Assembly: GCA_004298015.1 (NCBI GenBank)
Contig: SCSE01000085.1
Span: 1 to 64,000, forward strand
Length of the DNA: 64,000 nucleotides
Origin: Rhodanobacter sp.
GTDB taxonomy: Bacteria; Pseudomonadota; Gammaproteobacteria; Xanthomonadales; Rhodanobacteraceae
Reading direction: 5' to 3'
Shown: one piece after another, positions 1 to 64,000 of the stretch
Layout: the number at the start of each line of letters is the position of its first letter
Position numbering within the stretch: the first letter of the stretch is position 1
The notes under the pieces: model-generated
What the model was told of the DNA's origin: nothing
Seen by the model: only the letters and a program-made list of their open reading frames with translations
Databases searched by the model: none
Program-made: the position numbers and the translations under genes

Positions 1-707
1 CATAGACTGCGTCTCTCGTCAGGCTTGCATAGAACCACTATGCGCTCCTTCCGATACACCCATCCTATGGCGATAGCGCAATCTCGCTCTCCAAAGTTTC
101 TACGGCCCAAGCTCCTAGCCTCGATCTGCCGCGCTATCCCCTCCCACTTTGGATTGGGCATGCTTACCCGGACATCCGCCCGGCCAAGGTCGGCAAGCCC
201 CTCGATGCCCTTGGGGTTATCCCTGGCAACCATGATCGCCAGCGGGTTGCGGGCGTAGTCGAGAGTCTCGGCAAACCAGCCATGCTGCTTTTGGCGCTCG
301 GCGATGGAGGCCTTGCCGGCCGTGAACACATCCGGCCTCTGCGCAATCTTCAGATTGCCCATGACCAGCGATCCGGTTTCGATCTGCTTGGTCAGGATAC
401 CCGGCGGCAGGATTTCGACGAAAATTCACTGATACTTCGGGTGCGCCTGGCGGAACGCGGCGATCAGCTTATGCACCACCATGAACTGGTTGGCGGCGAA
501 GAACACCGTGAGCTGGGGGTCGACCACATCGCCATGCAGGTCGGCGATCGCATCGACCGGTGGCGTGCTGAAGTGCACACTGCCGCTCGGCGGGGGGTTC
601 CATGGCGGCAGATAGTCGGATTTGGCGGTAGCCGCCGCCGCGGTTGCCACAGTAAGGGTCATCAGGGTGATACCTAGGCAGAACGGACGAAATCGTGCCA
701 TCGGCAT
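1..707 (-). pseudogene. Decayed periplasmic solute-binding protein gene
   Basis: Reading leftwards from the ATG at 707 (preceded by the ribosome site AAGGGGAG) gives a secreted protein with a signal peptide (MPMARFRPFCLGITLMTLTV). After 93 codons a TGA at 428-426 interrupts it. The same frame then continues without a break for about 115 codons with text typical of molybdate-type solute-binding proteins (VEILPPGILTKQI, GSLVMGNLKIAQRPDVFTAGKASI, NPLAIMVARDNPKGIEGL). Near position 40 that frame meets another stop, while a neighbouring frame holds a residual RETxxM-like motif, suggesting a further frameshift. At least two lesions make this a pseudogene. It would once have bound a ligand for an ABC transporter, but no ABC genes are in the window. 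The gene may continue beyond the left edge. Confidence 0.7.
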
Positions 708-1278
708 GTGATTGGCTCCCCTTGCAGAGCGTTCGAAGCGGCATCAGGGCGTAGCCCTTGCGCGCCTGGACGGTGATCGTGGTCAGCCCCGACAGCGACA
801 GCGTTACATGGGAGTCTTTCCAGGAATATTCATAGCCATGCTCAGCCATCGCCTGGCCGCACACTGCCACATCAATACCTGCCTTGCGCAGTTGTTCGAT
901 TACCGGCAAGCTGGGATTGGGTATGCCGTATTCTTTCTCGTAATGCGCATTGTCCAGCGCTATCGACGTCGCCTCACCGGCAGCCACCGCGACAAAGTGC
1001 AGGTGTTTCAGCGGAACCCCGGCGTTGACGTACAAATTGACGGCACGGGCGACATACTCGAGACCGGGATTGGCCTGATCGGGCTGGGCGGCGGCCTTGG
1101 TCAGCCCGAACACAACCTTGTAGGTCGCCTTGGCCTCGGGCTGATAAGCCGCCTCGGGAAGACTGTGGATTTTCCCGGCACCGGGAATGGTTGGGGTCTG
1201 CCAGAAGCTGTCGGCGGTGGTGTCGCCGGCCGTGGCCGACGACAGGGACAGCACGGTGGAGAACAGGGGGCGAATCAT
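469..1278 (-). CDS. DsrE/DsrF-like sulfur-relay family protein, C-terminus probably read-through
   Basis: The start is placed at the ATG at 1278 (MIRPLFSTVLSLSSATAG), which gives a plausible exported N-terminus; a longer ORF begins at 1374. The middle part carries DsrE-type text: YKVVFGLTKAA, then VNLYVNAGVPLKHLHFVAVAAGEAT, a conserved cysteine in DVAVCGQAMAEHGY, and LSGLTTITVQARKGYALMP. Exported homologues normally stop right after a GYALMP-like end. Here the frame runs about 80 codons further, out of frame across the next gene, so the native stop appears to be lost. It lies directly upstream of the decayed binding-protein gene on the same strand. Together they look like an old secreted two-gene unit now degrading. 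The exact function is unknown. Confidence 0.6.
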   Translation of the reverse strand: MIRPLFSTVLSLSSATAGDTTADSFWQTPTIPGAGKIHSLPEAAYQPEAKATYKVVFGLTKAAAQPDQANPGLEYVARAVNLYVNAGVPLKHLHFVAVAAGEATSIALDNAHYEKEYGIPNPSLPVIEQLRKAGIDVAVCGQAMAEHGYEYSWKDSHVTLSLSGLTTITVQARKGYALMPLRTLCKGSQSHADGTISSVLPRYHPDDPYCGNRGGGYRQIRLSAAMEPPAERQCALQHATGRCDRRPAWRCGRPPAHGVLRRQPVHGGA

Positions 1279-1544
1279 GGCCAACTGTGGTGGTTGGGGA
1301 AAGCGGCTTTTCGGCGAACTGATGCTAAGCCGATGAAAGTCACGAATCCATGACGATTTTGTGTTCGCTGCCATAAACCATCTTTATGCATCCGTGGCTT
1401 GACGATAAATCTTTCACCGGCATTGTCGATACTCCGACGAATCCTCGGTGATTGCCCCGCCTCGCTACTTTTCATGTCCGAAACCAAGGAGCCTGGCGCG
1501 GCGCCAGGAATAATTTGGCGCAGCAACACATGCTCAGGATATAG
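1279..1544. other. Intergenic region with no gene
   Basis: This is the spacer between the leftward DsrE-like gene and the rightward marR promoter. The long ORF that crosses it from 1399 is only an upstream extension of the MarR frame: it lacks a ribosome site and family similarity. I see no RNA gene here. Confidence 0.5.
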
Positions 1545-1577
1545 TTGCCTTGACAATTATAGTTTGGGCAATAGAAT
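1545..1577 (+). promoter_or_regulatory. marR promoter with embedded inverted repeat
   Basis: A near-consensus sigma70 promoter is visible: TTGACA at 1550-1555, a 16-nt spacer, and TAGAAT at 1572-1577. It is bracketed by TTGCC at 1545-1549 and GGCAA at 1567-1571, an inverted repeat covering both boxes and well placed for a MarR-type repressor. The -10 box overlaps the ATG at 1576, so transcription would begin near 1584, at the next ATG. Confidence 0.65.
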
Positions 1578-1584
1578 GAGCGGC

Positions 1585-2064
1585 ATGAAACAGCTGTCCT
1601 GCTCATCCAGCACCGCCGAAAGCGCGACGTCAGCGCCGATCAGCCTCGGCATGCTGCTTGGCATGGTACGCACGGAACTGGTGCGGGCGCTGGAAGCGGA
1701 GTTCACCCGGCAAGGTCTCGATCTCAGCTATACGCAATACCTCATTCTGAAAAAGGCCCAGCAATTGGGTCCGCTTTCGGCCACCGAACTGGCTCGCGCC
1801 GTCGAGCTCGACGGTGGCGCCATGACCCGCCAGCTCGATCAACTCGAACGCAAGGGTTATCTGCGTCGCTGTCCCCACGAGCAGGATCGACGCGCGCTGC
1901 GGATCGAGTTGACCGTGGCGGGCCGCGCGATGTGGCAGGACACCGCCTTCGCCTGCAGCAATCGGGTCCTCGATGCCGCGCAACGTTCGCTGAGCAAAAC
2001 CGAAAAAACCCACCTGCACGACTACCTGGAGCGCGTGCTGCGCGCGCTTCGCGACAAGCACTGA
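1585..2064 (+). CDS. MarR-family transcriptional regulator
   Basis: Winged-helix repressor of the MarR/EmrR family. The DNA-binding core is clear: SYTQYLILKKAQQLGPLSATELARAVELDGGAMTRQLDQLERKGYLRR, followed by the wing (EQDRRALRIELTVAGRAM) and a C-terminal dimerisation helix. It is the first gene of the efflux operon, ending 20 nt before the outer-membrane factor. It probably represses this operon through the inverted repeat in its own promoter. Start choice: the -10 box runs over the ATG at 1576, so the ATG at 1585 (MKQLSCSSS) is preferred and the mRNA may be leaderless; neither start has a clear ribosome site. The ligand is unknown. Confidence 0.87.
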   Translation: MKQLSCSSSTAESATSAPISLGMLLGMVRTELVRALEAEFTRQGLDLSYTQYLILKKAQQLGPLSATELARAVELDGGAMTRQLDQLERKGYLRRCPHEQDRRALRIELTVAGRAMWQDTAFACSNRVLDAAQRSLSKTEKTHLHDYLERVLRALRDKH

Positions 2065-2084
2065 CCTTCTCCGGACTTCTGATC

Positions 2085-3551
2085 ATGCGTCTGCATCTCC
2101 TTGCGGCAGCTACGGCATTTACCCTCGCGCTGGCCGGTTGTGCCAGCAGCGCCGGACTGCACCCACACAACACGGTGATGGCAGCGTCGGCGCTGGCGTC
2201 CGACCACAGTTTCGCCGGTGTCCCTATCTCGCCCGCCGGCTGGCCCGCGACGGACTGGTGGAAAGGCCTCCACGATCCCCAGCTCAACGCGCTGATGCGT
2301 GAGGCATTGCGCAACAATCCGGGACTCGACGTGGCCGATGCGCGGGCGCAGGCGGCACAGGCCGCAGCAGGGCTCGCCGATGCTGCGCGCAAGCCGCAAA
2401 TCGACGCCGGCGCCAGTATTTCCGGCGCCCGTTTGCCGACCACCCTGCTGCCGTCGGCGGCCGGTGGCGGCCACTTCGCCTGGGCCAAATACGGCTATGC
2501 CCGTTTCAGCTGGAGTCCCGATCTGTGGGGCGGCAAGCGCGCCGCCTGGAGGGCGGCGCTGGGGGAGGCGCGCGCGGCCGAGGTCGCGGCACGCGCGGCA
2601 CGGATCGAATTGTCCGGCAACGTTGCCCGCGCCTACGCCCAGCTGGGCTATGCCTTTACCCAGCAGGACCTGGCCAGGGCCGAATGGCAGCGCGCCCGGG
2701 ATGCACGTTCACTGACCCGGCAACGGGTCACGGCCGGGATCGACAACCAGATCCAGTTGCAGCAGGGCAATGCCGAGGTCGCCACCGCCGCACAGCAGTT
2801 GGCGGTCGCCACCCGCGCAATCGCCGCGGCGCGCTCGGCGCTGTCGGTGCTGCTGGGCAAAGGACCCGATCGCGGCCTCGAGATCGCCCGCCCGACCGTG
2901 TTGAAACCGGACCAGCTGGCGGTGCCGGCGAACCTGCCGATGGGATTGATCGGCCACCGCGCCGACCTGGTGGCCGCGCGCTGGCGGGTCGAGGCGGCAA
3001 GCCGGCAAATCAAGGCGGCGAAAACCGAGTTCATGCCGAACCTCAGCATCGGTGCCCTCGCCGGCCTGATCACCATGGGCGGCCGCAACCTGTTCGAATT
3101 GCCGGCGCGATTCTATCAACTCGGCCCCTCGGTCAGCCTGCCGATCTTCGACGGCGGGCGGCTGCGTGCCAACCTCGTCGGCAAGGATGCCGCCTACGAC
3201 CTCGCCGTGGCGCAGTACAACCGTACCCTGATCGGTGCCCTCAACCAGGTTGCCGATGAACTGTCGGCGGCGCAGTCGCTACAGCAACAGGTGCACGCCC
3301 AGCAGCAGGCGCGACACGCTGCACGCCTGGCCTGGGAGCTGGCGCGGCAACGCTACAAGGCCGGCATCGGCAGTTACCTGCAAGCCCTGGTAGTACGCCA
3401 GCAACTGCTTGCCGCCGAACGCGGCGTGGCCACGCTGCAAGCCCGACAAGTTGATCTTTCGGTACAGCTGATCGAGGCACTCGGCGGCGGTTTCCAGCCA
3501 CGCGCCATGCCCACTGCACCCACACCGTCTTCCACCCCCGCACATTCCTGA
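2085..3551 (+). CDS. Outer-membrane efflux lipoprotein (NodT/OMF family)
   Basis: Outer-membrane factor of a tripartite drug exporter. The 488-residue product begins with a lipoprotein signal whose lipobox ends in LALAGC (Cys near residue 20), followed by ASSAGLHPHN. It contains the repeated OMF architecture: WWKGLHDPQLNALMREALRNNPGLDVADARAQAAQA, YARFSWSPDLWGGKRAAWRAALGEA, and a second half with GPSVSLPIFDGGRLRANLVGKDAAYDLAVAQYN and RYKAGIGSYLQALVVRQQLLAAERG. Family knowledge: these proteins trimerise into a TolC-like channel. It lies between marR and the emrA-like adaptor (9-nt gap), so all four genes should be co-transcribed. Confidence 0.9.
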   Translation: MRLHLLAAATAFTLALAGCASSAGLHPHNTVMAASALASDHSFAGVPISPAGWPATDWWKGLHDPQLNALMREALRNNPGLDVADARAQAAQAAAGLADAARKPQIDAGASISGARLPTTLLPSAAGGGHFAWAKYGYARFSWSPDLWGGKRAAWRAALGEARAAEVAARAARIELSGNVARAYAQLGYAFTQQDLARAEWQRARDARSLTRQRVTAGIDNQIQLQQGNAEVATAAQQLAVATRAIAAARSALSVLLGKGPDRGLEIARPTVLKPDQLAVPANLPMGLIGHRADLVAARWRVEAASRQIKAAKTEFMPNLSIGALAGLITMGGRNLFELPARFYQLGPSVSLPIFDGGRLRANLVGKDAAYDLAVAQYNRTLIGALNQVADELSAAQSLQQQVHAQQQARHAARLAWELARQRYKAGIGSYLQALVVRQQLLAAERGVATLQARQVDLSVQLIEALGGGFQPRAMPTAPTPSSTPAHS

Positions 3552-3560
3552 GGCAACCCC

Positions 3561-4772
3561 ATGTCCAGCCAACCCGCTGCTGAATCAAGCGACAGCCCGA
3601 CCGACAAGGTCGCCGCTTCGACGCCGCGAAAGAGTTCCCGCGGTCTCCTGTTACGCCTGCTCGGCGTGGTGGTGGTGCTCGCCACCATCGGCTGGGGCCT
3701 CTGGTACTTCTTCGATGGCCGCTGGTATGAGAGTACCGATGACGCCTATGTCGGCGGCAACGTGGTGCAGATCACCCCGCAGATCGCCGGCACCGTGATC
3801 AGCATCGGCGCCGACGATGGCGACCTGGTTAAAAAGGGCGATGTACTGGTCAAGCTCGATCAGGCCAATGCCGACGTCGCGCTGGCCGAGGCCAAGGCGA
3901 ATCTTGCCAACACCGTACGCAAGGTGCGCGGCCTGTACAGCAACGTCAACGGCGCACGGGCGCTTGTGGCAGCGCGCAAGGTGGCCGTGACGCGTGCCCG
4001 TGCGGACTATCAGCGGCGGGTGGCACTGGCCAAGTCAGGTGCGATTTCGGCCGAGGAACTGGCCCATGCGGCCGATACGTTGACCACGGCGGAAAGTGCA
4101 TTGACCACCGGACAGCAGCAGCTCGAAACCGGCAAGGTGCTGGTCGACGATACGGTCGTTGCCTCGCACCCGGACGTGCAGGCCGCCGCCGCCCGGCTTC
4201 GCGCGGCCTACCTCAACGATATACGCACCACCTTGCTGGCTCCGGTCAGCGGATATGTCGCGATGCGCTCGGTGCAGCTGGGCCAGAGCGTGACCCCCGG
4301 AAGTGCGTTGATGGCCGTGGTACCGCTGCAACAGGTGTGGGTGGACGCCAATTTCAAGGAGACCCAGCTCACCGACATGCGGATCGGCCAGCCGGTGCAG
4401 ATCGACTCCGATGTCTACGGCGGCGCAGTCACCTACAAGGGCAAGATCGTGAGCCTCGGCGTGGGTACCGGTAGCGCGTTCTCGCTGTTACCGGCGCAGA
4501 ACGCCACCGGCAACTGGATCAAGATCGTGCAGCGCATTCCGGTACGCGTGGTCTTCACCGATCCGGCACAACTGCGGAAACACCCGCTGCGCATCGGCAT
4601 GTCGCTGAACGTGTCGGTGAACCTGCACGACCAGAAGGGCCTGATGCTGGCACAGAAGCCGCCGTCAAAGCCGGTGCTGAGCACCGATGTCTATCGACGG
4701 CAAGCGGCCAGGGCGGATCAGCTGATCGAGCAGACCATCCACGCCAACATGGCCAGTGGCAAATCCCGATGA
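3561..4772 (+). CDS. emrA: EmrA/HlyD-type membrane fusion protein
   Basis: Periplasmic adaptor linking the inner-membrane transporter to the outer-membrane channel. The 403-residue product has a hydrophilic N-terminus, one transmembrane helix at about residues 30-50 (LLLRLLGVVVVLATIGWGLWYFF), then the biotinyl/lipoyl-like half motif STDDAYVGGNVVQITPQIAGTV. A long alpha-helical hairpin follows, then the second lipoyl half (LLAPVSGYVAMRSVQLGQSVTPGSALMAVVPL) and the EmrA signature VWVDANFKETQL. It is followed by the EmrB-type transporter after a 98-nt gap. The pairing and motifs support EmrA; the substrate cannot be read from the sequence. Confidence 0.92.
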   Translation: MSSQPAAESSDSPTDKVAASTPRKSSRGLLLRLLGVVVVLATIGWGLWYFFDGRWYESTDDAYVGGNVVQITPQIAGTVISIGADDGDLVKKGDVLVKLDQANADVALAEAKANLANTVRKVRGLYSNVNGARALVAARKVAVTRARADYQRRVALAKSGAISAEELAHAADTLTTAESALTTGQQQLETGKVLVDDTVVASHPDVQAAAARLRAAYLNDIRTTLLAPVSGYVAMRSVQLGQSVTPGSALMAVVPLQQVWVDANFKETQLTDMRIGQPVQIDSDVYGGAVTYKGKIVSLGVGTGSAFSLLPAQNATGNWIKIVQRIPVRVVFTDPAQLRKHPLRIGMSLNVSVNLHDQKGLMLAQKPPSKPVLSTDVYRRQAARADQLIEQTIHANMASGKSR

Positions 4773-4870
4773 CCTCACCGTATCGGTGCCAGTAAGCGAC
4801 GACGACTGTCACCGACGCCGGGAAACCCCTCGCGTACACCCTGTAAAGAACGCATCCCCAAGCAAAGCCG

Positions 4871-6397
4871 ATGACCACCCAATTTCAACCGCCAAATCTC
4901 GCACTGACCACGATCGGTCTGTCGCTGGCCACCTTCATGCAGGTGCTGGACACGACCATCGCCAACGTGTCGTTGCCGACGATTGCCGGCAATCTCGGCG
5001 TCAGCAATGACCAGAGCACCTGGGTGATCACCTCATTTGCCGTGAGCATGGCGATCTCGCTACCGCTGACCGGATTCCTGTCCCGACGCTTCGGCGAGGT
5101 GAAACTGTTCGTTACGTGCACCCTGCTGTTCGCACTGACCTCGTTCATGTGCGGGATCTCCGAAAGCATGGGCATGCTGTTGCTGTTTCGCGCCGTGCAG
5201 GGCGCAGTGGCCGGGCCGATGTACCCGATCACCCAGAGCCTGCTGATTGGCGTGTATCCACCGGCCAAGCGCGGTATGGCGCTTGCCTTGCTGTCGATGG
5301 TAACGGTGGTGGCGCCGATCGCCGGGCCGATCCTTGGTGGCGTGATCACCGATAACTATTCATGGCCGTGGATCTTCTTCATCAACGTGCCTATCGGTAT
5401 CTTCGCCAGCATGGTGGTGGCCAGCCAGTTACGTGGCAAGGTGGAGAAGCTCGAGCGACCGAAGATGGACTATGTCGGCCTGATCACCCTGATCATCGGC
5501 GTCGGCTTGCTGCAGGTGGTGCTGGACAAGGGCAACGATGCGGATTGGTTCCACTCCACATTCATCATCATCGCCAGCGTCATCTCGGCGATCGCGCTGG
5601 CGATCTTCCTGATCTGGGAATTGACCGACAAGGATCCGATCGTCGACCTGCGATTGTTCCGGCATCGCAACTTCACCGCCGGCACCCTGGCGCTGGTGCT
5701 GGCCTACGCGGCGTTTTTCTCGATCGGCCTGCTGGTGCCGCTATGGCTGCAGCAAAACCTCGGCTACACCTCGACCTGGGCCGGTTATGCGACCGCCCCG
5801 CTGGGCGTGATCCCGGTATTGCTGACCTTTTTCGTCGGCAAGTACGCTTCGCGCATCGATCTGCGTTACCTCGCCTCGATGGCCTTCATGGTGATGGGGC
5901 TGACCTGCTTCATGCGTTCGGACTTCTATCTGGGTGTCGACTTCTACCATGTAGCGATCGTACAACTGTGGCAGGGGCTCGGCGTGGCACTGTTCTTCAT
6001 GCCGGTGCTGACCATCCTGCTGTCCGATCTGCAGCAGAACGAAATCGCCTCCGGCTCGGGTCTGGCGACCTTCCTGCGCACCCTCGGTGGCAGTTTCGCG
6101 GCCTCGATCACCACCTTGATGTGGACCCGTGGCGCGGTCAGCCACCATGCCCAACTGGCCGAACACATCAACCCCTACAACCCGATTTCACAGGCTGCGA
6201 TGCAGCAGCTCGGCCATGGCGACAAGGCGCGCGGGGCCAGCGTCATCAACGACATGATCACGCAGCAGAGTTTCCAGATTTCCTTCAACGAACTGTTCCA
6301 CGTCCTGGGCTGGGTTTTCATCGGCCTGATTGCGGTGATCTGGCTGGCAAAGCCACCATTTGGCGCCAAGGCCGGACCGGCAGCAGGCGGTCACTGA
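4871..6397 (+). CDS. emrB: EmrB/QacA-type (DHA2) MFS drug transporter
   Basis: Inner-membrane proton-driven exporter with 14 predicted transmembrane segments, 508 residues. The DHA2 start LATFMQVLDTTIANVSLPTIAGNLGVSNDQSTWVITSF carries the conserved Asp of helix 1. Next come a motif-A-like loop (GFLSRRFGEVKLF) and the motif-C region GPILGGVITDNYSWPWIFFINVPIG. It closes the marR-OMF-emrA-emrB operon and should exchange protons for hydrophobic drugs or aromatic acids. EmrB assignment rests on family text and the adjacent EmrA; QacA-like proteins are more distant alternatives. A repeat-rich spacer follows. Confidence 0.93.
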   Translation: MTTQFQPPNLALTTIGLSLATFMQVLDTTIANVSLPTIAGNLGVSNDQSTWVITSFAVSMAISLPLTGFLSRRFGEVKLFVTCTLLFALTSFMCGISESMGMLLLFRAVQGAVAGPMYPITQSLLIGVYPPAKRGMALALLSMVTVVAPIAGPILGGVITDNYSWPWIFFINVPIGIFASMVVASQLRGKVEKLERPKMDYVGLITLIIGVGLLQVVLDKGNDADWFHSTFIIIASVISAIALAIFLIWELTDKDPIVDLRLFRHRNFTAGTLALVLAYAAFFSIGLLVPLWLQQNLGYTSTWAGYATAPLGVIPVLLTFFVGKYASRIDLRYLASMAFMVMGLTCFMRSDFYLGVDFYHVAIVQLWQGLGVALFFMPVLTILLSDLQQNEIASGSGLATFLRTLGGSFAASITTLMWTRGAVSHHAQLAEHINPYNPISQAAMQQLGHGDKARGASVINDMITQQSFQISFNELFHVLGWVFIGLIAVIWLAKPPFGAKAGPAAGGH

Positions 6398-6533
6398 GCC
6401 GGGTCGGTGCCCCTCTGGAACAGCACGGTTGGCGGAGATCGGTCGCCAGAACGTCGTCTCCGGGATTCTGTCCAGCAAGCGCCACCTGACCATAGAGCTC
6501 ATCCGAAATCTGTCGGCGCGCTGCCAGGAGTGG

Positions 6534-6886
6534 GGAAAATATCGAACGCCATAGCAGGCATGTCGCCAGGGCTCCGTGACAAGCGAGTCCTGAATACCCA
6601 TCTACGGCATCAAGTGCGCCATGCGAGGAATCAGGAGCCACGTTCTCTTCCACTGCGTAGGGCGGACACCGTCCGCCGATCTTCGTCATGACGATCCAGG
6701 CAGGGCCGGCGGACCGTGTCCGCCCTACGCCGATGCACGGGGTGCGACAGAAGTCCCATGTGGGGAATCAGGAGGTGAGTTGTCGGGAAATTCGGGGAAT
6801 TTGGTGAGGCAAATGACCCGGATTTTCCCGCAGCGCGCCGCCGGCACGGGCCGCACCCGGTGCGCGATTTTTTTCCCGGCCGCTCA
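6534..6886 (-). repeat. Dispersed repeat family R1, copy A (interrupted)
   Basis: Read on the minus strand, this copy starts at the TGA stop of the M16 gene (6886-6884) and continues with a G-rich run, an A7 run, ATCGC, GGCGGCGCGCTGCGGG, CCGGGTCATTTG, and ends with the block GGCGTTCGATATTTTCC near 6534. The same ordered blocks occur at 29060-29233 and 42191-42336. Copy A is longer because a second repeat module (R2) sits inside it, bracketed by imperfect 19-bp direct repeats at 6619-6637 and 6756-6774 (17 of 19 identical). No gene is visible in the whole 6398-6883 spacer. Confidence 0.65.
6655..6754. repeat. Repeat module R2, copy 1 (palindromic, nested in R1)
   Basis: Perfect 15-bp inverted arms GCGTAGGGCGGACAC (6655-6669) and GTGTCCGCCCTACGC (6716-6730). 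The right part from 6686 is closely repeated at 10678-10746, sharing GGCAGGGCCGGCG, the right arm and CGATGCACGGG. This looks like a small non-autonomous repeat or a REP-like palindrome. Confidence 0.65.
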
Positions 6887-8395
6887 GTCGTGCGGCAGCT
6901 TCGCAGCGGGCGCCGCGCGCAGCTGCGGACTGTCCAGATCCAGCGTGCCGGCCTCCAGCAGGCCGACTTTCGGATACGCCGCCTGGATCGCCTTGGCAAA
7001 CTGCCGGCTATCACCGACCACCACCACCTTGCTGCCCTCGCGACCCAGGTATTTGCGGGCATACGCCTCGATTTCCGCCGGCGTCACCGCCTGGACCCGG
7101 GCGATGTAGGCATCGATCTGCTTCAGTTTGACGCCGTAGATCGCCAGCTCGGCCAATTGCCGCGCCAGCCCGCCAGTGGTTTCCAGGCGCCGGCCGTAGC
7201 TGCCAATAAGGGCGGCCTTGCGCGCCGCCAGCTCCGGCACAGATACCACCGAATCGCCGAGACGCTTGAACTGGCCCAGCACCAGGCTGATCACCTGTGG
7301 TGCCGATCGATTCTTGGTTTGTGCCGCGGCCAGCCAGAGCCCGGCGTCGCCGAGCGGTTCCAGTCGACTGCTGGCACCGTAGGAAAGGCCCCGCTTGATG
7401 CGGATCTCCTCGTTGAGACGGGCTGAGTAGGAGCCGCCGAGGACCGCGTTGGCGACCACGCCGACGTAGTAGCCGGGGTCACGGCGTCGGGGTGCCGCAT
7501 GCGCCACCACCACACCGGCCTGACCGGCGCCCGGCTGGTCGATCACCAGCATCGCCGGCAGCCCGCTGGCACGTTCACCGACCGGTTTGGCAGGCAACGG
7601 GATGGCCGGCCGGCGCCAGTCGCCGAAGCTCGTCTGCGCCAGTTGCCGCGCGCGGGCCGGGCTGATGTCGCCGGTCAGGATCAGGATCGCGTTGTCCGGT
7701 CGATACAACGCCCGGTGCAACTGCTCCACATCGCGACGGCTGATCCGCGCGATCGATTGCGGCGTGCCGGTGCGCGAATGACCGTAGGCGCCGCGGCCGA
7801 ACACGCTGCGGCTGGCCACGATGGAGGCCAGTGCGGTTGGCCGGCTGACCATCAGGTGCAGGTCGTCGATGGCCTGTTTCTGCGCGCGCTTCAGCTCGCT
7901 CTGGCTGAAGCTCGGATCGCGTACCACGTCGGCCAGCAGCTGCAGCGCCTGCGGCAGTTTGGGCGTGGTGACGGTCATCCCGACCGCACTTTGATCCCAG
8001 CCGGCGGCGGCATCCAATGAGCCGCCGAGGGCTTCGGCGGCAGCGGCGATCTGCGGCGCGGTCTTGCCGGCGGCGCCCTTGCTCAGCAGGTTGGCGGTCA
8101 GTTCGGCCAGCCCGGCCAGGCGCGGCGGATCCATTTCGCCACCGCTGCGCAACACCAGCTCGACCGTTACCAGCGGCAGCTCGGCGCGCCGCACGCTGAT
8201 CACCTGCAAGCCGTTGGCGAGGGTTTGTGTCGAAGGCGTCGGTATCGTCAGTTTCGGCGCCGGGCCCGGCGGCGGCGGCGCGGTCGGGAACGCCGCGGCG
8301 GCCGAGGCGGCTGGCAGCGCGGTCGCAAACGCGCCGGCGCTCAGCAATCCGCTCGCCATGATGGCCATGCCGAGGAGCTTATGGGTGCGCTTCAT
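6884..8395 (-). CDS. M16 family peptidase-like subunit lacking the zinc motif
   Basis: Exported 503-residue protein with a signal peptide (MKRTHKLLGMAIMASGLLSAGAFA), a Pro-rich linker, and an insulinase-type fold (TLANGLQVISVRRAELPLVTVELVLRSGGEMDPPRLAGLAELTANLL). Where active M16 enzymes have HxxEH, this has GLAELTA, so it should not bind zinc. The C-terminal M16 half is recognisable (VANAVLGGSYSARLNEEIRIKRGLSYGASS). Its ATG overlaps the stop of the upstream active paralogue in an ATGA tetranucleotide, implying translational coupling. Family knowledge: such pairs form heterodimers of one catalytic and one structural subunit. The substrate is unknown; its stop codon coincides with the edge of repeat R1. 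Confidence 0.9.
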   Translation of the reverse strand: MKRTHKLLGMAIMASGLLSAGAFATALPAASAAAAFPTAPPPPGPAPKLTIPTPSTQTLANGLQVISVRRAELPLVTVELVLRSGGEMDPPRLAGLAELTANLLSKGAAGKTAPQIAAAAEALGGSLDAAAGWDQSAVGMTVTTPKLPQALQLLADVVRDPSFSQSELKRAQKQAIDDLHLMVSRPTALASIVASRSVFGRGAYGHSRTGTPQSIARISRRDVEQLHRALYRPDNAILILTGDISPARARQLAQTSFGDWRRPAIPLPAKPVGERASGLPAMLVIDQPGAGQAGVVVAHAAPRRRDPGYYVGVVANAVLGGSYSARLNEEIRIKRGLSYGASSRLEPLGDAGLWLAAAQTKNRSAPQVISLVLGQFKRLGDSVVSVPELAARKAALIGSYGRRLETTGGLARQLAELAIYGVKLKQIDAYIARVQAVTPAEIEAYARKYLGREGSKVVVVGDSRQFAKAIQAAYPKVGLLEAGTLDLDSPQLRAAPAAKLPHD

Positions 8396-9783
8396 TTCGC
8401 CTCTCCCTTGGCGGCTGACGCCGACTTGGCCGCGTCCGGCAGGTAGTCGATGGTGACGCTGTGCGCGCCGGTGAGGTATTTCTGCATGGCCCGATGCACG
8501 TCGGCGGCACTGACCTTCTGCAGCAGCGCCAGGTCGGTGTTGACATGCTGCGCGCCCCCTTCGATCAAGGCCGCCTGACCCAACGCGAAGGCGATGCCCT
8601 GTGCGGTCTGCCGCTGCTTGAGCGCGGCGGTCAGCAACTGGGTCTTCACCTTGTCCAGCTCGGCGCTGGAAATCGGCTGGGTCGCCAGCCAGATGATCTC
8701 CTCGTTCAGCAACTTTTCCGCCTCGGCCGGTTTGTGCCCGCTGGCAAGGATCGCATACACGGTAAACAGCCCCGGGCCGATCCGGCTGTCCGCATCGGCG
8801 CCCACCTGCTGCGCCACCTGATGGCGATAGACCAGCGACTGGTAAAGCCGCGACGAGTCGCCCCGCGACAGCAACGCCGCGGCCACCTGCAAGGCGATGC
8901 TGTCGGCGCTGTCGGTCGCCGGCGGAATCAACCAGGTCATCACCAGAGCAGGCAGCGGTGCGATCGCGCTGGTCACGGTGTAGCGCCGGTTTTTCCGCCG
9001 CGGCGGTTCGCTGGCGGTGATCTGCGGCACCGGCATGGCGGGCTTGGGAATCCAGCCGAAGTAGCGGTTCACCCATAGGGCGAGCTGCCTCGGATCAAAG
9101 TCGCCGACCACGATCAAGGTGGCGTTGTCCGGGCGGTAGAAGGTCTTGTGGAAGTTGATCACATTGCGCAGCGAAGCCGCCTGCAAGTCCTTGATGCTGC
9201 CGATGGTCGGCCGCTTGTAGGGGTACCGCGTATACGAATACGGATCGATGGCATTGAATAGCTTGCCATAGGGTTGTGCCAGCACTCGGGTGCGGTATTC
9301 CTCTTCCACCACGGCGCGTTCGGACTGGAAGTTCTTCTGGTCGACGTTGAGATTGGACAGCCGTTCGGCTTCGGCCCAGAGCAGGGTTTTCAGGTAGTTG
9401 CTCGGCACCACCTCGAAATAGTTGGTGACGTCGTCGCCGGTGGAGGCGTTGTTGGCGCCGCCGACGTCCTCGGTCAGCCGATCCATCTGCTCGGCGTGCA
9501 TGTGCTTGGTGCTCTTGAACATCAGGTGTTCGAACAGGTGTGCGAAACCGGAGCGCCCTTTCGGATCGTCCTTGGAGCCGACGTGGTACCACATCTGTAC
9601 CGCCACGGTCGGGCTGGTGTGATCCTCCACGCTGATCACCTGCAAGCCATTGGGCAGCGTGCGCTGGTGGTACTGGATCGGCGGGATGCGCAATTCGGCG
9701 GCGACGGCTGGCGACGACGAGCCGGTAGCGGCAAACAGGACAAGTGTGGCCAACAACGTGGCCGGGCGCAGGCGCATGGTCAT
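8392..9783 (-). CDS. M16 family zinc metallopeptidase, catalytic subunit
   Basis: Periplasmic insulinase/pitrilysin-type peptidase of 463 residues with a signal peptide (RLRPATLLATLVLFAATGSSSPAVAAE). The inverted zinc motif HLFEH falls at residues 82-86, with the third ligand expected in the downstream helix SERAVVEEEYR (near Glu162). The C-terminal half has the partner domain (LQVAAALLSRGDSSRLYQSLVYR). The start at 9783 is chosen for an upstream AGAGGA; an in-frame ATG two codons later is possible, and a longer ORF from 9819 lacks support. It is the first gene of the two-gene M16 operon. Confidence 0.92.
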   Translation of the reverse strand: MTMRLRPATLLATLVLFAATGSSSPAVAAELRIPPIQYHQRTLPNGLQVISVEDHTSPTVAVQMWYHVGSKDDPKGRSGFAHLFEHLMFKSTKHMHAEQMDRLTEDVGGANNASTGDDVTNYFEVVPSNYLKTLLWAEAERLSNLNVDQKNFQSERAVVEEEYRTRVLAQPYGKLFNAIDPYSYTRYPYKRPTIGSIKDLQAASLRNVINFHKTFYRPDNATLIVVGDFDPRQLALWVNRYFGWIPKPAMPVPQITASEPPRRKNRRYTVTSAIAPLPALVMTWLIPPATDSADSIALQVAAALLSRGDSSRLYQSLVYRHQVAQQVGADADSRIGPGLFTVYAILASGHKPAEAEKLLNEEIIWLATQPISSAELDKVKTQLLTAALKQRQTAQGIAFALGQAALIEGGAQHVNTDLALLQKVSAADVHRAMQKYLTGAHSVTIDYLPDAAKSASAAKGEAK

Positions 9784-9873
9784 TCCCTGGCGTTCCTCTC
9801 GAATGTGAGGCGCAACCATAGCAAGCCGGCAGGTGGTGCGGGCATCACTTGTGCTCGATTCGGCCTGATTATT

Positions 9874-9913
9874 GCCCGGGTGTTATTGACACGCATTTTA
9901 ACCCGGGTAATAT
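9874..9913 (+). promoter_or_regulatory. Promoter of the DUF2239 gene with repeated CCCGGGT boxes
   Basis: TTGACA at 9886-9891, a 16-nt spacer and TAATAT at 9908-9913 form a strong sigma70 promoter. CCCGGGT appears at 9875-9881 and again at 9902-9908. The second copy lies inside the palindrome-like TTAACCCGGGTAA, overlapping the -10 box, which suggests an operator. Confidence 0.55.
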
Positions 9914-9941
9914 GTGCGACTCCTGTTCCTGAGTCAGCCCC

Positions 9942-10538
9942 ATGCCCACCTTGTCCCAGAAAACCACCTGCAGCGCGTTCGACCAGCACCGGCGCATCGC
10001 CAACGGCACGCTGACCGAGGTGGCGGCGGCGACCAAGCAGGCCATCGACGCCGGCGCGACAGGCCCTGTGCTGATCTTCGATGACCACGCCAGCCGCCAG
10101 ATCGAGCTGGATTTTCGCGGCACACTGGAGGATGTGCTGGCGCGACTGGCGCCAACCGAGGCAGCGCCCGCGCAAGCCGCCCGCGGCCCTGGCCGACCCA
10201 AACTGGGCGTGACTGCGCGCGAGATCACCTTGCTGCCGCGCCACTGGGCATGGCTGGCGCGGCAGCAAGGTGGCGCCTCGGCGGTGCTGCGTCGACTGGT
10301 GGAACAGGCCCAGCGCAGTGGCGCACCGAAAGAGCGCGCGCAGCAGGCGATGGAGGCAGTCGAGCGCTTCATGCAGGCGATGACTGGCGATTTCCGCGGA
10401 CATGAGGAGGCGTCGCGGGCATTCTACCGCGGCGAGCGCGAGCGGTTCGCCGCCCTGACCGAAACGTGGCCGACCGATGTGCGCGATCATCTGCGCCGGC
10501 TGGCGGCACGGGCATGGGACGCTCAGTCCGCGGAGTGA
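9942..10538 (+). CDS. DUF2239 family protein
   Basis: Cytosolic protein of 198 residues of unknown function. It matches the DUF2239 pattern: N-terminal SAFDQHRRIANGTLTEVAAATKQAID, IFDDHASRQIELDFRGT, then GPGRPKLGVTAREITLLPRHWAWLARQQGGASAVLRRLVEQA. The GRPKLGV stretch followed by a helix resembles an AT-hook-like or ribbon-helix segment, so DNA binding is conceivable but unproven. It is transcribed alone from the strong promoter at 9886-9913, divergent from the M16 pair. If it binds DNA, the CCCGGGT boxes in its promoter would be natural autoregulatory sites (inference). Confidence 0.85.
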   Translation: MPTLSQKTTCSAFDQHRRIANGTLTEVAAATKQAIDAGATGPVLIFDDHASRQIELDFRGTLEDVLARLAPTEAAPAQAARGPGRPKLGVTAREITLLPRHWAWLARQQGGASAVLRRLVEQAQRSGAPKERAQQAMEAVERFMQAMTGDFRGHEEASRAFYRGERERFAALTETWPTDVRDHLRRLAARAWDAQSAE

Positions 10539-10993
10539 GCCGGCGGCCCGCAACGACCGCAACGCCATCCACTGCACCGCCGCGACAATACCGCTCCTGA
10601 TTACCCATCTGCTGCATCCTCGTCTGGAGTATGGCCCGATCTGGAACATCAGGAAGCGCCTGTTCCGCCGCGCTTTATCATGACGCCTCTGGGCAGGGCC
10701 GGCGCCCAGTGTCCGCCCTACGCCGATGCACGGGTTGCGACGGACGTGCGGATCACCCATCGGCCGCACCCGCGTTTCGAGAAGGGCATGAGATGGCCGC
10801 TGTTGAGGGATGTGGGTCAAGCAAAATTTTATTGGGCGCCGCTTCAAACAGCCCTCTGACGAGGCGCTGTGGATGTGAGGATGCAATATGTGCGGAATCG
10901 GGACACCGCTCGATGAGGCGCTGCCTCGGCCGCTGACCACCACGCAAAGTACCTGCGCAACCCATTTCACGATCTGCCAAAAAGGACTTTTCC
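10539..10993. other. Gene-free spacer with an R2 repeat copy
   Basis: The region between the DUF2239 gene and the MFS exporter holds the second R2 copy (10678-10746). Beyond that I see only a short duplicated string, GAGGCGCTG, at about 10860 and 10914. None of the small ORFs here has a ribosome site or recognisable sequence. Confidence 0.5.
10678..10746. repeat. Repeat module R2, copy 2
   Basis: This is a second copy of the right half of the module at 6686-6754: TCATGACG, GGCAGGGCCGGCG, GTGTCCGCCCTACGC, CGATGCACGGG, TGCGAC in the same order with a few substitutions. The left palindromic arm is missing. Confidence 0.65.
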
Positions 10994-12286
10994 ATGAACA
11001 AGCCACGCCGGGATTCGGTGCTCGCCAACCGCAATTTCCGCCTGTTGTTCGGCGGCAGCACGATCTCGATGCTGGGCGACCAGTTCACCCTGGTGGCGCT
11101 GCCGTGGCTGGTGCTGAAACTCACCGGCGACCCCGCCGCGCTCGGCATCGTGCTGGCCACGATGGCGTTGCCGCGCGCAGCGTTCATGCTGATCGGCGGC
11201 GCCGTGGTGGATCGCCTTTCGCCGCGCAAGGTGCTGCTGGCCGCGCGCGGCATCAATGCGCTGCTGGTCGCCCTGCTCGCCACCCTGGTGCTGCTCGGCG
11301 ACATCCGCATGTGGATGATCTACGGCATCGCGCTGGGCATCGGCCTGGCCACCGCGTTCGCCTACCCGGCCGGCTCGGCGATCCTGCCGCAACTGGTCAA
11401 GCCCGAGCAGTTGCAGCCCGCCAACGCACTGGTGATGGGCATGCGCCAGCTCAGCATGTTCATCGGCCCGGCGCTGGCCGGCGTGGTGATCAGCGTCGGT
11501 TCCCACGGCGCACACACATCCGGCTTGCAGGATGCCAGCGGCCTCGGCCTCGCCTTCAGCATCGACGCCATCAGCTTCGCGTTTTCGCTGGGCGCGCTGA
11601 CGCTGGTACGCATCCACAGCGACTTCCATCCCAAGGCCGTGGTGGGCAGCGTGCTCGGCAACGTGGCCAGCGGCGTGCGCATGATCTGGGCCGACCTGCC
11701 GCTGCGCGCGTTCATTCTTTACGCGGGCGTGGTCTCCGTCTTCGTCGGCGGCCCGCTGCAAGTCGGCCTGCCCGTACTCGCCGATACGCGCATGGATCTG
11801 GGCGCCGCCTCACTCGGCATCCTGATGACCGCCAACGGCGGCGGCATGCTCATCGGCAGCGCCCTGTCCGGCCTCGCCGGTCGCTTCGTGAAAGGACGTC
11901 TGGGGCTGATGGTGCTGAGCATCGACAGCCTCGTCGGCCTGGCCCTCGCCGCACTGGCGCTGGTGCACTCCACCGTCGGCGGCGCAATCCTGCTCGCCTG
12001 CACCGGCGTCTTCGGCGGCATCGCGCAGATCGCCATCGTGAGCTGGATCCAGCGCCGCGTAGCGCCCGAAATGATGGGCCGCACGATGAGCGTACTGATG
12101 TTCACCTTCATGGGCCTGGGCCCCCTCTCCGCCGCCCTCGCCGGCAGCCTGCTGAAGGTGATCCCGCTGACCGCCCTCTTCATCGGCGCCGGCCTGCTGC
12201 TCACCGCCATCGCGCTGAGTTGCATGAGCAGCCCCGCGCTGCGAGCGATTGGTACGGCGCGGGTGGAGCCGGCGCCGGCAGGCTGA
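10994..12286 (+). CDS. MFS transporter (EntS/MFS_3-like exporter)
   Basis: Twelve-helix major facilitator of 430 residues. The start NRNFRLLFGGSTISMLGDQFTLVALPWLVLKLTGDPAALGIVLA is typical of the MFS_3 group that includes enterobactin exporter EntS and macrolide efflux proteins. A motif-A-like loop (GAVVDRLSPRKVLL) follows helix 2, and a second-half motif SALSGLAGRFVKGRLG is present. The ribosome site AAAGGA precedes the ATG by a normal distance. It stands alone between an intergenic repeat and the IS element, so no pathway is indicated. Export of a small molecule is expected; the substrate is unknown. Confidence 0.87.
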   Translation: MNKPRRDSVLANRNFRLLFGGSTISMLGDQFTLVALPWLVLKLTGDPAALGIVLATMALPRAAFMLIGGAVVDRLSPRKVLLAARGINALLVALLATLVLLGDIRMWMIYGIALGIGLATAFAYPAGSAILPQLVKPEQLQPANALVMGMRQLSMFIGPALAGVVISVGSHGAHTSGLQDASGLGLAFSIDAISFAFSLGALTLVRIHSDFHPKAVVGSVLGNVASGVRMIWADLPLRAFILYAGVVSVFVGGPLQVGLPVLADTRMDLGAASLGILMTANGGGMLIGSALSGLAGRFVKGRLGLMVLSIDSLVGLALAALALVHSTVGGAILLACTGVFGGIAQIAIVSWIQRRVAPEMMGRTMSVLMFTFMGLGPLSAALAGSLLKVIPLTALFIGAGLLLTAIALSCMSSPALRAIGTARVEPAPAG

Positions 12287-12422
12287 GATCGGTGCGCTGG
12301 CAGGCTCTCCAAGCCGGATCGGTAGTCAATCGCGCAAGTGCTGGAGGTGAGCGAACTCCCCCCCGTGCCAATGTGACCTGAGACAACTACCTCATCGCTA
12401 TTACTGAAGGTAGGCTCATCTC

Positions 12423-12856
12423 ATGGACACCCCATCATCAATGATTTCCCCCTCGCCTTCCACGGCGGCAGGATCCTCGACCACGGTGCATGCTTCGACC
12501 GAAGTGCCGGGCAAGGCGACACGCCGGCGTTTCACGCTTGGCTACAAGCGCAAGATCGTCGCGTTGGCCGCCGGACTGCCCGACGGTGAACTCGGGGCGA
12601 TGCTGCGCCGTGAAGGGTTGTATTCCTCGCATCTGACCCATTGGCGTCGCCAGGTCGCGGCGCTGGACGCGCAAACGCCGGAGCCCAAGCGCGGACGCAA
12701 GCCCGATCCTTCGCGCCCGGAGAAGCTTCGGATCAACCAACTCGAACGCGACCTGGCGCGTGCGCAAAAGCGGTTGGTACAGGCGGAAGCGATCATCGAC
12801 GCCAAAAAAAACTGTGTGCATTGCTGGGACTGCCGAGCAGCGAGGAGCTGCCATGA
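12423..12856 (+). pseudogene. IS3-family OrfA (HTH), frame broken at an A8 run
   Basis: DNA-binding subunit of the IS. The first part has the transposase HTH (RRRFTLGYKRKIVALAAGLPDGELGAMLRREGLYSSHLTHWRRQV) and a leucine-rich coiled coil (LRINQLERDLARAQKRLVQAEAIIDAKK). At the A8 run (12804-12811) the frame departs from the expected ending. The family-like tail KKLCALLGLPSSEELP is encoded in the -1 frame and ends in the TGA overlapping the orfB ATG (12853). In the frame as written, translation runs on to 13088 in unrelated text. Either one base was lost in the homopolymer, or A8 slippage restores the product. Confidence 0.75.
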
Positions 12857-13869
12857 GCGCGTTACCCGCGTTATCGGCCATGGTCGGCGTCGTGCGGGCG
12901 TGTACCAGCTTGGGTCTGTCAAGGGCGACGCTACACCGACAGCGCAGCCCCAAGGTGCGGACGACGGTCACCCGCACGCCACCGCTGAAGCTCGATGCCG
13001 CCGAGCAGGCGGCGGTGCTCGGCGAACTGATGAGCCCGCGCTTCGTCGACCGCGCACCCCAACAGATCTACGCCGTCTTGCTCGATGAATGGCGTTACCT
13101 GTGCTCGGTGCGCACCATGTACCGCTTGCTAGCGGCGCAGAAGGCGGTGCGTGAGCGGCGCGAGCAGCGCGTGCACCCGGTGTACGCCCGCCCCGAGCTG
13201 CTGGCCGAAGCGCCCAACCAGCTGTGGTCGTGGGACATCACCAAGCTCAAGACGACGGTGAAGTGGACGTACGTGTATCTCTACGTCGTACTCGACGTAT
13301 ACAGCCGCTACGTGGTTGGCTGGCTGCTGAGCACGCGCGAGTCCGCTGCGCTGGCGCGCGAGCTGGTGGAACAGACCGCCTTGCGCGAGGCGGTGCCGAA
13401 GGATCAACTCACGCTGCATGCCGATCGCGGTGCGCCGATGCGCTCCAAGACGCTGGCTGAGCTGCTCGTTGACCTTGGCATCGAGGCCAGCTTTTCCCGA
13501 CCGCAGCAAAGCAACGACAATCCCTACAGCGAGAGCCTGTTCAAGACCACCAAATATGTCCCGGACTTTCCTGCCTGCTTCGCCGGCAACGATCATGCCC
13601 GCGACGTCATCACGCCGTTCTTCGAGCACTACAACCACCACCATCGCCACACCGGCATCGGCCTGATGACGCCCGCCGCCGTCCATCATGGTCACGCGCC
13701 GCGCATCACCGCCGAGCGTGCGCTGACCCTGATCGCCGCCTTTGATCGCCACCCGCATCGCTTCAAAGGCTGCGTGCCACAGCCACCGCGCGTGCCCGCC
13801 AAGGTTTACATCAACCCACCTCGCGAGATCCCTGCATCCAGCTCAGCACCCGTCACTGAAACTCACTAA
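12853..13869 (+). CDS. IS3-family OrfB, DDE transposase
   Basis: Catalytic transposase of 338 residues starting MSALPALSAMV at the ATG overlapping orfA's expected stop. The RNase H-fold catalytic triad is intact: Asp128 in LWSWDIT, Asp191 in LHADRGAP, and Glu227 in NDNPYSESLFKTTKY, giving the DD(35)E spacing of IS3. The HTH_21-like segment (SPRFVDRAPQQIYAVLLDEWRYLCSVRTMYRLL) precedes it. The enzyme looks functional, but transposition would also require a full-length OrfA or OrfAB product, which the upstream frame break calls into question. Confidence 0.92.
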   Translation: MSALPALSAMVGVVRACTSLGLSRATLHRQRSPKVRTTVTRTPPLKLDAAEQAAVLGELMSPRFVDRAPQQIYAVLLDEWRYLCSVRTMYRLLAAQKAVRERREQRVHPVYARPELLAEAPNQLWSWDITKLKTTVKWTYVYLYVVLDVYSRYVVGWLLSTRESAALARELVEQTALREAVPKDQLTLHADRGAPMRSKTLAELLVDLGIEASFSRPQQSNDNPYSESLFKTTKYVPDFPACFAGNDHARDVITPFFEHYNHHHRHTGIGLMTPAAVHHGHAPRITAERALTLIAAFDRHPHRFKGCVPQPPRVPAKVYINPPREIPASSSAPVTETH

Positions 13870-13985
13870 ATCTAAACCCGAAGTTGTCTCAAAGCATTGA
13901 CACATTCCGCTCCGGCGGCCGGCGCCGGATAGGTCGGGAAGTGCACTCTGACTCTGGCCCTGGTTTTTGAACCAGCTGCGCAGAA

Positions 13986-14241
13986 CAAGAGCGTTTCGTC
14001 CTCCTGCGGAGGCCGAGTTACTCTCTCGCTTGCCCGAGAGAGAGAGTAACCAGAGAGAGGGGCACCCTCCTCGGCGCTTGCCGGGCTGCGCCCGACAAGT
14101 CCGTGAGCCGCGGCCGGGCTTTTCGACAGGACTTCGGCAACTGCTCCTGCGTTGCTCTACCTCGGACATCCATGTCCTCGCCTGTCCTGGCGAAAAGGCG
14201 CCGGCGGGCCTGTCGTCCGCGACTCACCGCCTCACAAGGGG
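13986..14241 (+). repeat. Dispersed repeat family R3, copy E
   Basis: About 255 bp, present in inverted orientation at 16971-17206. Shared blocks in order: CAAGAGCGTTTCG, GGCCGAGTTACT, an internal hairpin around CTCTCGCTTGCCCGAGAG, AGTAACCA, GGCGCTTGCCG, CAAGTCCGTGAGC, GGCCGGGCTTTTCGA, CGAAAAGG, GCGGGCCTGTCGTCC, CTCACCGCC. Similar GAGTTACT...AGTAACCA hairpins are common intergenic repeats in Xanthomonadaceae (from memory). Confidence 0.7.
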
Positions 14242-14488
14242 TGTAGTGAAGATCAAGATCAACAGCAGCTGCCCGCTCACGCCAACCTCGTAAGGATCAC
14301 CAGCGATTCTGAGGCATGGCAATTTCCGCTATCGACCCAAATCAGTCAGTCGCTGAGGGGTTTTGATGTTCCCTTTGCAGTTGGCAAAGCTCTTGAAAGC
14401 GCGAACTTCGAGACCTTGACGCTGCAGTCCAGAGCTGGGGGTCAGATGAAGTGGTCAGGATCGGGTCCAGTAGAGGATCAACCTGAAT
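14242..14488. other. Gene-free spacer downstream of the MFS transporter
   Basis: Between repeat copy E and the end of the leftward MFS gene I see no supported ORF, RNA or clear terminator. The base composition is lower in GC than in the housekeeping regions. Confidence 0.4.
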
Positions 14489-15694
14489 TTAGTGAGCCAC
14501 GACTGCATGGGTTGGTCTGGCGCTCGGGTGGAGACCATCTCGGCGATCCAACCGCCCGGCCAGCGTTGTCAGACCCAGTGCGCCGAGCACGACCAGCGCG
14601 CCTACCCAAGGTGTTGCCATCAGAGCAAATTGAGCAACGATCAGCCCACCGCCCCAGGCGCCGCCTGCAATCCCGATATTGAACGCGGCGATATTCAGGC
14701 CTGAGGCAACATCCACCGCCTCGGGGGCATCAAGCTCGGCGCGCTGCACCACATACACCTGCAAGCCCGGTACGTTGCCGAACGCAACAGCCCCCCATGC
14801 CAGCACCGTAGCCAGCGCAAGCCAAGTATTGGAGGCAGTGAAAGTCAGCGCAAACAACACCAGAGCGAGCAGCGCAAAGACAATTTGAAGCGCCCCAATC
14901 GGACCTTTTTTGTCGGCCAGTTTGCCGCCCCAGATGTTGCCAAATGCCACCGACACGCCATACACCAGCATGACCAGACTGACACTGCCCGCGGAGAAGC
15001 CAGATACTTCCTGCAAGATCGGCGCGAGGTAGGTGAAGGCGATGAACGAGCCACCATAGCCCAAGGCTGTCATGGCGTACACCAGCAGCAAGCGAGGCTT
15101 TTTCAGCACGGCGAACTGCGCCATCAGCGAGGCCGGCGTGCTTTGTGCCAGATTGTTGGGCACAAGAATCCAGCTACCAACAAACGCAATCGCGCCCAGC
15201 AGGGAGACTGCCAGAAAGGTCGATTGCCAGCCAAATGCCTGCCCGATGAAGGTGCCCAGTGGTACGCCGGTGACCAGTGCAACAGTCAAGCCGGTGAACA
15301 TCAGTGCAATGGCACTGGCGGCCTTTTCCTTGGGTACCAAGCTCGTAGCGATGGTGGATCCAATGGAGAAGAACACACCGTGTGCCAGTCCGGTAAGTAC
15401 CCGCGCCGCCATGAGTGCCTCATAGCCCGGGGCCATCCACGCAATCAGATTGCCAACTGTGAACAAGGCCATCAAGCCCAACAACAGTTGCTTGCGTGGC
15501 ACACGTCCAGTCAACGCCGTCAGCACCGCCGCGCCTACGGCGACGCCCAGGGCATAGAGGCTGACCAGAAGCCCGGCCGAAGGCACAGAGACATTCAGGC
15601 TCGCTGCAATGGTTGGGATCAGTCCAACGATTACGAACTCGGTCGTTCCGATAGCGAAGGCGCTGAGTGTCAGCGCCCACAGTGCGAGAGGCAT
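14489..15694 (-). CDS. DHA1-type MFS transporter (AraJ/YdhP-like)
   Basis: Twelve-helix sugar or drug efflux-type transporter of 401 residues: MPLALWALTLSAFAIGTTEFVIVGLIPTIAASLNVSVPSAGLLVSLYALGVAVGAAVLTALTGRVPRKQLLLG has the GTTEFV helix-1 signature and motif A of the AraJ/YdhP/NepI group. Start at 15694 is supported by AAGGA eight bases upstream; a longer ORF from 15745 is not. It is transcribed away from the adjacent LysR gene, which probably controls it. The pair has lower GC than its surroundings (34 G+C in the 60 bases from 15001) and is bracketed by inverted R3 repeats, consistent with transfer. Confidence 0.9.
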   Translation of the reverse strand: MPLALWALTLSAFAIGTTEFVIVGLIPTIAASLNVSVPSAGLLVSLYALGVAVGAAVLTALTGRVPRKQLLLGLMALFTVGNLIAWMAPGYEALMAARVLTGLAHGVFFSIGSTIATSLVPKEKAASAIALMFTGLTVALVTGVPLGTFIGQAFGWQSTFLAVSLLGAIAFVGSWILVPNNLAQSTPASLMAQFAVLKKPRLLLVYAMTALGYGGSFIAFTYLAPILQEVSGFSAGSVSLVMLVYGVSVAFGNIWGGKLADKKGPIGALQIVFALLALVLFALTFTASNTWLALATVLAWGAVAFGNVPGLQVYVVQRAELDAPEAVDVASGLNIAAFNIGIAGGAWGGGLIVAQFALMATPWVGALVVLGALGLTTLAGRLDRRDGLHPSARPTHAVVAH

Positions 15695-15778
15695 GATTTT
15701 TTCCTTAATGGGTAAACGATGCCTCGCAGTTTGGCCTCGACTCAAGCAAAGAAAAATCGCTTCGGCTACATTTCACTT

Positions 15779-15793
15779 TTGACTAGGAGTCAA
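15779..15793 (+). promoter_or_regulatory. Perfect palindrome over the lysR ribosome site
   Basis: TTGACT at 15779-15784 and AGTCAA at 15788-15793 form a perfect inverted repeat with a 3-base centre. The ribosome site AGGAG (15785-15789) lies across the centre and right arm, 6 bases before the ATG at 15796. This could be an autorepression operator or an RNA hairpin that hides the ribosome site. Confidence 0.5.
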
Positions 15794-15795
15794 CA

Positions 15796-16686
15796 ATGTT
15801 GAGCGTAGACGCCCTTATTGGCCTTGTTGCCATCACAGACTCGGGTTCGTTTTCGGCCGCTGCCGAGCGCCTTGGACAGACACCGTCGGGGGTCAGCAGA
15901 AGCCTTTCGCGGCTGGAAGCGCAGCTGGGCATGACGCTGATCAAGCGAACGACAAGGCGGCTGAGCCTGACAGAAGAAGGCGATTGGCTGCTGGCGCGCG
16001 CGAGGAAGATCCTTGCGGACTTGCAAGAGACTGAAAATCAACTGGCCGCGCGTCTGTCCCAGCCCTCAGGCGTGGTTCGCCTGAACGCGGCCACGCCCGT
16101 TTTGGACCACTTGATAGCCCCCTTGATGGCGGATTTTCTGGATTCCTACCCACTGGTGCGACTCCAATTGATCAGCGGAGAAGCCGTTGTCGATCTGATC
16201 GATGAGCGGGCCGATCTGGCCATTCGCATCGGCCCTTTGGCCGACTCCACCCTCAATGCCAGACAGCTGGGTTCCAGCCGCCTTCGCGTTCTGGCATCCC
16301 CTGCGTATTTGGCGATCCACGGAACGCCAACCAATGTCGAAGCGCTTATGCGGCATCGGCTGCTTGGTTTCACGGCACCCAATTCGCTCAATATCTGGCC
16401 GTTGCCCCAAGAAGCTGGTGATGGACTGCCTGTGCTCCCGGTGATTGCCGCGTCCAGCGGTGAAACCCTTCGGCACCTGGCCTTGACGGGGGCTGGCGTG
16501 GTTTGCCTCGCCGATTTTCTGATCCGGCAGGATGTGTCGAATGGCAACCTGGTCCCCATCCTGGAATCAGAAACGCTTCCTTGGTTGCAGCCGGTGTGGG
16601 CGGTGTTCTACAAACAGGAAGCGTTGGCCTCTCGTGTTTCCGCTCTGGTCAGTTTTCTATCCGAGCGGCTCACTGGGCAGCTATAG
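15796..16686 (+). CDS. LysR-family transcriptional regulator
   Basis: LTTR of 296 residues. N-terminal winged HTH: MLSVDALIGLVAITDSGSFSAAAERLGQTPSGVSRSLSRLEAQLGMTLIKRTTRRLSLTEEG. The linker helix is followed by a periplasmic-binding-like effector domain (SGVVRLNAATPVLDHLIAPLMADFLDSYPLVRLQLISGEAVVDLIDERADLAIRIG). The wording ERADLAIRIGPLADSTLNARQLGSSRLRVLASPAYL is of the subgroup that often controls a divergent MFS exporter gene. The 101-nt divergent spacer to the MFS gene would carry the shared operator. Effector unknown. Confidence 0.92.
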   Translation: MLSVDALIGLVAITDSGSFSAAAERLGQTPSGVSRSLSRLEAQLGMTLIKRTTRRLSLTEEGDWLLARARKILADLQETENQLAARLSQPSGVVRLNAATPVLDHLIAPLMADFLDSYPLVRLQLISGEAVVDLIDERADLAIRIGPLADSTLNARQLGSSRLRVLASPAYLAIHGTPTNVEALMRHRLLGFTAPNSLNIWPLPQEAGDGLPVLPVIAASSGETLRHLALTGAGVVCLADFLIRQDVSNGNLVPILESETLPWLQPVWAVFYKQEALASRVSALVSFLSERLTGQL

Positions 16687-16970
16687 CGCGTTGTCGCAGA
16701 CACGGACTGAACCAAGCATCAGCGTAGTCGGTGATTGCACTGCTGAAACTCACCATCCGCGAAGTCACGAGCCATCGTTCATTGGTTCTGCACAAATGGT
16801 GTCCTGCTAGCGGTCCTCCGTGATCGACCGCTCATGGCCGAACCCAAGCATCCACAATTCTCAAAAATCCCCCGACGCGGGATTATTCTTTTTTGGCTCT
16901 TCGGCTCTCGTCACCGCGCAGCGGTGGCGCACCGAGTGCGCGCCAGGATGGCGCGCGGCTCTACCCGGGG
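16687..16970. other. Gene-free spacer downstream of lysR
   Basis: Contains one terminator-like hairpin (16866-16894) and the GC-rich edge of an intergenic repeat. No supported coding sequence is seen. Confidence 0.4.
16866..16894 (+). terminator. Candidate Rho-independent terminator downstream of lysR
   Basis: AATCCC (16866-16871) pairs with GGGATT (16879-16884) across a short loop, followed after four bases by T6 (16889-16894). It lies about 180 nt after the lysR stop, far for a dedicated terminator. Confidence 0.4.
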
Positions 16971-17206
16971 CCCCTGTGCGGCGGTGAGGTGGGGACGACA
17001 GGCCCGCAGGGGAGTCGACAGGGATGTCGGCTCCTTTTCGCACGGGCAGGATGCCCGTTCGAAAAGCCCGGCCCCAGCTCACGGACTTGCCGCCCATGGA
17101 TGGGCGGCAAGCGCCAAGTGGGGTGGCCTTCTCTGTTGGTTACTTATCTCTTGGCCACGCAAGAGATAAGTAACTCGGCCCGCGTAGCGGGTCGAAACGC
17201 TCTTGA
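16971..17206 (-). repeat. Dispersed repeat family R3, copy F (inverted)
   Basis: The minus strand reads AAGAGCGTTTCG, GGGCCGAGTTACT, an internal hairpin around TATCTCTTG and CAAGAGATA, AGTAACCA, GGCGCTTGCCG, CAAGTCCGTGAGC, GGCCGGGCTTTTCGAA, CGAAAAGG, GCGGGCCTGTCGTCC, CTCACCGCC: the same order as copy E. The two copies face each other across the MFS/LysR pair. Confidence 0.7.
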
Positions 17207-17240
17207 TTCACGCAACATCAAACAGCAAGAGCGAAGAGCA

Positions 17241-17263
17241 TCGCGCACAGGGTGCGCTCCTAC
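17241..17263 (-). repeat. REP-like palindrome downstream of the RND gene
   Basis: The minus strand reads GTAGGAGCGCACC then CTGTGCGCGA, matching the GTAGGAGCG...CGCGA pattern of REP elements well known in Pseudomonas and Xanthomonadaceae. It sits just after the RND gene's stop, where REP hairpins often lie. Confidence 0.55.
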
Positions 17264-17277
17264 ACTGGACGCCACCA

Positions 17278-20200
17278 TCACCCAGCCGTCTGCACCTTCC
17301 CGATCGCCTTCAACCGCTTCTTCTCCGCCCTCGCCGCCTTGCGCGCAGCACGGCGCTCGGTGCGACCGGCCTTGCGGATCTTGCGATCGTAATTCCACAG
17401 GTAGATCGCCGGCGTGCTGAGCAGGGTCAGCATCTGCGATACCAGCAGGCCGCCGACGATGGCGATGCCGAGCGGCTGGCGCATTTCCGAGCCGATACCG
17501 AAACCGATGGCCAGCGGCAGCGCGGCGCCCATCGCCACCAGCGTGGTCATGGTGATCGGGCGGAAGCGCACCAGCGCCGCCTCGCGGATCGCCTCGGGCG
17601 CGGACAGGCCGCGCTCGCGTTCGCCGACCAGGGCGAAGTCGACCATCAGGATCGCATTTTTCTTGACGATGCCGATCAGCATCAGGATCGCGATGATCGC
17701 CATCAGCGACAACTGGGTCTGGGTGACCAGCATCGCGAGGAAGGCACCGGCGCCGGCCGCCGGCAGGGTCGACAGGATGGTCAGCGGGTGGCCGAGGCTT
17801 TCGTAGAGGATGCCGAGCACGATGTACATGGCGAGAATCGAGCCGAGCAGCAGGATCAGTCCGTTGGACTGCGCCTGTTGCAGGCGCTGGTTGGCGCCGG
17901 TGAAATCGACCTTGACGCCGGCCGGCAGGTTGACCGCGTACGCGGCCTGCTTGACCAGTGCGATGCCACGATCCTGTGGCACATGCTCGGCCAGGTTGTA
18001 GGTGATCGTGGCCGCTTCCATCTGATTGTGGTGACGGATCCGTAGCGGGCTGATGTTCGGCTCGACCCGCGCCAGCGCGGACAGCGGAATCATCCGGCCC
18101 TGATCACTGCGCACGTACAAGCCCAGCAGGGCCTGCGGACTGAGCTGGTCAGCCGAGCTGGAGCTGAGCACGACCCAGTACTGGTTGATGTCGGAATAGA
18201 TCTGCGAAACCAGCCGCTGGCCGAACGCGTTGTACAGCACCGAGTCGATGTTGCCGATGCCGACGTGCAGGCGACCGGCGGCTTCCCGGTCAATTTTCAG
18301 GGTCTGCTGCTTGCCGACCATGTCGAAGTCGCTGCCGACATCGCGGAATGCCTTGTTGGTACGCATCTGGCGCACCATCTTCAGCGCCCACGGCTGCAGG
18401 TCGCCGCCGTTGCTGCTGATCAACTGGAATTCGTATTGCCCCGCGGTATCACCGCTGCCGCCACCGCCGAGAAACTGTACCGGGCTGAGCGAGACCTTGA
18501 CGTCAGGCAAGACATCATACTTTTTGGACAGTCGCTCGATGATCTTCTGGATTTTCTGGGGCCGTTGGCCAGCGCCATCGCCGTAGGGCTTGAGATCGAC
18601 GAACATGCGCGCCTGGTTGCCGACGCCGCCCATGCTGTTGCCGTTGCCGCCGAGCATGGTGAGGGTGTCAAGTACCGCCGGATCCTTGCGCATGATCGCG
18701 GTCACTTGCCTTGCACGTTGGGCCATCAGGGTCGGCGAGATATTGGCGTCGGCGCGGATGCTCACTTGCAGCTGTCCGGTGTCCTCTTCCGGCATGAAGG
18801 TGCCTCCGGCAGTCTTCACCACCGCGATACCCAGCACCACCGTGAGCACCAGCAATACCAGCGGCTGCCAGCGCATGATGCGGCGGTGGTGCATGGCCCA
18901 GTCCAGCGCGCGCGCGTACCAGCGCAACAAGGCGCGATCAAAACCCGCCACCGCCTGCTCCAGCCGTCCCGGCGGAGGGCGTTCGCCCGCTTCATGCTGC
19001 AGCAACCAGGCGCACAGCGCCGGCGTCAGGGTCAGCGAGACCAGTGCCGAGATCACCACCGCTGCGGTCAGGGTCACCGAGAATTCGCGCAGCAGCAGCA
19101 CCAGCATGTTGTCGCCGAACAGCAGTGGCGCGAACACCGCCACCAGCGACAAGGTGATCGAAATGACCGTGAAGCCGATTTCGCCGACCCCGGTCAGCGA
19201 GGCTTGCATCGCGCTCTCGCCACGCTCCATGTGGCGGACGATGTTCTCGATCACCACGATCGCATCGTCGACCACGAAACCGATGCACAGCACCAGCGCC
19301 ACCAGTGACAGCGTGTTGAGCGTATAGCCGAGCGTCCACATCACCACGAACGCACCGGCCAGTGACAATGGCACGCTCAGCGTGGCGATCAGGGTGGGAC
19401 GCAAGCGGCGCAGGAACACCAGCATGACCAGTATTACCAGCACGATCGAGATCAGCAGCGCAACCTCCACCTCATGCAGCGCCGACTTGGTGGTCTGGGT
19501 GAGGTCGAACACCGGGGTGACGGTGACATTGGCCGGCAGGGATGCTTCCAGTTGCGGTAACTTGGCGCGGATCGCAGCCACGGTGGCGATCGCATTGGCC
19601 TGCGGGCGCTTGGTGATCTGCAGCCCGACCGTGCGTTGATCGTTGAACCACGCCGCCTGGTATTTGTCCTGCTGGCCACTGTGTACCTTGGCCACGTCGG
19701 ACAGCCGTACTGGCGTGCCGTTCTTCATCGCGATCAGCAGGTGGGCGAACTGGGCCGGCGTGGTCAGGCCGTCGTTCGCGGTCACGGTCATCTGCGTGAC
19801 GCCGTCACTCAGGGTGCCCTGTGGCGAGGTGACGTTGGCCGCGCGCAGCGCGTTGGCGATATCGTTGGCGGTCAGGCCCTTGGCCGCCAGTGCATTGTTG
19901 TCCAGATCGATCCGAACCGCATGCGGGGTACCGCCGAACACCTGGACCTGCGCCACGCCCTCGATCTGCGCCAGCGCCGGCTTGAGTACCGTGTCGGCAA
20001 GATCGAACAGCTTCGACTGCTGCATCCCGTCCGAGGTCATGGTGATGAACAGGATCGGGATCTGCGAGGTATCAAACTTGAAGTACTGCGGTGGCGACGG
20101 CATGCCCGAGGGCAGGTCCACCGCGGCCGCATTGAGCGCTGCCTGCACGTCGCGTGCGGCACTGTCGGTGGTGCGGCTGAAGTTGAAGCGCACCATCACC

Positions 20201-20469
20201 GAAGCCGAGCCTTCGCTGGCGTTGCCGTACATCTCGTCGACGCCGGGTATCTGCCCTAGATGCCGCTCCAGCGGCGCCAGCACGGTGTTGGCCATGGTCT
20301 GGGCGCTGGCACCGGGCTGGCTTGCAACCACGTAGACACCGGGGAAATCCAGCTTGGGCAACGCCGCCACGCCGAGCAGGAAGTACGCAAAAATGCCCGC
20401 CAGGCTCAGGCCCAGAGCCAGCAACGAGGTACCGATCGGACGACGGATCAGTGGGGCAAAGACATTCAT
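17278..20469 (-). CDS. RND multidrug efflux permease (HAE1/MdtBC-like)
   Basis: Inner-membrane proton-driven pump of 1063 residues, the usual RND length. MNVFAPLIRRPIGTSLLALGLSLAGIFAYFLLGVAALPKLDFPGVYVVASQPGASAQTMANTVLAPLERHLGQIPGV is close to MdtB/MdtC. Two large periplasmic loops alternate with twelve membrane helices. The helix-4 proton-relay region is present (GFVVDDAIVVIENIVRHMERGE, adjacent acidic pair), and the C-terminal half has GIVKKNAILMVDFALVGERERG. The start at 20469 follows GGGAAG; a longer ORF from 20493 is less likely. No adaptor or outer-membrane channel is adjacent on this strand, so it must recruit these from elsewhere or be an orphan pump. Confidence 0.93.
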   Translation of the reverse strand: MNVFAPLIRRPIGTSLLALGLSLAGIFAYFLLGVAALPKLDFPGVYVVASQPGASAQTMANTVLAPLERHLGQIPGVDEMYGNASEGSASVMVRFNFSRTTDSAARDVQAALNAAAVDLPSGMPSPPQYFKFDTSQIPILFITMTSDGMQQSKLFDLADTVLKPALAQIEGVAQVQVFGGTPHAVRIDLDNNALAAKGLTANDIANALRAANVTSPQGTLSDGVTQMTVTANDGLTTPAQFAHLLIAMKNGTPVRLSDVAKVHSGQQDKYQAAWFNDQRTVGLQITKRPQANAIATVAAIRAKLPQLEASLPANVTVTPVFDLTQTTKSALHEVEVALLISIVLVILVMLVFLRRLRPTLIATLSVPLSLAGAFVVMWTLGYTLNTLSLVALVLCIGFVVDDAIVVIENIVRHMERGESAMQASLTGVGEIGFTVISITLSLVAVFAPLLFGDNMLVLLLREFSVTLTAAVVISALVSLTLTPALCAWLLQHEAGERPPPGRLEQAVAGFDRALLRWYARALDWAMHHRRIMRWQPLVLLVLTVVLGIAVVKTAGGTFMPEEDTGQLQVSIRADANISPTLMAQRARQVTAIMRKDPAVLDTLTMLGGNGNSMGGVGNQARMFVDLKPYGDGAGQRPQKIQKIIERLSKKYDVLPDVKVSLSPVQFLGGGGSGDTAGQYEFQLISSNGGDLQPWALKMVRQMRTNKAFRDVGSDFDMVGKQQTLKIDREAAGRLHVGIGNIDSVLYNAFGQRLVSQIYSDINQYWVVLSSSSADQLSPQALLGLYVRSDQGRMIPLSALARVEPNISPLRIRHHNQMEAATITYNLAEHVPQDRGIALVKQAAYAVNLPAGVKVDFTGANQRLQQAQSNGLILLLGSILAMYIVLGILYESLGHPLTILSTLPAAGAGAFLAMLVTQTQLSLMAIIAILMLIGIVKKNAILMVDFALVGERERGLSAPEAIREAALVRFRPITMTTLVAMGAALPLAIGFGIGSEMRQPLGIAIVGGLLVSQMLTLLSTPAIYLWNYDRKIRKAGRTERRAARKAARAEKKRLKAIGKVQTAG

Positions 20470-20752
20470 GGCACTTCCCTGGCCAACAGGCATGGCGGCT
20501 GAGCGGTGCCGGGAGCCGACCGCGCGGCGGCGACCGTGGTTCCGGCGTGGGCATGGATCTGCATCATGTGCACTTTATGCCAGTTGTGGCAGCGACGCGT
20601 ATGTGCCTGAAGTCCACACCCTGTCAAAAGGCAGGGGTTGGCTGCAGCCCTGCCGACGCCAGGACGGCCGCAGGGCAGGCGCTGAAACGTGGGCAGCGGC
20701 TTCAGCGGGAGTGCTTTGGCCGACACCGGCGTCTGACGGTGCTCGCAGCCGA
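20470..20752. other. Gene-free spacer between ntrC and the RND gene
   Basis: Several GC-rich hairpins (for example around 20640-20690, GCAGGG/CCCTGC arms) but no supported gene. A promoter for the RND gene should be here; I could not identify one. Confidence 0.4.
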
Positions 20753-20776
20753 CCGGCGTTTTTTCTCAGCCTCTCA
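20753..20776 (-). repeat. Repeat family R1, terminal fragment (copy D)
   Basis: On the minus strand the ntrC stop TGA begins the string TGAGAGGCTG, then an A6 run and CGCCGG. This matches the stop-proximal end of R1 copies B and C. The rest of the family sequence is not recognisable downstream. Confidence 0.45.
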
Positions 20777-22153
20777 GTGTTTGCGGGTACGTGATGCGCC
20801 CAGCTTCCGGGTCAGCGTGTTGCGACCGACGCCGAGCGCCAGCGCGGCGTTCTGGCGATGGCCTTCGTTGACCTGCAGTGCTGCCTGCAGCAAGGTCTGA
20901 TCGAGCGCCATGCGGGCCCGCGCGTGGATCTCCGTCTCATTGTGCTGCAGCGCGCTCAGCGCCCATTCGCGCAATGCATCGGTCCACTCGCCGCCGCTGC
21001 CGGAAGCTGGCGTGGCGCCCAGATCGGCGGGCAGGATCTCGGCCCCGGGGGCGATCACCAACAGCCGGCGGCAAAGATTCTCCAGCTCGCGCACATTGCC
21101 GGGGAAGTCGCGCTGGGTAATCAGTTTCAGCGCAGCGCGGGAAAAGCGCTTGGGCGGCAGCTTCAACTCGTGAGCCGTGCTGGCGAGGAAGTGCTGCGCC
21201 AGCAACGGGATGTCGCCACGGCGCATCCGCAGCGCCGGCAGCTCGATGCGCACCACGTCCAGCCGGTGCTTCAGGTCCGCACGGAACCGGCCGGTCAGCA
21301 CGCATGCGTCGAGGTCCTGATGGGTAGCGGCGACGATGCGCACGTTGCCGCGAATCAGTTCGCGGCCACCGACGCGGTAGAACTCGCCGCCGGCCAGCAC
21401 GCGCAACAAGCGTGTCTGCAGCACCAGCGGCATGTCGCCGATCTCGTCCAGAAACAGGGTGCCGCCCTCGGCCTGCTCGAAACGGCCGGCAACACGGCGG
21501 ATCGCGCCGGTGAACGCGCCGGCCTCGTGGCCAAACAGCTCACTTTCCAGCAACTCGCTGGGAATCGCCGCCGTGTTCAGTGCCACGAAGGGTCGCCCAC
21601 GACGTGCACTTTCATCGTGCAGTGCGCGCGCCACCAACTCCTTGCCGGTACCGGTCTCGCCGGTCACCAGCACGTTGAGGTCGCTGGCCGCCACCCTGCC
21701 GATCAGGCGAAATACCTCGCGCATCGCCGCGCTTTCACCGAGCAAACCCGGTTGCGGCACCGGCCCATGCGTAGCGGCCAGCGCCGGCAACGCCTCGCTG
21801 GCCAGTGCCCGCTGCACCGCGACCACGGCCTTGTCGAGATCGAACGGCTTGGCCAGGTAATCGACCGCGCCGGCGCGGTAGGCCGCTGCGGTGGTGGCCA
21901 CGTCGGTATACGCGCTCATCACGATCACCGGACCGATGCCCTGCGCCTGAAGGTCGGCCAGCAAGTCCAGCCCACCCTCGCCCGGCATCCGCACATCGGT
22001 GACCAGCAGCGCCGGACACCCTTCTTTCAGTGCCTTGCGCAGCGTTTCGACGTCGGCGAATTCGCGCACCGCGAGCCCGGCGTCGCGCAAGGCTTCGGCC
22101 AGCACCAGGCGAACACCGCGGTCATCGTCGACGATCCAGATGGCTTCAGTCAT
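20774..22153 (-). CDS. ntrC: Nitrogen regulation response regulator NtrC (NR-I)
   Basis: Sigma54 activator of 459 residues. The receiver domain has the acidic pocket (WIVDDDRG) and phosphoacceptor Asp53 in TDVRMPG. The AAA+ domain has Walker A GETGTGKE, the sigma54-contact loop GAFTGA and Walker B GGTLFLDEIGDMP. A Fis-type HTH ends the protein (NEGHRQNAALALGVGRNTLTRKL). The start at 22153 (MTEAIW) is preferred over an in-frame ATG 21 bases upstream. It follows ntrB by 83 nt on the same strand. Family role: when phosphorylated by NtrB under nitrogen limitation it activates glnA and related promoters. Confidence 0.96.
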   Translation of the reverse strand: MTEAIWIVDDDRGVRLVLAEALRDAGLAVREFADVETLRKALKEGCPALLVTDVRMPGEGGLDLLADLQAQGIGPVIVMSAYTDVATTAAAYRAGAVDYLAKPFDLDKAVVAVQRALASEALPALAATHGPVPQPGLLGESAAMREVFRLIGRVAASDLNVLVTGETGTGKELVARALHDESARRGRPFVALNTAAIPSELLESELFGHEAGAFTGAIRRVAGRFEQAEGGTLFLDEIGDMPLVLQTRLLRVLAGGEFYRVGGRELIRGNVRIVAATHQDLDACVLTGRFRADLKHRLDVVRIELPALRMRRGDIPLLAQHFLASTAHELKLPPKRFSRAALKLITQRDFPGNVRELENLCRRLLVIAPGAEILPADLGATPASGSGGEWTDALREWALSALQHNETEIHARARMALDQTLLQAALQVNEGHRQNAALALGVGRNTLTRKLGASRTRKH

Positions 22154-22236
22154 GACGGTCTCCTGTCGGAACACAACCGGTGCGCGAAAAACTGGCGCGC
22201 CGCCGCGCTGGCGCCATCGCCATGGCCGGGCGCGCG

Positions 22237-23247
22237 TCAGTCATGGGGGCGCTCCAGCGGCAGATACAGGGAAAACACGGTTTCGCCGTCACGGCTGGCA
22301 TGGCGCAGGTCGCCACCGTGATCGTGGGCAATCTCGCGTGACAACGCCAATCCCAGCCCGGTACCGTCGGCACGCCCGGACACCAGCGGCTGAAACAGGG
22401 TCTCGCGCAACGCCGGTGGTACGCCGGCGCCATCGTCGATCACGTCCAGTCGCAAGGCCATCCGCAGCACCCGCTCACCCAGGCGCACGCCGTGTTCAAC
22501 CCGGGTGCGAAACGTCAGCGTGCGGGCACCGGCCTCCGCCGCGTTGCGCACCAGATTCAGCAGTATTTGCTGCAGGCGATCAGCATCACCCAGCAGGTCG
22601 GGCACGCTGGGGTCATAGTCGCCATGGAGCTGCGGCGGCGACGGCTCCGCCTGCAGCAGGTCGGTCAGGTGTTGCAGCAGGTGATGGATGTTGACCGCGC
22701 CGAGTCGCGCCGCGCCGTCATGGTTCAACAGGCGGTTTGCCAGTGCGGTCAGCCGATCGGCTTCGTCGATGATCAGGCCGGCCAGTGCTTGCAGATCCTC
22801 GCCCTCGACCCGCCGCTGCAACAGTTGCGCCGCGCCGCGCAAACCGGCCAGCGGATTCTTCACCTCGTGGGCGAAACCCCGCAGCGTGGCCGACAGCGGT
22901 GAGTTTGCCAACGTCGGCTCGGCCAGCGCATGGACCTCCAGCAGGAGAAGCCCTTGCTGATACGGCTGCAACGCCATATCCACGCGCATTTCCGCGCCAT
23001 GGCCGGCGTTCAGCACGACCCCACGCCACTGCACGGGGAGCTGCTCGTCAAGGACGCGGCCAGCGTGCGCCAGCAAGTCCGGATCACCCAACAATGCGCC
23101 CAAAGATTGGCCCATGGCGCTGCGCGGCCCCAACTGCAGCCACTCGGCCAGGGCGGGGTTGATCCACTGCAGGCGCAGCTCGCCGTCGACCAGGGCCAGC
23201 CCGGTCGCCATCTGCTCCGCCCATGTCCGCCAGTCTGCGTCGTTCAT
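22237..23247 (-). CDS. ntrB: Nitrogen regulation sensor kinase NtrB (NR-II)
   Basis: Cytosolic histidine kinase/phosphatase of 336 residues. An N-terminal PAS domain (MATGLALVDGELRLQWINPALAEWLQLG) is followed by the H-box GFAHEVKNPLAGLRGAAQLLQ with His127. The ATP-binding region has an N box (LQQILLNLVRNAAEAG), a G1 box (DVIDDGAGVP) and a G2 box (DGTGLGLALS). The start MNDADW at 23247 is chosen by homology; the ORF upstream to 23448 runs through the glnA terminator. Two NtrC-like boxes abut the start. Family role: controls NtrC phosphorylation in response to PII proteins such as GlnK. Confidence 0.95.
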   Translation of the reverse strand: MNDADWRTWAEQMATGLALVDGELRLQWINPALAEWLQLGPRSAMGQSLGALLGDPDLLAHAGRVLDEQLPVQWRGVVLNAGHGAEMRVDMALQPYQQGLLLLEVHALAEPTLANSPLSATLRGFAHEVKNPLAGLRGAAQLLQRRVEGEDLQALAGLIIDEADRLTALANRLLNHDGAARLGAVNIHHLLQHLTDLLQAEPSPPQLHGDYDPSVPDLLGDADRLQQILLNLVRNAAEAGARTLTFRTRVEHGVRLGERVLRMALRLDVIDDGAGVPPALRETLFQPLVSGRADGTGLGLALSREIAHDHGGDLRHASRDGETVFSLYLPLERPHD

Positions 23248-23281
23248 TGCACCATCATGGTGATTGCCTTGTGCTGGTGCA
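23248..23281. promoter_or_regulatory. Two adjacent NtrC-binding boxes upstream of ntrB
   Basis: TGCACCATCATGGTGAT (23248-23264) and TGCCTTGTGCTGGTGCA (23265-23281) each resemble the NtrC dyad TGCACC-N4-TGGTGCA; the second has a perfect right half-site. They sit directly before the ntrB ATG, a position suited to autorepression of ntrBC. Confidence 0.6.
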
Positions 23282-23370
23282 ATGTCGCGAAGCTGCCGCC
23301 CGCACCCTTGCCGGTTGGCCTGGAGGTCACGCCCGCCATACAGCTGGCTGCAAGGGGTCGCGTGGCGCTG

Positions 23371-23406
23371 AAAGAGCAACGGGCGCCAGTGCGCCCGTTG
23401 CTCTTT
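23371..23406 (-). terminator. Strong hairpin terminator downstream of glnA
   Basis: A perfect 16-bp stem (23371-23386 with 23391-23406) with a 4-base loop, beginning AAAGAG and ending CTCTTT. It lies 38 nt after the glnA stop and separates glnA from ntrBC. Confidence 0.8.
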
Positions 23407-23444
23407 CACACTTGCGATGTCACGGCAGCCCGCACGGCCTGCGA

Positions 23445-24854
23445 TCAACCCGCGTAATACATCTGGAACTCCAGCGGATGGGTGCTGGCACGGTAGCGGG
23501 TGACCTCCTTCATCTTCAATTCGATGTAGGCATCGATGAAGTCGTCGGTAAAGACGCCGCCGGCCTTGAGGAAGTCACGGTCCTTGTCCAGCGCTTCCAG
23601 CGCCGCGTCGAGGCTGGAGCACACCTGGGGGATGTTCTTCTCTTCTTCCGGCGGCAGGTCGTACAGATCCTTGTCGGCCGGCGCACCCGGGTCGATCTTG
23701 TTGAGGATGCCGTCGAGGCCGGCCATCATCAGCGCGGTGAAGGTGAGGTAGCCGGACTGCATCGGGTCGGGAAAGCGCACCTCGATGCGGCGACCCTTGG
23801 GGCTGGCCACGTAGGGGATGCGGCAGCTGGCCGAGCGGTTGCGCGCGGAGTAGGCGAGCATCACCGGCGCTTCGAAACCCGGCACCAGGCGCTTGTAGCT
23901 GTTGGTGGTGGCATTGGAGAACGCGTTGATCGCCTTGGCATGCTTGAAGATGCCACCGATGTACCACAGCGCGGTCTGGCTCAGGCCGCCGTAAAGATCG
24001 CCGGCGAACAGGTTGGTGCCGTCCTTGCTGAGCGACTGGTGCACGTGCATGCCGCTGCCGTTGTCGCCGACCACCGGCTTGGGCATGAAGGTGACGGTCT
24101 TGCCATTCTGGTGCGCCACGTTCTTGACCACGTACTTCATGGTGATCAGCTCGTCGGCCTTCTTCACCAGGGTGTTGAACTTGACGCCGATTTCGCACTG
24201 GCCGGCGTTGGCCACTTCGTGATGATGTACTTCCACCGTCTGGCCCAAAGACTCCAGCACCTTGCACATGTCGGCGCGCAGGTCACCGAGCGAGTCGACC
24301 GGGCTGACCGGGAAATAGCCGCCCTTCACGCCCGGACGATGACCGGTATTGCCTTCGTCGTACTTGTTGCGCGAACTCCAATGTGCTTCCTCGGACTCGA
24401 TCTCGTAGAACACGCGGCCCATGTCGTTCTGCCAGCGCACCGAGTCGAAGATGAAGAATTCCGGCTCCGGACCAAAGAACGCGGTATCGGCCACGCCGGT
24501 GGACTTCAGATAAGCCTCGCCGCGCTTGGCGATCGAACGCGGATCGCGACCGTAGGCCTGCATCGTCGACGGCTCAAGCACATCGCAATGCAGTACCAGC
24601 AGGGTATGCGCGCTGAACGGGTCGAGATAGGCGGTGTCCGGATCGGGCATCAGCACCATGTCCGACTCGTTGATGCCCTTCCAGCCTGAAATCGACGAGC
24701 CGTCGAACATCTTGCCGTCCTCGAAGGTCGACTCATCGATGGCGTGAGCGGGGAAACTGACATGGTGATGCACGCCGAGGATGTCGGCAAAGCGGAAGTC
24801 GACGAATTCGACCTCGTGTTCCTGGATGAGATCGAGCACTTTCTGGGCGGACAT
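23445..24854 (-). CDS. glnA: Glutamine synthetase type I (GSI-beta)
   Basis: ATP-dependent ligation of ammonium to glutamate, a dodecameric cytosolic enzyme. The 469-residue product starts [22 protein letters not shown] and has the family landmarks [17 protein letters not shown], the glutamate/metal site [10 protein letters not shown], the ATP-binding segment [17 protein letters not shown] and the flap region [12 protein letters not shown]. Tyr398 in DLYDLPPEE is the adenylylation site, which marks the regulated GSI-beta type. Expression should be nitrogen-regulated: a canonical sigma54 promoter and NtrC boxes lie upstream, and ntrBC follows after a terminator. Confidence 0.98.
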
Positions 24855-24889
24855 AGAACAACCTCGGTGGTGAGTGACGTGACGTAATA

Positions 24890-24905
24890 GGCAAAGTCCG
24901 TGCCA
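24890..24905 (-). promoter_or_regulatory. Sigma54 (-24/-12) promoter of glnA
   Basis: The minus strand reads TGGCACGGACTTTGCC, a match to TGGCACR-N4-TTGC with exactly ten bases between the GG and GC dinucleotides. It lies 36 nt upstream of the glnA ATG. Confidence 0.88.
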
Positions 24906-24968
24906 CGGCTTGAAACCCTTTTTGGACAATGACTTGCCCGCTCAAGTATTGCAGGCAGACGTTCTAGA

Positions 24969-25018
24969 TGCACCATACATGGGCAAACGGTATGGCGTGT
25001 TTGCACCATATTGAATCG
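24969..25018. promoter_or_regulatory. NtrC enhancer boxes upstream of glnA
   Basis: Two TGCACCATA-type half-sites on the plus strand, 24969-24985 (imperfect dyad ending TGGGCA) and 25002-25018 (weak right half). They lie about 65-115 nt upstream of the sigma54 promoter, the normal enhancer distance. Confidence 0.65.
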
Positions 25019-25025
25019 AATGAAA

Positions 25026-25055
25026 GACGGGCCCGCATGTCAGCGCGAGCCCGTC
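25026..25055 (-). terminator. Hairpin terminator downstream of amtB
   Basis: GACGGGC (25026-25032) pairs with GCCCGTC (25049-25055), extended by inner CGC/GCG pairs; on the minus strand it is followed by TTTC. It begins 6 nt after the amtB stop. Confidence 0.65.
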
Positions 25056-25060
25056 GCATG

Positions 25061-26413
25061 TTACGCCTCGTAGGCGCTTTCACCATGCGTGGTGATGTCC
25101 AGGCCTTGGTGCTCATCTTCCTCGGTGACCCGCAGGCTGCCGAAGACGGCTCTGACGATCAGGTAGGAAAGCAGCGACACCACGCCACTCCAGACCAGGG
25201 TCACGGTAACGCCCAGGGACTGGATTCCCAACTGGTGGATGATGGAAAAATCCGCCGCACCGGTGCCGCCAAGTATCGGGGCCGTGAACACGCCGGTCAG
25301 CAGGGCCCCGACGATACCGCCCACGCCGTGCACGCCAAACACGTCCAATGCATCATCTGCCTTGAGCAATTTCTTCAGCCCGCTGACGCCCCAGACACAA
25401 AACAGACTGGCCGCTGCGCCGATCGCGATCGAACCCATCGGGCCAACCGTGCCGCAAGCCGGGGTGATCGCGACCAGACCCGCCACCGCGCCGGAGGCAC
25501 CGCCGAGCATCGACGGCTTGCCCTTGAGCACGCGCTCGATCAGCAACCACGCCAGTACCGCCGCGGCGGTAGCCACCAGAGTGTTGATGAAGGCCAGAGC
25601 GGCGCCGGCATTGGCCTCCAGATTGGAGCCGGCATTGAAGCCGAACCAGCCGACCCACAGCAGCGAAGCGCCGATCATGGTGAAGGTCAGGTTGTGCGGC
25701 TTCATCGACTCGCGGCCGATGCCGATGCGCGGGCCGAGCAGGTAGGCGCCGACCAGACCGGCGATACCTGCATTGATATGCACCACCGTGCCACCGGCGA
25801 AGTCCAGCACGCCACGGGTCAGCATGAAACCACCCGGCCCCCAGACCATGTGGGCGATGGGAATATAGGCGAAGGTGAACCAGAGCACCGTGAACATCAG
25901 CACCGCGCCGAACTTCATGCGTTCAGCCAGCGAACCGACAATCAAGGCACCGGTGATACCGGCAAACGTCGCCTGGAACACGATGAACACGAATTCAGGC
26001 AACTTCACGCTGGCGGTGAAGGTGTCCGCCAGCGATGCCGTGGTGACGCCGTGCAGGAACAACTTGCCGGCATTGCCGATCAAGGCGTTGCCGGCATCGA
26101 AGGCAAACGTGTAGCCGTAGACCATCCACAGCAGCACGATCATCGAGAACACTGTCAGCACCTGCATCAGCACCGACAGCACGTTTTTCGAGCGCACCAG
26201 GCCACCATAGAATAAGGCCAGCCCAGGCACCGTCATCAGCAACACCAGCAAGGTGGAGGTGAGCATCCATGCCACATCGCCCTTGTTGACAATGGGTACA
26301 ATCGCCTCGGCTGCCTGCGAGGCCGGCGCCAGCAACAGCAGGCAGATCAGCAACGAGAACGGCATCCATGCCCGCAGGCCACGCGCGTGGCGGAACAACA
26401 TAAGGTCTTTCAT
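25061..26413 (-). CDS. amtB: Ammonium transporter Amt
   Basis: Trimeric ammonium channel of 450 residues with an N-terminal signal peptide (FSLLICLLLLAPASQAAEA) and eleven membrane helices. Diagnostic text: MLTSTLLVLLMTVPGLALFYGGLVRSKNVLSVLMQ, the pore region IAHMVWGPGGFMLTRGVLDFAGGTVVHINAGIAGLVGAYLLGPR (His of the twin-His pair), and FGVHGVGGIVGALLTGVF (second His). The start at 26413 (MKDLMLF) is chosen over an in-frame upstream ATG at 26434. It lies 21 nt after glnK on the same strand, so the two are co-transcribed, and GlnK is expected to gate the channel. Confidence 0.97.
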   Translation of the reverse strand: MKDLMLFRHARGLRAWMPFSLLICLLLLAPASQAAEAIVPIVNKGDVAWMLTSTLLVLLMTVPGLALFYGGLVRSKNVLSVLMQVLTVFSMIVLLWMVYGYTFAFDAGNALIGNAGKLFLHGVTTASLADTFTASVKLPEFVFIVFQATFAGITGALIVGSLAERMKFGAVLMFTVLWFTFAYIPIAHMVWGPGGFMLTRGVLDFAGGTVVHINAGIAGLVGAYLLGPRIGIGRESMKPHNLTFTMIGASLLWVGWFGFNAGSNLEANAGAALAFINTLVATAAAVLAWLLIERVLKGKPSMLGGASGAVAGLVAITPACGTVGPMGSIAIGAAASLFCVWGVSGLKKLLKADDALDVFGVHGVGGIVGALLTGVFTAPILGGTGAADFSIIHQLGIQSLGVTVTLVWSGVVSLLSYLIVRAVFGSLRVTEEDEHQGLDITTHGESAYEA

Positions 26414-26434
26414 GGAAACCTCGCTGGGCAACAT

Positions 26435-27587
<1,153 letters not shown>

Positions 27588-28243
27588 CGGCTCGCTCCCG
27601 TGCTGGTTTTCGGCGGTTTTATCATGGACGTCTAGCCGTCCATACTTGGAAGTGTGGTATCCGACAATGTGGCCTCAACTACCGTTTTGCGCTGGACGGA
27701 ATATTCGGACGCAGCGTCTCCCAGCCCGATCGCCTGACGGCCGGGAACACACAAGCAAAAAAAGCGATTCTTCAGACCGGTCGGCACAGAACCGGCGTCT
27801 GGCAATGCGTGCTCTTCAGCGAGAGCCGGCAGCGGGAGGTGGTCGAGGGCGGACGATAGCGATTGCACCAAGGCGCATGGATTTCACTATGCCGTTCCCC
27901 AAGTCAGAGGGCACGGTGGGCGCGTGATACTCGCTGCCGGCTTCCGTCTCCCCAACTCCTGTTGCAACTCGATCCTGCCTCAATCATTGCTGCATTGCAA
28001 TAGAATGACAGCGCGTTGCTTATCACAGCTGGTTATATGCGTTGTGCGCTCGCATCAACTATCTCGCCATTGTCCGAGGCCGCGCTGGCCTCGACGGTGA
28101 ACTCGTGGCACCGCGCGGGCGAAATCAAGGCGCTTTTCTGACCAGGTCGACGCTTGCTGCAGAACGCGGTCCGCAACAGTTGCGCCGTCAGTACAACCAC
28201 GTAAGCTACGCCTCTCCTTCCCGCGGCGGTGACGCCGCACCCT
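27588..28243. other. Long divergent spacer between the porin gene and uppP
   Basis: About 650 bp with no supported gene. It contains the 27624-27643 palindrome near the porin start, a minus-strand hairpin (27774-27800) followed at a distance by T7, and a lone NtrC-like half-site TGCACCA near 27863. Small ORFs here lack ribosome sites. A non-coding RNA is possible but not demonstrated. Confidence 0.4.
27624..27643 (-). promoter_or_regulatory. Palindrome in the porin upstream region
   Basis: Perfect inverted repeat, ATGGACG (27624-27630) and CGTCCAT (27637-27643) with a 6-base centre, 37 nt before the porin ATG. It could be an operator or a 5'-leader hairpin of the porin-glnK-amtB transcript. 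Confidence 0.4.
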
Positions 28244-29062
28244 ATGCAAGGTTCAGCGCCCGTGACCGATCTGCTTCATGTCATTCTGCTCGGCATCATC
28301 GAAGGCATTACCGAATTCCTGCCAATCTCCAGCACCGGCCATCTGCTGATCGCCGAAAAGTTCGGTCTCGGGGCACGCTCGGATCTGTTCAATGTCGGCA
28401 TCCAGGCCGGCGCCATCCTTGCAGTCACACTGATTTACTGGAAGCGCATCTGGCAATTGTTTACCCAGTGGCGCGATCCGACGAACCGTGACTACCTTTT
28501 GAAGCTGTTCGTCAGCTTCATGATCACGGCATTGATCGGCTTCGTTGTCGTCACCCGGTTTCATTTCAAGCTGCCGGCCACGATTACCCCGATTGCCTGG
28601 GCACTGGTCATCGGAGGTTTCTGGATGCTTGCCGCTGAGCAGCTCGCGGCCCGACAACCCGACCGCAGTGAGGTGACCTGGAAGGTGGCGATCCTGGTTG
28701 GCATCGCGCAGATGGTGGCGGGTATCTTTCCGGGAACCTCACGTTCAGCGGCGACGATTTTCACCGCGATGCTGGCCGGCACCAGCAACCGCGCGGCAGC
28801 CACCGAATTCGCGTTCCTGGTCGGCATTCCGACCATGTACGCGGCCACCGGCTACGAATTGTTGAAGGTGCTCAAGCAGGGCGGTGCCGCGCAAGAAGAC
28901 TGGACGGCGCTGTTGGTTGGCTTCGTGGTATCGGCCATCGTGGCCTTCATCGCGGTCAAATGGCTGCTTGGCTACATCCGCAGCCATCGTTTCACCCCGT
29001 TCGCGATTTACCGCATCGCCTTTGGCGTGGCGTTGCTGCTACTGGTACCGGCCGGCGGCTGA
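28244..29062 (+). CDS. uppP: Undecaprenyl-diphosphatase UppP (BacA)
   Basis: Integral membrane phosphatase that recycles undecaprenyl pyrophosphate, the lipid carrier for peptidoglycan and O-antigen. About 272 residues, eight helices. Both family motifs are present: EGITEFLPISSTGHLLI near the N-terminus and the phosphate-binding PGTSRSAATIFTAMLAG. The start is uncertain: ATG at 28244 is used, but a GTG at 28262 (VTDLLHV) has AAGG upstream and would give the usual N-terminus. The gene is monocistronic, and its TGA forms the first bases of repeat R1 copy B. Confidence 0.95.
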   Translation: MQGSAPVTDLLHVILLGIIEGITEFLPISSTGHLLIAEKFGLGARSDLFNVGIQAGAILAVTLIYWKRIWQLFTQWRDPTNRDYLLKLFVSFMITALIGFVVVTRFHFKLPATITPIAWALVIGGFWMLAAEQLAARQPDRSEVTWKVAILVGIAQMVAGIFPGTSRSAATIFTAMLAGTSNRAAATEFAFLVGIPTMYAATGYELLKVLKQGGAAQEDWTALLVGFVVSAIVAFIAVKWLLGYIRSHRFTPFAIYRIAFGVALLLLVPAGG

Positions 29063-29233
29063 GAGACCGGGGAAAATCGCCTGCCTGCCGAGATGGCCGC
29101 CAGAACCCTGGGCCAGCGGCGCGCCGCAGACAAATCCGGATCCATTTGGCTCAGCCAACTGGCCGAATTTGTCCGCAAGCCACCTGGTCACGAACGCCTG
29201 GCGAGGTTCTCGCTACGGCGTTCGCTATTTTCG
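29060..29233 (+). repeat. Dispersed repeat family R1, copy B
   Basis: Starts at the uppP stop codon (TGAGAGACCGGGG, then AAAATCGCCTGCC) and continues with GCCGCCAGA, GGCGCGCCGCAGAC, TCCGGATCCATTTGGC, CCGAATTT, CACGAACGCCTGGCGA and the terminal block TACGGCGTTCGCTATTTTCG. Same block order as copies A and C. Confidence 0.7.
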
Positions 29234-29251
29234 CAACCGCTGATGAATAGT

Positions 29252-30445
29252 TCAGCGCTGCACGATCAGCGCAAACCAATGCCAGCTGGGGACGCGCTCG
29301 GCAATCAGCTTGGTGCAGGTCAGCATCGGCACCGCCAGCAGTGCCCCGGGAACACCCCACAACCACCCCCACACCACCAGCCAGAGCAGGATCGCAATCG
29401 GACTCAGCCGCATGCTGCGACCCTGGATCATCGGGGTAACCAGGTTGCCCTCGATCACTGTGATGGCGGAGAACGTCACCGCCGGTAGCAAGGCATGCAG
29501 GCTGGCGTCATTGGCGTTGAGCATGCCGACCAGGGCCAGCACGATCGCGGTACTGATCGCGCCCACATACGGCACGAAATTGGCGAACATCGCCACCGCG
29601 CCCCATAGCAACGGATCCGGCATGTGGTACAGCCACAGCATGGCCGCAGTGACCGCACCCAGCCCGGCATTGATCGACAGCGCCGTCAGCAGGTAGCGCG
29701 ATACTTCGGTCTGAATGCCCCGCACGATCACCACCGCATGGCGTTTGTAGGCGAACCCGGGGGTGATCTCGACCAGCCGTCGCAGCATCGAATCGCCGAA
29801 AACCAGAAAAAAGAACACCAACAACAGCACACTGAGCACCGCGGCCAGCACTTTGGGCGCGGTGGAAACCACATCCCAGGTACTGATCGCCAGCGGTGGC
29901 GCCGCCGGAGCTGCCGTGCGCCGGCCAGTCGGCGCGTTGACCAGGGTCTGCGTCGCGCGATTGGCCGCCTCGATCGGCTTGCTCACCTTCCGCAACGCCG
30001 GCACGAAATGCCTTATCGCTGCCGGTGCACCGTGAAACCATCCCAGCGCCGGCTGCGTCAGCTGCGTGATGCCGAAGCCGAGTCCCGCGATCAACGCCAA
30101 CATCAAGACGCTGGCACTGAGCCAGCGCGGCAAATGCAGGCGCGCACCAGCGGCCACCAACGGATTCAGCGTCAGCCCGAGAAAAGCCGCCAGCACCAGC
30201 GGTATCAACAGCGCCTTGGTCAGGGTGATGGTATACATCAAGGCGAGAAACAGGATGACGTTGAGCGCCAGGCGCAGCGCTCGCAGGTGGCGCCGCATGC
30301 CACGCCCGACATGCAATCCGCGACCCGACCGCCCGGGCGCAGGATCGGTAGCGACCAGACCCGTCCCCGGGCTCGCTTGCGGGGTTTCGCCGCTATCCGC
30401 AGCCGGACCAGGCGATGGCTGTGCCTGCCCGGCCTCGGTAGTCAC
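29252..30445 (-). CDS. AI-2E family transporter (PerM/TqsA-like)
   Basis: Polytopic membrane protein of 397 residues. A Pro/Gly-rich cytosolic N-terminus of about 55 residues precedes two early helices (LNVILFLALMYTITLTKALLIPLVLAAFLGLTLNPLV). After a central amphipathic region come the family signature region MLWLYHMPDPLLWGAVAMFANFVPYVGAISTAIV and VTFSAITVIEGNLVTPMIQGRSMRLSPIAILLWLVVWGWLWGVPGALLAVPML. Family members export signalling molecules or act as Na+/H+ antiporters; the substrate here is unknown. Its ATG overlaps the stop of the upstream small gene (ATGA), so the two are coupled. Confidence 0.9.
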   Translation of the reverse strand: MTTEAGQAQPSPGPAADSGETPQASPGTGLVATDPAPGRSGRGLHVGRGMRRHLRALRLALNVILFLALMYTITLTKALLIPLVLAAFLGLTLNPLVAAGARLHLPRWLSASVLMLALIAGLGFGITQLTQPALGWFHGAPAAIRHFVPALRKVSKPIEAANRATQTLVNAPTGRRTAAPAAPPLAISTWDVVSTAPKVLAAVLSVLLLVFFFLVFGDSMLRRLVEITPGFAYKRHAVVIVRGIQTEVSRYLLTALSINAGLGAVTAAMLWLYHMPDPLLWGAVAMFANFVPYVGAISTAIVLALVGMLNANDASLHALLPAVTFSAITVIEGNLVTPMIQGRSMRLSPIAILLWLVVWGWLWGVPGALLAVPMLTCTKLIAERVPSWHWFALIVQR

Positions 30446-30792
30446 TGCGTCGCTCCCGGCGGCGCCGAATCGGGGGGGTGCCCGGTGGAGTGCGCCGGCT
30501 GGCTGGCCGCGCCCAGCCCCACTGCACCAAGCTCCGCGATCAGACGCATGCCGAAGGCAAGTGCCTCGGCAAGGCCACCGCCGAACAAGGCCCCCAGACC
30601 CGGCACGCGCAGCGGGTGTACGTTGAGGCTACCCAGCGCGAATCCGGCACCGGCGGCGGTGCCGACCGTGGCCAACGGATGCTCGCGACTACGGGTGAGC
30701 AAGGCCGCCGCTGGCGGATTCAAAGCGTGCCGCGCGAGTCTGGCCCGAGCCTGCGCTGCACGCACGCTGGCCAGTCGTCTGAAAATCTTCAT
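30442..30792 (-). CDS. Hypothetical small alanine/glycine-rich membrane-associated protein
   Basis: A 116-residue product that I do not recognise. It begins MKIFRRLASVRAAQARARLARHALNPPAAALLTRSREHPLATVGTAAGAGFALGSLNVHPLRVPGLGALFGGGLAEALAFGMRLIAELGAVGLG: a basic, Arg-rich helix followed by glycine-rich hydrophobic stretches that may insert into the membrane. The start overlaps the upstream holin-like gene by four bases (30792-30789) and the stop overlaps the AI-2E transporter gene. Tight coupling within a run of YqjD/YqjE-type genes suggests it corresponds to a YqjK-like partner of unknown role (inference). Confidence 0.7.
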   Translation of the reverse strand: MKIFRRLASVRAAQARARLARHALNPPAAALLTRSREHPLATVGTAAGAGFALGSLNVHPLRVPGLGALFGGGLAEALAFGMRLIAELGAVGLGAASQPAHSTGHPPDSAPPGATQ

Positions 30793-31259
30793 GCCGAGCG
30801 CTCCTCGTCGCGGCCACGCTGTGCCACCTGACGATCAGACGTGCGCAGGATATCGCGCATCATGCCGCCCCATTCACCACGGGTTGCCGGCAGGCTGATC
30901 CAGTGCATGCAACGACGAAAAAGCACAATCGCGCCAAGCAAAAAAAGCAGTTGCAGCAGACACAACCCCAGCAAGGCCCACAGCCAGGAACCGAACCATT
31001 TGGCCAGCAGAAAGCCCAGCAGCGCCAATGCGCTCAGACCCAGCCCGACGCCGGCTACGGTGGCGGCTAGGGCGGCCAGAAGCATCCATGAAACAGCACT
31101 GCGCGCCAGCCCCAGCTCGGCGGCCAGCAGCGTCAGCTGGGCACCGAACAATTGTTTGAAGGCGCGCCCGAACTGGCCGATTTCGACCAAAAGTCCAGAC
31201 GACGACGGCGCCGGATCGGGCGCCGTCGTCTCGGGTGCTGGCCCAGCCTCGTTGTGCAT
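30789..31259 (-). CDS. Phage holin-like/YqjE-type membrane protein
   Basis: Two-helix membrane protein of 156 residues. A Pro-rich N-terminus precedes LLVEIGQFGRAFKQLFGAQLTLLAAELGLARSAVSWMLLAALAATVAGVGLGLSALALLGFLLAKWFGSWLWALLGLCLLQLLFLLGAIVLFRR, an amphipathic helix then two long hydrophobic helices, matching the holin-X/YqjE pattern (not an actual phage lysis gene). The start at 31259 is fixed by the ribosome site AGGGGAG. It is flanked by the YqjD-like gene upstream and its coupled partner downstream. In enterobacteria yqjD-yqjE are stationary-phase genes; a similar role here is inference. Confidence 0.8.
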   Translation of the reverse strand: MHNEAGPAPETTAPDPAPSSSGLLVEIGQFGRAFKQLFGAQLTLLAAELGLARSAVSWMLLAALAATVAGVGLGLSALALLGFLLAKWFGSWLWALLGLCLLQLLFLLGAIVLFRRCMHWISLPATRGEWGGMMRDILRTSDRQVAQRGRDEERSA

Positions 31260-31286
31260 GTCCGCTCCCCTGTCCGGCGGCACCGG

Positions 31287-31649
31287 TCAGCGGCGCAGGA
31301 TACGGCCGAGTAGCCAGCCGGCACCAAGCGCGATGGCGACCGACTGCACCGGCTTTTCGCGCACATAATCGCGAGCCTGCTCCAGCCACTCGTCAGCGCG
31401 TTCGCGGGTCTGGTCATAGACCTCGCGACCGCGATCGCTGACATCGGCGGCCTTGTCGGCCGCGGTATGTGCCGCATGCGCGGCCTGATCCGTGGCGTGG
31501 TGCAAGCCGTGCTCCACTTGATCGGCAGTGCGGTCCACCGCCTGTTTGGTACTGTTGACGGCCGTTGACGTTGCCTGCTTCACGCGCTCGGCGCGTTCGT
31601 CGATACGGTCGGCGCCGGCGGGTTCGGTGGATGGTACTTGATTGCTCAT
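31287..31649 (-). CDS. DUF883/ElaB-YqjD family membrane-anchored protein
   Basis: Product of 120 residues with a long, highly charged alpha-helical body (RIDERAERVKQATSTAVNSTKQAVDRTADQVEHGLHHATDQAAHAAHTAADKAADVSDRGREVYDQTRERADEWLEQ) and the C-terminal DUF883 membrane anchor DYVREKPVQSVAIALGAGWLLGRILRR. Family knowledge: YqjD and ElaB attach to the inner membrane through this anchor and associate with ribosomes in stationary phase. The start at 31649 follows GGAG. It is the first gene of the small-envelope-protein run reading toward the AI-2E transporter. Confidence 0.87.
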   Translation of the reverse strand: MSNQVPSTEPAGADRIDERAERVKQATSTAVNSTKQAVDRTADQVEHGLHHATDQAAHAAHTAADKAADVSDRGREVYDQTRERADEWLEQARDYVREKPVQSVAIALGAGWLLGRILRR

Positions 31650-31706
31650 GACGGGCTCCGGGTAAGGCTGGCGTTGGTACAAATACAAAGTGGGCGGGTG
31701 GTCCAG

Positions 31707-31862
31707 CTACCGTGCGCGGCGGAAGAAGGCGATCACGGCAAGAATCAGAAATACGATAAAGAGGATCTTGGCAATCCCGGCAGCAGCGCCGGCAATGCCG
31801 CCAAATCCCAATACCGCCGCGATGATGGCGATGATCAAAAACACCAGTGCATAGTGAAGCAT
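31707..31862 (-). CDS. DUF1328 (YtjA-like) small membrane protein
   Basis: A 51-residue two-helix membrane protein read on the minus strand from the ATG at 31862: [22 protein letters not shown], then [27 protein letters not shown]. This is the full DUF1328/YtjA pattern of hydrophobic helix, [14 protein letters not shown] turn, second helix and basic tail. AGAGGA upstream supports the start. Such proteins are widespread and of unknown function, often near stress genes. It lies just upstream of the DUF883 gene on the same strand. Confidence 0.9.
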
Positions 31863-31987
31863 GGCGACATCCTCTTGGGTGACAGTCGGAAATGGCCCAG
31901 CGGGCCAGTGGCCTCATTCACCCACACGGCGCGCCACGCTGACGTGAAGGGTCGACGCCCCGTCTTGCACACGGTGCCGACATCTGT

Positions 31988-32611
31988 TCAGACGGAGCCG
32001 TCCGGATTCAGGCTGTACGTCCCCACCAGCTCCGCCGCGGCCAGCACATGGCCATCCATCGCCGTTCGAAGCTCGGCGAGGCTGAAACCCTCGGTCAGCG
32101 GCAATTGCGCGACATCCAGCGCCTGCACCCGGAAATGGTAGTGATGCAGCAGGGCGTCGTTCCATGGTGGACACGGACCGTCGTAGCCGAGGTAGCTGCC
32201 CTTCATGTCCTCGTCACCGGCAAACCAGCCGGTGAAGTCATTCTGCCCCTGTACACTGCCGGGCGGCCCCGGCGGCGATCGCTTGCCGCGCGGCGTCACT
32301 TCGTCACTGCATGCGCCTTCGGCCAGCTCGCCACATTCCTCCGGCACATTGGCCATCAGCCAGTGCACGAATTCCACCCGTGGCAACGTCGCCGATACCG
32401 TGCGGCCCTGCTGATTGACATCATCCGGCTTGCTCGGCACGTCCGGATCGATACAGGTGATCACGAAGGAGCGCGTGCCCTCGGGCGCGTTTCGCCAGGC
32501 CAGATGCGGACTGAAGTTGTCCGACCATGCCACCGGTGCACCCAATTTACCGAACGCCAGGCGGACCGGAATCCGCTGGCCAGACTCGAAGCTGTCACTG
32601 CGCAACTGCAT
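31988..32611 (-). CDS. YbhB/YbcL family Raf-kinase-inhibitor-like (PEBP) protein
   Basis: Cytosolic phosphatidylethanolamine-binding-fold protein of 207 residues. The start at 32611 (MQLRSDSFESGQRIPVRLAFGKLG) is fixed by AGGAG. Recognisable PEBP text: FSPHLAWRNAPEGTRSFVITCIDPDVPSKPDDVNQQGRTVSATLPRVEFVHWLMANVP (DPDxP ligand-binding motif), then GYDGPCPPWNDALLHHYHFRVQALD, containing the conserved GPxPP/H-YxF segment. The enzymatic or ligand role in bacteria is unsettled. It is longer than E. coli YbhB because of an insertion around DVNQQGRTVSATLPRV, a known variant of the family. Confidence 0.9.
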   Translation of the reverse strand: MQLRSDSFESGQRIPVRLAFGKLGAPVAWSDNFSPHLAWRNAPEGTRSFVITCIDPDVPSKPDDVNQQGRTVSATLPRVEFVHWLMANVPEECGELAEGACSDEVTPRGKRSPPGPPGSVQGQNDFTGWFAGDEDMKGSYLGYDGPCPPWNDALLHHYHFRVQALDVAQLPLTEGFSLAELRTAMDGHVLAAAELVGTYSLNPDGSV

Positions 32612-32717
32612 GGTGTTTCTCCTGTACGAACGGTGATCATGACTACATGGGGCACGCTCGACGACTGACAAGCGGGCGCCGTCAAGGCGGTCGTATCGTG
32701 GCTACCGCAAACCACGA

Positions 32718-33806
32718 TCATGGCTTGCGGTAGGTAACCCGATAGACAGCCCCCGCCAGGTCATCGCTGACCAGCAGACTGCCATCGGGCAGCGGCTGGA
32801 CGTCGACCGGACGGCCCCATGCCTTCTGATCCTGCTGAAAGCCCTCGATCAGTGGCCGATACGACAACACCTTGTTGCCGCGCAGACGCACCGTCATCAC
32901 CCGGTAGCCGGATTTCCTGCTGCGATTCCAGGAGCCGTGCTCGGCCACGATGATGGCGCCGCGATAACGGGCGGGAAATTGCCCGCCGCGGTAAAAGCGC
33001 ATGCCGAGCGATGCCACATGGGCGCCCAGTTTCAGTCTCGGCGGGACATAGTCCTTGCAGGCGTGACCCTTGCCGAATACCGGATCCGGGGTGTCGCCCT
33101 GGTGGCAATACGGATAACCGAAATGCTGGCCACGCCGGATGATTTCGTTCAGCTCGTCGCTGGGCATGTCATCACCCATCATGTCGCGACCGTTGTCGGT
33201 AAACCACAGCCGGCCGGTGCCCGGCTGCCAGTCGAAACCGACCGAATTGCGGATTCCGTAGGCCACGTCCTGCATATCGCTGCCGTCGGGATTGATGCGG
33301 ACCAGTTTGGCGTAGGCGTTGCCCCGATCGCAGATATTGCAGGGCGCACCGATCGGGACATACAGCTTGCCGTCCGGACCGAAGGCGATGAATTTCCAGC
33401 CGTGGTGGGTGTCGCCCGGAAAATGATCGTTGATCACCACCGGCGCCGGCGGATTGTCCAGATGTTGCTCGATGTCACGCAACACCAGAATCCGGCTGAC
33501 CGCCGAGATGTACAGGTCGCCATCGCGGAATGCGACGCCCACCGGCATCTCCAGGCCGCTGGCCACCACCTTGACCTGATCGACGCGGCCATCGCCGTTG
33601 CGATCGATCAGTGCGTAAACCTTGCCCGCACGCATCGAGCCGACAAACACCGTGCCCTGCGTACCCAGGGCGATTTCCCGCGCACTCGGCACCTGGTCGG
33701 AATACACCGCGATATGAAACCCCGGCGGCAGGGTCAGGCGATCGAGCCGGGGTGCCGCGAATACCGGCGCGGCGAACAACAGCAGCAACAAGGGCAGCAG
33801 ACGCAT
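32718..33806 (-). CDS. PQQ-dependent sugar (sorbosone-type) dehydrogenase
   Basis: Secreted six-bladed beta-propeller of 362 residues with a signal peptide (MRLLPLLLLLFAAPVFAAP). It starts LDRLTLPPGFHIAVYSDQVPSAREIALGTQGTVFVGS and carries the propeller blade signatures FGPDGKLYVPIGAPCNICDRGNAYAKLVRINPDGSDMQDVAYGIRNSVGFDWQPGTGRLWFTDNGRDMMGDDMP and IIVAEHGSWNRSRKSGYRVMTV. These match L-sorbosone/glucose dehydrogenase family members that oxidise aldoses in the periplasm. No PQQ synthesis genes are in the window, so cofactor supply cannot be judged. Confidence 0.88.
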   Translation of the reverse strand: MRLLPLLLLLFAAPVFAAPRLDRLTLPPGFHIAVYSDQVPSAREIALGTQGTVFVGSMRAGKVYALIDRNGDGRVDQVKVVASGLEMPVGVAFRDGDLYISAVSRILVLRDIEQHLDNPPAPVVINDHFPGDTHHGWKFIAFGPDGKLYVPIGAPCNICDRGNAYAKLVRINPDGSDMQDVAYGIRNSVGFDWQPGTGRLWFTDNGRDMMGDDMPSDELNEIIRRGQHFGYPYCHQGDTPDPVFGKGHACKDYVPPRLKLGAHVASLGMRFYRGGQFPARYRGAIIVAEHGSWNRSRKSGYRVMTVRLRGNKVLSYRPLIEGFQQDQKAWGRPVDVQPLPDGSLLVSDDLAGAVYRVTYRKP

Positions 33807-33911
33807 GAGACGGCTCCTCCGGTGGCAACGTCACAAGGGTATACCCGCGCGATGTCGAGCACGTCTCCGAGGCGCTATCTGCCGCGCCGGCCGCCCGCGA
33901 AACGGATCGAC

Positions 33912-34604
33912 CTACCCTCCCAGTGGCTGGCCGATCCGGCGCCGGGTAGCCTGATCCGCACGCGCCACCAGCGCCCCGGTACGCATCAGGCTCACCGTGT
34001 AATGCCCCTGATCGACCAGCGGCAGGAAGGCGCCGCTGCCATAGATCGTGTCGACCTCAGGCAACCATTGCGGATATCGCTTCTTCAGATCGAGCAGATC
34101 GAAGCCTCCTTTCGGCGCGAACCCGATCACGCTGCGCGGTGCACTCATTTCCTGCGCCGGATCGTCGTAACGTCCTGACAATCGATCGAGCCGGTAGAGC
34201 GGGGGCACGCCAGCGAGCAGGGCCGGCAGTTTCCACTTCAGTACCACCGCCTCGAGTCGCCAGTCGTCGCCGTAGACCTCGACCCGGCGACTGCGACCAT
34301 CGGGCCGGGTCAGGGTGAGCGCCCAGCGCTGCGGCGACAGGATACGCGCGTCGATATCGAGTACCGGCGTCTCCTGCCCGAGCAAACGGTAACCACGCAG
34401 CGCATAACCGGTGCCCCCGAGCAGCAGGGTCAGGCCGAGGAATACCAGACACAGCAGCCCGCGCCAGCTGGCGGCCACCCGGCGACCGCCATGAAGGTGC
34501 CTGCGCACCCCCACCAGTTGCAGCAGGGTGATCAGCAGAGATACCGCCGCCAGCACCAGCAATACGGTCATCGGCATGCGTAGCCACGTACTCCAATCCA
34601 TCAT
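33912..34604 (-). CDS. Conserved hypothetical two-helix membrane protein
   Basis: Unrecognised 230-residue protein. The start at 34604 (MMDWSTW) is supported by GGGAGG. It has two N-terminal membrane helices (MPMTVLLVLAAVSLLITLLQLVGV; GLLCLVFLGLTLLLGGTGYALRGY) followed by a soluble beta-rich domain with TPVLDIDARILSPQRWALTLTRPDGRSRRVEVYGDDWRLEAVVLKWKLPALL and PRSVIGFAPKGGFDLLDLKKRYPQWLPEVDTIYGSGAFLPLVDQGHYTVSLMRTGALVAR. The C-terminal part probably faces the periplasm. It is divergent from lptM-dapF; no function can be given. Confidence 0.8.
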   Translation of the reverse strand: MMDWSTWLRMPMTVLLVLAAVSLLITLLQLVGVRRHLHGGRRVAASWRGLLCLVFLGLTLLLGGTGYALRGYRLLGQETPVLDIDARILSPQRWALTLTRPDGRSRRVEVYGDDWRLEAVVLKWKLPALLAGVPPLYRLDRLSGRYDDPAQEMSAPRSVIGFAPKGGFDLLDLKKRYPQWLPEVDTIYGSGAFLPLVDQGHYTVSLMRTGALVARADQATRRRIGQPLGG

Positions 34605-34698
34605 GGGTTGCCTCCCGATTCGCCGCGCGATCTGTCCATCCATCATAGCGGGCGCCGCCGATCGCTATACTGCGAGCCGCCGCCAAGGAATTCCTGTC

Positions 34699-34869
34699 AT
34701 GCGTCGATTGATCCTGTTGCTGTCTTTGAGCCTGTCCGCCGCCTTTCTCGGCGGCTGTGGCCAGAAGGGCCCGCTGGTATTGCCGACCAGGCCGGCCGCC
34801 GCCGCCGCCGCGCCAGCCTCACCCGCCGCTGCTGCCAGCAGTGCGCGGTTGGATCATGGGCAACGCTGA
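34699..34869 (+). CDS. lptM: LPS translocon maturation lipoprotein LptM (YifL)
   Basis: A 56-residue lipoprotein: signal MRRLILLLSLSLSAAFLGG, lipobox cysteine, then the invariant CGQKGPLVLP of the LptM family and an Ala/Pro-rich tail. LptM assists assembly of the outer-membrane LptD/E complex (family knowledge). In many proteobacteria it sits immediately upstream of dapF or lysA, as here; its stop is one base before the dapF ATG used. A -10-like TATACT lies at 34666-34671, about 28 nt upstream of the start, without a convincing -35. Confidence 0.88.
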   Translation: MRRLILLLSLSLSAAFLGGCGQKGPLVLPTRPAAAAAAPASPAAAASSARLDHGQR

Positions 34870-34870
34870 G

Positions 34871-35725
34871 ATGACGGGCACGGCACAACCGTTGCCGTTC
34901 TCGAAAATGCACGGCATCGGCAATGATTTTGTGTTGCTCGACGGCCGCCGCACGGGCATGCCGCTGAACCCGGCACAGATCCGTGCGCTGGCCGATCGCC
35001 ATACCGGTGTCGGCTTCGACCAGTTGCTGAGCGTCGAGCCGTCACGCGACCCCGACTGCGCGTTCTATTACGGCATCTGGAATGCCGACGGCTCGCCCTC
35101 CGGACAATGCGGCAACGGGGTGCGCTGCGTCGCGGCGTGGCTGCACCGCGCCGGTGCGCTGGCCATCGGCGACAGCGTGAAGATCGAGAGCCCGTCCGGA
35201 CCGGTCGGGGTACGCCTGTTGTCGGCGGACAAGGTCACCGTGGACATGGGCGAGCCGCTGTTCGAGCCGGCCCGCATTCCGTTTGCCGCGGAAAGCCGCG
35301 CAGACCGCTATCCGCTGCTGCTCGATGGCGAGATGCTGGAAATCGGCGCGGTGTCGATGGGCAACCCCCATGCCGTAGTGGTCGTGCGCGACCTCACGGC
35401 ACCGGCACTGCAACGTCTCGGCCCGCAGCTGTCGGCGCATGAACGCTTTGCGCAAGGCGCCAACGCCGGCTTCGTGCAGCTGCATGATCGAACCCGCGTG
35501 GGCTTGCGCGTGCACGAACGCGGTGCCGGCTGGACCCGAGCCTGCGGTACCGGGGCCTGTGCCGCGATGGCGGTGCTGCGCGCGCGCGACGCGGTGGATG
35601 ACAGCGTGCAGGTCGCGCTACCTGGCGGCACGCTGCAGATCGACTGGCGCGGTCCCGGCCAGCCACTCTGGATGACCGGTCCGGCGGCGTTCGCGTTCGA
35701 GGGCGAGTGGCACGTTCCGGCCTGA
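34871..35725 (+). CDS. dapF: Diaminopimelate epimerase
   Basis: Interconverts LL- and meso-diaminopimelate in lysine and peptidoglycan synthesis. 284 residues starting MTGTAQPLPFSKMHGIGNDFVLLDG. The two catalytic cysteines lie in NADGSPSGQCGNGVRCVA and ERGAGWTRACGTGACAAMAV, and MGNPHAVVVV is conserved. Start: ATG at 34871; an in-frame ATG at 34856 would overlap lptM and cannot be excluded. It leads a collinear run with DUF484 and xerC, a conserved order in gammaproteobacteria. Confidence 0.97.
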   Translation: MTGTAQPLPFSKMHGIGNDFVLLDGRRTGMPLNPAQIRALADRHTGVGFDQLLSVEPSRDPDCAFYYGIWNADGSPSGQCGNGVRCVAAWLHRAGALAIGDSVKIESPSGPVGVRLLSADKVTVDMGEPLFEPARIPFAAESRADRYPLLLDGEMLEIGAVSMGNPHAVVVVRDLTAPALQRLGPQLSAHERFAQGANAGFVQLHDRTRVGLRVHERGAGWTRACGTGACAAMAVLRARDAVDDSVQVALPGGTLQIDWRGPGQPLWMTGPAAFAFEGEWHVPA

Positions 35726-35827
35726 ATGGCGGTCGCGCGGCTTGATGCGCAGACCCGTCCATCGCACACTCCAGCGCAGAGGCGTGACTATCCCGTCCGT
35801 GTCGCATTACCACGAGGACATCCGCGC

Positions 35828-36514
35828 ATGACTGCAACCCTGCTCGACGACGCCACCCAGGCCCGTGTGGTCGCTGCGTACCTGAAGCGTCACCCGGGTT
35901 TTCTCACCGAATACCCCGAGCTTGCCGCGCAACTGACGATGCCGCGCGAGAAGGGCTCGGTGGCCTCGCTGGCGGCTTACCAGTTGCATAGTCTGCGCGA
36001 GAAGAACAGCGAGCTGGAGCGCCGCCTCGCCGAACTGGTGGCGATTGCCGCCGACAACGAAAAACTGATGGAGCGGGTGCATACGCTGACCGTGGCGCTG
36101 CTGCGCGCCAATACGCTGGAAGTGACCGCGCGTACGGTGGTGGCAAAGCTCGGTGCCGACTTCCACTCCGAACAGGTGCGCCTGCTGCTGTTCGGCGCCG
36201 AACCGGAATTGCCACGCGCACAGTGGTTGCAGCAAATCGCCGGGGGCGCCGCCGCGGTGCCGGAGTTTGCCGAGTTCCTGAAGCAGAACGAACCCGCCTC
36301 CGGCCGGTTGTCGGCGGACAAGCTCGAGCGGCTGTTCGGTGGCAAGGCCACCGAGATCGAATCGGTGGCAATGATGCGGCTGGGCGATGCCGGCATGCTG
36401 GCGATCGGCAGTGCCGACCCCGATCGTTTCCAGCCCGGCATGGGCACGCTGTTCCTGAAGATGATCGCCGCCACCGTCACCGCGGCGCTGGCACGCGCGC
36501 GGGATGTGTCCTGA
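35828..36514 (+). CDS. DUF484 family protein (GAF-like)
   Basis: Cytosolic protein of 228 residues between dapF and xerC, the position of yigA in enterobacteria. N-terminal family signature VVAAYLKRHPGFLTEYPELAAQLTMPREKGSVASLAAYQLHSLREKNSELERRLAELVAIAADNEKLMERVH contains a coiled coil (about residues 50-85). A GAF-like domain follows (DFHSEQVRLLLFG, GDAGMLAIGSADPDRFQPGMGTLFLKMI). Function is unknown; conserved linkage to xerC is the only clue. The ATG at 35828 is chosen over the ORF's upstream extension, whose N-terminus lacks family similarity. Confidence 0.9.
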   Translation: MTATLLDDATQARVVAAYLKRHPGFLTEYPELAAQLTMPREKGSVASLAAYQLHSLREKNSELERRLAELVAIAADNEKLMERVHTLTVALLRANTLEVTARTVVAKLGADFHSEQVRLLLFGAEPELPRAQWLQQIAGGAAAVPEFAEFLKQNEPASGRLSADKLERLFGGKATEIESVAMMRLGDAGMLAIGSADPDRFQPGMGTLFLKMIAATVTAALARARDVS

Positions 36515-36520
36515 GACGCT

Positions 36521-37414
36521 GTGACGAGCCCCGAACAGCAGGTGGACGATTGGCTTGGCCGCCTCGCCGAAGAGCGGCAGGCCTCGACGCATACCGTAGC
36601 CGCTTATCGGCGCGACCTGGCCAAGCTGTTGCGCTTCATGCACGAACGCCAACTGACATCCTTCGAAAGCCTGGACAGCAACCTGATGCGCGCCTTCGTG
36701 GCGGCCGAACATCGCGCCGGGCTGGCGCCGAAGAGCCTGCAACGGCTGTTGTCCTCGTGTCGCAGCCTGTTTCGCCAGCTGAGCCGCGAAGCACAGCTCG
36801 CCCATGATCCGATGCTCGGTGTGCGAGGCCCCAAGGTGCGCCGCAAGCTGCCGCAGGTTCTGGACGTGGACGAGGCCGGGGCGCTGGTGGAAACCGACAG
36901 CGGCGGCAAGCTGGCAGTGCGCGACCGCGCCATGCTCGAATTGTTCTACTCCAGCGGCCTGCGGCTGTCCGAACTGGTCGGGCTGCACTGGATCGACCTG
37001 GATCTGGATGGCGGCGAAGTGCGCGTACTCGGCAAGGGCCGCAAGACCCGCATCGTGCCGGTGGGCCGGCATGCGGTTGCTGCCCTGCGCGCGCTGGCCG
37101 CGGAACAAGGCGGCATCCACGTCGAAAGCCCGGTGTTCCGCGGGCGCGGCGGCGCATCGATCAATCCGCGCACGGTGCAATTGCGGATGAAAACGCTGGC
37201 CCTGCAACAAGGTATCCCGAAGCACATCCATCCGCATCTGCTGCGGCACACGTTCGCCAGCCACATGCTGGAGTCGTCCGGCGACCTGCGCGCGGTGCAG
37301 GAACTGCTCGGCCATGCCGACATTGCCACCACGCAGATATACACCCACCTAGATTTCCAGCATCTGGCCAAGGTGTACGACGCGGCGCATCCGCGCGCCA
37401 AACACAAGCCGTGA
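36521..37414 (+). CDS. xerC: Tyrosine recombinase XerC
   Basis: Site-specific recombinase that with XerD resolves chromosome dimers at dif. 297 residues with a GTG start 6 nt after the DUF484 gene. The N-terminal SAM-like domain is VDDWLGRLAEERQASTHTVAAYRRDLAKLLRFM. Catalytic residues: Arg in SSGLRLSELVGL, Lys in GKGRKTRIVPVG, H-x-x-R in HIHPHLLRHTFASHMLESSGDLRAVQELLGH, and Tyr in TTQIYTHLDFQHLAKVYDAAHPRA. The C-terminal YDAAHPRA is XerC-like rather than a phage integrase. No dif-like site was recognised nearby. Confidence 0.95.
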   Translation: MTSPEQQVDDWLGRLAEERQASTHTVAAYRRDLAKLLRFMHERQLTSFESLDSNLMRAFVAAEHRAGLAPKSLQRLLSSCRSLFRQLSREAQLAHDPMLGVRGPKVRRKLPQVLDVDEAGALVETDSGGKLAVRDRAMLELFYSSGLRLSELVGLHWIDLDLDGGEVRVLGKGRKTRIVPVGRHAVAALRALAAEQGGIHVESPVFRGRGGASINPRTVQLRMKTLALQQGIPKHIHPHLLRHTFASHMLESSGDLRAVQELLGHADIATTQIYTHLDFQHLAKVYDAAHPRAKHKP

Positions 37415-37527
37415 ACGCGTCGCCTCGACACCGGGAAACACCGCACTTCAGCGCTGTTTTCCCCTCACCGGGGAGATGAACGGACGCCCCGCGGCGACCA
37501 CCCTGTTGCGGCCGCGCCCCGACAACA

Positions 37528-37555
37528 TTGAAGCCTGCGTGGATCGGCCCCATTT
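37528..37555 (+). promoter_or_regulatory. Sigma32-type heat-shock promoter of hslVU
   Basis: TTGAAG (37528-37533), a 14-nt spacer and CCCCATTT (37548-37555) match the heat-shock consensus (CTTGAAA, CCCCATNT). It lies about 32 nt upstream of the hslV ATG, the position expected for a heat-induced protease operon. Confidence 0.72.
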
Positions 37556-37587
37556 GGTGCGTTCAGGTACATATCTTCGGAGCTTCC

Positions 37588-38121
37588 ATGGAATCGTTTC
37601 ACGCCACGACCATCGTGTGTGTCCGCCGCGAGGGGCGTGTGGTCATCGGCAGCGACGGTCAGGTCACGCTCGGCAATACGGTGATGAAAGCCAATGCGCG
37701 CAAGGTGCGCCGGCTCGGCAAAGGCGACGTGATTGCCGGCTTTGCCGGGGCCACCGCCGACGCGTTCACGCTGTTCGAGCTATTCGAGGAAAAGCTCACC
37801 AAGCACGGTGGCAACCTGACCCGGGCCGCGGTGGAGATGGCCAAGGAGTGGCGTACCGACCGGCGCCTGGGCAAGCTCGAGGCGATGCTGGCGGTCGCCG
37901 ACAAGGAGGCCTCACTGCTGATTTCCGGCAACGGCGACGTGCTCGAACCGGAGCACAGCCTGATCGCGATCGGCTCGGGTGGCCCGTTTGCGCAGTCCGC
38001 CGCACTGGCGTTGCTGGAAAACACCGAACTGGATGCGCGCACGGTTGTCGAAAAGGCCCTGAAGATCGCCGGCGATATCTGCATCTACACCAACCACAAC
38101 GTATCGATCGAAGAGCTGTGA
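37588..38121 (+). CDS. hslV: ATP-dependent protease peptidase subunit HslV
   Basis: Proteasome-like threonine peptidase of 177 residues, forming a double hexamer with Hsl[44 protein letters not shown] holds the expected nucleophile Thr in the ATTIV segment, exposed after removal of a short propeptide. [18 protein letters not shown] and [11 protein letters not shown] at the C-terminus are conserved. Start at 37588 is supported by GGAG and by the sigma32 promoter position; the longer ORF from 37528 runs through the promoter. hslU follows after 113 nt. Confidence 0.97.
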
Positions 38122-38234
38122 ACCGGGCGTCGGCACATCGGCACGGTCAACGCACCCGAAGCCCTGCCCCATAGCCCCATAGCCCCCGCGCTTTCCCGAT
38201 CTCCGATTCCCGACTCCCTTTTCCGGCGAAGCCC

Positions 38235-39581
38235 ATGTCCGAACTCACCCCGCGCGAAATCGTCAACGAACTCGACCGTTACATCATCGGCCAGCACGAC
38301 GCCAAGCGCGCCGTGGCGATTGCGCTGCGCAACCGCTGGCGGCGCATGCAGCTGGAGCCGTCGATGCGCGACGAGGTAACGCCGAAAAACATCCTGATGA
38401 TCGGCCCCACCGGCGTGGGCAAGACCGAGATCGCCCGTCGCCTGGCGACGCTGGCCAACGCGCCATTCGTCAAGGTCGAGGCGACCAAGTTCACCGAAGT
38501 CGGCTATGTCGGCAAAGAGGTCGATTCGATCATTCGCGATCTTGCCGACGTGGCCTACAAGCTGACCCGCGAGCAGGCGGTCAAGCGCGTGCGCACGCAG
38601 GCCGAGGACCGCGCCGAAGATCGCATCCTCGATGCGTTGTTGCCGCGCCGTCAGCCGCAACCGGCCGACTGGAGCCAGGATGCCCCCGCCACGACGCCGG
38701 CGATCGACAGCGATACCCGCCAGAAGCTGCGCAAGCAACTGCGCGAGGGCACCCTCGATGACCGCGAGATCGAGATGGACTTTGCCATGAACGTCGGCGT
38801 GGAAATCATGTCGCCGCCGGGCATGGAGGAGATGGGGCAGCAACTGCGGCAGATGTTCCAGAACATCGGCGGCGCCAAGACCCAGAACCGCAAGCTGGCG
38901 ATCAAGCTGGCGCGGCCGCTGCTGATCGACGAGGAGGCCGGCAAGCTGCTCAATGACGAGGAGCTGCGCGCACAGGCGATGGAAGCGGCCGAGCAGAACG
39001 GCATCGTGTTCATCGACGAGATCGACAAGGTGGTGCAACGTGGCGACCAGGGTCAGGCCGGGGTCAGCCGCGAAGGCGTGCAGCGCGACCTGTTGCCGCT
39101 GGTCGAGGGTTCGACGGTGTCCACCAAGTACGGCCCGATCAAGACCGACCACATGTTGTTCATCGCCTCCGGCGCGTTTTCGCTGGCCAAACCGTCCGAC
39201 CTGATCCCCGAATTGCAGGGCCGCCTGCCGATCCGGGTCGAGCTGTCGGCGCTGTCGGTCGGCGATTTCAAGCGCATCCTGCGTGAACCGAACAATGCAC
39301 TGACCAAGCAATACGTGGCCCTGCTGGGTACCGAGGGCGTCACCCTGGAGTTCTCCGATTCCGGCATCGACCGGTTGGCCGAAGTGGCGTTCCAGGTGAA
39401 CGAACGTACCGAGAACATCGGTGCACGGCGCCTGCACACGGTGATGGAACGGCTGCTGGAGAAAATCTCCTACGAAGCGGCGGACAAGTCCGGCGAAAAG
39501 TATCTGATCGACGCCGAACATGTAGACAACAGCCTGAATAGCCTGGTTCAGGATGAAGATCTCAGCCGCTACATCCTGTAG
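38235..39581 (+). CDS. hslU: HslU AAA+ unfoldase (HslVU ATPase subunit)
   Basis: ATPase ring that unfolds substrates and feeds HslV. 448 residues: [40 protein letters not shown] start, Walker [16 protein letters not shown], pore loop [17 protein letters not shown], intermediate I-domain (about residues 110-230), Walker [12 protein letters not shown], sensor-2 region [20 protein letters not shown]. It ends in the HslV-docking tail DLSRYIL. The spacer from hslV has repeated CCCCATAGC and CGATTCCCGA-like strings of the kind scattered in Xanthomonadaceae. Confidence 0.98.
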
Positions 39582-39610
39582 CCACGACCCGATCTGCTAG
39601 AATCCGCGCC

Positions 39611-40222
39611 GTGAGCAACATCATCGAACTCAAGACCACCGGCCAGCGTGCCCAGCTGCGCGAGGCGCAGCAAAAGCAGACCCTGGTCCGACTCTGGCGT
39701 GAAGATCTCGAGCACGGCAGCTTCTGCGGCTACGTGGGTGGCGTCGGACGCGAATTCTTCCTGCTGTGGGTGGTCGGCGACGGCATTACCTACGACGGCA
39801 TGTACGTGATGCGCCATCGTGACGTGTCCGAACTTGAAGCGCCGGACAAGCATCACGCCTTCTTCGAGAAGGCGCTGGCGCTGAAGCACATCCTGCCGCG
39901 TCCGCCGCGGGGTTTTCCGCTCGACAACATCCGCGAAGTGATCCAGGCGGCGGCAGCGCAGACCACGGTGATCGGCGTGCATGTGGACAGCGAGGACGAA
40001 GCCGAGGTCTGCTACATCGGCCGGCTGGTCAGCACCGAAGAGGACGGCTTCCACATGCAGGAGCTCAGTCCCGATGCGGAATGGATGCGCGAAGCCTCGT
40101 TCTTTGCCTGGGACGAGGTCTCGACCGTGAGTATCGAGGACAGCTACGCGCAATCGCTGCTCGCCGTGGCCGGCGCCGCGCCGGCGCTGGAGCAAGGCGA
40201 TTCGGGCATCGGCCGCGCCTGA
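39611..40222 (+). CDS. Conserved hypothetical protein
   Basis: Unrecognised cytosolic protein of 203 residues with a GTG start. Its text SNIIELKTTGQRAQLREAQQKQTLVRLWREDLEHGSFCGYVGGVGREFFLLWVVGDGITYDGMYVMRHRDVSELEAPDKHHAFFEKALALKHI suggests a small beta-barrel or SH3/Sm-like fold repeated in the second half (VCYIGRLVSTEEDGFHMQELSPDAEWMREASFFAWDEVSTVSIEDSYAQSL). A -10-like TAGAAT ends eight bases before the GTG and no ribosome site is visible, so the message could be leaderless. Adjacent to hslU on the same strand. Function unknown. Confidence 0.8.
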   Translation: MSNIIELKTTGQRAQLREAQQKQTLVRLWREDLEHGSFCGYVGGVGREFFLLWVVGDGITYDGMYVMRHRDVSELEAPDKHHAFFEKALALKHILPRPPRGFPLDNIREVIQAAAAQTTVIGVHVDSEDEAEVCYIGRLVSTEEDGFHMQELSPDAEWMREASFFAWDEVSTVSIEDSYAQSLLAVAGAAPALEQGDSGIGRA

Positions 40223-40421
40223 GTCCGGTCGGCACCGGCTCGCAGCACCGTGCCCGCCATCCGGCGGGCATTGACGTTATGGGGACGGGCTTGGCGTGCC
40301 TCGTCGCACCACTGTCCACGCCGCGGCCGCGGCATATTCACCCGGTGTTTTCGCGGCAAGGCCTTCAATGGAACTTCGTGCGCGCCAGTCCATGCGCCAT
40401 CCTTCGCTGCGCGGAGTCCCC

Positions 40422-42140
40422 ATGAGCAAGAAGAAAGTCGCCGACATCATCGTCGAAACCCTGCATGAAGCCGGCGTGCAACGCTGCTATGGCATCGTCG
40501 GCGATACCCTGAACCACATCACCGATGCGATCCGCCGCAGCGAGATCGACTGGGTCCACATGCGCCACGAGGAAGCCGGCGCGATGGCGGCGGGAGGCGA
40601 AGCGCTGCTGACCGGACGACTGACCGCATGCGCGGGGACCTGCGGCCCGGGCAGCCTGCATTTCGTCAATGGCCTGTTCGAGGCACATCGCAACCGTGCG
40701 CCGGTGGTGTTGATTGCGACCCAAGTCGCCACCGCGGAGATCGGCATGGATTTCCCGCAGGAAGTCGATCTGAAGGCGATCTACGATACCTGCAGCCACT
40801 TCTGCGCCTACGTACATTCGCCCGCCCAGGCACGCCGGGTCACCGCGCTGGCCGCACAGGCGGCGTTGAACCGGCTTGGCGTGGCCGTGATCATCGTGCC
40901 CGGGGATATCAGCCAGGCCGAGGTGGACGAAGGCCTGCCGTTCCGCGCACACCGGCCGCAGCCAGTGCTGCGCCCCTCCGATGTCGAACTGTCGACAATG
41001 GCCCGGATGATCAATGCCGGCAAGCGAGTCACCTTGTATGCCGGCTCGGGCTGCGAAGGCGCCGAGCGCGAAATCGTCGCGCTGGCGAAAAAGATCAAGG
41101 CGCCCGTGGCGCATACGTCGCGCGCCAAGGATTTCATCGAACCGGACAACCCCTACAACGTCGGCATGACCGGTATCATCGGCGTGGCCTCGGGCTTTCG
41201 CGCGATCGACGCCTGCGACACGCTGCTATTGCTGGGCGCCGACTTCGCCTGGAGTCAGTTCTATCCGCACGAGGCAAAGCTGATCCAGGTTGACAGCGAC
41301 GCCACCCATCTGGGGCGACGCCATCCGGTGGACCTGGGCGTGGTCGGCCATGTACGCGAAACCCTGCAGGCGCTGCTGCCACTGCTCGACGAACGCGAGG
41401 ATCACGCCTTCCTGCGCAACAGCCTGAAACACCGCGAGCAGACCATGAGCCAACTCGCCGACGAGGAGCGACCCGCTGCCGACGGCCTGATCCATCCGCA
41501 ATACCTCACCCATCTGGTCGATCGCCACGCCGATGACGACGCCATATTCACCGCCGATGGCGGCAGTCCGATGGTCTGGGTTCTGCGGCACATCCGCAGC
41601 AATGGCCGGCGCCGCACGCTGACCAGCCTGGTCCACGGCACCATGGCCAATGCGATGCCCTCGGCGCTGGGGATCAAGAAGGCGCTGCCCGCGCGACAGG
41701 TGATCTCGCTGTCCGGCGACGGTGGGCTGGCGATGTTGCTCGGCGACCTGCTCACCGCGGTGCAGGAACACATCCCGATCAAGGTCATTGTCTACAACAA
41801 CAGCTCACTTGGCTTTGTCGAGATGGAGCAGAAGGTGGAGGGTCTGCTCGATACCTACACCGAGCTGCAAAACCCCGATTTTGCCAAGCTGGCCGAGGTG
41901 ATCGGGTTTTACAGCCGTCGCGTCGAGCACGCCGATACGCTGGAAGAAGCCGTGCGCGATGTGCTGTCGCATCCCGGTCCGGCCCTGCTTGACGTCAAGG
42001 TCAACCGCTACGAGCTGGTCATGCCGCCGAAGATCGAGCCCGGCCAGGTGCTGCATACGGCGCTGTATTCCGCCAAGGCCATCCTGAGCGGTCACGGCCA
42101 GGACGTGGAAAAGCTGCTGCGCAACAATTTCGTCGACTGA
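40422..42140 (+). CDS. poxB: Pyruvate dehydrogenase (quinone)/pyruvate oxidase
   Basis: Peripheral membrane flavoprotein that oxidises pyruvate to acetate and CO2, passing electrons to quinone. 572 residues, the length of E. coli PoxB. Start MSKKKVADIIVETLHEAGVQRCYGIVGDTLNHITDAI is preceded by GGAG. The PYR-domain glutamate lies in HMRHEEAGAMAAGGEALLTGRLTACAGTCGPGSLHFVNGL; the TPP motif is GDGGLAMLLGDLLTAVQEHIPIKVIVYNNSSLGFVEMEQ. The C-terminal segment ALYSAKAILSGHGQDVEKLLRNNF would be the lipid-binding tail. Acetate made here could feed the acs/satP locus at the right end of the window. Confidence 0.93.
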   Translation: MSKKKVADIIVETLHEAGVQRCYGIVGDTLNHITDAIRRSEIDWVHMRHEEAGAMAAGGEALLTGRLTACAGTCGPGSLHFVNGLFEAHRNRAPVVLIATQVATAEIGMDFPQEVDLKAIYDTCSHFCAYVHSPAQARRVTALAAQAALNRLGVAVIIVPGDISQAEVDEGLPFRAHRPQPVLRPSDVELSTMARMINAGKRVTLYAGSGCEGAEREIVALAKKIKAPVAHTSRAKDFIEPDNPYNVGMTGIIGVASGFRAIDACDTLLLLGADFAWSQFYPHEAKLIQVDSDATHLGRRHPVDLGVVGHVRETLQALLPLLDEREDHAFLRNSLKHREQTMSQLADEERPAADGLIHPQYLTHLVDRHADDDAIFTADGGSPMVWVLRHIRSNGRRRTLTSLVHGTMANAMPSALGIKKALPARQVISLSGDGGLAMLLGDLLTAVQEHIPIKVIVYNNSSLGFVEMEQKVEGLLDTYTELQNPDFAKLAEVIGFYSRRVEHADTLEEAVRDVLSHPGPALLDVKVNRYELVMPPKIEPGQVLHTALYSAKAILSGHGQDVEKLLRNNFVD

Positions 42141-42190
42141 GGTACGGTCGGACTCGGGCTGCACCTGCATGCGGGTAAACTCCGGGGACG

Positions 42191-42336
42191 GAAAGATCTC
42201 GAACGCCGTTCGGGCTTGGTGGGAAACTTCAGGAAGTTTGGTCGGCCAAATGACCCGGAATTGCCCGCAGCGCGCCGCCCGCACGGGTGTCTGGCGGCGA
42301 TCGCCGGAGGCAGGCGATTTTTTCCCAGCCTCTCAG
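42191..42336 (-). repeat. Dispersed repeat family R1, copy C
   Basis: The minus strand from 42336 reads CTGAGAGGCTGGG, an A6 run, TCGCCTGCC, CGCCGCCAGAC, GGCGGCGCGCTGCGGG, TTCCGGGTCATTTGGCC, CCAAACTT, GAACGGCGTTCGAGATCTTTCC: the same blocks as copies A and B. This copy lies between poxB and rbsK and, unlike the others, its TGA end is not a gene's stop codon. Confidence 0.7.
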
Positions 42337-42380
42337 TCGACGACGCCAAAGCGTCAATGGCAGATGGACCGGAGCAAGCG

Positions 42381-43292
42381 ATGACACACATCGTCGTGGT
42401 GGGCAGCATCAACATGGACCTGGTGACCCTCGCCGCCCGCTTTCCGGCACCAGGCGAAACCCTGCTGGGTGAACGCTTCCTCACCGTACCTGGCGGCAAG
42501 GGAGCCAACCAGGCCATTGCCGCAGCGCGGCTTGGCGCCGAGGTGGCGCTGGTCGGCGCGGTAGGCGATGACACCTTCGGCCGGCAACTGCGGCAGGGCC
42601 TGCATGAGGCAGGGATCGAGCTGAGCCACACCAGGCAGCTCGCCAAAGGTCACACCGGCAGCGCCTCGATCACCGTCGCCGGTGGCGAAAACCAGATCCT
42701 CGTGGTGCCGGGCGCCAACGCGCAGGTGACACCGGCCCAGGTCGCCAGGGCACGTTCACTGATCGAGCGTGCCGATGTCGTGCTGGTGCAGATGGAAATC
42801 CCGCTCGACACCGTGGAGGCCACGGTACGCCTGGGCCACCGGCTGGGTGTGCCGGTGATCCTCAATCCCGCGCCAGCGCAGCGGCTGCCGCCCGCATGGT
42901 TGCAACTGGCAAGCTACGTCACGCCCAACCAGCACGAGCTGGCGATCCTGCTCGATGCCGACCCGCAGGAAGACTTTCGTGCCCTGATGCAACGCGTGCC
43001 GTGCCCGGTCGTGCTGACCCGCGGCCGCGAAGGCGCCTGGTATCGCCGACACGGCGAGCCGGTCCACCAACCGGGCTACGCCGTCGACGTGGTCGACAGC
43101 ACCGGCGCCGGCGACACCTTCAATGCCGCCCTGGCGGTGTTTCTCGCCGAAGGCCTGCCCCAGGCCGTACGCAAGGCCTGTGCCGCCGCCGCCCTGTCCG
43201 TCGGCAAGCTGGGTGCCCAAGGCGGCATGCCGCAGCGCGCCGAACTTGAGGCGTGGCTGGCATCACACGATAGCGAAGCCGGTGGTCGGTAA
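42381..43292 (+). CDS. rbsK: Ribokinase (PfkB family)
   Basis: ATP-dependent phosphorylation of ribose to ribose-5-phosphate. 303 residues starting MTHIVVVGSINMDLVTLAARFPAPGETLLGERFLTVPGGKGANQAIAAARLGAEVALVGAVGDDTFG, with the PfkB GGKGANQA motif. The second signature DVVDSTGAGDTFNAALAVFL supplies the anion hole and catalytic Asp. Ribosome site GGAG precedes the ATG at 42381 by six bases. No ribose transporter or RbsR is adjacent, so specificity for ribose rather than another pentose or nucleoside is inferred from family text. Confidence 0.92.
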   Translation: MTHIVVVGSINMDLVTLAARFPAPGETLLGERFLTVPGGKGANQAIAAARLGAEVALVGAVGDDTFGRQLRQGLHEAGIELSHTRQLAKGHTGSASITVAGGENQILVVPGANAQVTPAQVARARSLIERADVVLVQMEIPLDTVEATVRLGHRLGVPVILNPAPAQRLPPAWLQLASYVTPNQHELAILLDADPQEDFRALMQRVPCPVVLTRGREGAWYRRHGEPVHQPGYAVDVVDSTGAGDTFNAALAVFLAEGLPQAVRKACAAAALSVGKLGAQGGMPQRAELEAWLASHDSEAGGR

Positions 43293-43314
43293 GAACGTCG
43301 AGTGGCCTGTTGAT

Positions 43315-43332
43315 AGGCCTTTTGCAAGGCCT
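43315..43332 (+). terminator. Hairpin downstream of rbsK at the cassette edge
   Basis: AGGCCTT (43315-43321) pairs perfectly with AAGGCCT (43326-43332) around TTGC. No T-run follows, so termination is uncertain; it marks the left margin of the low-GC cassette. Confidence 0.35.
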
Positions 43333-43389
43333 CTCCGGAGATTCCGGGAGGTATACGTTTTGAAAGTGCGAACTTAGCGATTGCGGCAC

Positions 43390-43428
43390 TGTCAACCCAT
43401 GTGTAAAGTGTCAACCTGTATGTCAACC
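43390..43428 (+). repeat. Three direct repeats TGTCAACC upstream of the cassette
   Basis: TGTCAACC occurs at 43390-43397, 43409-43416 and 43421-43428; the last two form a near-tandem 12-bp repeat. They lie 22-60 nt before the first cassette gene and are probable binding sites for a regulator, perhaps the cassette's own HTH protein. Confidence 0.5.
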
Positions 43429-43449
43429 TGGGAGAGTGTCTTGGGACGG

Positions 43450-44247
43450 ATGAAGAATGCGCCCGTTTACTTCGCGCTGGCACAGGTGAGGTTCAATAAC
43501 CTGTGGGCGTTGGATACCTATGCTCCTGGAATCCAAGAGAGTTTTCGAAAGGTCGGATTCCCCGATGCTCAGAAAGGAGTGGTTTCGACCTTCAATTTAA
43601 GTCCGGCAAACATGCCTTCAGCTGGTGGAGAGTTGGTACCTCAGCAAATTCCCGTGGTGCAAGCAACGCAGCATCGGTTTGCCAACATGGAGAAGTCTGA
43701 AGGCTTCTACCTAGACCAGAGCTCGATGTCCTTCCAGACAACTTACTATGAGGACTTCGAGAAGTTTTCTAAGACTTTTTTGAAGGGGCTTCAGATAGTT
43801 AGCGAGGCCGTGGGAGGCCTTAGTTACATTGAGAGAATAGGTATGCGGTACCTTGATGCCATCTTTCCAAAGGAAGGTGAGTCGCTTATCGACTACCTAG
43901 AGGCCTCGCTGCTTGGATTGAGCGATCGCCTGGAAGGGGTGACTCAGTATTCGTTCTCTGAGACGTACACCAAGACGGAGACTGCAAACCTGCTCTCCCG
44001 ATCTATAGTGGAACACGGTCCCGTGGGTCTTCCGCCAGATTTGCAACCCATGTTCCTCACTTTGCAGGATCGTTTCAGCCAGTTGCCTGCTGCTAAGCAT
44101 GCAACCATCGACACGGATGCTTCGGTTGAACGGCGACAATCATTTGATCTGGCAGTAGTGTCTAAGACCCTAGATGCGATCCATACAGAGGCAAGCAACT
44201 CATTCAAGGCATCTGTCACAGACTTTGCTAGAAAGACTTGGGGGTGA
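43450..44247 (+). CDS. TIGR04255-like sporadically distributed protein (cassette gene 1)
   Basis: Protein of 265 residues starting MKNAPVYFALAQVRFNNLWALDTYAPGIQESFRKVGFPDAQKG. The opening APVYFALAQVRFNN and the later TTYYEDFEKFSKTFLKGLQIVSEAVGGLSYIERIGMRYLDAIFP fit the TIGR04255 pattern (beta strand, then Y-x-x-F helix, then ERIGLRY). The family is known for patchy distribution and has no assigned function. Codon use and GC (29 G+C in the 60 bases from 43561, against 40 in the 60 from 53401) differ from neighbours, indicating transfer. It is followed 2 nt later by an HTH gene. A longer N-terminus from a TTG at 43381 would run through the direct repeats and is disfavoured. Confidence 0.8.
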   Translation: MKNAPVYFALAQVRFNNLWALDTYAPGIQESFRKVGFPDAQKGVVSTFNLSPANMPSAGGELVPQQIPVVQATQHRFANMEKSEGFYLDQSSMSFQTTYYEDFEKFSKTFLKGLQIVSEAVGGLSYIERIGMRYLDAIFPKEGESLIDYLEASLLGLSDRLEGVTQYSFSETYTKTETANLLSRSIVEHGPVGLPPDLQPMFLTLQDRFSQLPAAKHATIDTDASVERRQSFDLAVVSKTLDAIHTEASNSFKASVTDFARKTWG

Positions 44248-44249
44248 TC

Positions 44250-44876
44250 ATGATGAACTCGTCAGCTTGTCAAATGACAGCATGGAAGCGCGCAGCCTTG
44301 ACGACGGTTGTAGTTCCGAGTCTCGCTATGGCCTTTCAAGTTGGTACTGGGGGTCAGCTCACGGAAAATTATTATAAAAACCGCGGATCGAAGGGCTACA
44401 CCTATGCTTCCTATCAGGCCTTTGAGGATATCGGGGGAGCTCTCTTGCTTCCTCCTCCCACGGCTGCTGACTATCTTTTGCATCTTCGTGACCATGCGAA
44501 GATTTCGGTAACACATCTCGCCTCTTTGCTAGGCGTATCGCGCCAGATCCTCTACGACTGGCAAAAGGGATCACAGCCGACCGCACTGAACCTGTCGAAG
44601 TTGGAGCGTCTGAGCGAGCTCGTCGATCATATGGATGCGGCAGGGCTGACTCTGTCTCAACAGAATTTCAGCCGAAAGCTTCCGGGTGGCTTGACAATTC
44701 TTGAGCTAGTGCGTGATGGCGCCGCACCCGAGGTTGCTATCCAGATATTTTCAGCGCTGCGGGCCAAAGAAGCGGCTCAACGTGCTTTGGTGAAAGATCG
44801 CTTAGCGCAAAGACAAAGTCGCGCCGCTCACTTGTACGATGACGCGGGATCGCCCTACCTTGACGAACCCAGCTGA
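44250..44876 (+). CDS. HTH DNA-binding protein (cassette gene 2)
   Basis: A 208-residue protein with a central Xre/Cro-like HTH at about residues 75-105 (LRDHAKISVTHLASLLGVSRQILYDWQKGSQPTALNLSKLERLSELVDHM). The N-terminal 60 residues (LAMAFQVGTGGQLTENYYKNRGSKGYTYASYQAFED) are unrecognised. The C-terminus is helical and charged (IFSALRAKEAAQRALVKDRLAQRQSRAAHLYDD). The start at 44250 follows GGGGGTG and overlaps the preceding stop region, implying coupling. It probably regulates the cassette through the TGTCAACC repeats. Low GC like its neighbours. It could also be an antitoxin-like component; this cannot be decided from sequence alone. Confidence 0.8.
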   Translation: MMNSSACQMTAWKRAALTTVVVPSLAMAFQVGTGGQLTENYYKNRGSKGYTYASYQAFEDIGGALLLPPPTAADYLLHLRDHAKISVTHLASLLGVSRQILYDWQKGSQPTALNLSKLERLSELVDHMDAAGLTLSQQNFSRKLPGGLTILELVRDGAAPEVAIQIFSALRAKEAAQRALVKDRLAQRQSRAAHLYDDAGSPYLDEPS

Positions 44877-44889
44877 GTGAAGCGGACGG

Positions 44890-45738
44890 ATGAGCGAATG
44901 GAGTCGTAACACAACTTGGCGACAAGGTATGCTCCTCTCGAAAGAGAGCATGGGTGTCTTGTTCCCGGCTGCAGTAGCTGACGGATTTGAGGTCGCCGTC
45001 GTTGTGTCACACGATTGCGACCTCGCTCAAGGCGCTGCTGAGGAGCCGTTCGTCGAAGTCATCCTAGCTCGGTGCCTAGACATAGCTGATGGGGACGGCA
45101 ATTATTCCTACGCGAAGAATCCACGTGTTCTCCATGTTCCAATGAAGCAGGAAGCTCCGCCGTTTGTTCTTGAGCTGTTGGCTGGGAATAAGCTTAAGGT
45201 TCCAAAGGAGGGCGACGATGGATTGGCGCATCACGAGCCAGACCGATTTCGGTTGAGTGCGGCTCAGGTCAATACATTGCAGCACTGGTTGGCTGCACGA
45301 TATAGGCGCGCGGCTTTTCCTGATGAATTTGATCGTCGCCTCAATAGCGAAACGAAGCTAAGGGATGATCTTGCGAGGATCCTCAAGCCTCTTGGCAACG
45401 AGATCGTGAGCATTTTTTTCGACGTCGACGAAGGTAAGGAAGTTACTCACAGTGGAGCGGATGAGCCGTACGCTCTCGGCATATATCTTTTGTATCGGAC
45501 AGATACTGATCCGGGAGCATCCGAAGCAGCTGCGGTAGCCGCCGCTAAAAAAATCGTCGCGAAATTTGAGGAAAAGTGCCGCGATGATTCTGGGCACTGG
45601 CGATGGATTGAGCTTGCTTACTGCGATCCGATAGCAGACTCAGCTTTGACCTACGCCCAGTCCAATTCCTTTAAGAAATGGCATGCTGATCATATGAGTC
45701 TGCGCGCACAGCCGCAGCAACCGACACTGCGGTCTTGA
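44890..45738 (+). CDS. Uncharacterised SHDCD-motif protein (cassette gene 3)
   Basis: Protein of 282 residues not assigned to a named family. The N-terminal half has FEVAVVVSHDCDLAQGAAEEPFVEVILARCLDIADG, with a clustered Ser-His-Asp-Cys-Asp motif (about residues 40-44) that could be a metal or catalytic site. The C-terminal half has a DELYALGIYLLY-like strand (GADEPYALGIYLLYRTDTDPGASEAAAVAAAKKIVAKFEEKCRDD) and an aromatic end HWRWIELAYCDPIADSALTYAQSNSFKKWHADHMS. It follows the HTH gene by 13 nt and shares its low GC. I infer it is the effector of the cassette, but there is no direct evidence. Confidence 0.75.
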   Translation: MSEWSRNTTWRQGMLLSKESMGVLFPAAVADGFEVAVVVSHDCDLAQGAAEEPFVEVILARCLDIADGDGNYSYAKNPRVLHVPMKQEAPPFVLELLAGNKLKVPKEGDDGLAHHEPDRFRLSAAQVNTLQHWLAARYRRAAFPDEFDRRLNSETKLRDDLARILKPLGNEIVSIFFDVDEGKEVTHSGADEPYALGIYLLYRTDTDPGASEAAAVAAAKKIVAKFEEKCRDDSGHWRWIELAYCDPIADSALTYAQSNSFKKWHADHMSLRAQPQQPTLRS

Positions 45739-45821
45739 GCGAATTAGGCCCCACGTCTGCCCACAGGTCTACGGCGTTTTATAATTTCCGTTGACGCCCA
45801 TCGCGCTCGGTAGACAACACT

Positions 45822-47168
45822 CTACTTTCCGATGCAGAAGCTCGAAAAAATTGCACCCAACAAATCATCGCTGCTGTACTGGCCGGTGATTTCACCGAGG
45901 GTGTGCTGGGCCTGACGCAGCTCTTCGGCGGCCAGCTCGCCGGCGTGGCGGGCGTGCAGGGCGCAGGCAGCCGCGTCGAGTTGTGCGGCGACCTGCTCCA
46001 GCGCCAGCAGATGGCGGCGGCGGGCGCTGAAGGCACCCTCGCCGCTGCCGGCACCGGCCAGCTGCTTGAGCTGGTGGCGCAGCTGATCGAGGCCGGCACC
46101 GGTTTTCACCGAGGCCCAGAGCCAGCGGCAACCCTCACGCTGTTCGCTGTGCGCCGCGGTGCCGCCGAGATCGATCTTGTTGATCAGCACCAGGCGTTCG
46201 ACACCGGCCGGCAGCGTGGCGAACCAGGCCAGGTCGGCGCCAGCGTGCGTGGCGTCGGTCACCAGCAAGGCGACATCGGCGCGTTGCAGTTCGCCGTGGG
46301 CACGACGTACGCCCTCGCGCTCGACTTCGTCGTCGGTTTCGCGCAGGCCGGCGGTGTCGGCCAGCTCCAGTGCAATACCATCGAGACTGAGCGACTCACG
46401 CAACACGTCGCGGGTGGTCCCCGCCGCCGCGTTGACGATGGCGCGGTCGCTGCCGGCCAGCGCATTGAGCAAGCTGGACTTGCCCGCATTAGGCCGACCG
46501 ATGATCGCCACGCGCAGGCCATCGTTGAGGCGCAACCCGCGTCGGGCCTCGCGCTGCAGCTCGGCCAGTTCGGCGCGTACCGCGGCAAGCTGGTTCGCGA
46601 TCGCCGGATCGGCAAGGAAGTCGATTTCCTCTTCGGGAAAGTCGATTGCCGCCTCGATATGCACGCGCAGAGCGATCAAACGCTGCAGCAGCGCCTCGAC
46701 CCGGCGTGAAAACACCCCCTCCATCGACTGCAGCGCAGCCCGTGCAGCGGCTTGCGAACGCGCCGCGATCAGGTCGGCGACGGCTTCGGCCTGCGCCAGA
46801 TCGAGCTTGCCGTTGAGAAACGCACGCTCGGTGAACTCGCCGGCTCGGGCCAGTCGTGCATCGAGCTGACAGATGCGCCGCAGCAGCGCATCCAGCAGCA
46901 CGCTGCTGCCGTGGCCCTGCAGCTCCAGCACATGCTCACCGGTATATGAAGCCGGTGCCGGGAAGTACAGCAGCAAGCCGCGGTCGATCAAGTGGCCGTC
47001 GGCATCGCGGAAGGCCGCCAGATGAGCGTGTCGCGGCTGCGGGATCCGTCCCAGCAGGCGCTGTGCGATCGCCGGTACCGCCGGTCCGGACACCCGCACC
47101 ACGCCGACCCCGGCAGCGCCCGGTGCACTGGCGATGGCAGCGATGGTGTCGACGACGGCTTCGGACAT
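45822..47168 (-). CDS. mnmE: tRNA modification GTPase MnmE
   Basis: With MnmG it installs the 5-carboxymethylaminomethyl group on U34 of certain tRNAs. 448 residues: N-terminal tetrahydrofolate-binding domain (VVDTIAAIASAPGAAGVGVVRVSGPAVPAIAQRLLG), helical domain, G domain with G1 GRPNAGKSSLLNAL, G3 DTAGLRETDDEVEREGVRR and G4 NKID, and the C-terminal farnesyl-like CIGK motif. The start at 47168 (MSEAVVDT) is chosen by homology; no good ribosome site is visible. It is convergent with the transferred cassette, which lies between it and rbsK. Confidence 0.97.
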   Translation of the reverse strand: MSEAVVDTIAAIASAPGAAGVGVVRVSGPAVPAIAQRLLGRIPQPRHAHLAAFRDADGHLIDRGLLLYFPAPASYTGEHVLELQGHGSSVLLDALLRRICQLDARLARAGEFTERAFLNGKLDLAQAEAVADLIAARSQAAARAALQSMEGVFSRRVEALLQRLIALRVHIEAAIDFPEEEIDFLADPAIANQLAAVRAELAELQREARRGLRLNDGLRVAIIGRPNAGKSSLLNALAGSDRAIVNAAAGTTRDVLRESLSLDGIALELADTAGLRETDDEVEREGVRRAHGELQRADVALLVTDATHAGADLAWFATLPAGVERLVLINKIDLGGTAAHSEQREGCRWLWASVKTGAGLDQLRHQLKQLAGAGSGEGAFSARRRHLLALEQVAAQLDAAACALHARHAGELAAEELRQAQHTLGEITGQYSSDDLLGAIFSSFCIGK

Positions 47169-47266
47169 GAGGGAATTACTCGGCTGCAAGATCGGGTAGG
47201 CGACGACGCGCTGGCCAGACGGCGCGGTGCGGCGACGGCCCCGGGGATTTTCGCATCTTCCGGGTA

Positions 47267-49084
47267 TCAGGCGGTCGGGGGTGGATCACCGCGGTCGAGA
47301 TAGTCCGACAGGTTGGCGCTTTCCACCAGATCCTCCCAGGTGACTACGCCGAGCACGCTGTCGACACCGTCCAGCTTGCCATCCCGGGTCATCACCGCGT
47401 TGCGGCAGCGCTCGCTGCGCATCAATGCGATCAGGTCGAAAACCTGAATCGAGGCCTCGACCTCGACCACATGGGTATCGGCCAAATCGCGCAGCGGCGT
47501 GTCCACTGCCATGCCGGGTCGGGCCGCCCGTACCGCACGCGCCGACACCACACCGATCAGCGTGTCCTGGTCCAGCAAGACCACGCGCGGCGTGCGATGC
47601 TGCCGGCGGCGCTGCGCCAGCACCGTACCCAGGTTGGCATTGGCATCCAGGCACATGAACGGTGCACCGACGAATTCCATGGCGCAGCGCGCCAGATACA
47701 ACTGGCTCTGGATCGCGACCGGGACGTGCTGACCGCGGCGACTCAGCTTCAGTGTGTAAATGGTATCCGCCAGCAACAGGCGGCGCATCGAATAGGCCAC
47801 CGAGACGGCAATGATCAACGGGATGATGACGTGGTAGTCACGGGTCATCTCGAAGGTCATCACCACCGCGGTCACCGCTGCGCCGGTACTGGCCCCCACC
47901 ATGCAGGCCATGCCGATCACCGCCGCATCGACCGGGCTGATGTTTACCCCGGGAAACAGCACCTGCACCCCGGCAGCGAATGCCGCGCCAAGCGTGGCAC
48001 CGATGAACAGGGCTGGCGAAAAAATACCGCCAGAGGCACCCGAGCCCAGGGTCAGCGAGGTCGCCAGCAATTTCAACAGTGCCAGCAACAGCAGCACACC
48101 GCCTGCTTTCAGGCCACCGTTGAGTACATCCTGGATCGCCGCATAACCGACCCCTTCGACGTAGTAGTGACCTTCGCGCTGCAGCAGCACATACATGATG
48201 ACCCCGACCAGGGCCATGCCGATCATGTGCCGCACGTAGTCGTTGCCCGGCACCTTCTTGAACAGGTCCTCGAACCAGTAGATCGAACGGGTGTACAGCA
48301 TCGCTGCCAAACCGGTCAGCAAGCCCAGCACGACATAGGCGACCAGTGCCAGTCCCGGACCCAGCGCATGATGATCAAGGGTAAGCTTCGGCACCACGAA
48401 AGACGGATGGTCGCCGAAGAACATGCGTCCAACCAGACTGGCGGTGCCGGTGGCGATCATCACCGGAATCAGGGTGCGGGCGCTGATTTCCACCAGCAGG
48501 ATTTCGGCGGCGAACAGGACCCCGCCCAACGGTGTGTTGAAGGTCGCGGCAATCCCGGCACCACCGCCACAGGCGATCAGGGTCAGCCGCTGCCATTCAG
48601 GGATCTTCATCCACTGCGCGAGGATCGAACCGAAAGTCGCACCGATCTGGATAATCGGTCCCTCACGCCCGACCGCACCGCCGGAACCGATGGAAATGGA
48701 AGAGGCCAATGCCTTGATCAGCGCCACCGGCGCACGAATCAGGCCGCGCTTGAAGTTCACCGCATCGATAACCTCAGGCACGCCATGCCCCTTGGCTTCC
48801 GGCGCGAACGTGTTCACCAGAAAAACCACCAGCAACGCGCCGGCCACGGGTACCGCGATGATCGCGGCGCCCCACGGACTGGCGGCGGTATGCACCAGAG
48901 TGTCGTACTCCAGACTCAACTGGCCGAAGAAGAACAGGTTGTGAAACAACGCGATCAGCTTGCGAAAGGCCACCGCACCAAAACCCGCCACCAGACCTAC
49001 CGCCACCGCCATGGCCGCGGTGCCGATTTCGGCACGGGCGTTGCGCAACAACTGGCGGGGGTCCGTGATGATACCGATGCGCAC
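47267..49084 (-). CDS. ClC family chloride channel/antiporter with CBS domains
   Basis: Membrane anion transporter of 605 residues. The selectivity segments are AKGHGVPEVIDA (GxGxP, with His where E. coli ClC has Ser), GSGGAVGREGPIIQIGA with gating Glu141, and GSGASGGIFSPALFIGATLGAAF. A C-terminal pair of CBS motifs (about residues 455-600) ends in VLGVVTWEDLVESANLSDYLDRGD. The length with CBS regulation distinguishes it from the short enteric ClcA. Possible roles are acid resistance or halide transport. It begins 98 nt upstream of mnmE on the same strand; no shared function is evident. Confidence 0.92.
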   Translation of the reverse strand: MRIGIITDPRQLLRNARAEIGTAAMAVAVGLVAGFGAVAFRKLIALFHNLFFFGQLSLEYDTLVHTAASPWGAAIIAVPVAGALLVVFLVNTFAPEAKGHGVPEVIDAVNFKRGLIRAPVALIKALASSISIGSGGAVGREGPIIQIGATFGSILAQWMKIPEWQRLTLIACGGGAGIAATFNTPLGGVLFAAEILLVEISARTLIPVMIATGTASLVGRMFFGDHPSFVVPKLTLDHHALGPGLALVAYVVLGLLTGLAAMLYTRSIYWFEDLFKKVPGNDYVRHMIGMALVGVIMYVLLQREGHYYVEGVGYAAIQDVLNGGLKAGGVLLLLALLKLLATSLTLGSGASGGIFSPALFIGATLGAAFAAGVQVLFPGVNISPVDAAVIGMACMVGASTGAAVTAVVMTFEMTRDYHVIIPLIIAVSVAYSMRRLLLADTIYTLKLSRRGQHVPVAIQSQLYLARCAMEFVGAPFMCLDANANLGTVLAQRRRQHRTPRVVLLDQDTLIGVVSARAVRAARPGMAVDTPLRDLADTHVVEVEASIQVFDLIALMRSERCRNAVMTRDGKLDGVDSVLGVVTWEDLVESANLSDYLDRGDPPPTA

Positions 49085-49200
49085 TCACAGCTCCTTGAGA
49101 TGACGAGCCATCGGTGCAGAACCTCGATGGCCCCATTTATCCTCGACCCTGTCGCGGGCCATTGCAATGGCGCGAGGTGGGTATCGGGAGCGGCCTCTGT

Positions 49201-49896
49201 CTATCGCGACTGCCCGCGTGCCACTGCCGAAACCTCCAGTACCGCGGCGATGCGCACGCCATCCCAGCGGTAGATGTAGTGCTGCGCCTGCGCGCACGGC
49301 GTCACCACGTCCGGATAGAACGCCGCGAGGCAGGCGCCACCAGCCTCGCGAACACTGTCATAGACCAATCCGTTTGAACCGGCTTCGCGCAGGCTGCGAG
49401 CCAGTGCCACGCTGGCCACATAGCTGTGCGGATCGTGCGCCTCCGGCCAGCCGTTGCGCAGGTCGTGCAAACGGCTGTCGAGGCTGCTGCGGTAGCAGCG
49501 CATCTCGATGTCGCAGGCCGGCTCGGCGGTGGCGGCGAGAAAGCGCTGCCGATGAAACACGGTTTCCTCGATCGCCGTGGTGACCTCGCGCGCTGCATAG
49601 AACACGCCCCAGCTGCCATCGGAGAAGCGGCTACCCTCGGGATTGAGGTGGGTGAAGGCGGCCATTACCGGAGTGGCACCAGGGCCACCGAGACGCCGCT
49701 GCGTCGGCACCAGGCGCAGCGCACCGAGCGCTTCGCGCAGGCGTGGATTGGTCATCGCCTCGATCGCGAACAGCGCCTCCAGCTCGGCCGGTTCGGCGAT
49801 GCGGTCAAACACACCCACCGGCGGAAACCGGCTCGGCACGATGCGCCAGATGTGGCTCCAGCGAATGCGCTTCACGGGGGGAAGATCCGTCTGCAT
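49201..49896 (-). CDS. RES-domain toxin (NAD-degrading family)
   Basis: Toxin of a Xre-RES type II module, 231 residues. The RES domain shows WRIVPSRFPPVGVFDRIAE, the Arg/Glu-bearing segments GSRFSDGSWGVFYAAREVTTAIEETVFHRQRFL, and SVALARSLREAGSNGLVYDSVREAGGACLAAFYPDVVTPC. The last contains the R-E-S-like stretch (SVREAGG, Ser and Glu present). Family knowledge: RES toxins deplete NAD+. The start at 49896 (MQTDLPPV) is the most plausible of several. The antitoxin gene lies upstream on the same strand, 83 nt away. Confidence 0.88.
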   Translation of the reverse strand: MQTDLPPVKRIRWSHIWRIVPSRFPPVGVFDRIAEPAELEALFAIEAMTNPRLREALGALRLVPTQRRLGGPGATPVMAAFTHLNPEGSRFSDGSWGVFYAAREVTTAIEETVFHRQRFLAATAEPACDIEMRCYRSSLDSRLHDLRNGWPEAHDPHSYVASVALARSLREAGSNGLVYDSVREAGGACLAAFYPDVVTPCAQAQHYIYRWDGVRIAAVLEVSAVARGQSR

Positions 49897-49979
49897 CAGG
49901 GTTCCGGTGCCACGCCGGTCCGGGAGCTCACGGCGAACGTTCGCCGATCGCTGTATCGCAGCTCGCGACCCCGGCACGC

Positions 49980-50372
49980 TCAACCACGTTGCGCATCCAG
50001 ATACTGCCGCACCACGTAAAGGTCGGCGACGTTGCCGGAGAGCATCCGTTGCAACGCCGAATGCCCGCCAAACAACGACGCCCGATTTGGCTTGTGCAAC
50101 CACGCATCGGCCTGAGCCGGGTCGGGAAACAGGATCTGCAGCGCCTGCCAGATACCGAGCAGATAGCTGATCCGCTCGATGGTATCGCGGCCGGGGGAAC
50201 CTGCTTGCTGGCGTTTCCACTTGTAGAAGGTCGATTCCGGCGGGTCACCGAGCAGCTTGCGTTGGTCGGCGATGCACAGCTTCCAGTGCTCGGCCAGGCG
50301 GAAAAAGCTGCGTAGCGCGGGACCACCGAGATCCTCTGAAGGCGACTTTTCGGGACGCGCGTTGGCAAGCAT
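49980..50372 (-). CDS. MbcA/ParS/Xre-type antitoxin
   Basis: Antitoxin of 130 residues. N-terminal HTH-like region (ALRSFFRLAEHWKLCIADQRKLLGDPPESTFYKWKRQQ) and the C-terminal DUF2384 toxin-binding part (DTIERISYLLGIWQALQILFPDPAQADAWLHKPNRASLFGGHSALQRMLSGNVADLYVVRQYLDAQRG). The ribosome site AAGGAG directly abuts the first ATG (50381) but is nine bases from the ATG at 50372, so MLANARPEK is the better start. The gene precedes the RES toxin and is preceded by a perfect palindrome, consistent with autorepression. Confidence 0.88.
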   Translation of the reverse strand: MLANARPEKSPSEDLGGPALRSFFRLAEHWKLCIADQRKLLGDPPESTFYKWKRQQAGSPGRDTIERISYLLGIWQALQILFPDPAQADAWLHKPNRASLFGGHSALQRMLSGNVADLYVVRQYLDAQRG

Positions 50373-50387
50373 GCGGGTCATCTCCTT

Positions 50388-50409
50388 GTAAAGTTCGATT
50401 GAACTTTAC
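50388..50409 (-). promoter_or_regulatory. Operator palindrome of the Xre-RES operon
   Basis: Perfect 22-bp inverted repeat: GTAAAGTTC (50388-50396), centre GATT, GAACTTTAC (50401-50409). It lies directly before the ribosome site of the antitoxin gene and overlaps a -10-like TATAGT (50413-50408 on the minus strand). This is the expected site for autorepression by the antitoxin. Confidence 0.75.
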
Positions 50410-50590
50410 TATACCCATGAAGTTGTTTCCATAGCCCGGACCCACCTTCGCCAGTGCGGCACCCGACAGCCGCCCGCGTCGCTGCACGGCAAACCACGCA
50501 ACGTCGCCGCGCGATATTGCCACCTGTCGCTGCACCATGACGGCGGCGACGGCGGCGGGAATTTCCCGCCAAGGCATCACCGGTCCCGGG

Positions 50591-52432
50591 TCACTGCGGG
50601 TGACACTCGCCCTGCGCCACCCGGCACCCATTACCCCAGGTCGGCTCCGGCCCGCCATCGGCGATGAAACGATCGATGCGTTTGGCCAGCACCGGCAATG
50701 GCACCGAGCCGATCTGCAGCACGGTATCGTTGAAGTGGCGCAGGTCGAATTTCGCGCCCAGCGCCGCTTGCGCCTTGGTGCGCAAGGCGCGGATCTTCAG
50801 GTAGCCGAGTTCGTAGGACAGTGCCTGGCCCGGCCAGCTGATGTAGCGATCGACCTCGTTGTCGATCTCGTGCCCGGACAGCGCGGTATTCGCCAGCATG
50901 TAGTCGACCGCCCGTTGCCGCGTCCATCCCAGGTGGTGGATGCCGGTGTCGACCACCAGCCGGCACGCCCGCCACATCTGGTAGCTGAGAAAGCCGAATT
51001 TCTGGTACGGCGTCTTGTAGATGCCCATGGCATTGCCGAGATATTCCGAATACAACGCCCAGCCCTCGCCATAGGCGGAGATGTAGCCATCGCGGCGAAA
51101 CGCCGGCTGGTTGGTCTGCTCACCGGCCAGCTCCAGCTGCAACGCATGACCGGGATAGGACTCGTGCAGGGTCAGCGCCGGCATGTTGTAGAGCGGACGC
51201 GCCTTGAGGTCGTAGGTGTTGACCAGATAGACGTCAGGACCGCCACGGCCGGAGGTGTAGTACGGCGCGATGTCGGCCGGCACCGGCTTGATGGTGAAGC
51301 GCTCGCGCGGCAAATGGTCGAAGAATTTCGACAACTGGCCATCCACCTCCTTGGCCACCCATGCGGTCTTGTCCAGCAGTTCCTGCGGCGTCTTCGCGTA
51401 GAACCGCGGATCGCTGCGCAGGAATGCCAGGAATTGCGCAAAGCTGCCCTTGAAGCCGGTCTGCTTCATGGTGGCCAGCATCTTTGCGTGGATTTTCGCC
51501 ACCTGGTCCAGCCCGATCTGATGGATCTGGTCGGGCGTCAGATCCAGCGTGGTGTACTCGCGAATCTGTTGGCGGTAGTAGGCCTTGCCGTCGGGCAGTG
51601 CCTCGGCTGCCAGCGTGGTGCGTGCCTGCGGCAGGTAGTCAGTACGAAAGAAGGTCAGCAGCCTGGCGTAGGCTGGAATCACCTCGTCGCGGATTTCCTG
51701 CAACGCACGCCCTTGCAGTGCCTGCGCCTGGTCGGCCGGGATCGAGGCCGGCAGCTGCGCGAACGGCTTGTAGAAGCTGCTTTGGGTGGGGTCCTTCAGC
51801 TCTGCAACAGCGGCGATCGACTTGTCGCGTCCCTTCAGCACCGCGCGCGGCACACTGAAGCCGCGCGCAAGACCCAGCCGCATATTGGCGATCTGCTGAT
51901 CGAAGTAGGCAGGGATCTGCTGCAGCCGATCGAGATAGCGAGCGTAGTCAGCGGCGGTGCGCAGCGGGCGACGGTGCAGTTGGTAGCCGACATCCGACCA
52001 GAACGCCGAGTCGCTGTTGAACGGCATCTGCCAGGTCTTGAATTGCTGATCGGCGATGAAGTTGCGGATCTGCGTGTAATAGACCTCGTAATTGACCCGG
52101 TTGGTCGCCGACAGCGCTGCCACGTCGATACCATCGAGCTGCTTCATCACGTTTTGCCAGTACACCAGGCGCTCTTGCTGGCTGGCCGCGTCGACGTCAT
52201 CGAGTCGGCCGTTGTCCGGTTGCGCTTCGCCCGACGCACCGACCCCGGCCTGCCCGGTGCGCCAGGCCCATTCGGTGCTATAGATGTCCTTGAAGCGGGC
52301 GTTGGCATCGGCCTTGAGCGTGCCGGTGACTTCATCGGGCGCCGTCTCCCTGGCCTGGGCGGCGTGCGACGAGGCCGAGAGCGCCACCAGGGCGATGGCG
52401 GCAAACCGGACGAGCACGGCGGTCTTGTTCAC
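50591..52432 (-). CDS. DUF885 family zinc metallopeptidase
   Basis: Exported protein of 613 residues with a signal peptide (NKTAVLVRFAAIALVALSASSHAAQA). The DUF885 body ends in the zinc motif HESYPGH in ALTLHESYPGHALQLELAGEQ, followed by the third-ligand region AYGEGWALYSEYLGNAMG (EGWA). The GTG start at 52432 is fixed by AAGGAG five bases upstream; the ORF extension to 52525 is not supported. Family members are periplasmic or cytosolic carboxypeptidase-like enzymes of unknown natural substrate. It is divergent from fbp. Confidence 0.9.
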   Translation of the reverse strand: MNKTAVLVRFAAIALVALSASSHAAQARETAPDEVTGTLKADANARFKDIYSTEWAWRTGQAGVGASGEAQPDNGRLDDVDAASQQERLVYWQNVMKQLDGIDVAALSATNRVNYEVYYTQIRNFIADQQFKTWQMPFNSDSAFWSDVGYQLHRRPLRTAADYARYLDRLQQIPAYFDQQIANMRLGLARGFSVPRAVLKGRDKSIAAVAELKDPTQSSFYKPFAQLPASIPADQAQALQGRALQEIRDEVIPAYARLLTFFRTDYLPQARTTLAAEALPDGKAYYRQQIREYTTLDLTPDQIHQIGLDQVAKIHAKMLATMKQTGFKGSFAQFLAFLRSDPRFYAKTPQELLDKTAWVAKEVDGQLSKFFDHLPRERFTIKPVPADIAPYYTSGRGGPDVYLVNTYDLKARPLYNMPALTLHESYPGHALQLELAGEQTNQPAFRRDGYISAYGEGWALYSEYLGNAMGIYKTPYQKFGFLSYQMWRACRLVVDTGIHHLGWTRQRAVDYMLANTALSGHEIDNEVDRYISWPGQALSYELGYLKIRALRTKAQAALGAKFDLRHFNDTVLQIGSVPLPVLAKRIDRFIADGGPEPTWGNGCRVAQGECHPQ

Positions 52433-52760
52433 TGAATCTCCTTGGGTTGTCGTATCACGATGACGGTTCCGCAAGTCGAAGGTTACGTCCTGCCGGCAAG
52501 CTATTGCGAACGTCCCCCGCAACACGACGAAGATGATGTGGCGATTCCAACCTCAGCATGGCCGGTGGCCGCCGGCAGAACAGCTGACACCACAGCGCGA
52601 GACAGCCTACTCCCGCTCCGGAGAAAATGGCGCGCAGATCATTCGGTACGATGGGCTGCAAGCGTCCAGAATACCTGTGAAGCCCGCTGAGCGAAGGCCC
52701 CGCTGGCATCGCTCGACCAGACCCGGGACAATGTGTCTTCACTCATGCCACGGACCCGCC

Positions 52761-53795
52761 ATGAAACCTGTTTCGCTGATCCAGTTTCTGATCGAGGAGC
52801 GTCGCGCCGGCTATATCAACGCCGAGCTGTCGCTGCTGATCGAAGTGGTGGCCCGCGCCTGCAAGCGCATTGCGGTGGCCACCAACAAGGGTGCGCTGGG
52901 CGATGTGCTGGGCATGGCCACCGGCGCCGGTGACGCGGCCAGCGTCAACATCCAGGGCGAGGCGCAGAAGAAGCTCGACGTGATCTCCAACGAGATCCTG
53001 CTGGAGGCCAATGCCTGGGGTGGTCACCTGGCAGCGTGTGCCTCGGAGGAAATGGAAGACCCGCAGCCGATTCCCGACATGTACCCGAAGGGCAATCACC
53101 TGTTGCTGTTCGATCCGCTGGACGGCTCATCGAATATCGACGTGAATGTCTCGGTCGGCACGATTTTTTCGGTCTTGCGTTGCCCTGAGGGCGTGGTCAA
53201 TCCGAAGGCGGCCGATTTCCTGCAACCCGGTACCGCGCAGCTGGCCGCCGGCTATGTGGTCTACGGCCCGGCCACCGTGCTGGTGCTGACCAGCGGTCAC
53301 GGCACCCACGAGTTCACCCTGGACCGCGAGGTCGGCAGCTTCGTGCTGAGCAGGCGCGATATCCGCATTCCGCAGGACGCCACCGAGTTCGCCATCAACA
53401 TGTCCAACCAGCGCCACTGGCAGCCTGCGATGCAGCGCTACATCGGCGAACTGCTGGCCGGCAGCGAAGGTCCGCGCGGCAAGGATTTCAACATGCGCTG
53501 GGTCGCCTCGATGGTGGCTGACGTGCACCGGATCGTTACCCGCGGCGGGGTGTTCTTCTACCCGCTGGACGCAAAGATCGCCCAGCAGGGTGGCAAGCTG
53601 CGGCTGATGTACGAAGCCAACCCGATGGCCTTTATCATCGAGCAGGCCGGCGGCGCCGCCAGCACCGGGCAGCAGCGCCTCATGGCCCTGCAACCGACCG
53701 GCTTGCACCAGCGCGTGCCGGTGTTTCTCGGTTCGAAGAACGAAGTGGAAGTGGCTGTGCAATACCACCAGGACGATGCCAGCCAGCACGGCTGA
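52761..53795 (+). CDS. fbp: Fructose-1,6-bisphosphatase class I
   Basis: Gluconeogenic hydrolysis of fructose-1,6-bisphosphate. 344 residues: [46 protein letters not shown] start, [10 protein letters not shown] metal-binding acidic segment, the [21 protein letters not shown] signature (catalytic metal ligands), and [43 protein letters not shown] near the C-terminus. The start at 52761 is fixed by family alignment; the long upstream extension is non-coding. It is needed for growth on acetate, in keeping with acs and satP nearby. Confidence 0.96.
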
Positions 53796-53863
53796 GACGG
53801 CCCCCAACCCAAGCTGCCGGCGCGCACCTCAGCCTGCGTGCCATCCCGCCAGGAAAACCGACC

Positions 53864-55927
53864 ATGAACTATCGAACCCTCCTCGCTTGCGGCCTGTTCG
53901 GCGCCGCCTTCGTCGCGCCCTCCGCGTTTGCCGACAACCACATGCCCTCCGGCAACCGGCCGGCGGTCGATCCACGCATCACCTCGCTGCTTGCCGAACT
54001 CGGCAAGGTGAACGACATCAGCGGCGTGGCACTCTCGCCCGATGGCAAGCGGCTGGCCTGGGTGGTGGAACGCAAGGGCAAGCCGATGATCGAGATCGCC
54101 GCTGCCGATGGCGGCGGCGCCCACCCACTGGTGGCATCGATCAAGCCGGGCAGCTGCAGCCAGCAGGACATCACCTGGTCACCGGACTCCACCCGGCTGG
54201 CCTATCTGTCGAACTGCGCCGATCCGAAGCACAAGACCCGACATGTGATGCTGGCCAACCTCGGCAGCCACGGCGCCCCCGTCTCGCTGACCGCGCTGGA
54301 CGGCTATGCCCACGCGCTACGCTTCGCCCCCGATGGCCGCAGGATCGGCTTCCTGTACGTGGCCGGCTCCAACCGCCGCACCGGGGCCACCGCCGCCGCC
54401 AAGACCCAGACTGGCGTGATCAGCGGCGGCGACATGGCGGTGCAGCGCGTGGCCAGCGTGGCGGTCGGCGGTGCCACACCGCAGGAACTGACCCCGGCCG
54501 ATCGCTATGTCTACGAATTCAGCTGGTCGCCGGATGCCCGGCGCATCGCCTATGTCGGTGCACCGGCGCCGGGCGACAACAATTGGTGGATCGCCCAGCT
54601 CTACGTGCAGCAGGCAGAGCCGGGCGCGAGGTCGAGATCGGTGGTCGATCCCAACACCGTGAAGGGTCCGCTGCACGGCCTGCAGCTGGCCTTGCCGCGC
54701 TGGTCCCCGGACGGCTCCCGGCTGGCCTTCATCGGCGGCTTGATGAGCGACCAGGGCGCCACCGGCGGCGACATCTACACGGTGCCGGCCAGCGGCGGCA
54801 CGCTCACCGATCTCACCCCCGGCATCCACGTAACCCCGTCATGGCTGACCTGGACCGGCGCCCGGCAGTTGCTGGTCAGTCAGATCAGCAATGGTGAAGT
54901 GCAGCTGGCCGAATATCGGATCGAGGGCGACAAGGCACGTCAGTCCCGGGTGCTGTTCACCCTCGCGGCCAGTATCGGCGACGGCAACGCCGCACTGGCG
55001 CTGTCGCTGTCGGCGAACCATCAGCAAGTGGCCTACGCGCAAAGCTCTTTCGCCCACGCACCGGAAGTCCATGCCGGCGTGCTCGGACCGACGCCGCCGC
55101 CAGCGGTCACCCACATCAACGCCGGGCTCAAGCCGACCTGGGGCAAGGCGGTATCCGAGCAGTGGGACCACGAGGGCAAGCACGTGCAGGGCTGGTTGCT
55201 GTACCCGGCGAATTACGATCCGGCCAGGCACTATCCGCTGATTGTCTACGTCCATGGCGGCCCCTCCTGGGTAACCATGCAGCGCTGGCCCAGCGCGGGT
55301 TATGGTCCCGCGCCGTTCTCGGCTCTGGGCTACTTCGTGCTGATGCCGAACCCGCGCGGCAGCTTCGGCCAGGGCGAGGCGTACACGCAGTCCAATCGCA
55401 AGGATTTTGGCCACGGCGACCTGCGCGACATACTGGCCGGCGTCGACCACGTGGAGAAGAAGTTGCCGGTGGATGACAAGCGACTTGGCCTCACCGGCTG
55501 GAGCTATGGCGGCTACATGAGCATGTTCGCACCGACCCAGACCCGGCGCTTTCGCGCGGTGGTCGCCGGTGCCGGCCTCAGTGACTGGCGCAGCTACTAC
55601 GGTGAGAACCTGATCGACCAGTGGATGATCCCGTTCTTCGGTGCGTCGGTCTACGAGGATCCGGCCGTCTACGCCAAAAGCTCGCCGATCAACTTCGTCA
55701 AGAACGTCAAGACACCGACCTTGATGGTGGTGGGCGAGAACGACGCCGAGACCCCGGCGCCACAATCGTTCGAATGGTGGCATGCGCTGCGGGCCATGGG
55801 CGTGCCGACTGAACTGGTGGTCTATCCCGGTGAGGGCCATGGCTTTCACAAGCCCGCTGACCGTCGCGATGTACTGCAGCGCGCCTTGCTCTGGTTCGAG
55901 AAATACCTGCCCGCTACGCGAGGCTGA
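53864..55927 (+). CDS. S9 family prolyl-oligopeptidase-type serine peptidase
   Basis: Secreted dipeptidyl/oligopeptidase-like enzyme of 687 residues with a signal peptide (MNYRTLLACGLFGAAFVAPSAFA). The N-terminal part (about 40-410) is a beta-propeller (VALSPDGKRLAWVVERKGKP, ITWSPDSTRLAYLSNCADP, WSPDGSRLAFIGG repeats). The alpha/beta-hydrolase domain has the nucleophile in LTGWSYGGYMSMFA, the acid in VVGENDAETPAP and His in YPGEGHGFHKPADR. It is probably periplasmic peptide digestion. It is collinear with fbp (68-nt gap), but no functional link is apparent. Confidence 0.93.
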   Translation: MNYRTLLACGLFGAAFVAPSAFADNHMPSGNRPAVDPRITSLLAELGKVNDISGVALSPDGKRLAWVVERKGKPMIEIAAADGGGAHPLVASIKPGSCSQQDITWSPDSTRLAYLSNCADPKHKTRHVMLANLGSHGAPVSLTALDGYAHALRFAPDGRRIGFLYVAGSNRRTGATAAAKTQTGVISGGDMAVQRVASVAVGGATPQELTPADRYVYEFSWSPDARRIAYVGAPAPGDNNWWIAQLYVQQAEPGARSRSVVDPNTVKGPLHGLQLALPRWSPDGSRLAFIGGLMSDQGATGGDIYTVPASGGTLTDLTPGIHVTPSWLTWTGARQLLVSQISNGEVQLAEYRIEGDKARQSRVLFTLAASIGDGNAALALSLSANHQQVAYAQSSFAHAPEVHAGVLGPTPPPAVTHINAGLKPTWGKAVSEQWDHEGKHVQGWLLYPANYDPARHYPLIVYVHGGPSWVTMQRWPSAGYGPAPFSALGYFVLMPNPRGSFGQGEAYTQSNRKDFGHGDLRDILAGVDHVEKKLPVDDKRLGLTGWSYGGYMSMFAPTQTRRFRAVVAGAGLSDWRSYYGENLIDQWMIPFFGASVYEDPAVYAKSSPINFVKNVKTPTLMVVGENDAETPAPQSFEWWHALRAMGVPTELVVYPGEGHGFHKPADRRDVLQRALLWFEKYLPATRG

Positions 55928-56066
55928 TCGCGCACCGCGTCGCCGATCGCCTTGGCGACGGGGACGCGGCTTCGTCACGGATGCTGCACGGCGCGGGCGC
56001 GACGCTCAGCGCCGTCGGTCAACGGTGTCATCCCGACCCCGGACACGACGTGAGTGAGGAGACCAC

Positions 56067-56327
56067 ATGACGGCGACGGCACTGATCATCATCTTGCTGG
56101 CGGGCGCCATCGCGGGCTGGCTGGCCGGCCTGCTCGTTCGCGGATTCGGCTTCGGGTTGCTCGGCAACATCGTGATCGGCATCCTCGGCGCGTTCTTCGC
56201 CGGCTGGCTGTTCCCCCGGCTCGGTGTCAGCTTCGTGCTGATCAATCCCCTGGTCACCAGTATCGTCTATGCCATGCTTGGTGCGGTGATCCTGCTGTTG
56301 ATCATCGGTCTGATCCGGCGCGTCTGA
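56067..56327 (+). CDS. GlsB/YeaQ/YmgE-type small membrane protein
   Basis: 86-residue protein with three hydrophobic helices: LIIILLAGAIAGWLAGLLVRGFGFGLLGNIVIGILGAFFAGWLFPRLGV, the glycine-rich transglycosylase-associated (GlsB/YeaQ) pattern, then LVTSIVYAMLGAVILLLIIGLIRRV. Family members are induced by stress or biofilm growth; the activity is unproven. A start ribosome-like site GAGGAGACC lies upstream. It is convergent with the satP-like gene, sharing a bidirectional terminator. Confidence 0.9.
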   Translation: MTATALIIILLAGAIAGWLAGLLVRGFGFGLLGNIVIGILGAFFAGWLFPRLGVSFVLINPLVTSIVYAMLGAVILLLIIGLIRRV

Positions 56328-56343
56328 AAACCGCGAAAAGAAC

Positions 56344-56374
56344 GCGGCGCGCCATGATCATCATGGCGCGCCGC
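56344..56374. terminator. Bidirectional hairpin between the GlsB-like and satP-like genes
   Basis: A perfect 14-bp stem, GCGGCGCGCCATGA (56344-56357) with its complement (56361-56374), and a 3-base loop. It lies between convergent genes; neither side has a long T-run. Confidence 0.65.
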
Positions 56375-56397
56375 TGGTGATGCCCGGATACGACGGT

Positions 56398-56976
56398 TCA
56401 GCCCGCTGGCGGTGCGCCGACCGGAAGCACCGTGCGCTGGTGGGTTTCATTGATCACTTCGGCCGCGGACAGGTAGAACGCCAGCAAGGCGGTAATCAGC
56501 CCACCATAGCCGCCAGCCACGTGCAGCGCGGCGTAGCCGCTCCACTCACCGGCCGCCAGCAGGACGAAGGTGATCCACAGCGCCAGAAAGACCAGCTGCA
56601 AGGCACGCGCCGCACGCCAGGTGGCGATCCACATGTAGAACGTGAAGACCCCCCACATGAACAGGTACCAGCCGACGAAGGCCGCCGGCACCTTGTCGTG
56701 CAGAAACAGCACAAACAGCGCAAACGACCACCAGAACGCGCCGTAACTGATAAAGGCGGTCGATCCGAACGTGTTGCCACGCGGCAACTCCATCACGCCG
56801 GCAATCATCTGCGCGGTACCGCCGTAGGCCAGCGCAACGGCCAACACCATGTTCATCGCATCGCCACTGAACCAGCCGGCATTGATCATGCTCAGCAGCC
56901 AGGTGGTCAGGGCGAACCCGGCCAGTCCCAGCGGGGCCGGATTGGAAAACTTCGTCTGTACCTGTTCATTGCTCAT
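56398..56976 (-). CDS. satP: Acetate uptake transporter (SatP/YaaH, GPR1/FUN34 family)
   Basis: Inner-membrane acetate/succinate-proton symporter of 192 residues with six helices. The family signature NPAPLGLAGFALTTWLLSM lies at the N-terminus (NPxPLGL), followed by AYGGTAQMIAGVMELPRGNTFGSTAFISYGAFWWSFALFVL, in which the conserved F-Y-x-FW region is visible. It is divergent from acs with a 256-nt regulatory spacer and close to the CrbR/CrbS-like pair, so acetate uptake and activation are co-located. The satP symbol is used by family and context. Confidence 0.93.
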   Translation of the reverse strand: MSNEQVQTKFSNPAPLGLAGFALTTWLLSMINAGWFSGDAMNMVLAVALAYGGTAQMIAGVMELPRGNTFGSTAFISYGAFWWSFALFVLFLHDKVPAAFVGWYLFMWGVFTFYMWIATWRAARALQLVFLALWITFVLLAAGEWSGYAALHVAGGYGGLITALLAFYLSAAEVINETHQRTVLPVGAPPAG

Positions 56977-57108
56977 TGCTGGAATCTCCCCGTGAGTGAA
57001 CCCGACCTGCTGCGGCGAATGGTGCCTGCCGCAGGGTCACGACGTGAGCATGCGCTGCCCGGTGACAAGGGAGCATGGTTGCGCGCGATCACGCGCGACT
57101 ATTCGCCA

Positions 57109-57127
57109 TTGGTCGAATCTAGACCAA
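57109..57127. promoter_or_regulatory. Inverted repeat in the satP/acs divergent promoter region
   Basis: TTGGTC (57109-57114) and GACCAA (57122-57127) form a perfect inverted repeat around a 7-base centre, about 105 nt upstream of acs and 133 nt from satP. It is a candidate operator for the neighbouring CrbR-like regulator, able to serve both genes (inference). Confidence 0.5.
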
Positions 57128-57232
57128 AGTCGAGACGGCGGACGCGACGATGATGCAGGCGCGGGGCTACACTCGGTAGCGTCTGTGTCGGCCCACCGCG
57201 CAGCGACGCCACGCAAAACCAGGAGGTCAGCC

Positions 57233-59173
57233 GTGTCCAAGCTTCATCCCGTCAATCCCGAATTCGCCGCCTCGGCCCGCATCAACAAGGCCGACTACCA
57301 GCGTTTGTACGCCGAATCGGTCCGCGATCCGTCCGCTTTCTGGGCCCAGGTCGGAAAGCGGCTGGACTGGGGCACGGCGCCGAGCGTGATCAAGAATGTC
57401 TCCTACAACCCGGCGGATCTGCACATTCGCTGGTATGAGGACGGCCGGCTCAATGTCGCGGCAAACTGCCTCGATCGCCACTTGGCCGAGCGTGGCGACA
57501 AGACCGCGATCATCTTCGAAGGCGACGACCCGAACGAATCGCGCCGCATCAGCTATCGCGAGCTGCATGCCGAGGTCTGCCAATTCGCCAATACGCTCAA
57601 GCACCTCGGCATCGCCAAGGGCGACCGGGTGGCGATCTACCTGCCGATGATTCCCGAAGCGGCGGTAGCGATGCTGGCCTGTGCCCGGATAGGTGCCGTG
57701 CATTCGGTGGTCTTCGGCGGCTTCTCGCCGGATTCCCTGGCCGGGCGAATCGCCGATTCGGCGTGCAAGGTGGTGATTACCGCCGACGAGGGAACCCGTG
57801 GTGGCAAGCGTATCCCGCTGAAGACCAACGTCGATGCCGCCCTCGAACGACCGGGCACCAACAGCGTGGAAACGGTGGTGGTAGTACGTCGTACCGGGGC
57901 GACCGTGGCGATGCAGTCGCCGCGCGACCGTTACTGGCACAACCTGATGGAAGGTCAGTCGAACGATTGCCCGGCCGAGCCGATGGAGGCCGAGCATCCG
58001 CTGTTCATCCTTTACACCTCCGGCTCCACCGGCAAGCCGAAGGGTGTGCTGCATACCTCAGCCGGCTACCTGGTGTATGTCAGCTATACCCACGAGCTGG
58101 TGTTCGATCTGCGCGAAGACGATGTGTACTGGTGCACCGCCGATGTCGGCTGGGTGACCGGGCACAGCTACGTGGTCTATGGCCCGCTCGCCAACGGCGC
58201 CACCACGGTGATGTTCGACGGCGTACCCAACTACCCGGACTGCAGCCGCTTCTGGCAAGTCGTCGACAAGCACCAGGTTACCCTGTTCTACACCGCGCCG
58301 ACCGCAATTCGGGCCTTGATGCGCGAAGGCGAGGCGCCAGTCAGGAAGACCTCGCGCAAATCGCTGCGGGTGCTCGGCTCCGTCGGCGAACCGATCAATC
58401 CGGAAGCCTGGGAGTGGTACCACCGGGTGGTCGGCGACGAGCGCTGCCCGATCGTGGACACCTGGTGGCAGACTGAAACCGGCGGCATCCTGATCACTCC
58501 GCTGCCCGGCGCCATCGACACCAAGCCAGGGTCGGCGACCTTGCCGTTCTTCGGCATCCAGCCGGCGATCGTCGATGCCAACGGCGATGTACTCGAAGGG
58601 GTCGCCGAGGGCAACTTGCTGATCACCGATTCCTGGCCGGGTCAGATGCGCACCATCTACGGCGATCACCAGCGCTTCATTGAAACCTACTTCAGCGCCT
58701 ATCCGGGCAACTATTTCACTGGCGACGGCGTACGCCGTGACGAGGATGGCTATTACTGGATCACCGGCCGCGTCGACGACGTGATCAATGTGAGCGGTCA
58801 TCGCCTGGGCACGGCCGAGGTGGAAAGCGCCCTGGTGTCCCATCCGAAAGTTGCCGAGGCCGCGGTGGTCGGTTGTCCGCACGAGATCAAGGGTCAGGGC
58901 ATCTACGCTTATGTCACCCTGATCGCCGGCGAGAACGGCAGCGATGAGCTGCGCAAGGAACTGGTCGCCTGGGTACGCAAGGAAATCGGCCCGATCGCCA
59001 CCCCCGACTACCTGCAATGGGCGCCCAGCCTGCCGAAAACCCGCTCGGGCAAGATCATGCGCCGCATCCTGCGCAAGATCGGCGAGAATCAGCCCGGACA
59101 GCTGGGCGACATCTCCACCCTGGCCGATCCAGGCGTGGTCAAGCACCTGGTCGACGAGCGGCTGATCAAATAG
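57233..59173 (+). CDS. acs: Acetyl-CoA synthetase (AMP-forming)
   Basis: Activates acetate to acetyl-CoA via acetyl-AMP. 646 residues, close to E. coli Acs (652). The GTG start at 57233 is supported by AGGAGG six bases upstream. Landmarks: [23 protein letters not shown] (P-loop), [18 protein letters not shown] (adenylate site), [41 protein letters not shown] (hinge), and Lys in [14 protein letters not shown], the acetylation-regulated residue. It is followed after 89 nt by the CrbR-like gene and is divergent from satP, forming an acetate utilisation locus. Confidence 0.98.
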
Positions 59174-59262
59174 GGCTGTTGATCGCCGCGCCCCGGTGCC
59201 CGACGGTACCGGGGCCACCATCGCAACCGAGCCTCCCCCGCGCAAAGGACGCGCCCCTACCC

Positions 59263-59943
59263 ATGGACCCCATGTCCGACATCCTGATCGCCGACGACCA
59301 CCCGCTGTTCCGCGACGCCCTTCGGCGCGCCGTGCTCAGCGCGTTGCCAGATGCCAACGTACATGCCGCTGACGATGTCCACAGCCTGCTGGTGCTGATC
59401 GAGCAGTTTCCCGATGCCGACCTGTTGCTGCTGGACCTGCACATGCCCGGTGCCCGCGGCTACTCGGCGCTGGCACATATCCGCGGCCAGTATCCCGGGC
59501 TTCCCACCATTGTGGTCTCCGGTCACGAAGAGTCACACGTGGTTCGCCGCGCCATGGCACACGGCGCCTCGGCGTATATTCCCAAGTCCACGCCTGGCGA
59601 CATGATCGTGGAGGCGATTCGCAGCGTACTGGCCGGCGACGTATGGCTGCCGCATCAACTCCCCGGCGATGACGTGATCCTGAAGACCGATGAAGCCGTC
59701 GCCGCCGCCCGCATCGCCACGCTCACCCCGCAACAATTCAGGGTCATGACGATGATTGCCGAAGGTCTGCTCAACAAGCAGATTGCCTATGAACTCGGCG
59801 TTTCCGAAGCCACGGTCAAGGCCCACATGACCGCCATCATGCGCAAGATGGGGGTCAACAACCGTACCCAGGTTGCGCTGGCCGCCAGTCAGTTGGCGGT
59901 GGACCAGCAAGCGCTCACGCCACTGGCGGACGATGTGGGATGA
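59263..59943 (+). CDS. crbR: CrbR-like LuxR-type response regulator
   Basis: Two-component regulator of 226 residues. The receiver domain has acidic residues in ILIADDHPLFRDAL, phosphoacceptor Asp58 in LLLLDLHMPG, and the conserved Lys in SAYIPKST. The LuxR HTH is LTPQQFRVMTMIAEGLLNKQIAYELGVSEATVKAHMTAIMRKMGVNNRTQVALAA. Location directly after acs and convergent with a CrbS-type kinase matches the known CrbS/CrbR system that turns on acs. The start MDPMSDILI is at 59263; an ATG nine bases later is equally possible. The symbol is by context. Confidence 0.85.
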   Translation: MDPMSDILIADDHPLFRDALRRAVLSALPDANVHAADDVHSLLVLIEQFPDADLLLLDLHMPGARGYSALAHIRGQYPGLPTIVVSGHEESHVVRRAMAHGASAYIPKSTPGDMIVEAIRSVLAGDVWLPHQLPGDDVILKTDEAVAAARIATLTPQQFRVMTMIAEGLLNKQIAYELGVSEATVKAHMTAIMRKMGVNNRTQVALAASQLAVDQQALTPLADDVG

Positions 59944-59984
59944 CTCCGGTGGCGCTGGTCCAGCCCTCGGTCGCCGGCGGGCCG

Positions 59985-62900
59985 CTATGACCGCAACAGC
60001 GCTGTTAGCAATGAACGCAATGCGGCCGGGCGCACTGGCTTGTGCAACAACGGATAACCCAGCGCTCGCGCGCGCTGTTTCAGCTCGCTGCTGCCGTCGG
60101 CGGTGATCATCACGGCTGGCGGCAGTGCGGGGAATTCTCCACGCAACCGTTGCAGCACCTCGATCCCGTCGACATCGTCGGCGAGATGGTAGTCGACCAG
60201 CAACACGTCGATCCGGCGACTCGCCAGCTCATCGCGCGCTGCCGCCATGTCCACCGCCAGGCGGCAGTCCACGCCCCAGCGGCCGAGCAAGGCGCGCATC
60301 CCCTCAAGGATCGTCACATCGTTGTCCAGGCACAGCACGGTAAGCGGCAGCTGGCGACCCGGATCGCCTCCCTTGACCTCATGCTGGCGGCGGATCGGTA
60401 CCGGCGCGTGCGGCGGCACGGTAATCGAAAAGCAGCTGCCACGGTCGATCCGTGAGCTCAGGTCGAGGCGATGGTCGAGTATCCCGGCCAGACGATCACA
60501 GATCGACAGTCCCAGCCCCAGTCCCTTTTCCCCCCAGGGCGAGGGATGATTCAGGCGCTGGAACTCGCCGAAGATTCGCGCCCGTTGCTCGGGCGCGATG
60601 CCGGGGCCGGAGTCCCAGACCTCGATGCGCACTTCGCCACCGGCGCGCCGGGCACCGAGCAGGACGCCACCCTGCCGGGTGTAGCGCAATGCATTGGACA
60701 GGAAGTTCTGCACGATCCGGCGCAGCAACTGCGGGTCACTTCGGACCGCCAGCCGCGTCGGTACGACCCGCAATCGCAGGCCGCGCTGTTCGGCAACGAC
60801 GGCGAACTGGGCCTTCAGCGAATCGAACAGTTCGGCCAGCGCCATGCCACCCACCTCGGGCTTGTAGCTGCCGGCGTCCAGCCGCGAGGTGTCGAGCAAG
60901 GCGTCCAGAAGATCCTCGGCAGCACTGAACGAGGCATCGATCCGCTCCGCCAGCGCACTGGCTTCCTGGTCCAGGCCCGGATGCTGGCGCAACGCCGAGG
61001 TAAACAGCCGCGCGGCGTTGAGTGGCTGCAGCAAGTCGTGACTTGCGGCAGCGAGAAAGCGCGTCTTGGAGACATTCGCGGCCTCGGCGGAACGGCGGGC
61101 ATGCGCGGTGGCCACCAGCGCCTCGGAGAGTTCGGCGGTACGCAGCTCGACACGTTGCTCGAGGGTTTCATTGGCTTCGATCAGTGCCTGCTCGGCGTGC
61201 TTGTAGGCCGTGACGTCGGTATAGGTGGTGACGTAGCCACCGGTGGGCAGCGCGCGTCCGCGCATCTCGATCACGGTGCCGTCCGGAAGGATGCGTTGAA
61301 ACAGGTGTGATGATCCGGCACGCATATAGTCGATGCGCTTGGCGACGTGGCCGTCCACTTCGCCGGGGCCGCATTCGCCCAACTCGGCGTTCCGGCGGAT
61401 CAGATCGGCGACTGGGACGCCAACGTAAACCATACCCTCGGGATAGTCGAACAGTTCCAGATAACGTCGGTTCCAGGCCACCAGATACATCCTGGCGTCA
61501 ACCACGCTGATACCCTGGGTGACGTTTTCCAGGGTCGTGGCGAGCAGCTCCCGGTTGAAGCGGAGTTCCTGCGAAGCTTCGTCCATCAACGCCATCGACT
61601 CGGCGATATCCAACCCGCTGCCCGAAAAGGCACCGATCAGGATCCGGCGGGCATTGGCCGCTCCCACCGCCGAGGCCAACAGACGCTCGGTTTGCTGGAT
61701 CAGGGCCTTGTCGGCGACCGCGCTCGGATTCAAGGCCTGCCCTCGATGTTCGGCGTACTCGGCGAAGGCCCGATCGCTGCCGCGCTCACCGACAATCCGT
61801 TCGGTGAGCGTGCGCAGGTCGGCCACCCGCACGCGGCCGCGCCAGTCGCCGGCACCTTCGCGTATCGCCGGATAGGCGTCGACGAACAGGGCCGCATGCA
61901 GGCGATCTTCCAGGCTCGGACGAAAGCGCAGGGAAAAGAACACCAGGCAGCCGATATTCACGAGCAGCGACCAGAATGTGGTGTGCATCACCGGATGCCA
62001 GCCGCTGAGGTGAAACAGCGCTTGCGGTCGCAGCCAGTCCCAGCCGAACGGGCCGGTTTGCAGCCACGTGGCGGTCGGAATCATCGCCGGCACCAGCATG
62101 GTGTAGCCCCAGACCGTGAACCCGGCCAGCAAGCCGATCGCCACACCGACACGGCTGGCGCCGCGCCAGTACAAGGCCGCGATCAGTGCCGGGGCGAACT
62201 GCGCCACCGCGGCAAAGGCCAATAACCCGGTGGCCGCGAGGTTTTCCGCGTCGGCAGCCAGGCGGTAGTAGACATAGGCCATCGCGGCCAGCAACAGAAT
62301 GGCGACGCGCCGCACCCGCAATACCAGTTGCGACAGGTCACTGCGTTGTTCCAGCCGCAAATAGCGAATACGCAGCAACGCCGGCATCACCAGGTCGTTG
62401 CTGATCATCGTCGAGAGTGCCACCGAGGCCACCACCACCATGCCGGTAGCCGCTGACAGACCGCCAATGAAGGCCACCAGGGCCATGCCGCGGTCGCCAT
62501 GGGCCAGCGGCAGGGTAAGCACCCACACGTCGGCATTGTCGTCGCGTACCAGCGGCATATGCGCGCCCGCCGCCACAATGGGGAGCACGGCCAGCACGAT
62601 GATCAACAGATACAGCGGCACCAGCCAGCGCGCGCGGCTCAGGTCGCCAGCATCCTCACATTCGACCGCACCGATCTGGAACTGCCGCGGCAGGCAGAAC
62701 ATCGCGCAAAACGCCAGCAGGGTCTGTGCGATGAAGCCGGGGGCGAGGCCCTGGTTGAGATCTTTGACCGGCAGTTGCATGGTGGTGGCCAGGCCCGGGC
62801 CATGCCACAGGGCGTACACCGCGAGCGCCACGAACGCGGCCAGCTTGACCAGCGACTCCAGGGCCATCGCCATTACCAGCCCATGGTGATGCTCGGTGGC

Positions 62901-63446
62901 ATCGATGCTGCGGGTACCAAACAGGATGGCGAATAACGCAAGCAGGATCGCACACCACAGCGCGCTATCGATCCCGCCGCCGGTGCGTGCCATATGACTC
63001 GCGCCGTCCAGCACGCTAAACGACATCGCAACCGCCTTGAACTGCAGCGCAATATAGGGCACCACGGCCATCACCGCGATCAGTGCGACGAGCGCGGCAA
63101 GTCCGTGGGATTTTCCAAAACGGGCGCCGATGAAGTCGGCGATCGAAGTGATGCTGCGCTGCTGCACCACCCGCACCAGTCGCCGCAGCATGCCGAAGCC
63201 GAAGATGAAGAACAGGATCGGGCCCAGATAGATGGGCAGGTATGCCATACCGTCCCGGGCCGCCGTGCCCACCGCACCGTAGAAGGTCCACGAAGAGCAA
63301 TACACCGCGATCGCGAGGCTGTAGATGATCGGGCGCAGTTTCGGTTGCCGCGGGTACAGCGGTCGCCGGTCTCCGGAATAGGCGACCACGAACAGCAAGC
63401 CCACGTAGAGCAGCGATGCCAGCAGCAACAACCAGCCGTTGATCAA
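59985..63446 (-). CDS. crbS: CrbS-like hybrid histidine kinase with SLC5 transporter domain
   Basis: Large sensor (about 1153 residues) built as an N-terminal sodium/solute-symporter-like domain of about 13 helices (INGWLLLLASLLYVGLLFVVAYSGDRR; GAVGTAARDGMAYLPIYLGPILFF), a PAS segment (ENVTQGISVVDARMYLVAWNRRYLELF), and a kinase with H-box LAAASHDLLQPLNAARL. The ATP site is NFLSNALRYTRQGGVLLG and GLGLGLSICDRLAGIL. A C-terminal receiver has its Asp in IDVLLVDYHLADDVDG. The start is taken as the TTG at 63446, which has GGGAGCGAG upstream and gives the usual first helix; the ATG at 63548 overlaps the divergent gene. It is convergent with crbR. Confidence 0.88.
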   Translation of the reverse strand: MINGWLLLLASLLYVGLLFVVAYSGDRRPLYPRQPKLRPIIYSLAIAVYCSSWTFYGAVGTAARDGMAYLPIYLGPILFFIFGFGMLRRLVRVVQQRSITSIADFIGARFGKSHGLAALVALIAVMAVVPYIALQFKAVAMSFSVLDGASHMARTGGGIDSALWCAILLALFAILFGTRSIDATEHHHGLVMAMALESLVKLAAFVALAVYALWHGPGLATTMQLPVKDLNQGLAPGFIAQTLLAFCAMFCLPRQFQIGAVECEDAGDLSRARWLVPLYLLIIVLAVLPIVAAGAHMPLVRDDNADVWVLTLPLAHGDRGMALVAFIGGLSAATGMVVVASVALSTMISNDLVMPALLRIRYLRLEQRSDLSQLVLRVRRVAILLLAAMAYVYYRLAADAENLAATGLLAFAAVAQFAPALIAALYWRGASRVGVAIGLLAGFTVWGYTMLVPAMIPTATWLQTGPFGWDWLRPQALFHLSGWHPVMHTTFWSLLVNIGCLVFFSLRFRPSLEDRLHAALFVDAYPAIREGAGDWRGRVRVADLRTLTERIVGERGSDRAFAEYAEHRGQALNPSAVADKALIQQTERLLASAVGAANARRILIGAFSGSGLDIAESMALMDEASQELRFNRELLATTLENVTQGISVVDARMYLVAWNRRYLELFDYPEGMVYVGVPVADLIRRNAELGECGPGEVDGHVAKRIDYMRAGSSHLFQRILPDGTVIEMRGRALPTGGYVTTYTDVTAYKHAEQALIEANETLEQRVELRTAELSEALVATAHARRSAEAANVSKTRFLAAASHDLLQPLNAARLFTSALRQHPGLDQEASALAERIDASFSAAEDLLDALLDTSRLDAGSYKPEVGGMALAELFDSLKAQFAVVAEQRGLRLRVVPTRLAVRSDPQLLRRIVQNFLSNALRYTRQGGVLLGARRAGGEVRIEVWDSGPGIAPEQRARIFGEFQRLNHPSPWGEKGLGLGLSICDRLAGILDHRLDLSSRIDRGSCFSITVPPHAPVPIRRQHEVKGGDPGRQLPLTVLCLDNDVTILEGMRALLGRWGVDCRLAVDMAAARDELASRRIDVLLVDYHLADDVDGIEVLQRLRGEFPALPPAVMITADGSSELKQRARALGYPLLHKPVRPAALRSLLTALLRS

Positions 63447-63550
63447 GTTCTCGCTCCCGTAAAGGTCGACCGATGCCCCCGTGGACGGGAGCAGGTCTTG
63501 CCGTGCCCCGCGCGCTTGTGCCGATGCCCGACGAACGGCACCATGCACCG

Positions 63551-64000
63551 ATGCACGTCACCGCCGTTCAAATCTCCGACAACCTAGCAGAGCATCTGCA
63601 CGATGACGAGATTCACGTGTGGCACGTGCCTTATCGGCGCGCGGAACAACGGCAGCTACTGCGCAAGGTGCTGGCAGGCTATCTGGCCATCGATGTCGCC
63701 GATGTCCTGCTGGTCGAGGGCCCCCACGGGCGTCCTGCGCTTGCCGAAGCCCACGATTCGAGATTGGGCTTCAACTGGTCCCACTGCGCCGGCGATGCCC
63801 TGATTGCCCTCGGCCGTCAGGTCTGCCCCGGCGTCGACCTGGAACATCTCCGCGACCGGCCACGATTGCTGGACATCGCGGAAAGGTTTTTCACGCCCGC
63901 CGAGACCGCGGCACTGAGGGTGCTACCTGAGGCGGCCCGCGCAAGCGCCTTTCTCGCGCTGTGGACGGCGAAAGAGGCGATTCTCAAGGCTACCGGTCGC
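63551..64000 (+). CDS. 4'-phosphopantetheinyl transferase (Sfp type), partial
   Basis: The frame from the ATG at 63551 stays open to the window edge (150 codons): MHVTAVQISDNLAEHLHDDEIHVWHVPYRRAEQRQLLRKVLAGYLAIDVADVLLVEGPHGRPALAE. It has the Sfp motifs FNWSHCAGDALIALG (motif 1), CPGVDLEHL (GVDxE metal-binding motif) and FLALWTAKEAILKATGR (WxxKEA). These enzymes transfer the phosphopantetheine arm of CoA to carrier proteins of fatty acid, polyketide or peptide synthases. It is divergent from crbS; no carrier-protein synthase genes are in the window. The C-terminus is missing because the window ends. Confidence 0.9.
   Translation, partial: MHVTAVQISDNLAEHLHDDEIHVWHVPYRRAEQRQLLRKVLAGYLAIDVADVLLVEGPHGRPALAEAHDSRLGFNWSHCAGDALIALGRQVCPGVDLEHLRDRPRLLDIAERFFTPAETAALRVLPEAARASAFLALWTAKEAILKATGR

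Follow-up and report, generated by a model that had tools for sequence, protein, structure and literature searches.

Three genes of low GC lie between rbsK and mnmE in a 64,000-nucleotide stretch of Rhodanobacter sp. contig SCSE01000085.1, referred to below as the window. An initial annotation took them for a mobile defence or toxin-type module, which raises two questions: is the cassette a genuine insertion, and what kind of system does it encode?

Genomic context and insertion

The rbsK stop codon ends at 43292 and mnmE, on the complement, has its stop at 45822; these stops bound the cassette as initially annotated, with three same-strand ORFs in between. Gene A ends at 44247, gene B starts with ATG at 44250 (gap of 2 nt) and gene C at 44890 (gap of 13 nt), both gaps being as claimed. 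The open frame of gene A begins at 43381, and homologue starts favour TTG 43441 or ATG 43450. The features are as follows.

43293..45821, no strand assigned: whole inserted cassette (low GC, congener comparison)
43390..43428, + strand: three TGTCAACC copies (43390, 43409, 43421), a candidate operator on the basis of exact repeats
43441..44247, + strand: gene A, TIGR04255 family (NCBIfam profile E 4e-41; AlphaFold; alignments A4/A6)
44250..44876, + strand: gene B, Xre-type HTH protein with an N-terminal hydrophobic stretch and GTGG motif (profile search, sequence)
44890..45738, + strand: gene C, SHDCD protein, 282 aa (homologues, alignment, predicted fold)

GC content is 0.524 across 43293-45821 and 0.644 in the rest of the window; none of the 564 other stretches of 2,529 nt falls below 0.586 (z of -5.9 for the cassette). 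The 60-nt samples on which the low GC had first been noticed (29/60 and 40/60) are exact, and the cassette is the lowest stretch of its length. GC3 behaves likewise, at 0.52-0.56 in the cassette genes versus 0.78-0.79 in rbsK, mnmE and the gene that follows (47267-49084). The mnmE end was found in all 45 congeneric genomes searched, and 29 such ends were read besides the window's own, with gene ends extrapolated from alignments. rbsK and mnmE overlap or lie no more than 100 nt apart in 15 of these 29 and are separated by 1.1-1.2 kb in three; the stretch read beside mnmE contains no rbsK match in 11. In the nearest congener (90% in mnmE), the gap to rbsK is filled by other ORFs. Because of its low GC and the close or overlapping rbsK and mnmE of congeners, the cassette is a real insertion and not a product of chance. 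In another congener (L101, G038), two ORFs that by eye resemble DNA methyltransferases, together with others, adjoin mnmE, so this side of mnmE appears to take variable insertions in the genus.

Gene C occurs in 7 of 197 related genomes, the window's own included, and the copies in two other congeners are 34% identical to the window's C and lie on contigs other than that of mnmE. The TGTCAACC repeats lie directly before the probable start of gene A; the whole window has four exact copies when both strands are counted, versus a mean of 1.7 in shuffles. A promoter and terminator scan returned one promoter-like site, inside C, and no terminators, at or below the level of shuffles.

Conservation and spread of the trio

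Homologues of C number 632 at E <= 0.001, and those listed that bear a name are called only "hypothetical protein" or "TIGR04255 family". C-bearing loci were taken from named species (51 loci), relatives, plasmids and one phage record. Of 60 distinct loci, 55 have A upstream of C and in the same orientation, at 544-776 nt from C except in an A-B fusion, L018, and a B-type ORF is present in 59 C-locus hits, window included. Among the five loci without A, L042 and L048 have short upstream DNA, and the roughly 1.5 kb upstream in L006 and L033 contains none; in L027, B and C are present and A is absent within 10 kb. Among 321 genomes of the class, TIGR04255 is directly upstream in all ten that have C, one copy being degenerate. 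A and C share the same eight plasmid records and stand at trio spacing in 44 of 46 viral contigs.

Hosts of the trio include Pseudomonadota, Cyanobacteriota, Acidobacteriota, Thermodesulfobacteriota and, on a plasmid, Meiothermus. A tree of C (47 rows) requires five phylum changes versus a minimum of three, a number to which contaminated bins may add. Klebsiella trio DNA gave no match in E. coli genomes. No fourth gene recurs with the trio, the seven non-trio clusters being found in only three to five loci each. The genes are thus neighbours in unrelated genomes, plasmids and viral contigs, where their separation would have told against the proposed system, and the term "mobile" is supported by the low GC, the empty site in congeners and the patchy occurrence across phyla. 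One trio (L158, L189; G222) is degenerate, its A and C genes holding several stop codons, so the module can also disappear by decay.

Gene A is a TIGR04255 protein

The first gene had been called TIGR04255-like, and it scores well over the curated cut-off of that NCBIfam model (141.4 bits, cut-off 30; E 4e-41; profile positions 1-252 of 252). Its AlphaFold model has a pLDDT of 92.8. A matches no Pfam family up to E 1, and hence not the SecB family (PF02556). Kinship of A to SecB was rejected, with an hhalign probability of 0.1%, the same as negative controls, against a comparison set of 33 SecB ORFs that a motif search had selected in 30 loci. Nor does SecB appear in the 50 VIA rows listed for A, which proves nothing. 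Neither TIGR04255 nor IPR026349, which we take to be the identifier for the same family, is named in any paper of the literature searched, in which few subscription papers, preprints and supplements are covered.

Gene B and its hydrophobic segment

Annotation of the second gene as an HTH protein agrees with an HTH_3 match of 21 bits, just below the Pfam cut-off of 23. Near the N-terminus of B lies a hydrophobic stretch, with KD17 >= 1.6 in 30 of 57 trio B proteins (maximum about 2.0); in this count four to five proteins were mis-anchored by the pattern, and two of 59 were dropped. The stretch exceeds 95% of a protein's own shuffles in only 24 of the 57. It could be read as a transmembrane helix, making B a membrane-anchored regulator and the trio a signalling relay, a reading that its hydrophobicity would suit. 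Two A-B fusions bear on this. In P0124 the stretch separates A from the HTH domain, and a membrane span would split the two across the membrane, which argues against such a helix; in L018 the stretch is lost. We therefore consider a membrane relay very improbable. The existence of the two fusions does argue that A and B act together.

Gene C has a predicted MazF/CcdB fold

The SHDCD protein had been described as unassigned, and Pfam and NCBIfam indeed give no family for it up to E 1, PF02452 included; it matches phrog_34320 (function unknown; E 2e-12). Residues from about 8 to 141 have a predicted MazF/CcdB fold, followed by a C-terminal alpha/beta part. The best Foldseek match has an E value of 1.6e-3, with none below 0.001, and sequence kinship to MazF was rejected (hhalign probability 0.8%). 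Residues invariant in 92 aligned rows are C43, D44, E52, R79, W133, R137, Y138, R140 and S270. The catalytic Arg and Thr of MazF have no evident counterpart in C at the sequence level.

Third genes are swapped behind TIGR04255

A census comprised 59 TIGR04255 loci outside the window, six of which (L222, L251, L254, L261, L278, L279) are divergent long-CD relatives of the window type. It left out trio loci already read (G320, G224, G313, G393, G380, G247, G197:C205), the window, degenerate G222 and a split fragment (G368:C46). Two ORFs in the same direction, with gaps of <=40 nt, come after TIGR04255 in 46 of 59 loci and after 10 of 63 control genes (230-330 aa, from flanks of trio loci) when long overlaps are permitted, and after 39 of 59 versus 5 of 63 when they are not; the ORF picker mis-called some census genes, for example in L225, L250, L256, L259 and L268. 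Second genes were scanned in 48 of the 59 loci. Of 55 third genes picked, 50 were scanned, with L225, L256, L272, L277 and one of the two in L232 dropped; third-gene classes were defined by our own regular expressions and by reading.

Known toxins occupy the third slot in several loci: three of the 50 match PIN, one matches YhaV (E 7e-46; L231) and one matches PemK/MazF (E 1e-18; L253), and 45 match no known toxin family. PrlF is the known antitoxin of YhaV, and the C-terminal 45 residues of the L231 middle gene match PrlF below cut-offs (E 0.0058 and 0.0026); its N-terminal part carries a hydrophobic stretch. On the TIGR04255 tree, third-gene classes cluster (10 changes versus a shuffled mean of 34). 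Yet the MazF locus is sister to a PIN locus (100/100), and one AYYxA locus falls within a group of short-CD loci (91/84), so A stays conserved while the gene in the third slot is exchanged.

Several other classes were observed. The WDG class within L226-L277 (e.g., L258, L262, L248) is the second large TIGR04255 class, with a WDG-type motif in the middle gene and a short third gene with an xAF motif; no Pfam family matches the L258 pair, and the middle and third genes of this class are a candidate toxin-antitoxin (TA) pair. L236, L270 and L276 have third genes of 117-125 aa with an AYYxA motif, HEPN-like as judged by eye, a label that finds no Pfam or NCBIfam support in L236 and L270, two of the three. 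Third genes of 216-233 aa with a GIA..HVGI/HIGI motif are found in L221, L223 and L249, whose A proteins form a clade (100/88); that of L223 has no Pfam or NCBIfam family. The short-CD motif of L234 reads SNSDID, without Cys, and this locus was omitted from the short-CD alignment. In plasmids, the short-class third gene appears in one unannotated record.

Comparison with known systems

Papers on TAC systems describe a constant non-toxin partner combined with antitoxins and toxins of several families and spread horizontally (PMC4257090, PMC5105189, PMC11618068), an antitoxin extension bound by the SecB-like chaperone (PMC5105189) and, for CmdTAC, a chaperone, CmdC, that leaves the complex once phage capsid protein appears (PMC11618068). 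The cassette resembles TAC (HigB-HigA-SecB-like; CmdTAC) in its three genes and constant third partner, if it is taken as a TA locus. It differs in having TIGR04255 instead of a SecB-family chaperone, in placing A first, and in a candidate recruiting segment that is hydrophobic and N-terminal on B, whereas the ChAD of TAC, a chaperone-addiction extension, is described as C-terminal on the antitoxin with aromatic and basic stretches. The cassette may work like TAC; we do not file it as TAC because A is not SecB-like and the candidate segment is N-terminal.

MazEF/PemIK is approached in the predicted fold of C residues 8-141 and the PemK/MazF toxin in the third slot of L253. The cassette departs from it in that PF02452 misses C, in the invariant Cys-Asp of SHDCD, in the extra C-terminal part and in the third gene A. 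L231 recalls PrlF-YhaV, combining TIGR04255, a PrlF-like antitoxin tail and a YhaV toxin, but its weak PrlF match covers only the C-terminal half of the profile and a hydrophobic stretch lies N-terminally. This comparison suggests that the constant TIGR04255 partner is new, a tripartite TA-type module as such being of a known kind.

A separate locus of the window carries an Xre_MbcA_ParS_C domain (49983-50144, - strand, E 5e-14), a family present in 46 of 60 relatives. A RES-like ORF, identified by eye, adjoins the gene in the loci gathered, so this region is probably part of a chromosomal RES-Xre pair.

A proposed tripartite toxin-antitoxin-type module

We somewhat favor the reading of the cassette as a tripartite TA-type module in which C is the toxin, B the antitoxin and A the controller of B. 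The "toxin-type module" of the initial annotation is in line with this, by inference from the MazF/CcdB fold predicted for C and the established TA toxins that take its position in sister TIGR04255 loci. C would act through its MazF/CcdB-fold domain with an invariant Cys-Asp site, and B, which would neutralize C, is likely also the operon repressor through its HTH. A would be the constant third partner controlling B, most likely by clasping the N-terminal hydrophobic GTGG segment and keeping B folded or stable. Loss or drawing away of A, triggered by phage or other stress, would then free C. The computed part of this picture comprises trio conservation, insertion, the predicted fold of C and toxin swapping behind A.

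Several results weigh against this reading. The C-MazF profile match is not significant and the Foldseek E value is modest. The hydrophobic stretch of B is not universal and is rare among second genes of some census classes (long-CD 1/6, WDG 1/17, NWLEYF 0/5). Most third genes lack a known toxin domain, and L027 has B and C without A. A Pfam control on 100 of 247 flanking ORFs of trio loci, the short ones hand-picked, also contains a TA toxin, HigB, among the matches listed; since 25 of 100 families are listed, single PIN, PemK or YhaV matches are possible in the control.

Alternatively, A might recognize a phage product and license an effector, C, via B, making the trio a defence system of sensor and effector and not an addiction module. 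Its presence on viral contigs and plasmids fits this, as do two ThsB_TIR, one SLOG cluster-3 and one HigB among the matches listed for 100 trio-flanking ORFs (L008-L049), and CmdC of CmdTAC detects capsid protein (PMC11618068). PADLOC (2023), however, gives no family for A and C up to E 1 (B has weak matches only, best E 0.0077). The initial annotation asked whether the trio stays together and clusters near known defence genes; it does stay together, and no recurring defence neighbour was seen, the flanking clusters reaching three to five loci at most. We regard a defence system of this kind as unlikely. The nearest folds of A include phosphagen and McsB kinases, and A could be an enzyme modifying B or C, an idea to which we give very little weight. 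There is only a slight chance that the roles are reversed, with A harmful and B and C restraining it, or that the three genes form an ordinary metabolic or regulatory operon. The greater constancy of A compared with the other parts is no direct evidence; YhaV, PemK and PIN replace the third gene and not A, and an ordinary operon sits poorly with patchy occurrence across phyla and the lack of a recurring fourth gene.

Returning to the TA-type module, TIGR04255 seems to be what an undescribed kind of such modules has in common. More broadly, and with somewhat less than even confidence, we propose that TIGR04255 proteins are dedicated non-SecB antitoxin controllers of a large, modular tripartite TA family whose toxins are freely swapped (MazF, YhaV, PIN, perhaps HEPN and several new families), and that C of the window is the founding member of a Cys-centred toxin family with the MazF fold. 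The QG..CD, WDG-partner, NWLEYF, GIA and AYYxA third genes are candidate toxin families for growth assays. Antitoxin control would be the first testable role for TIGR04255, whose name refers to its sporadic distribution and which has no assigned function; if true, chaperone-like control of TA systems exists also outside the SecB family.
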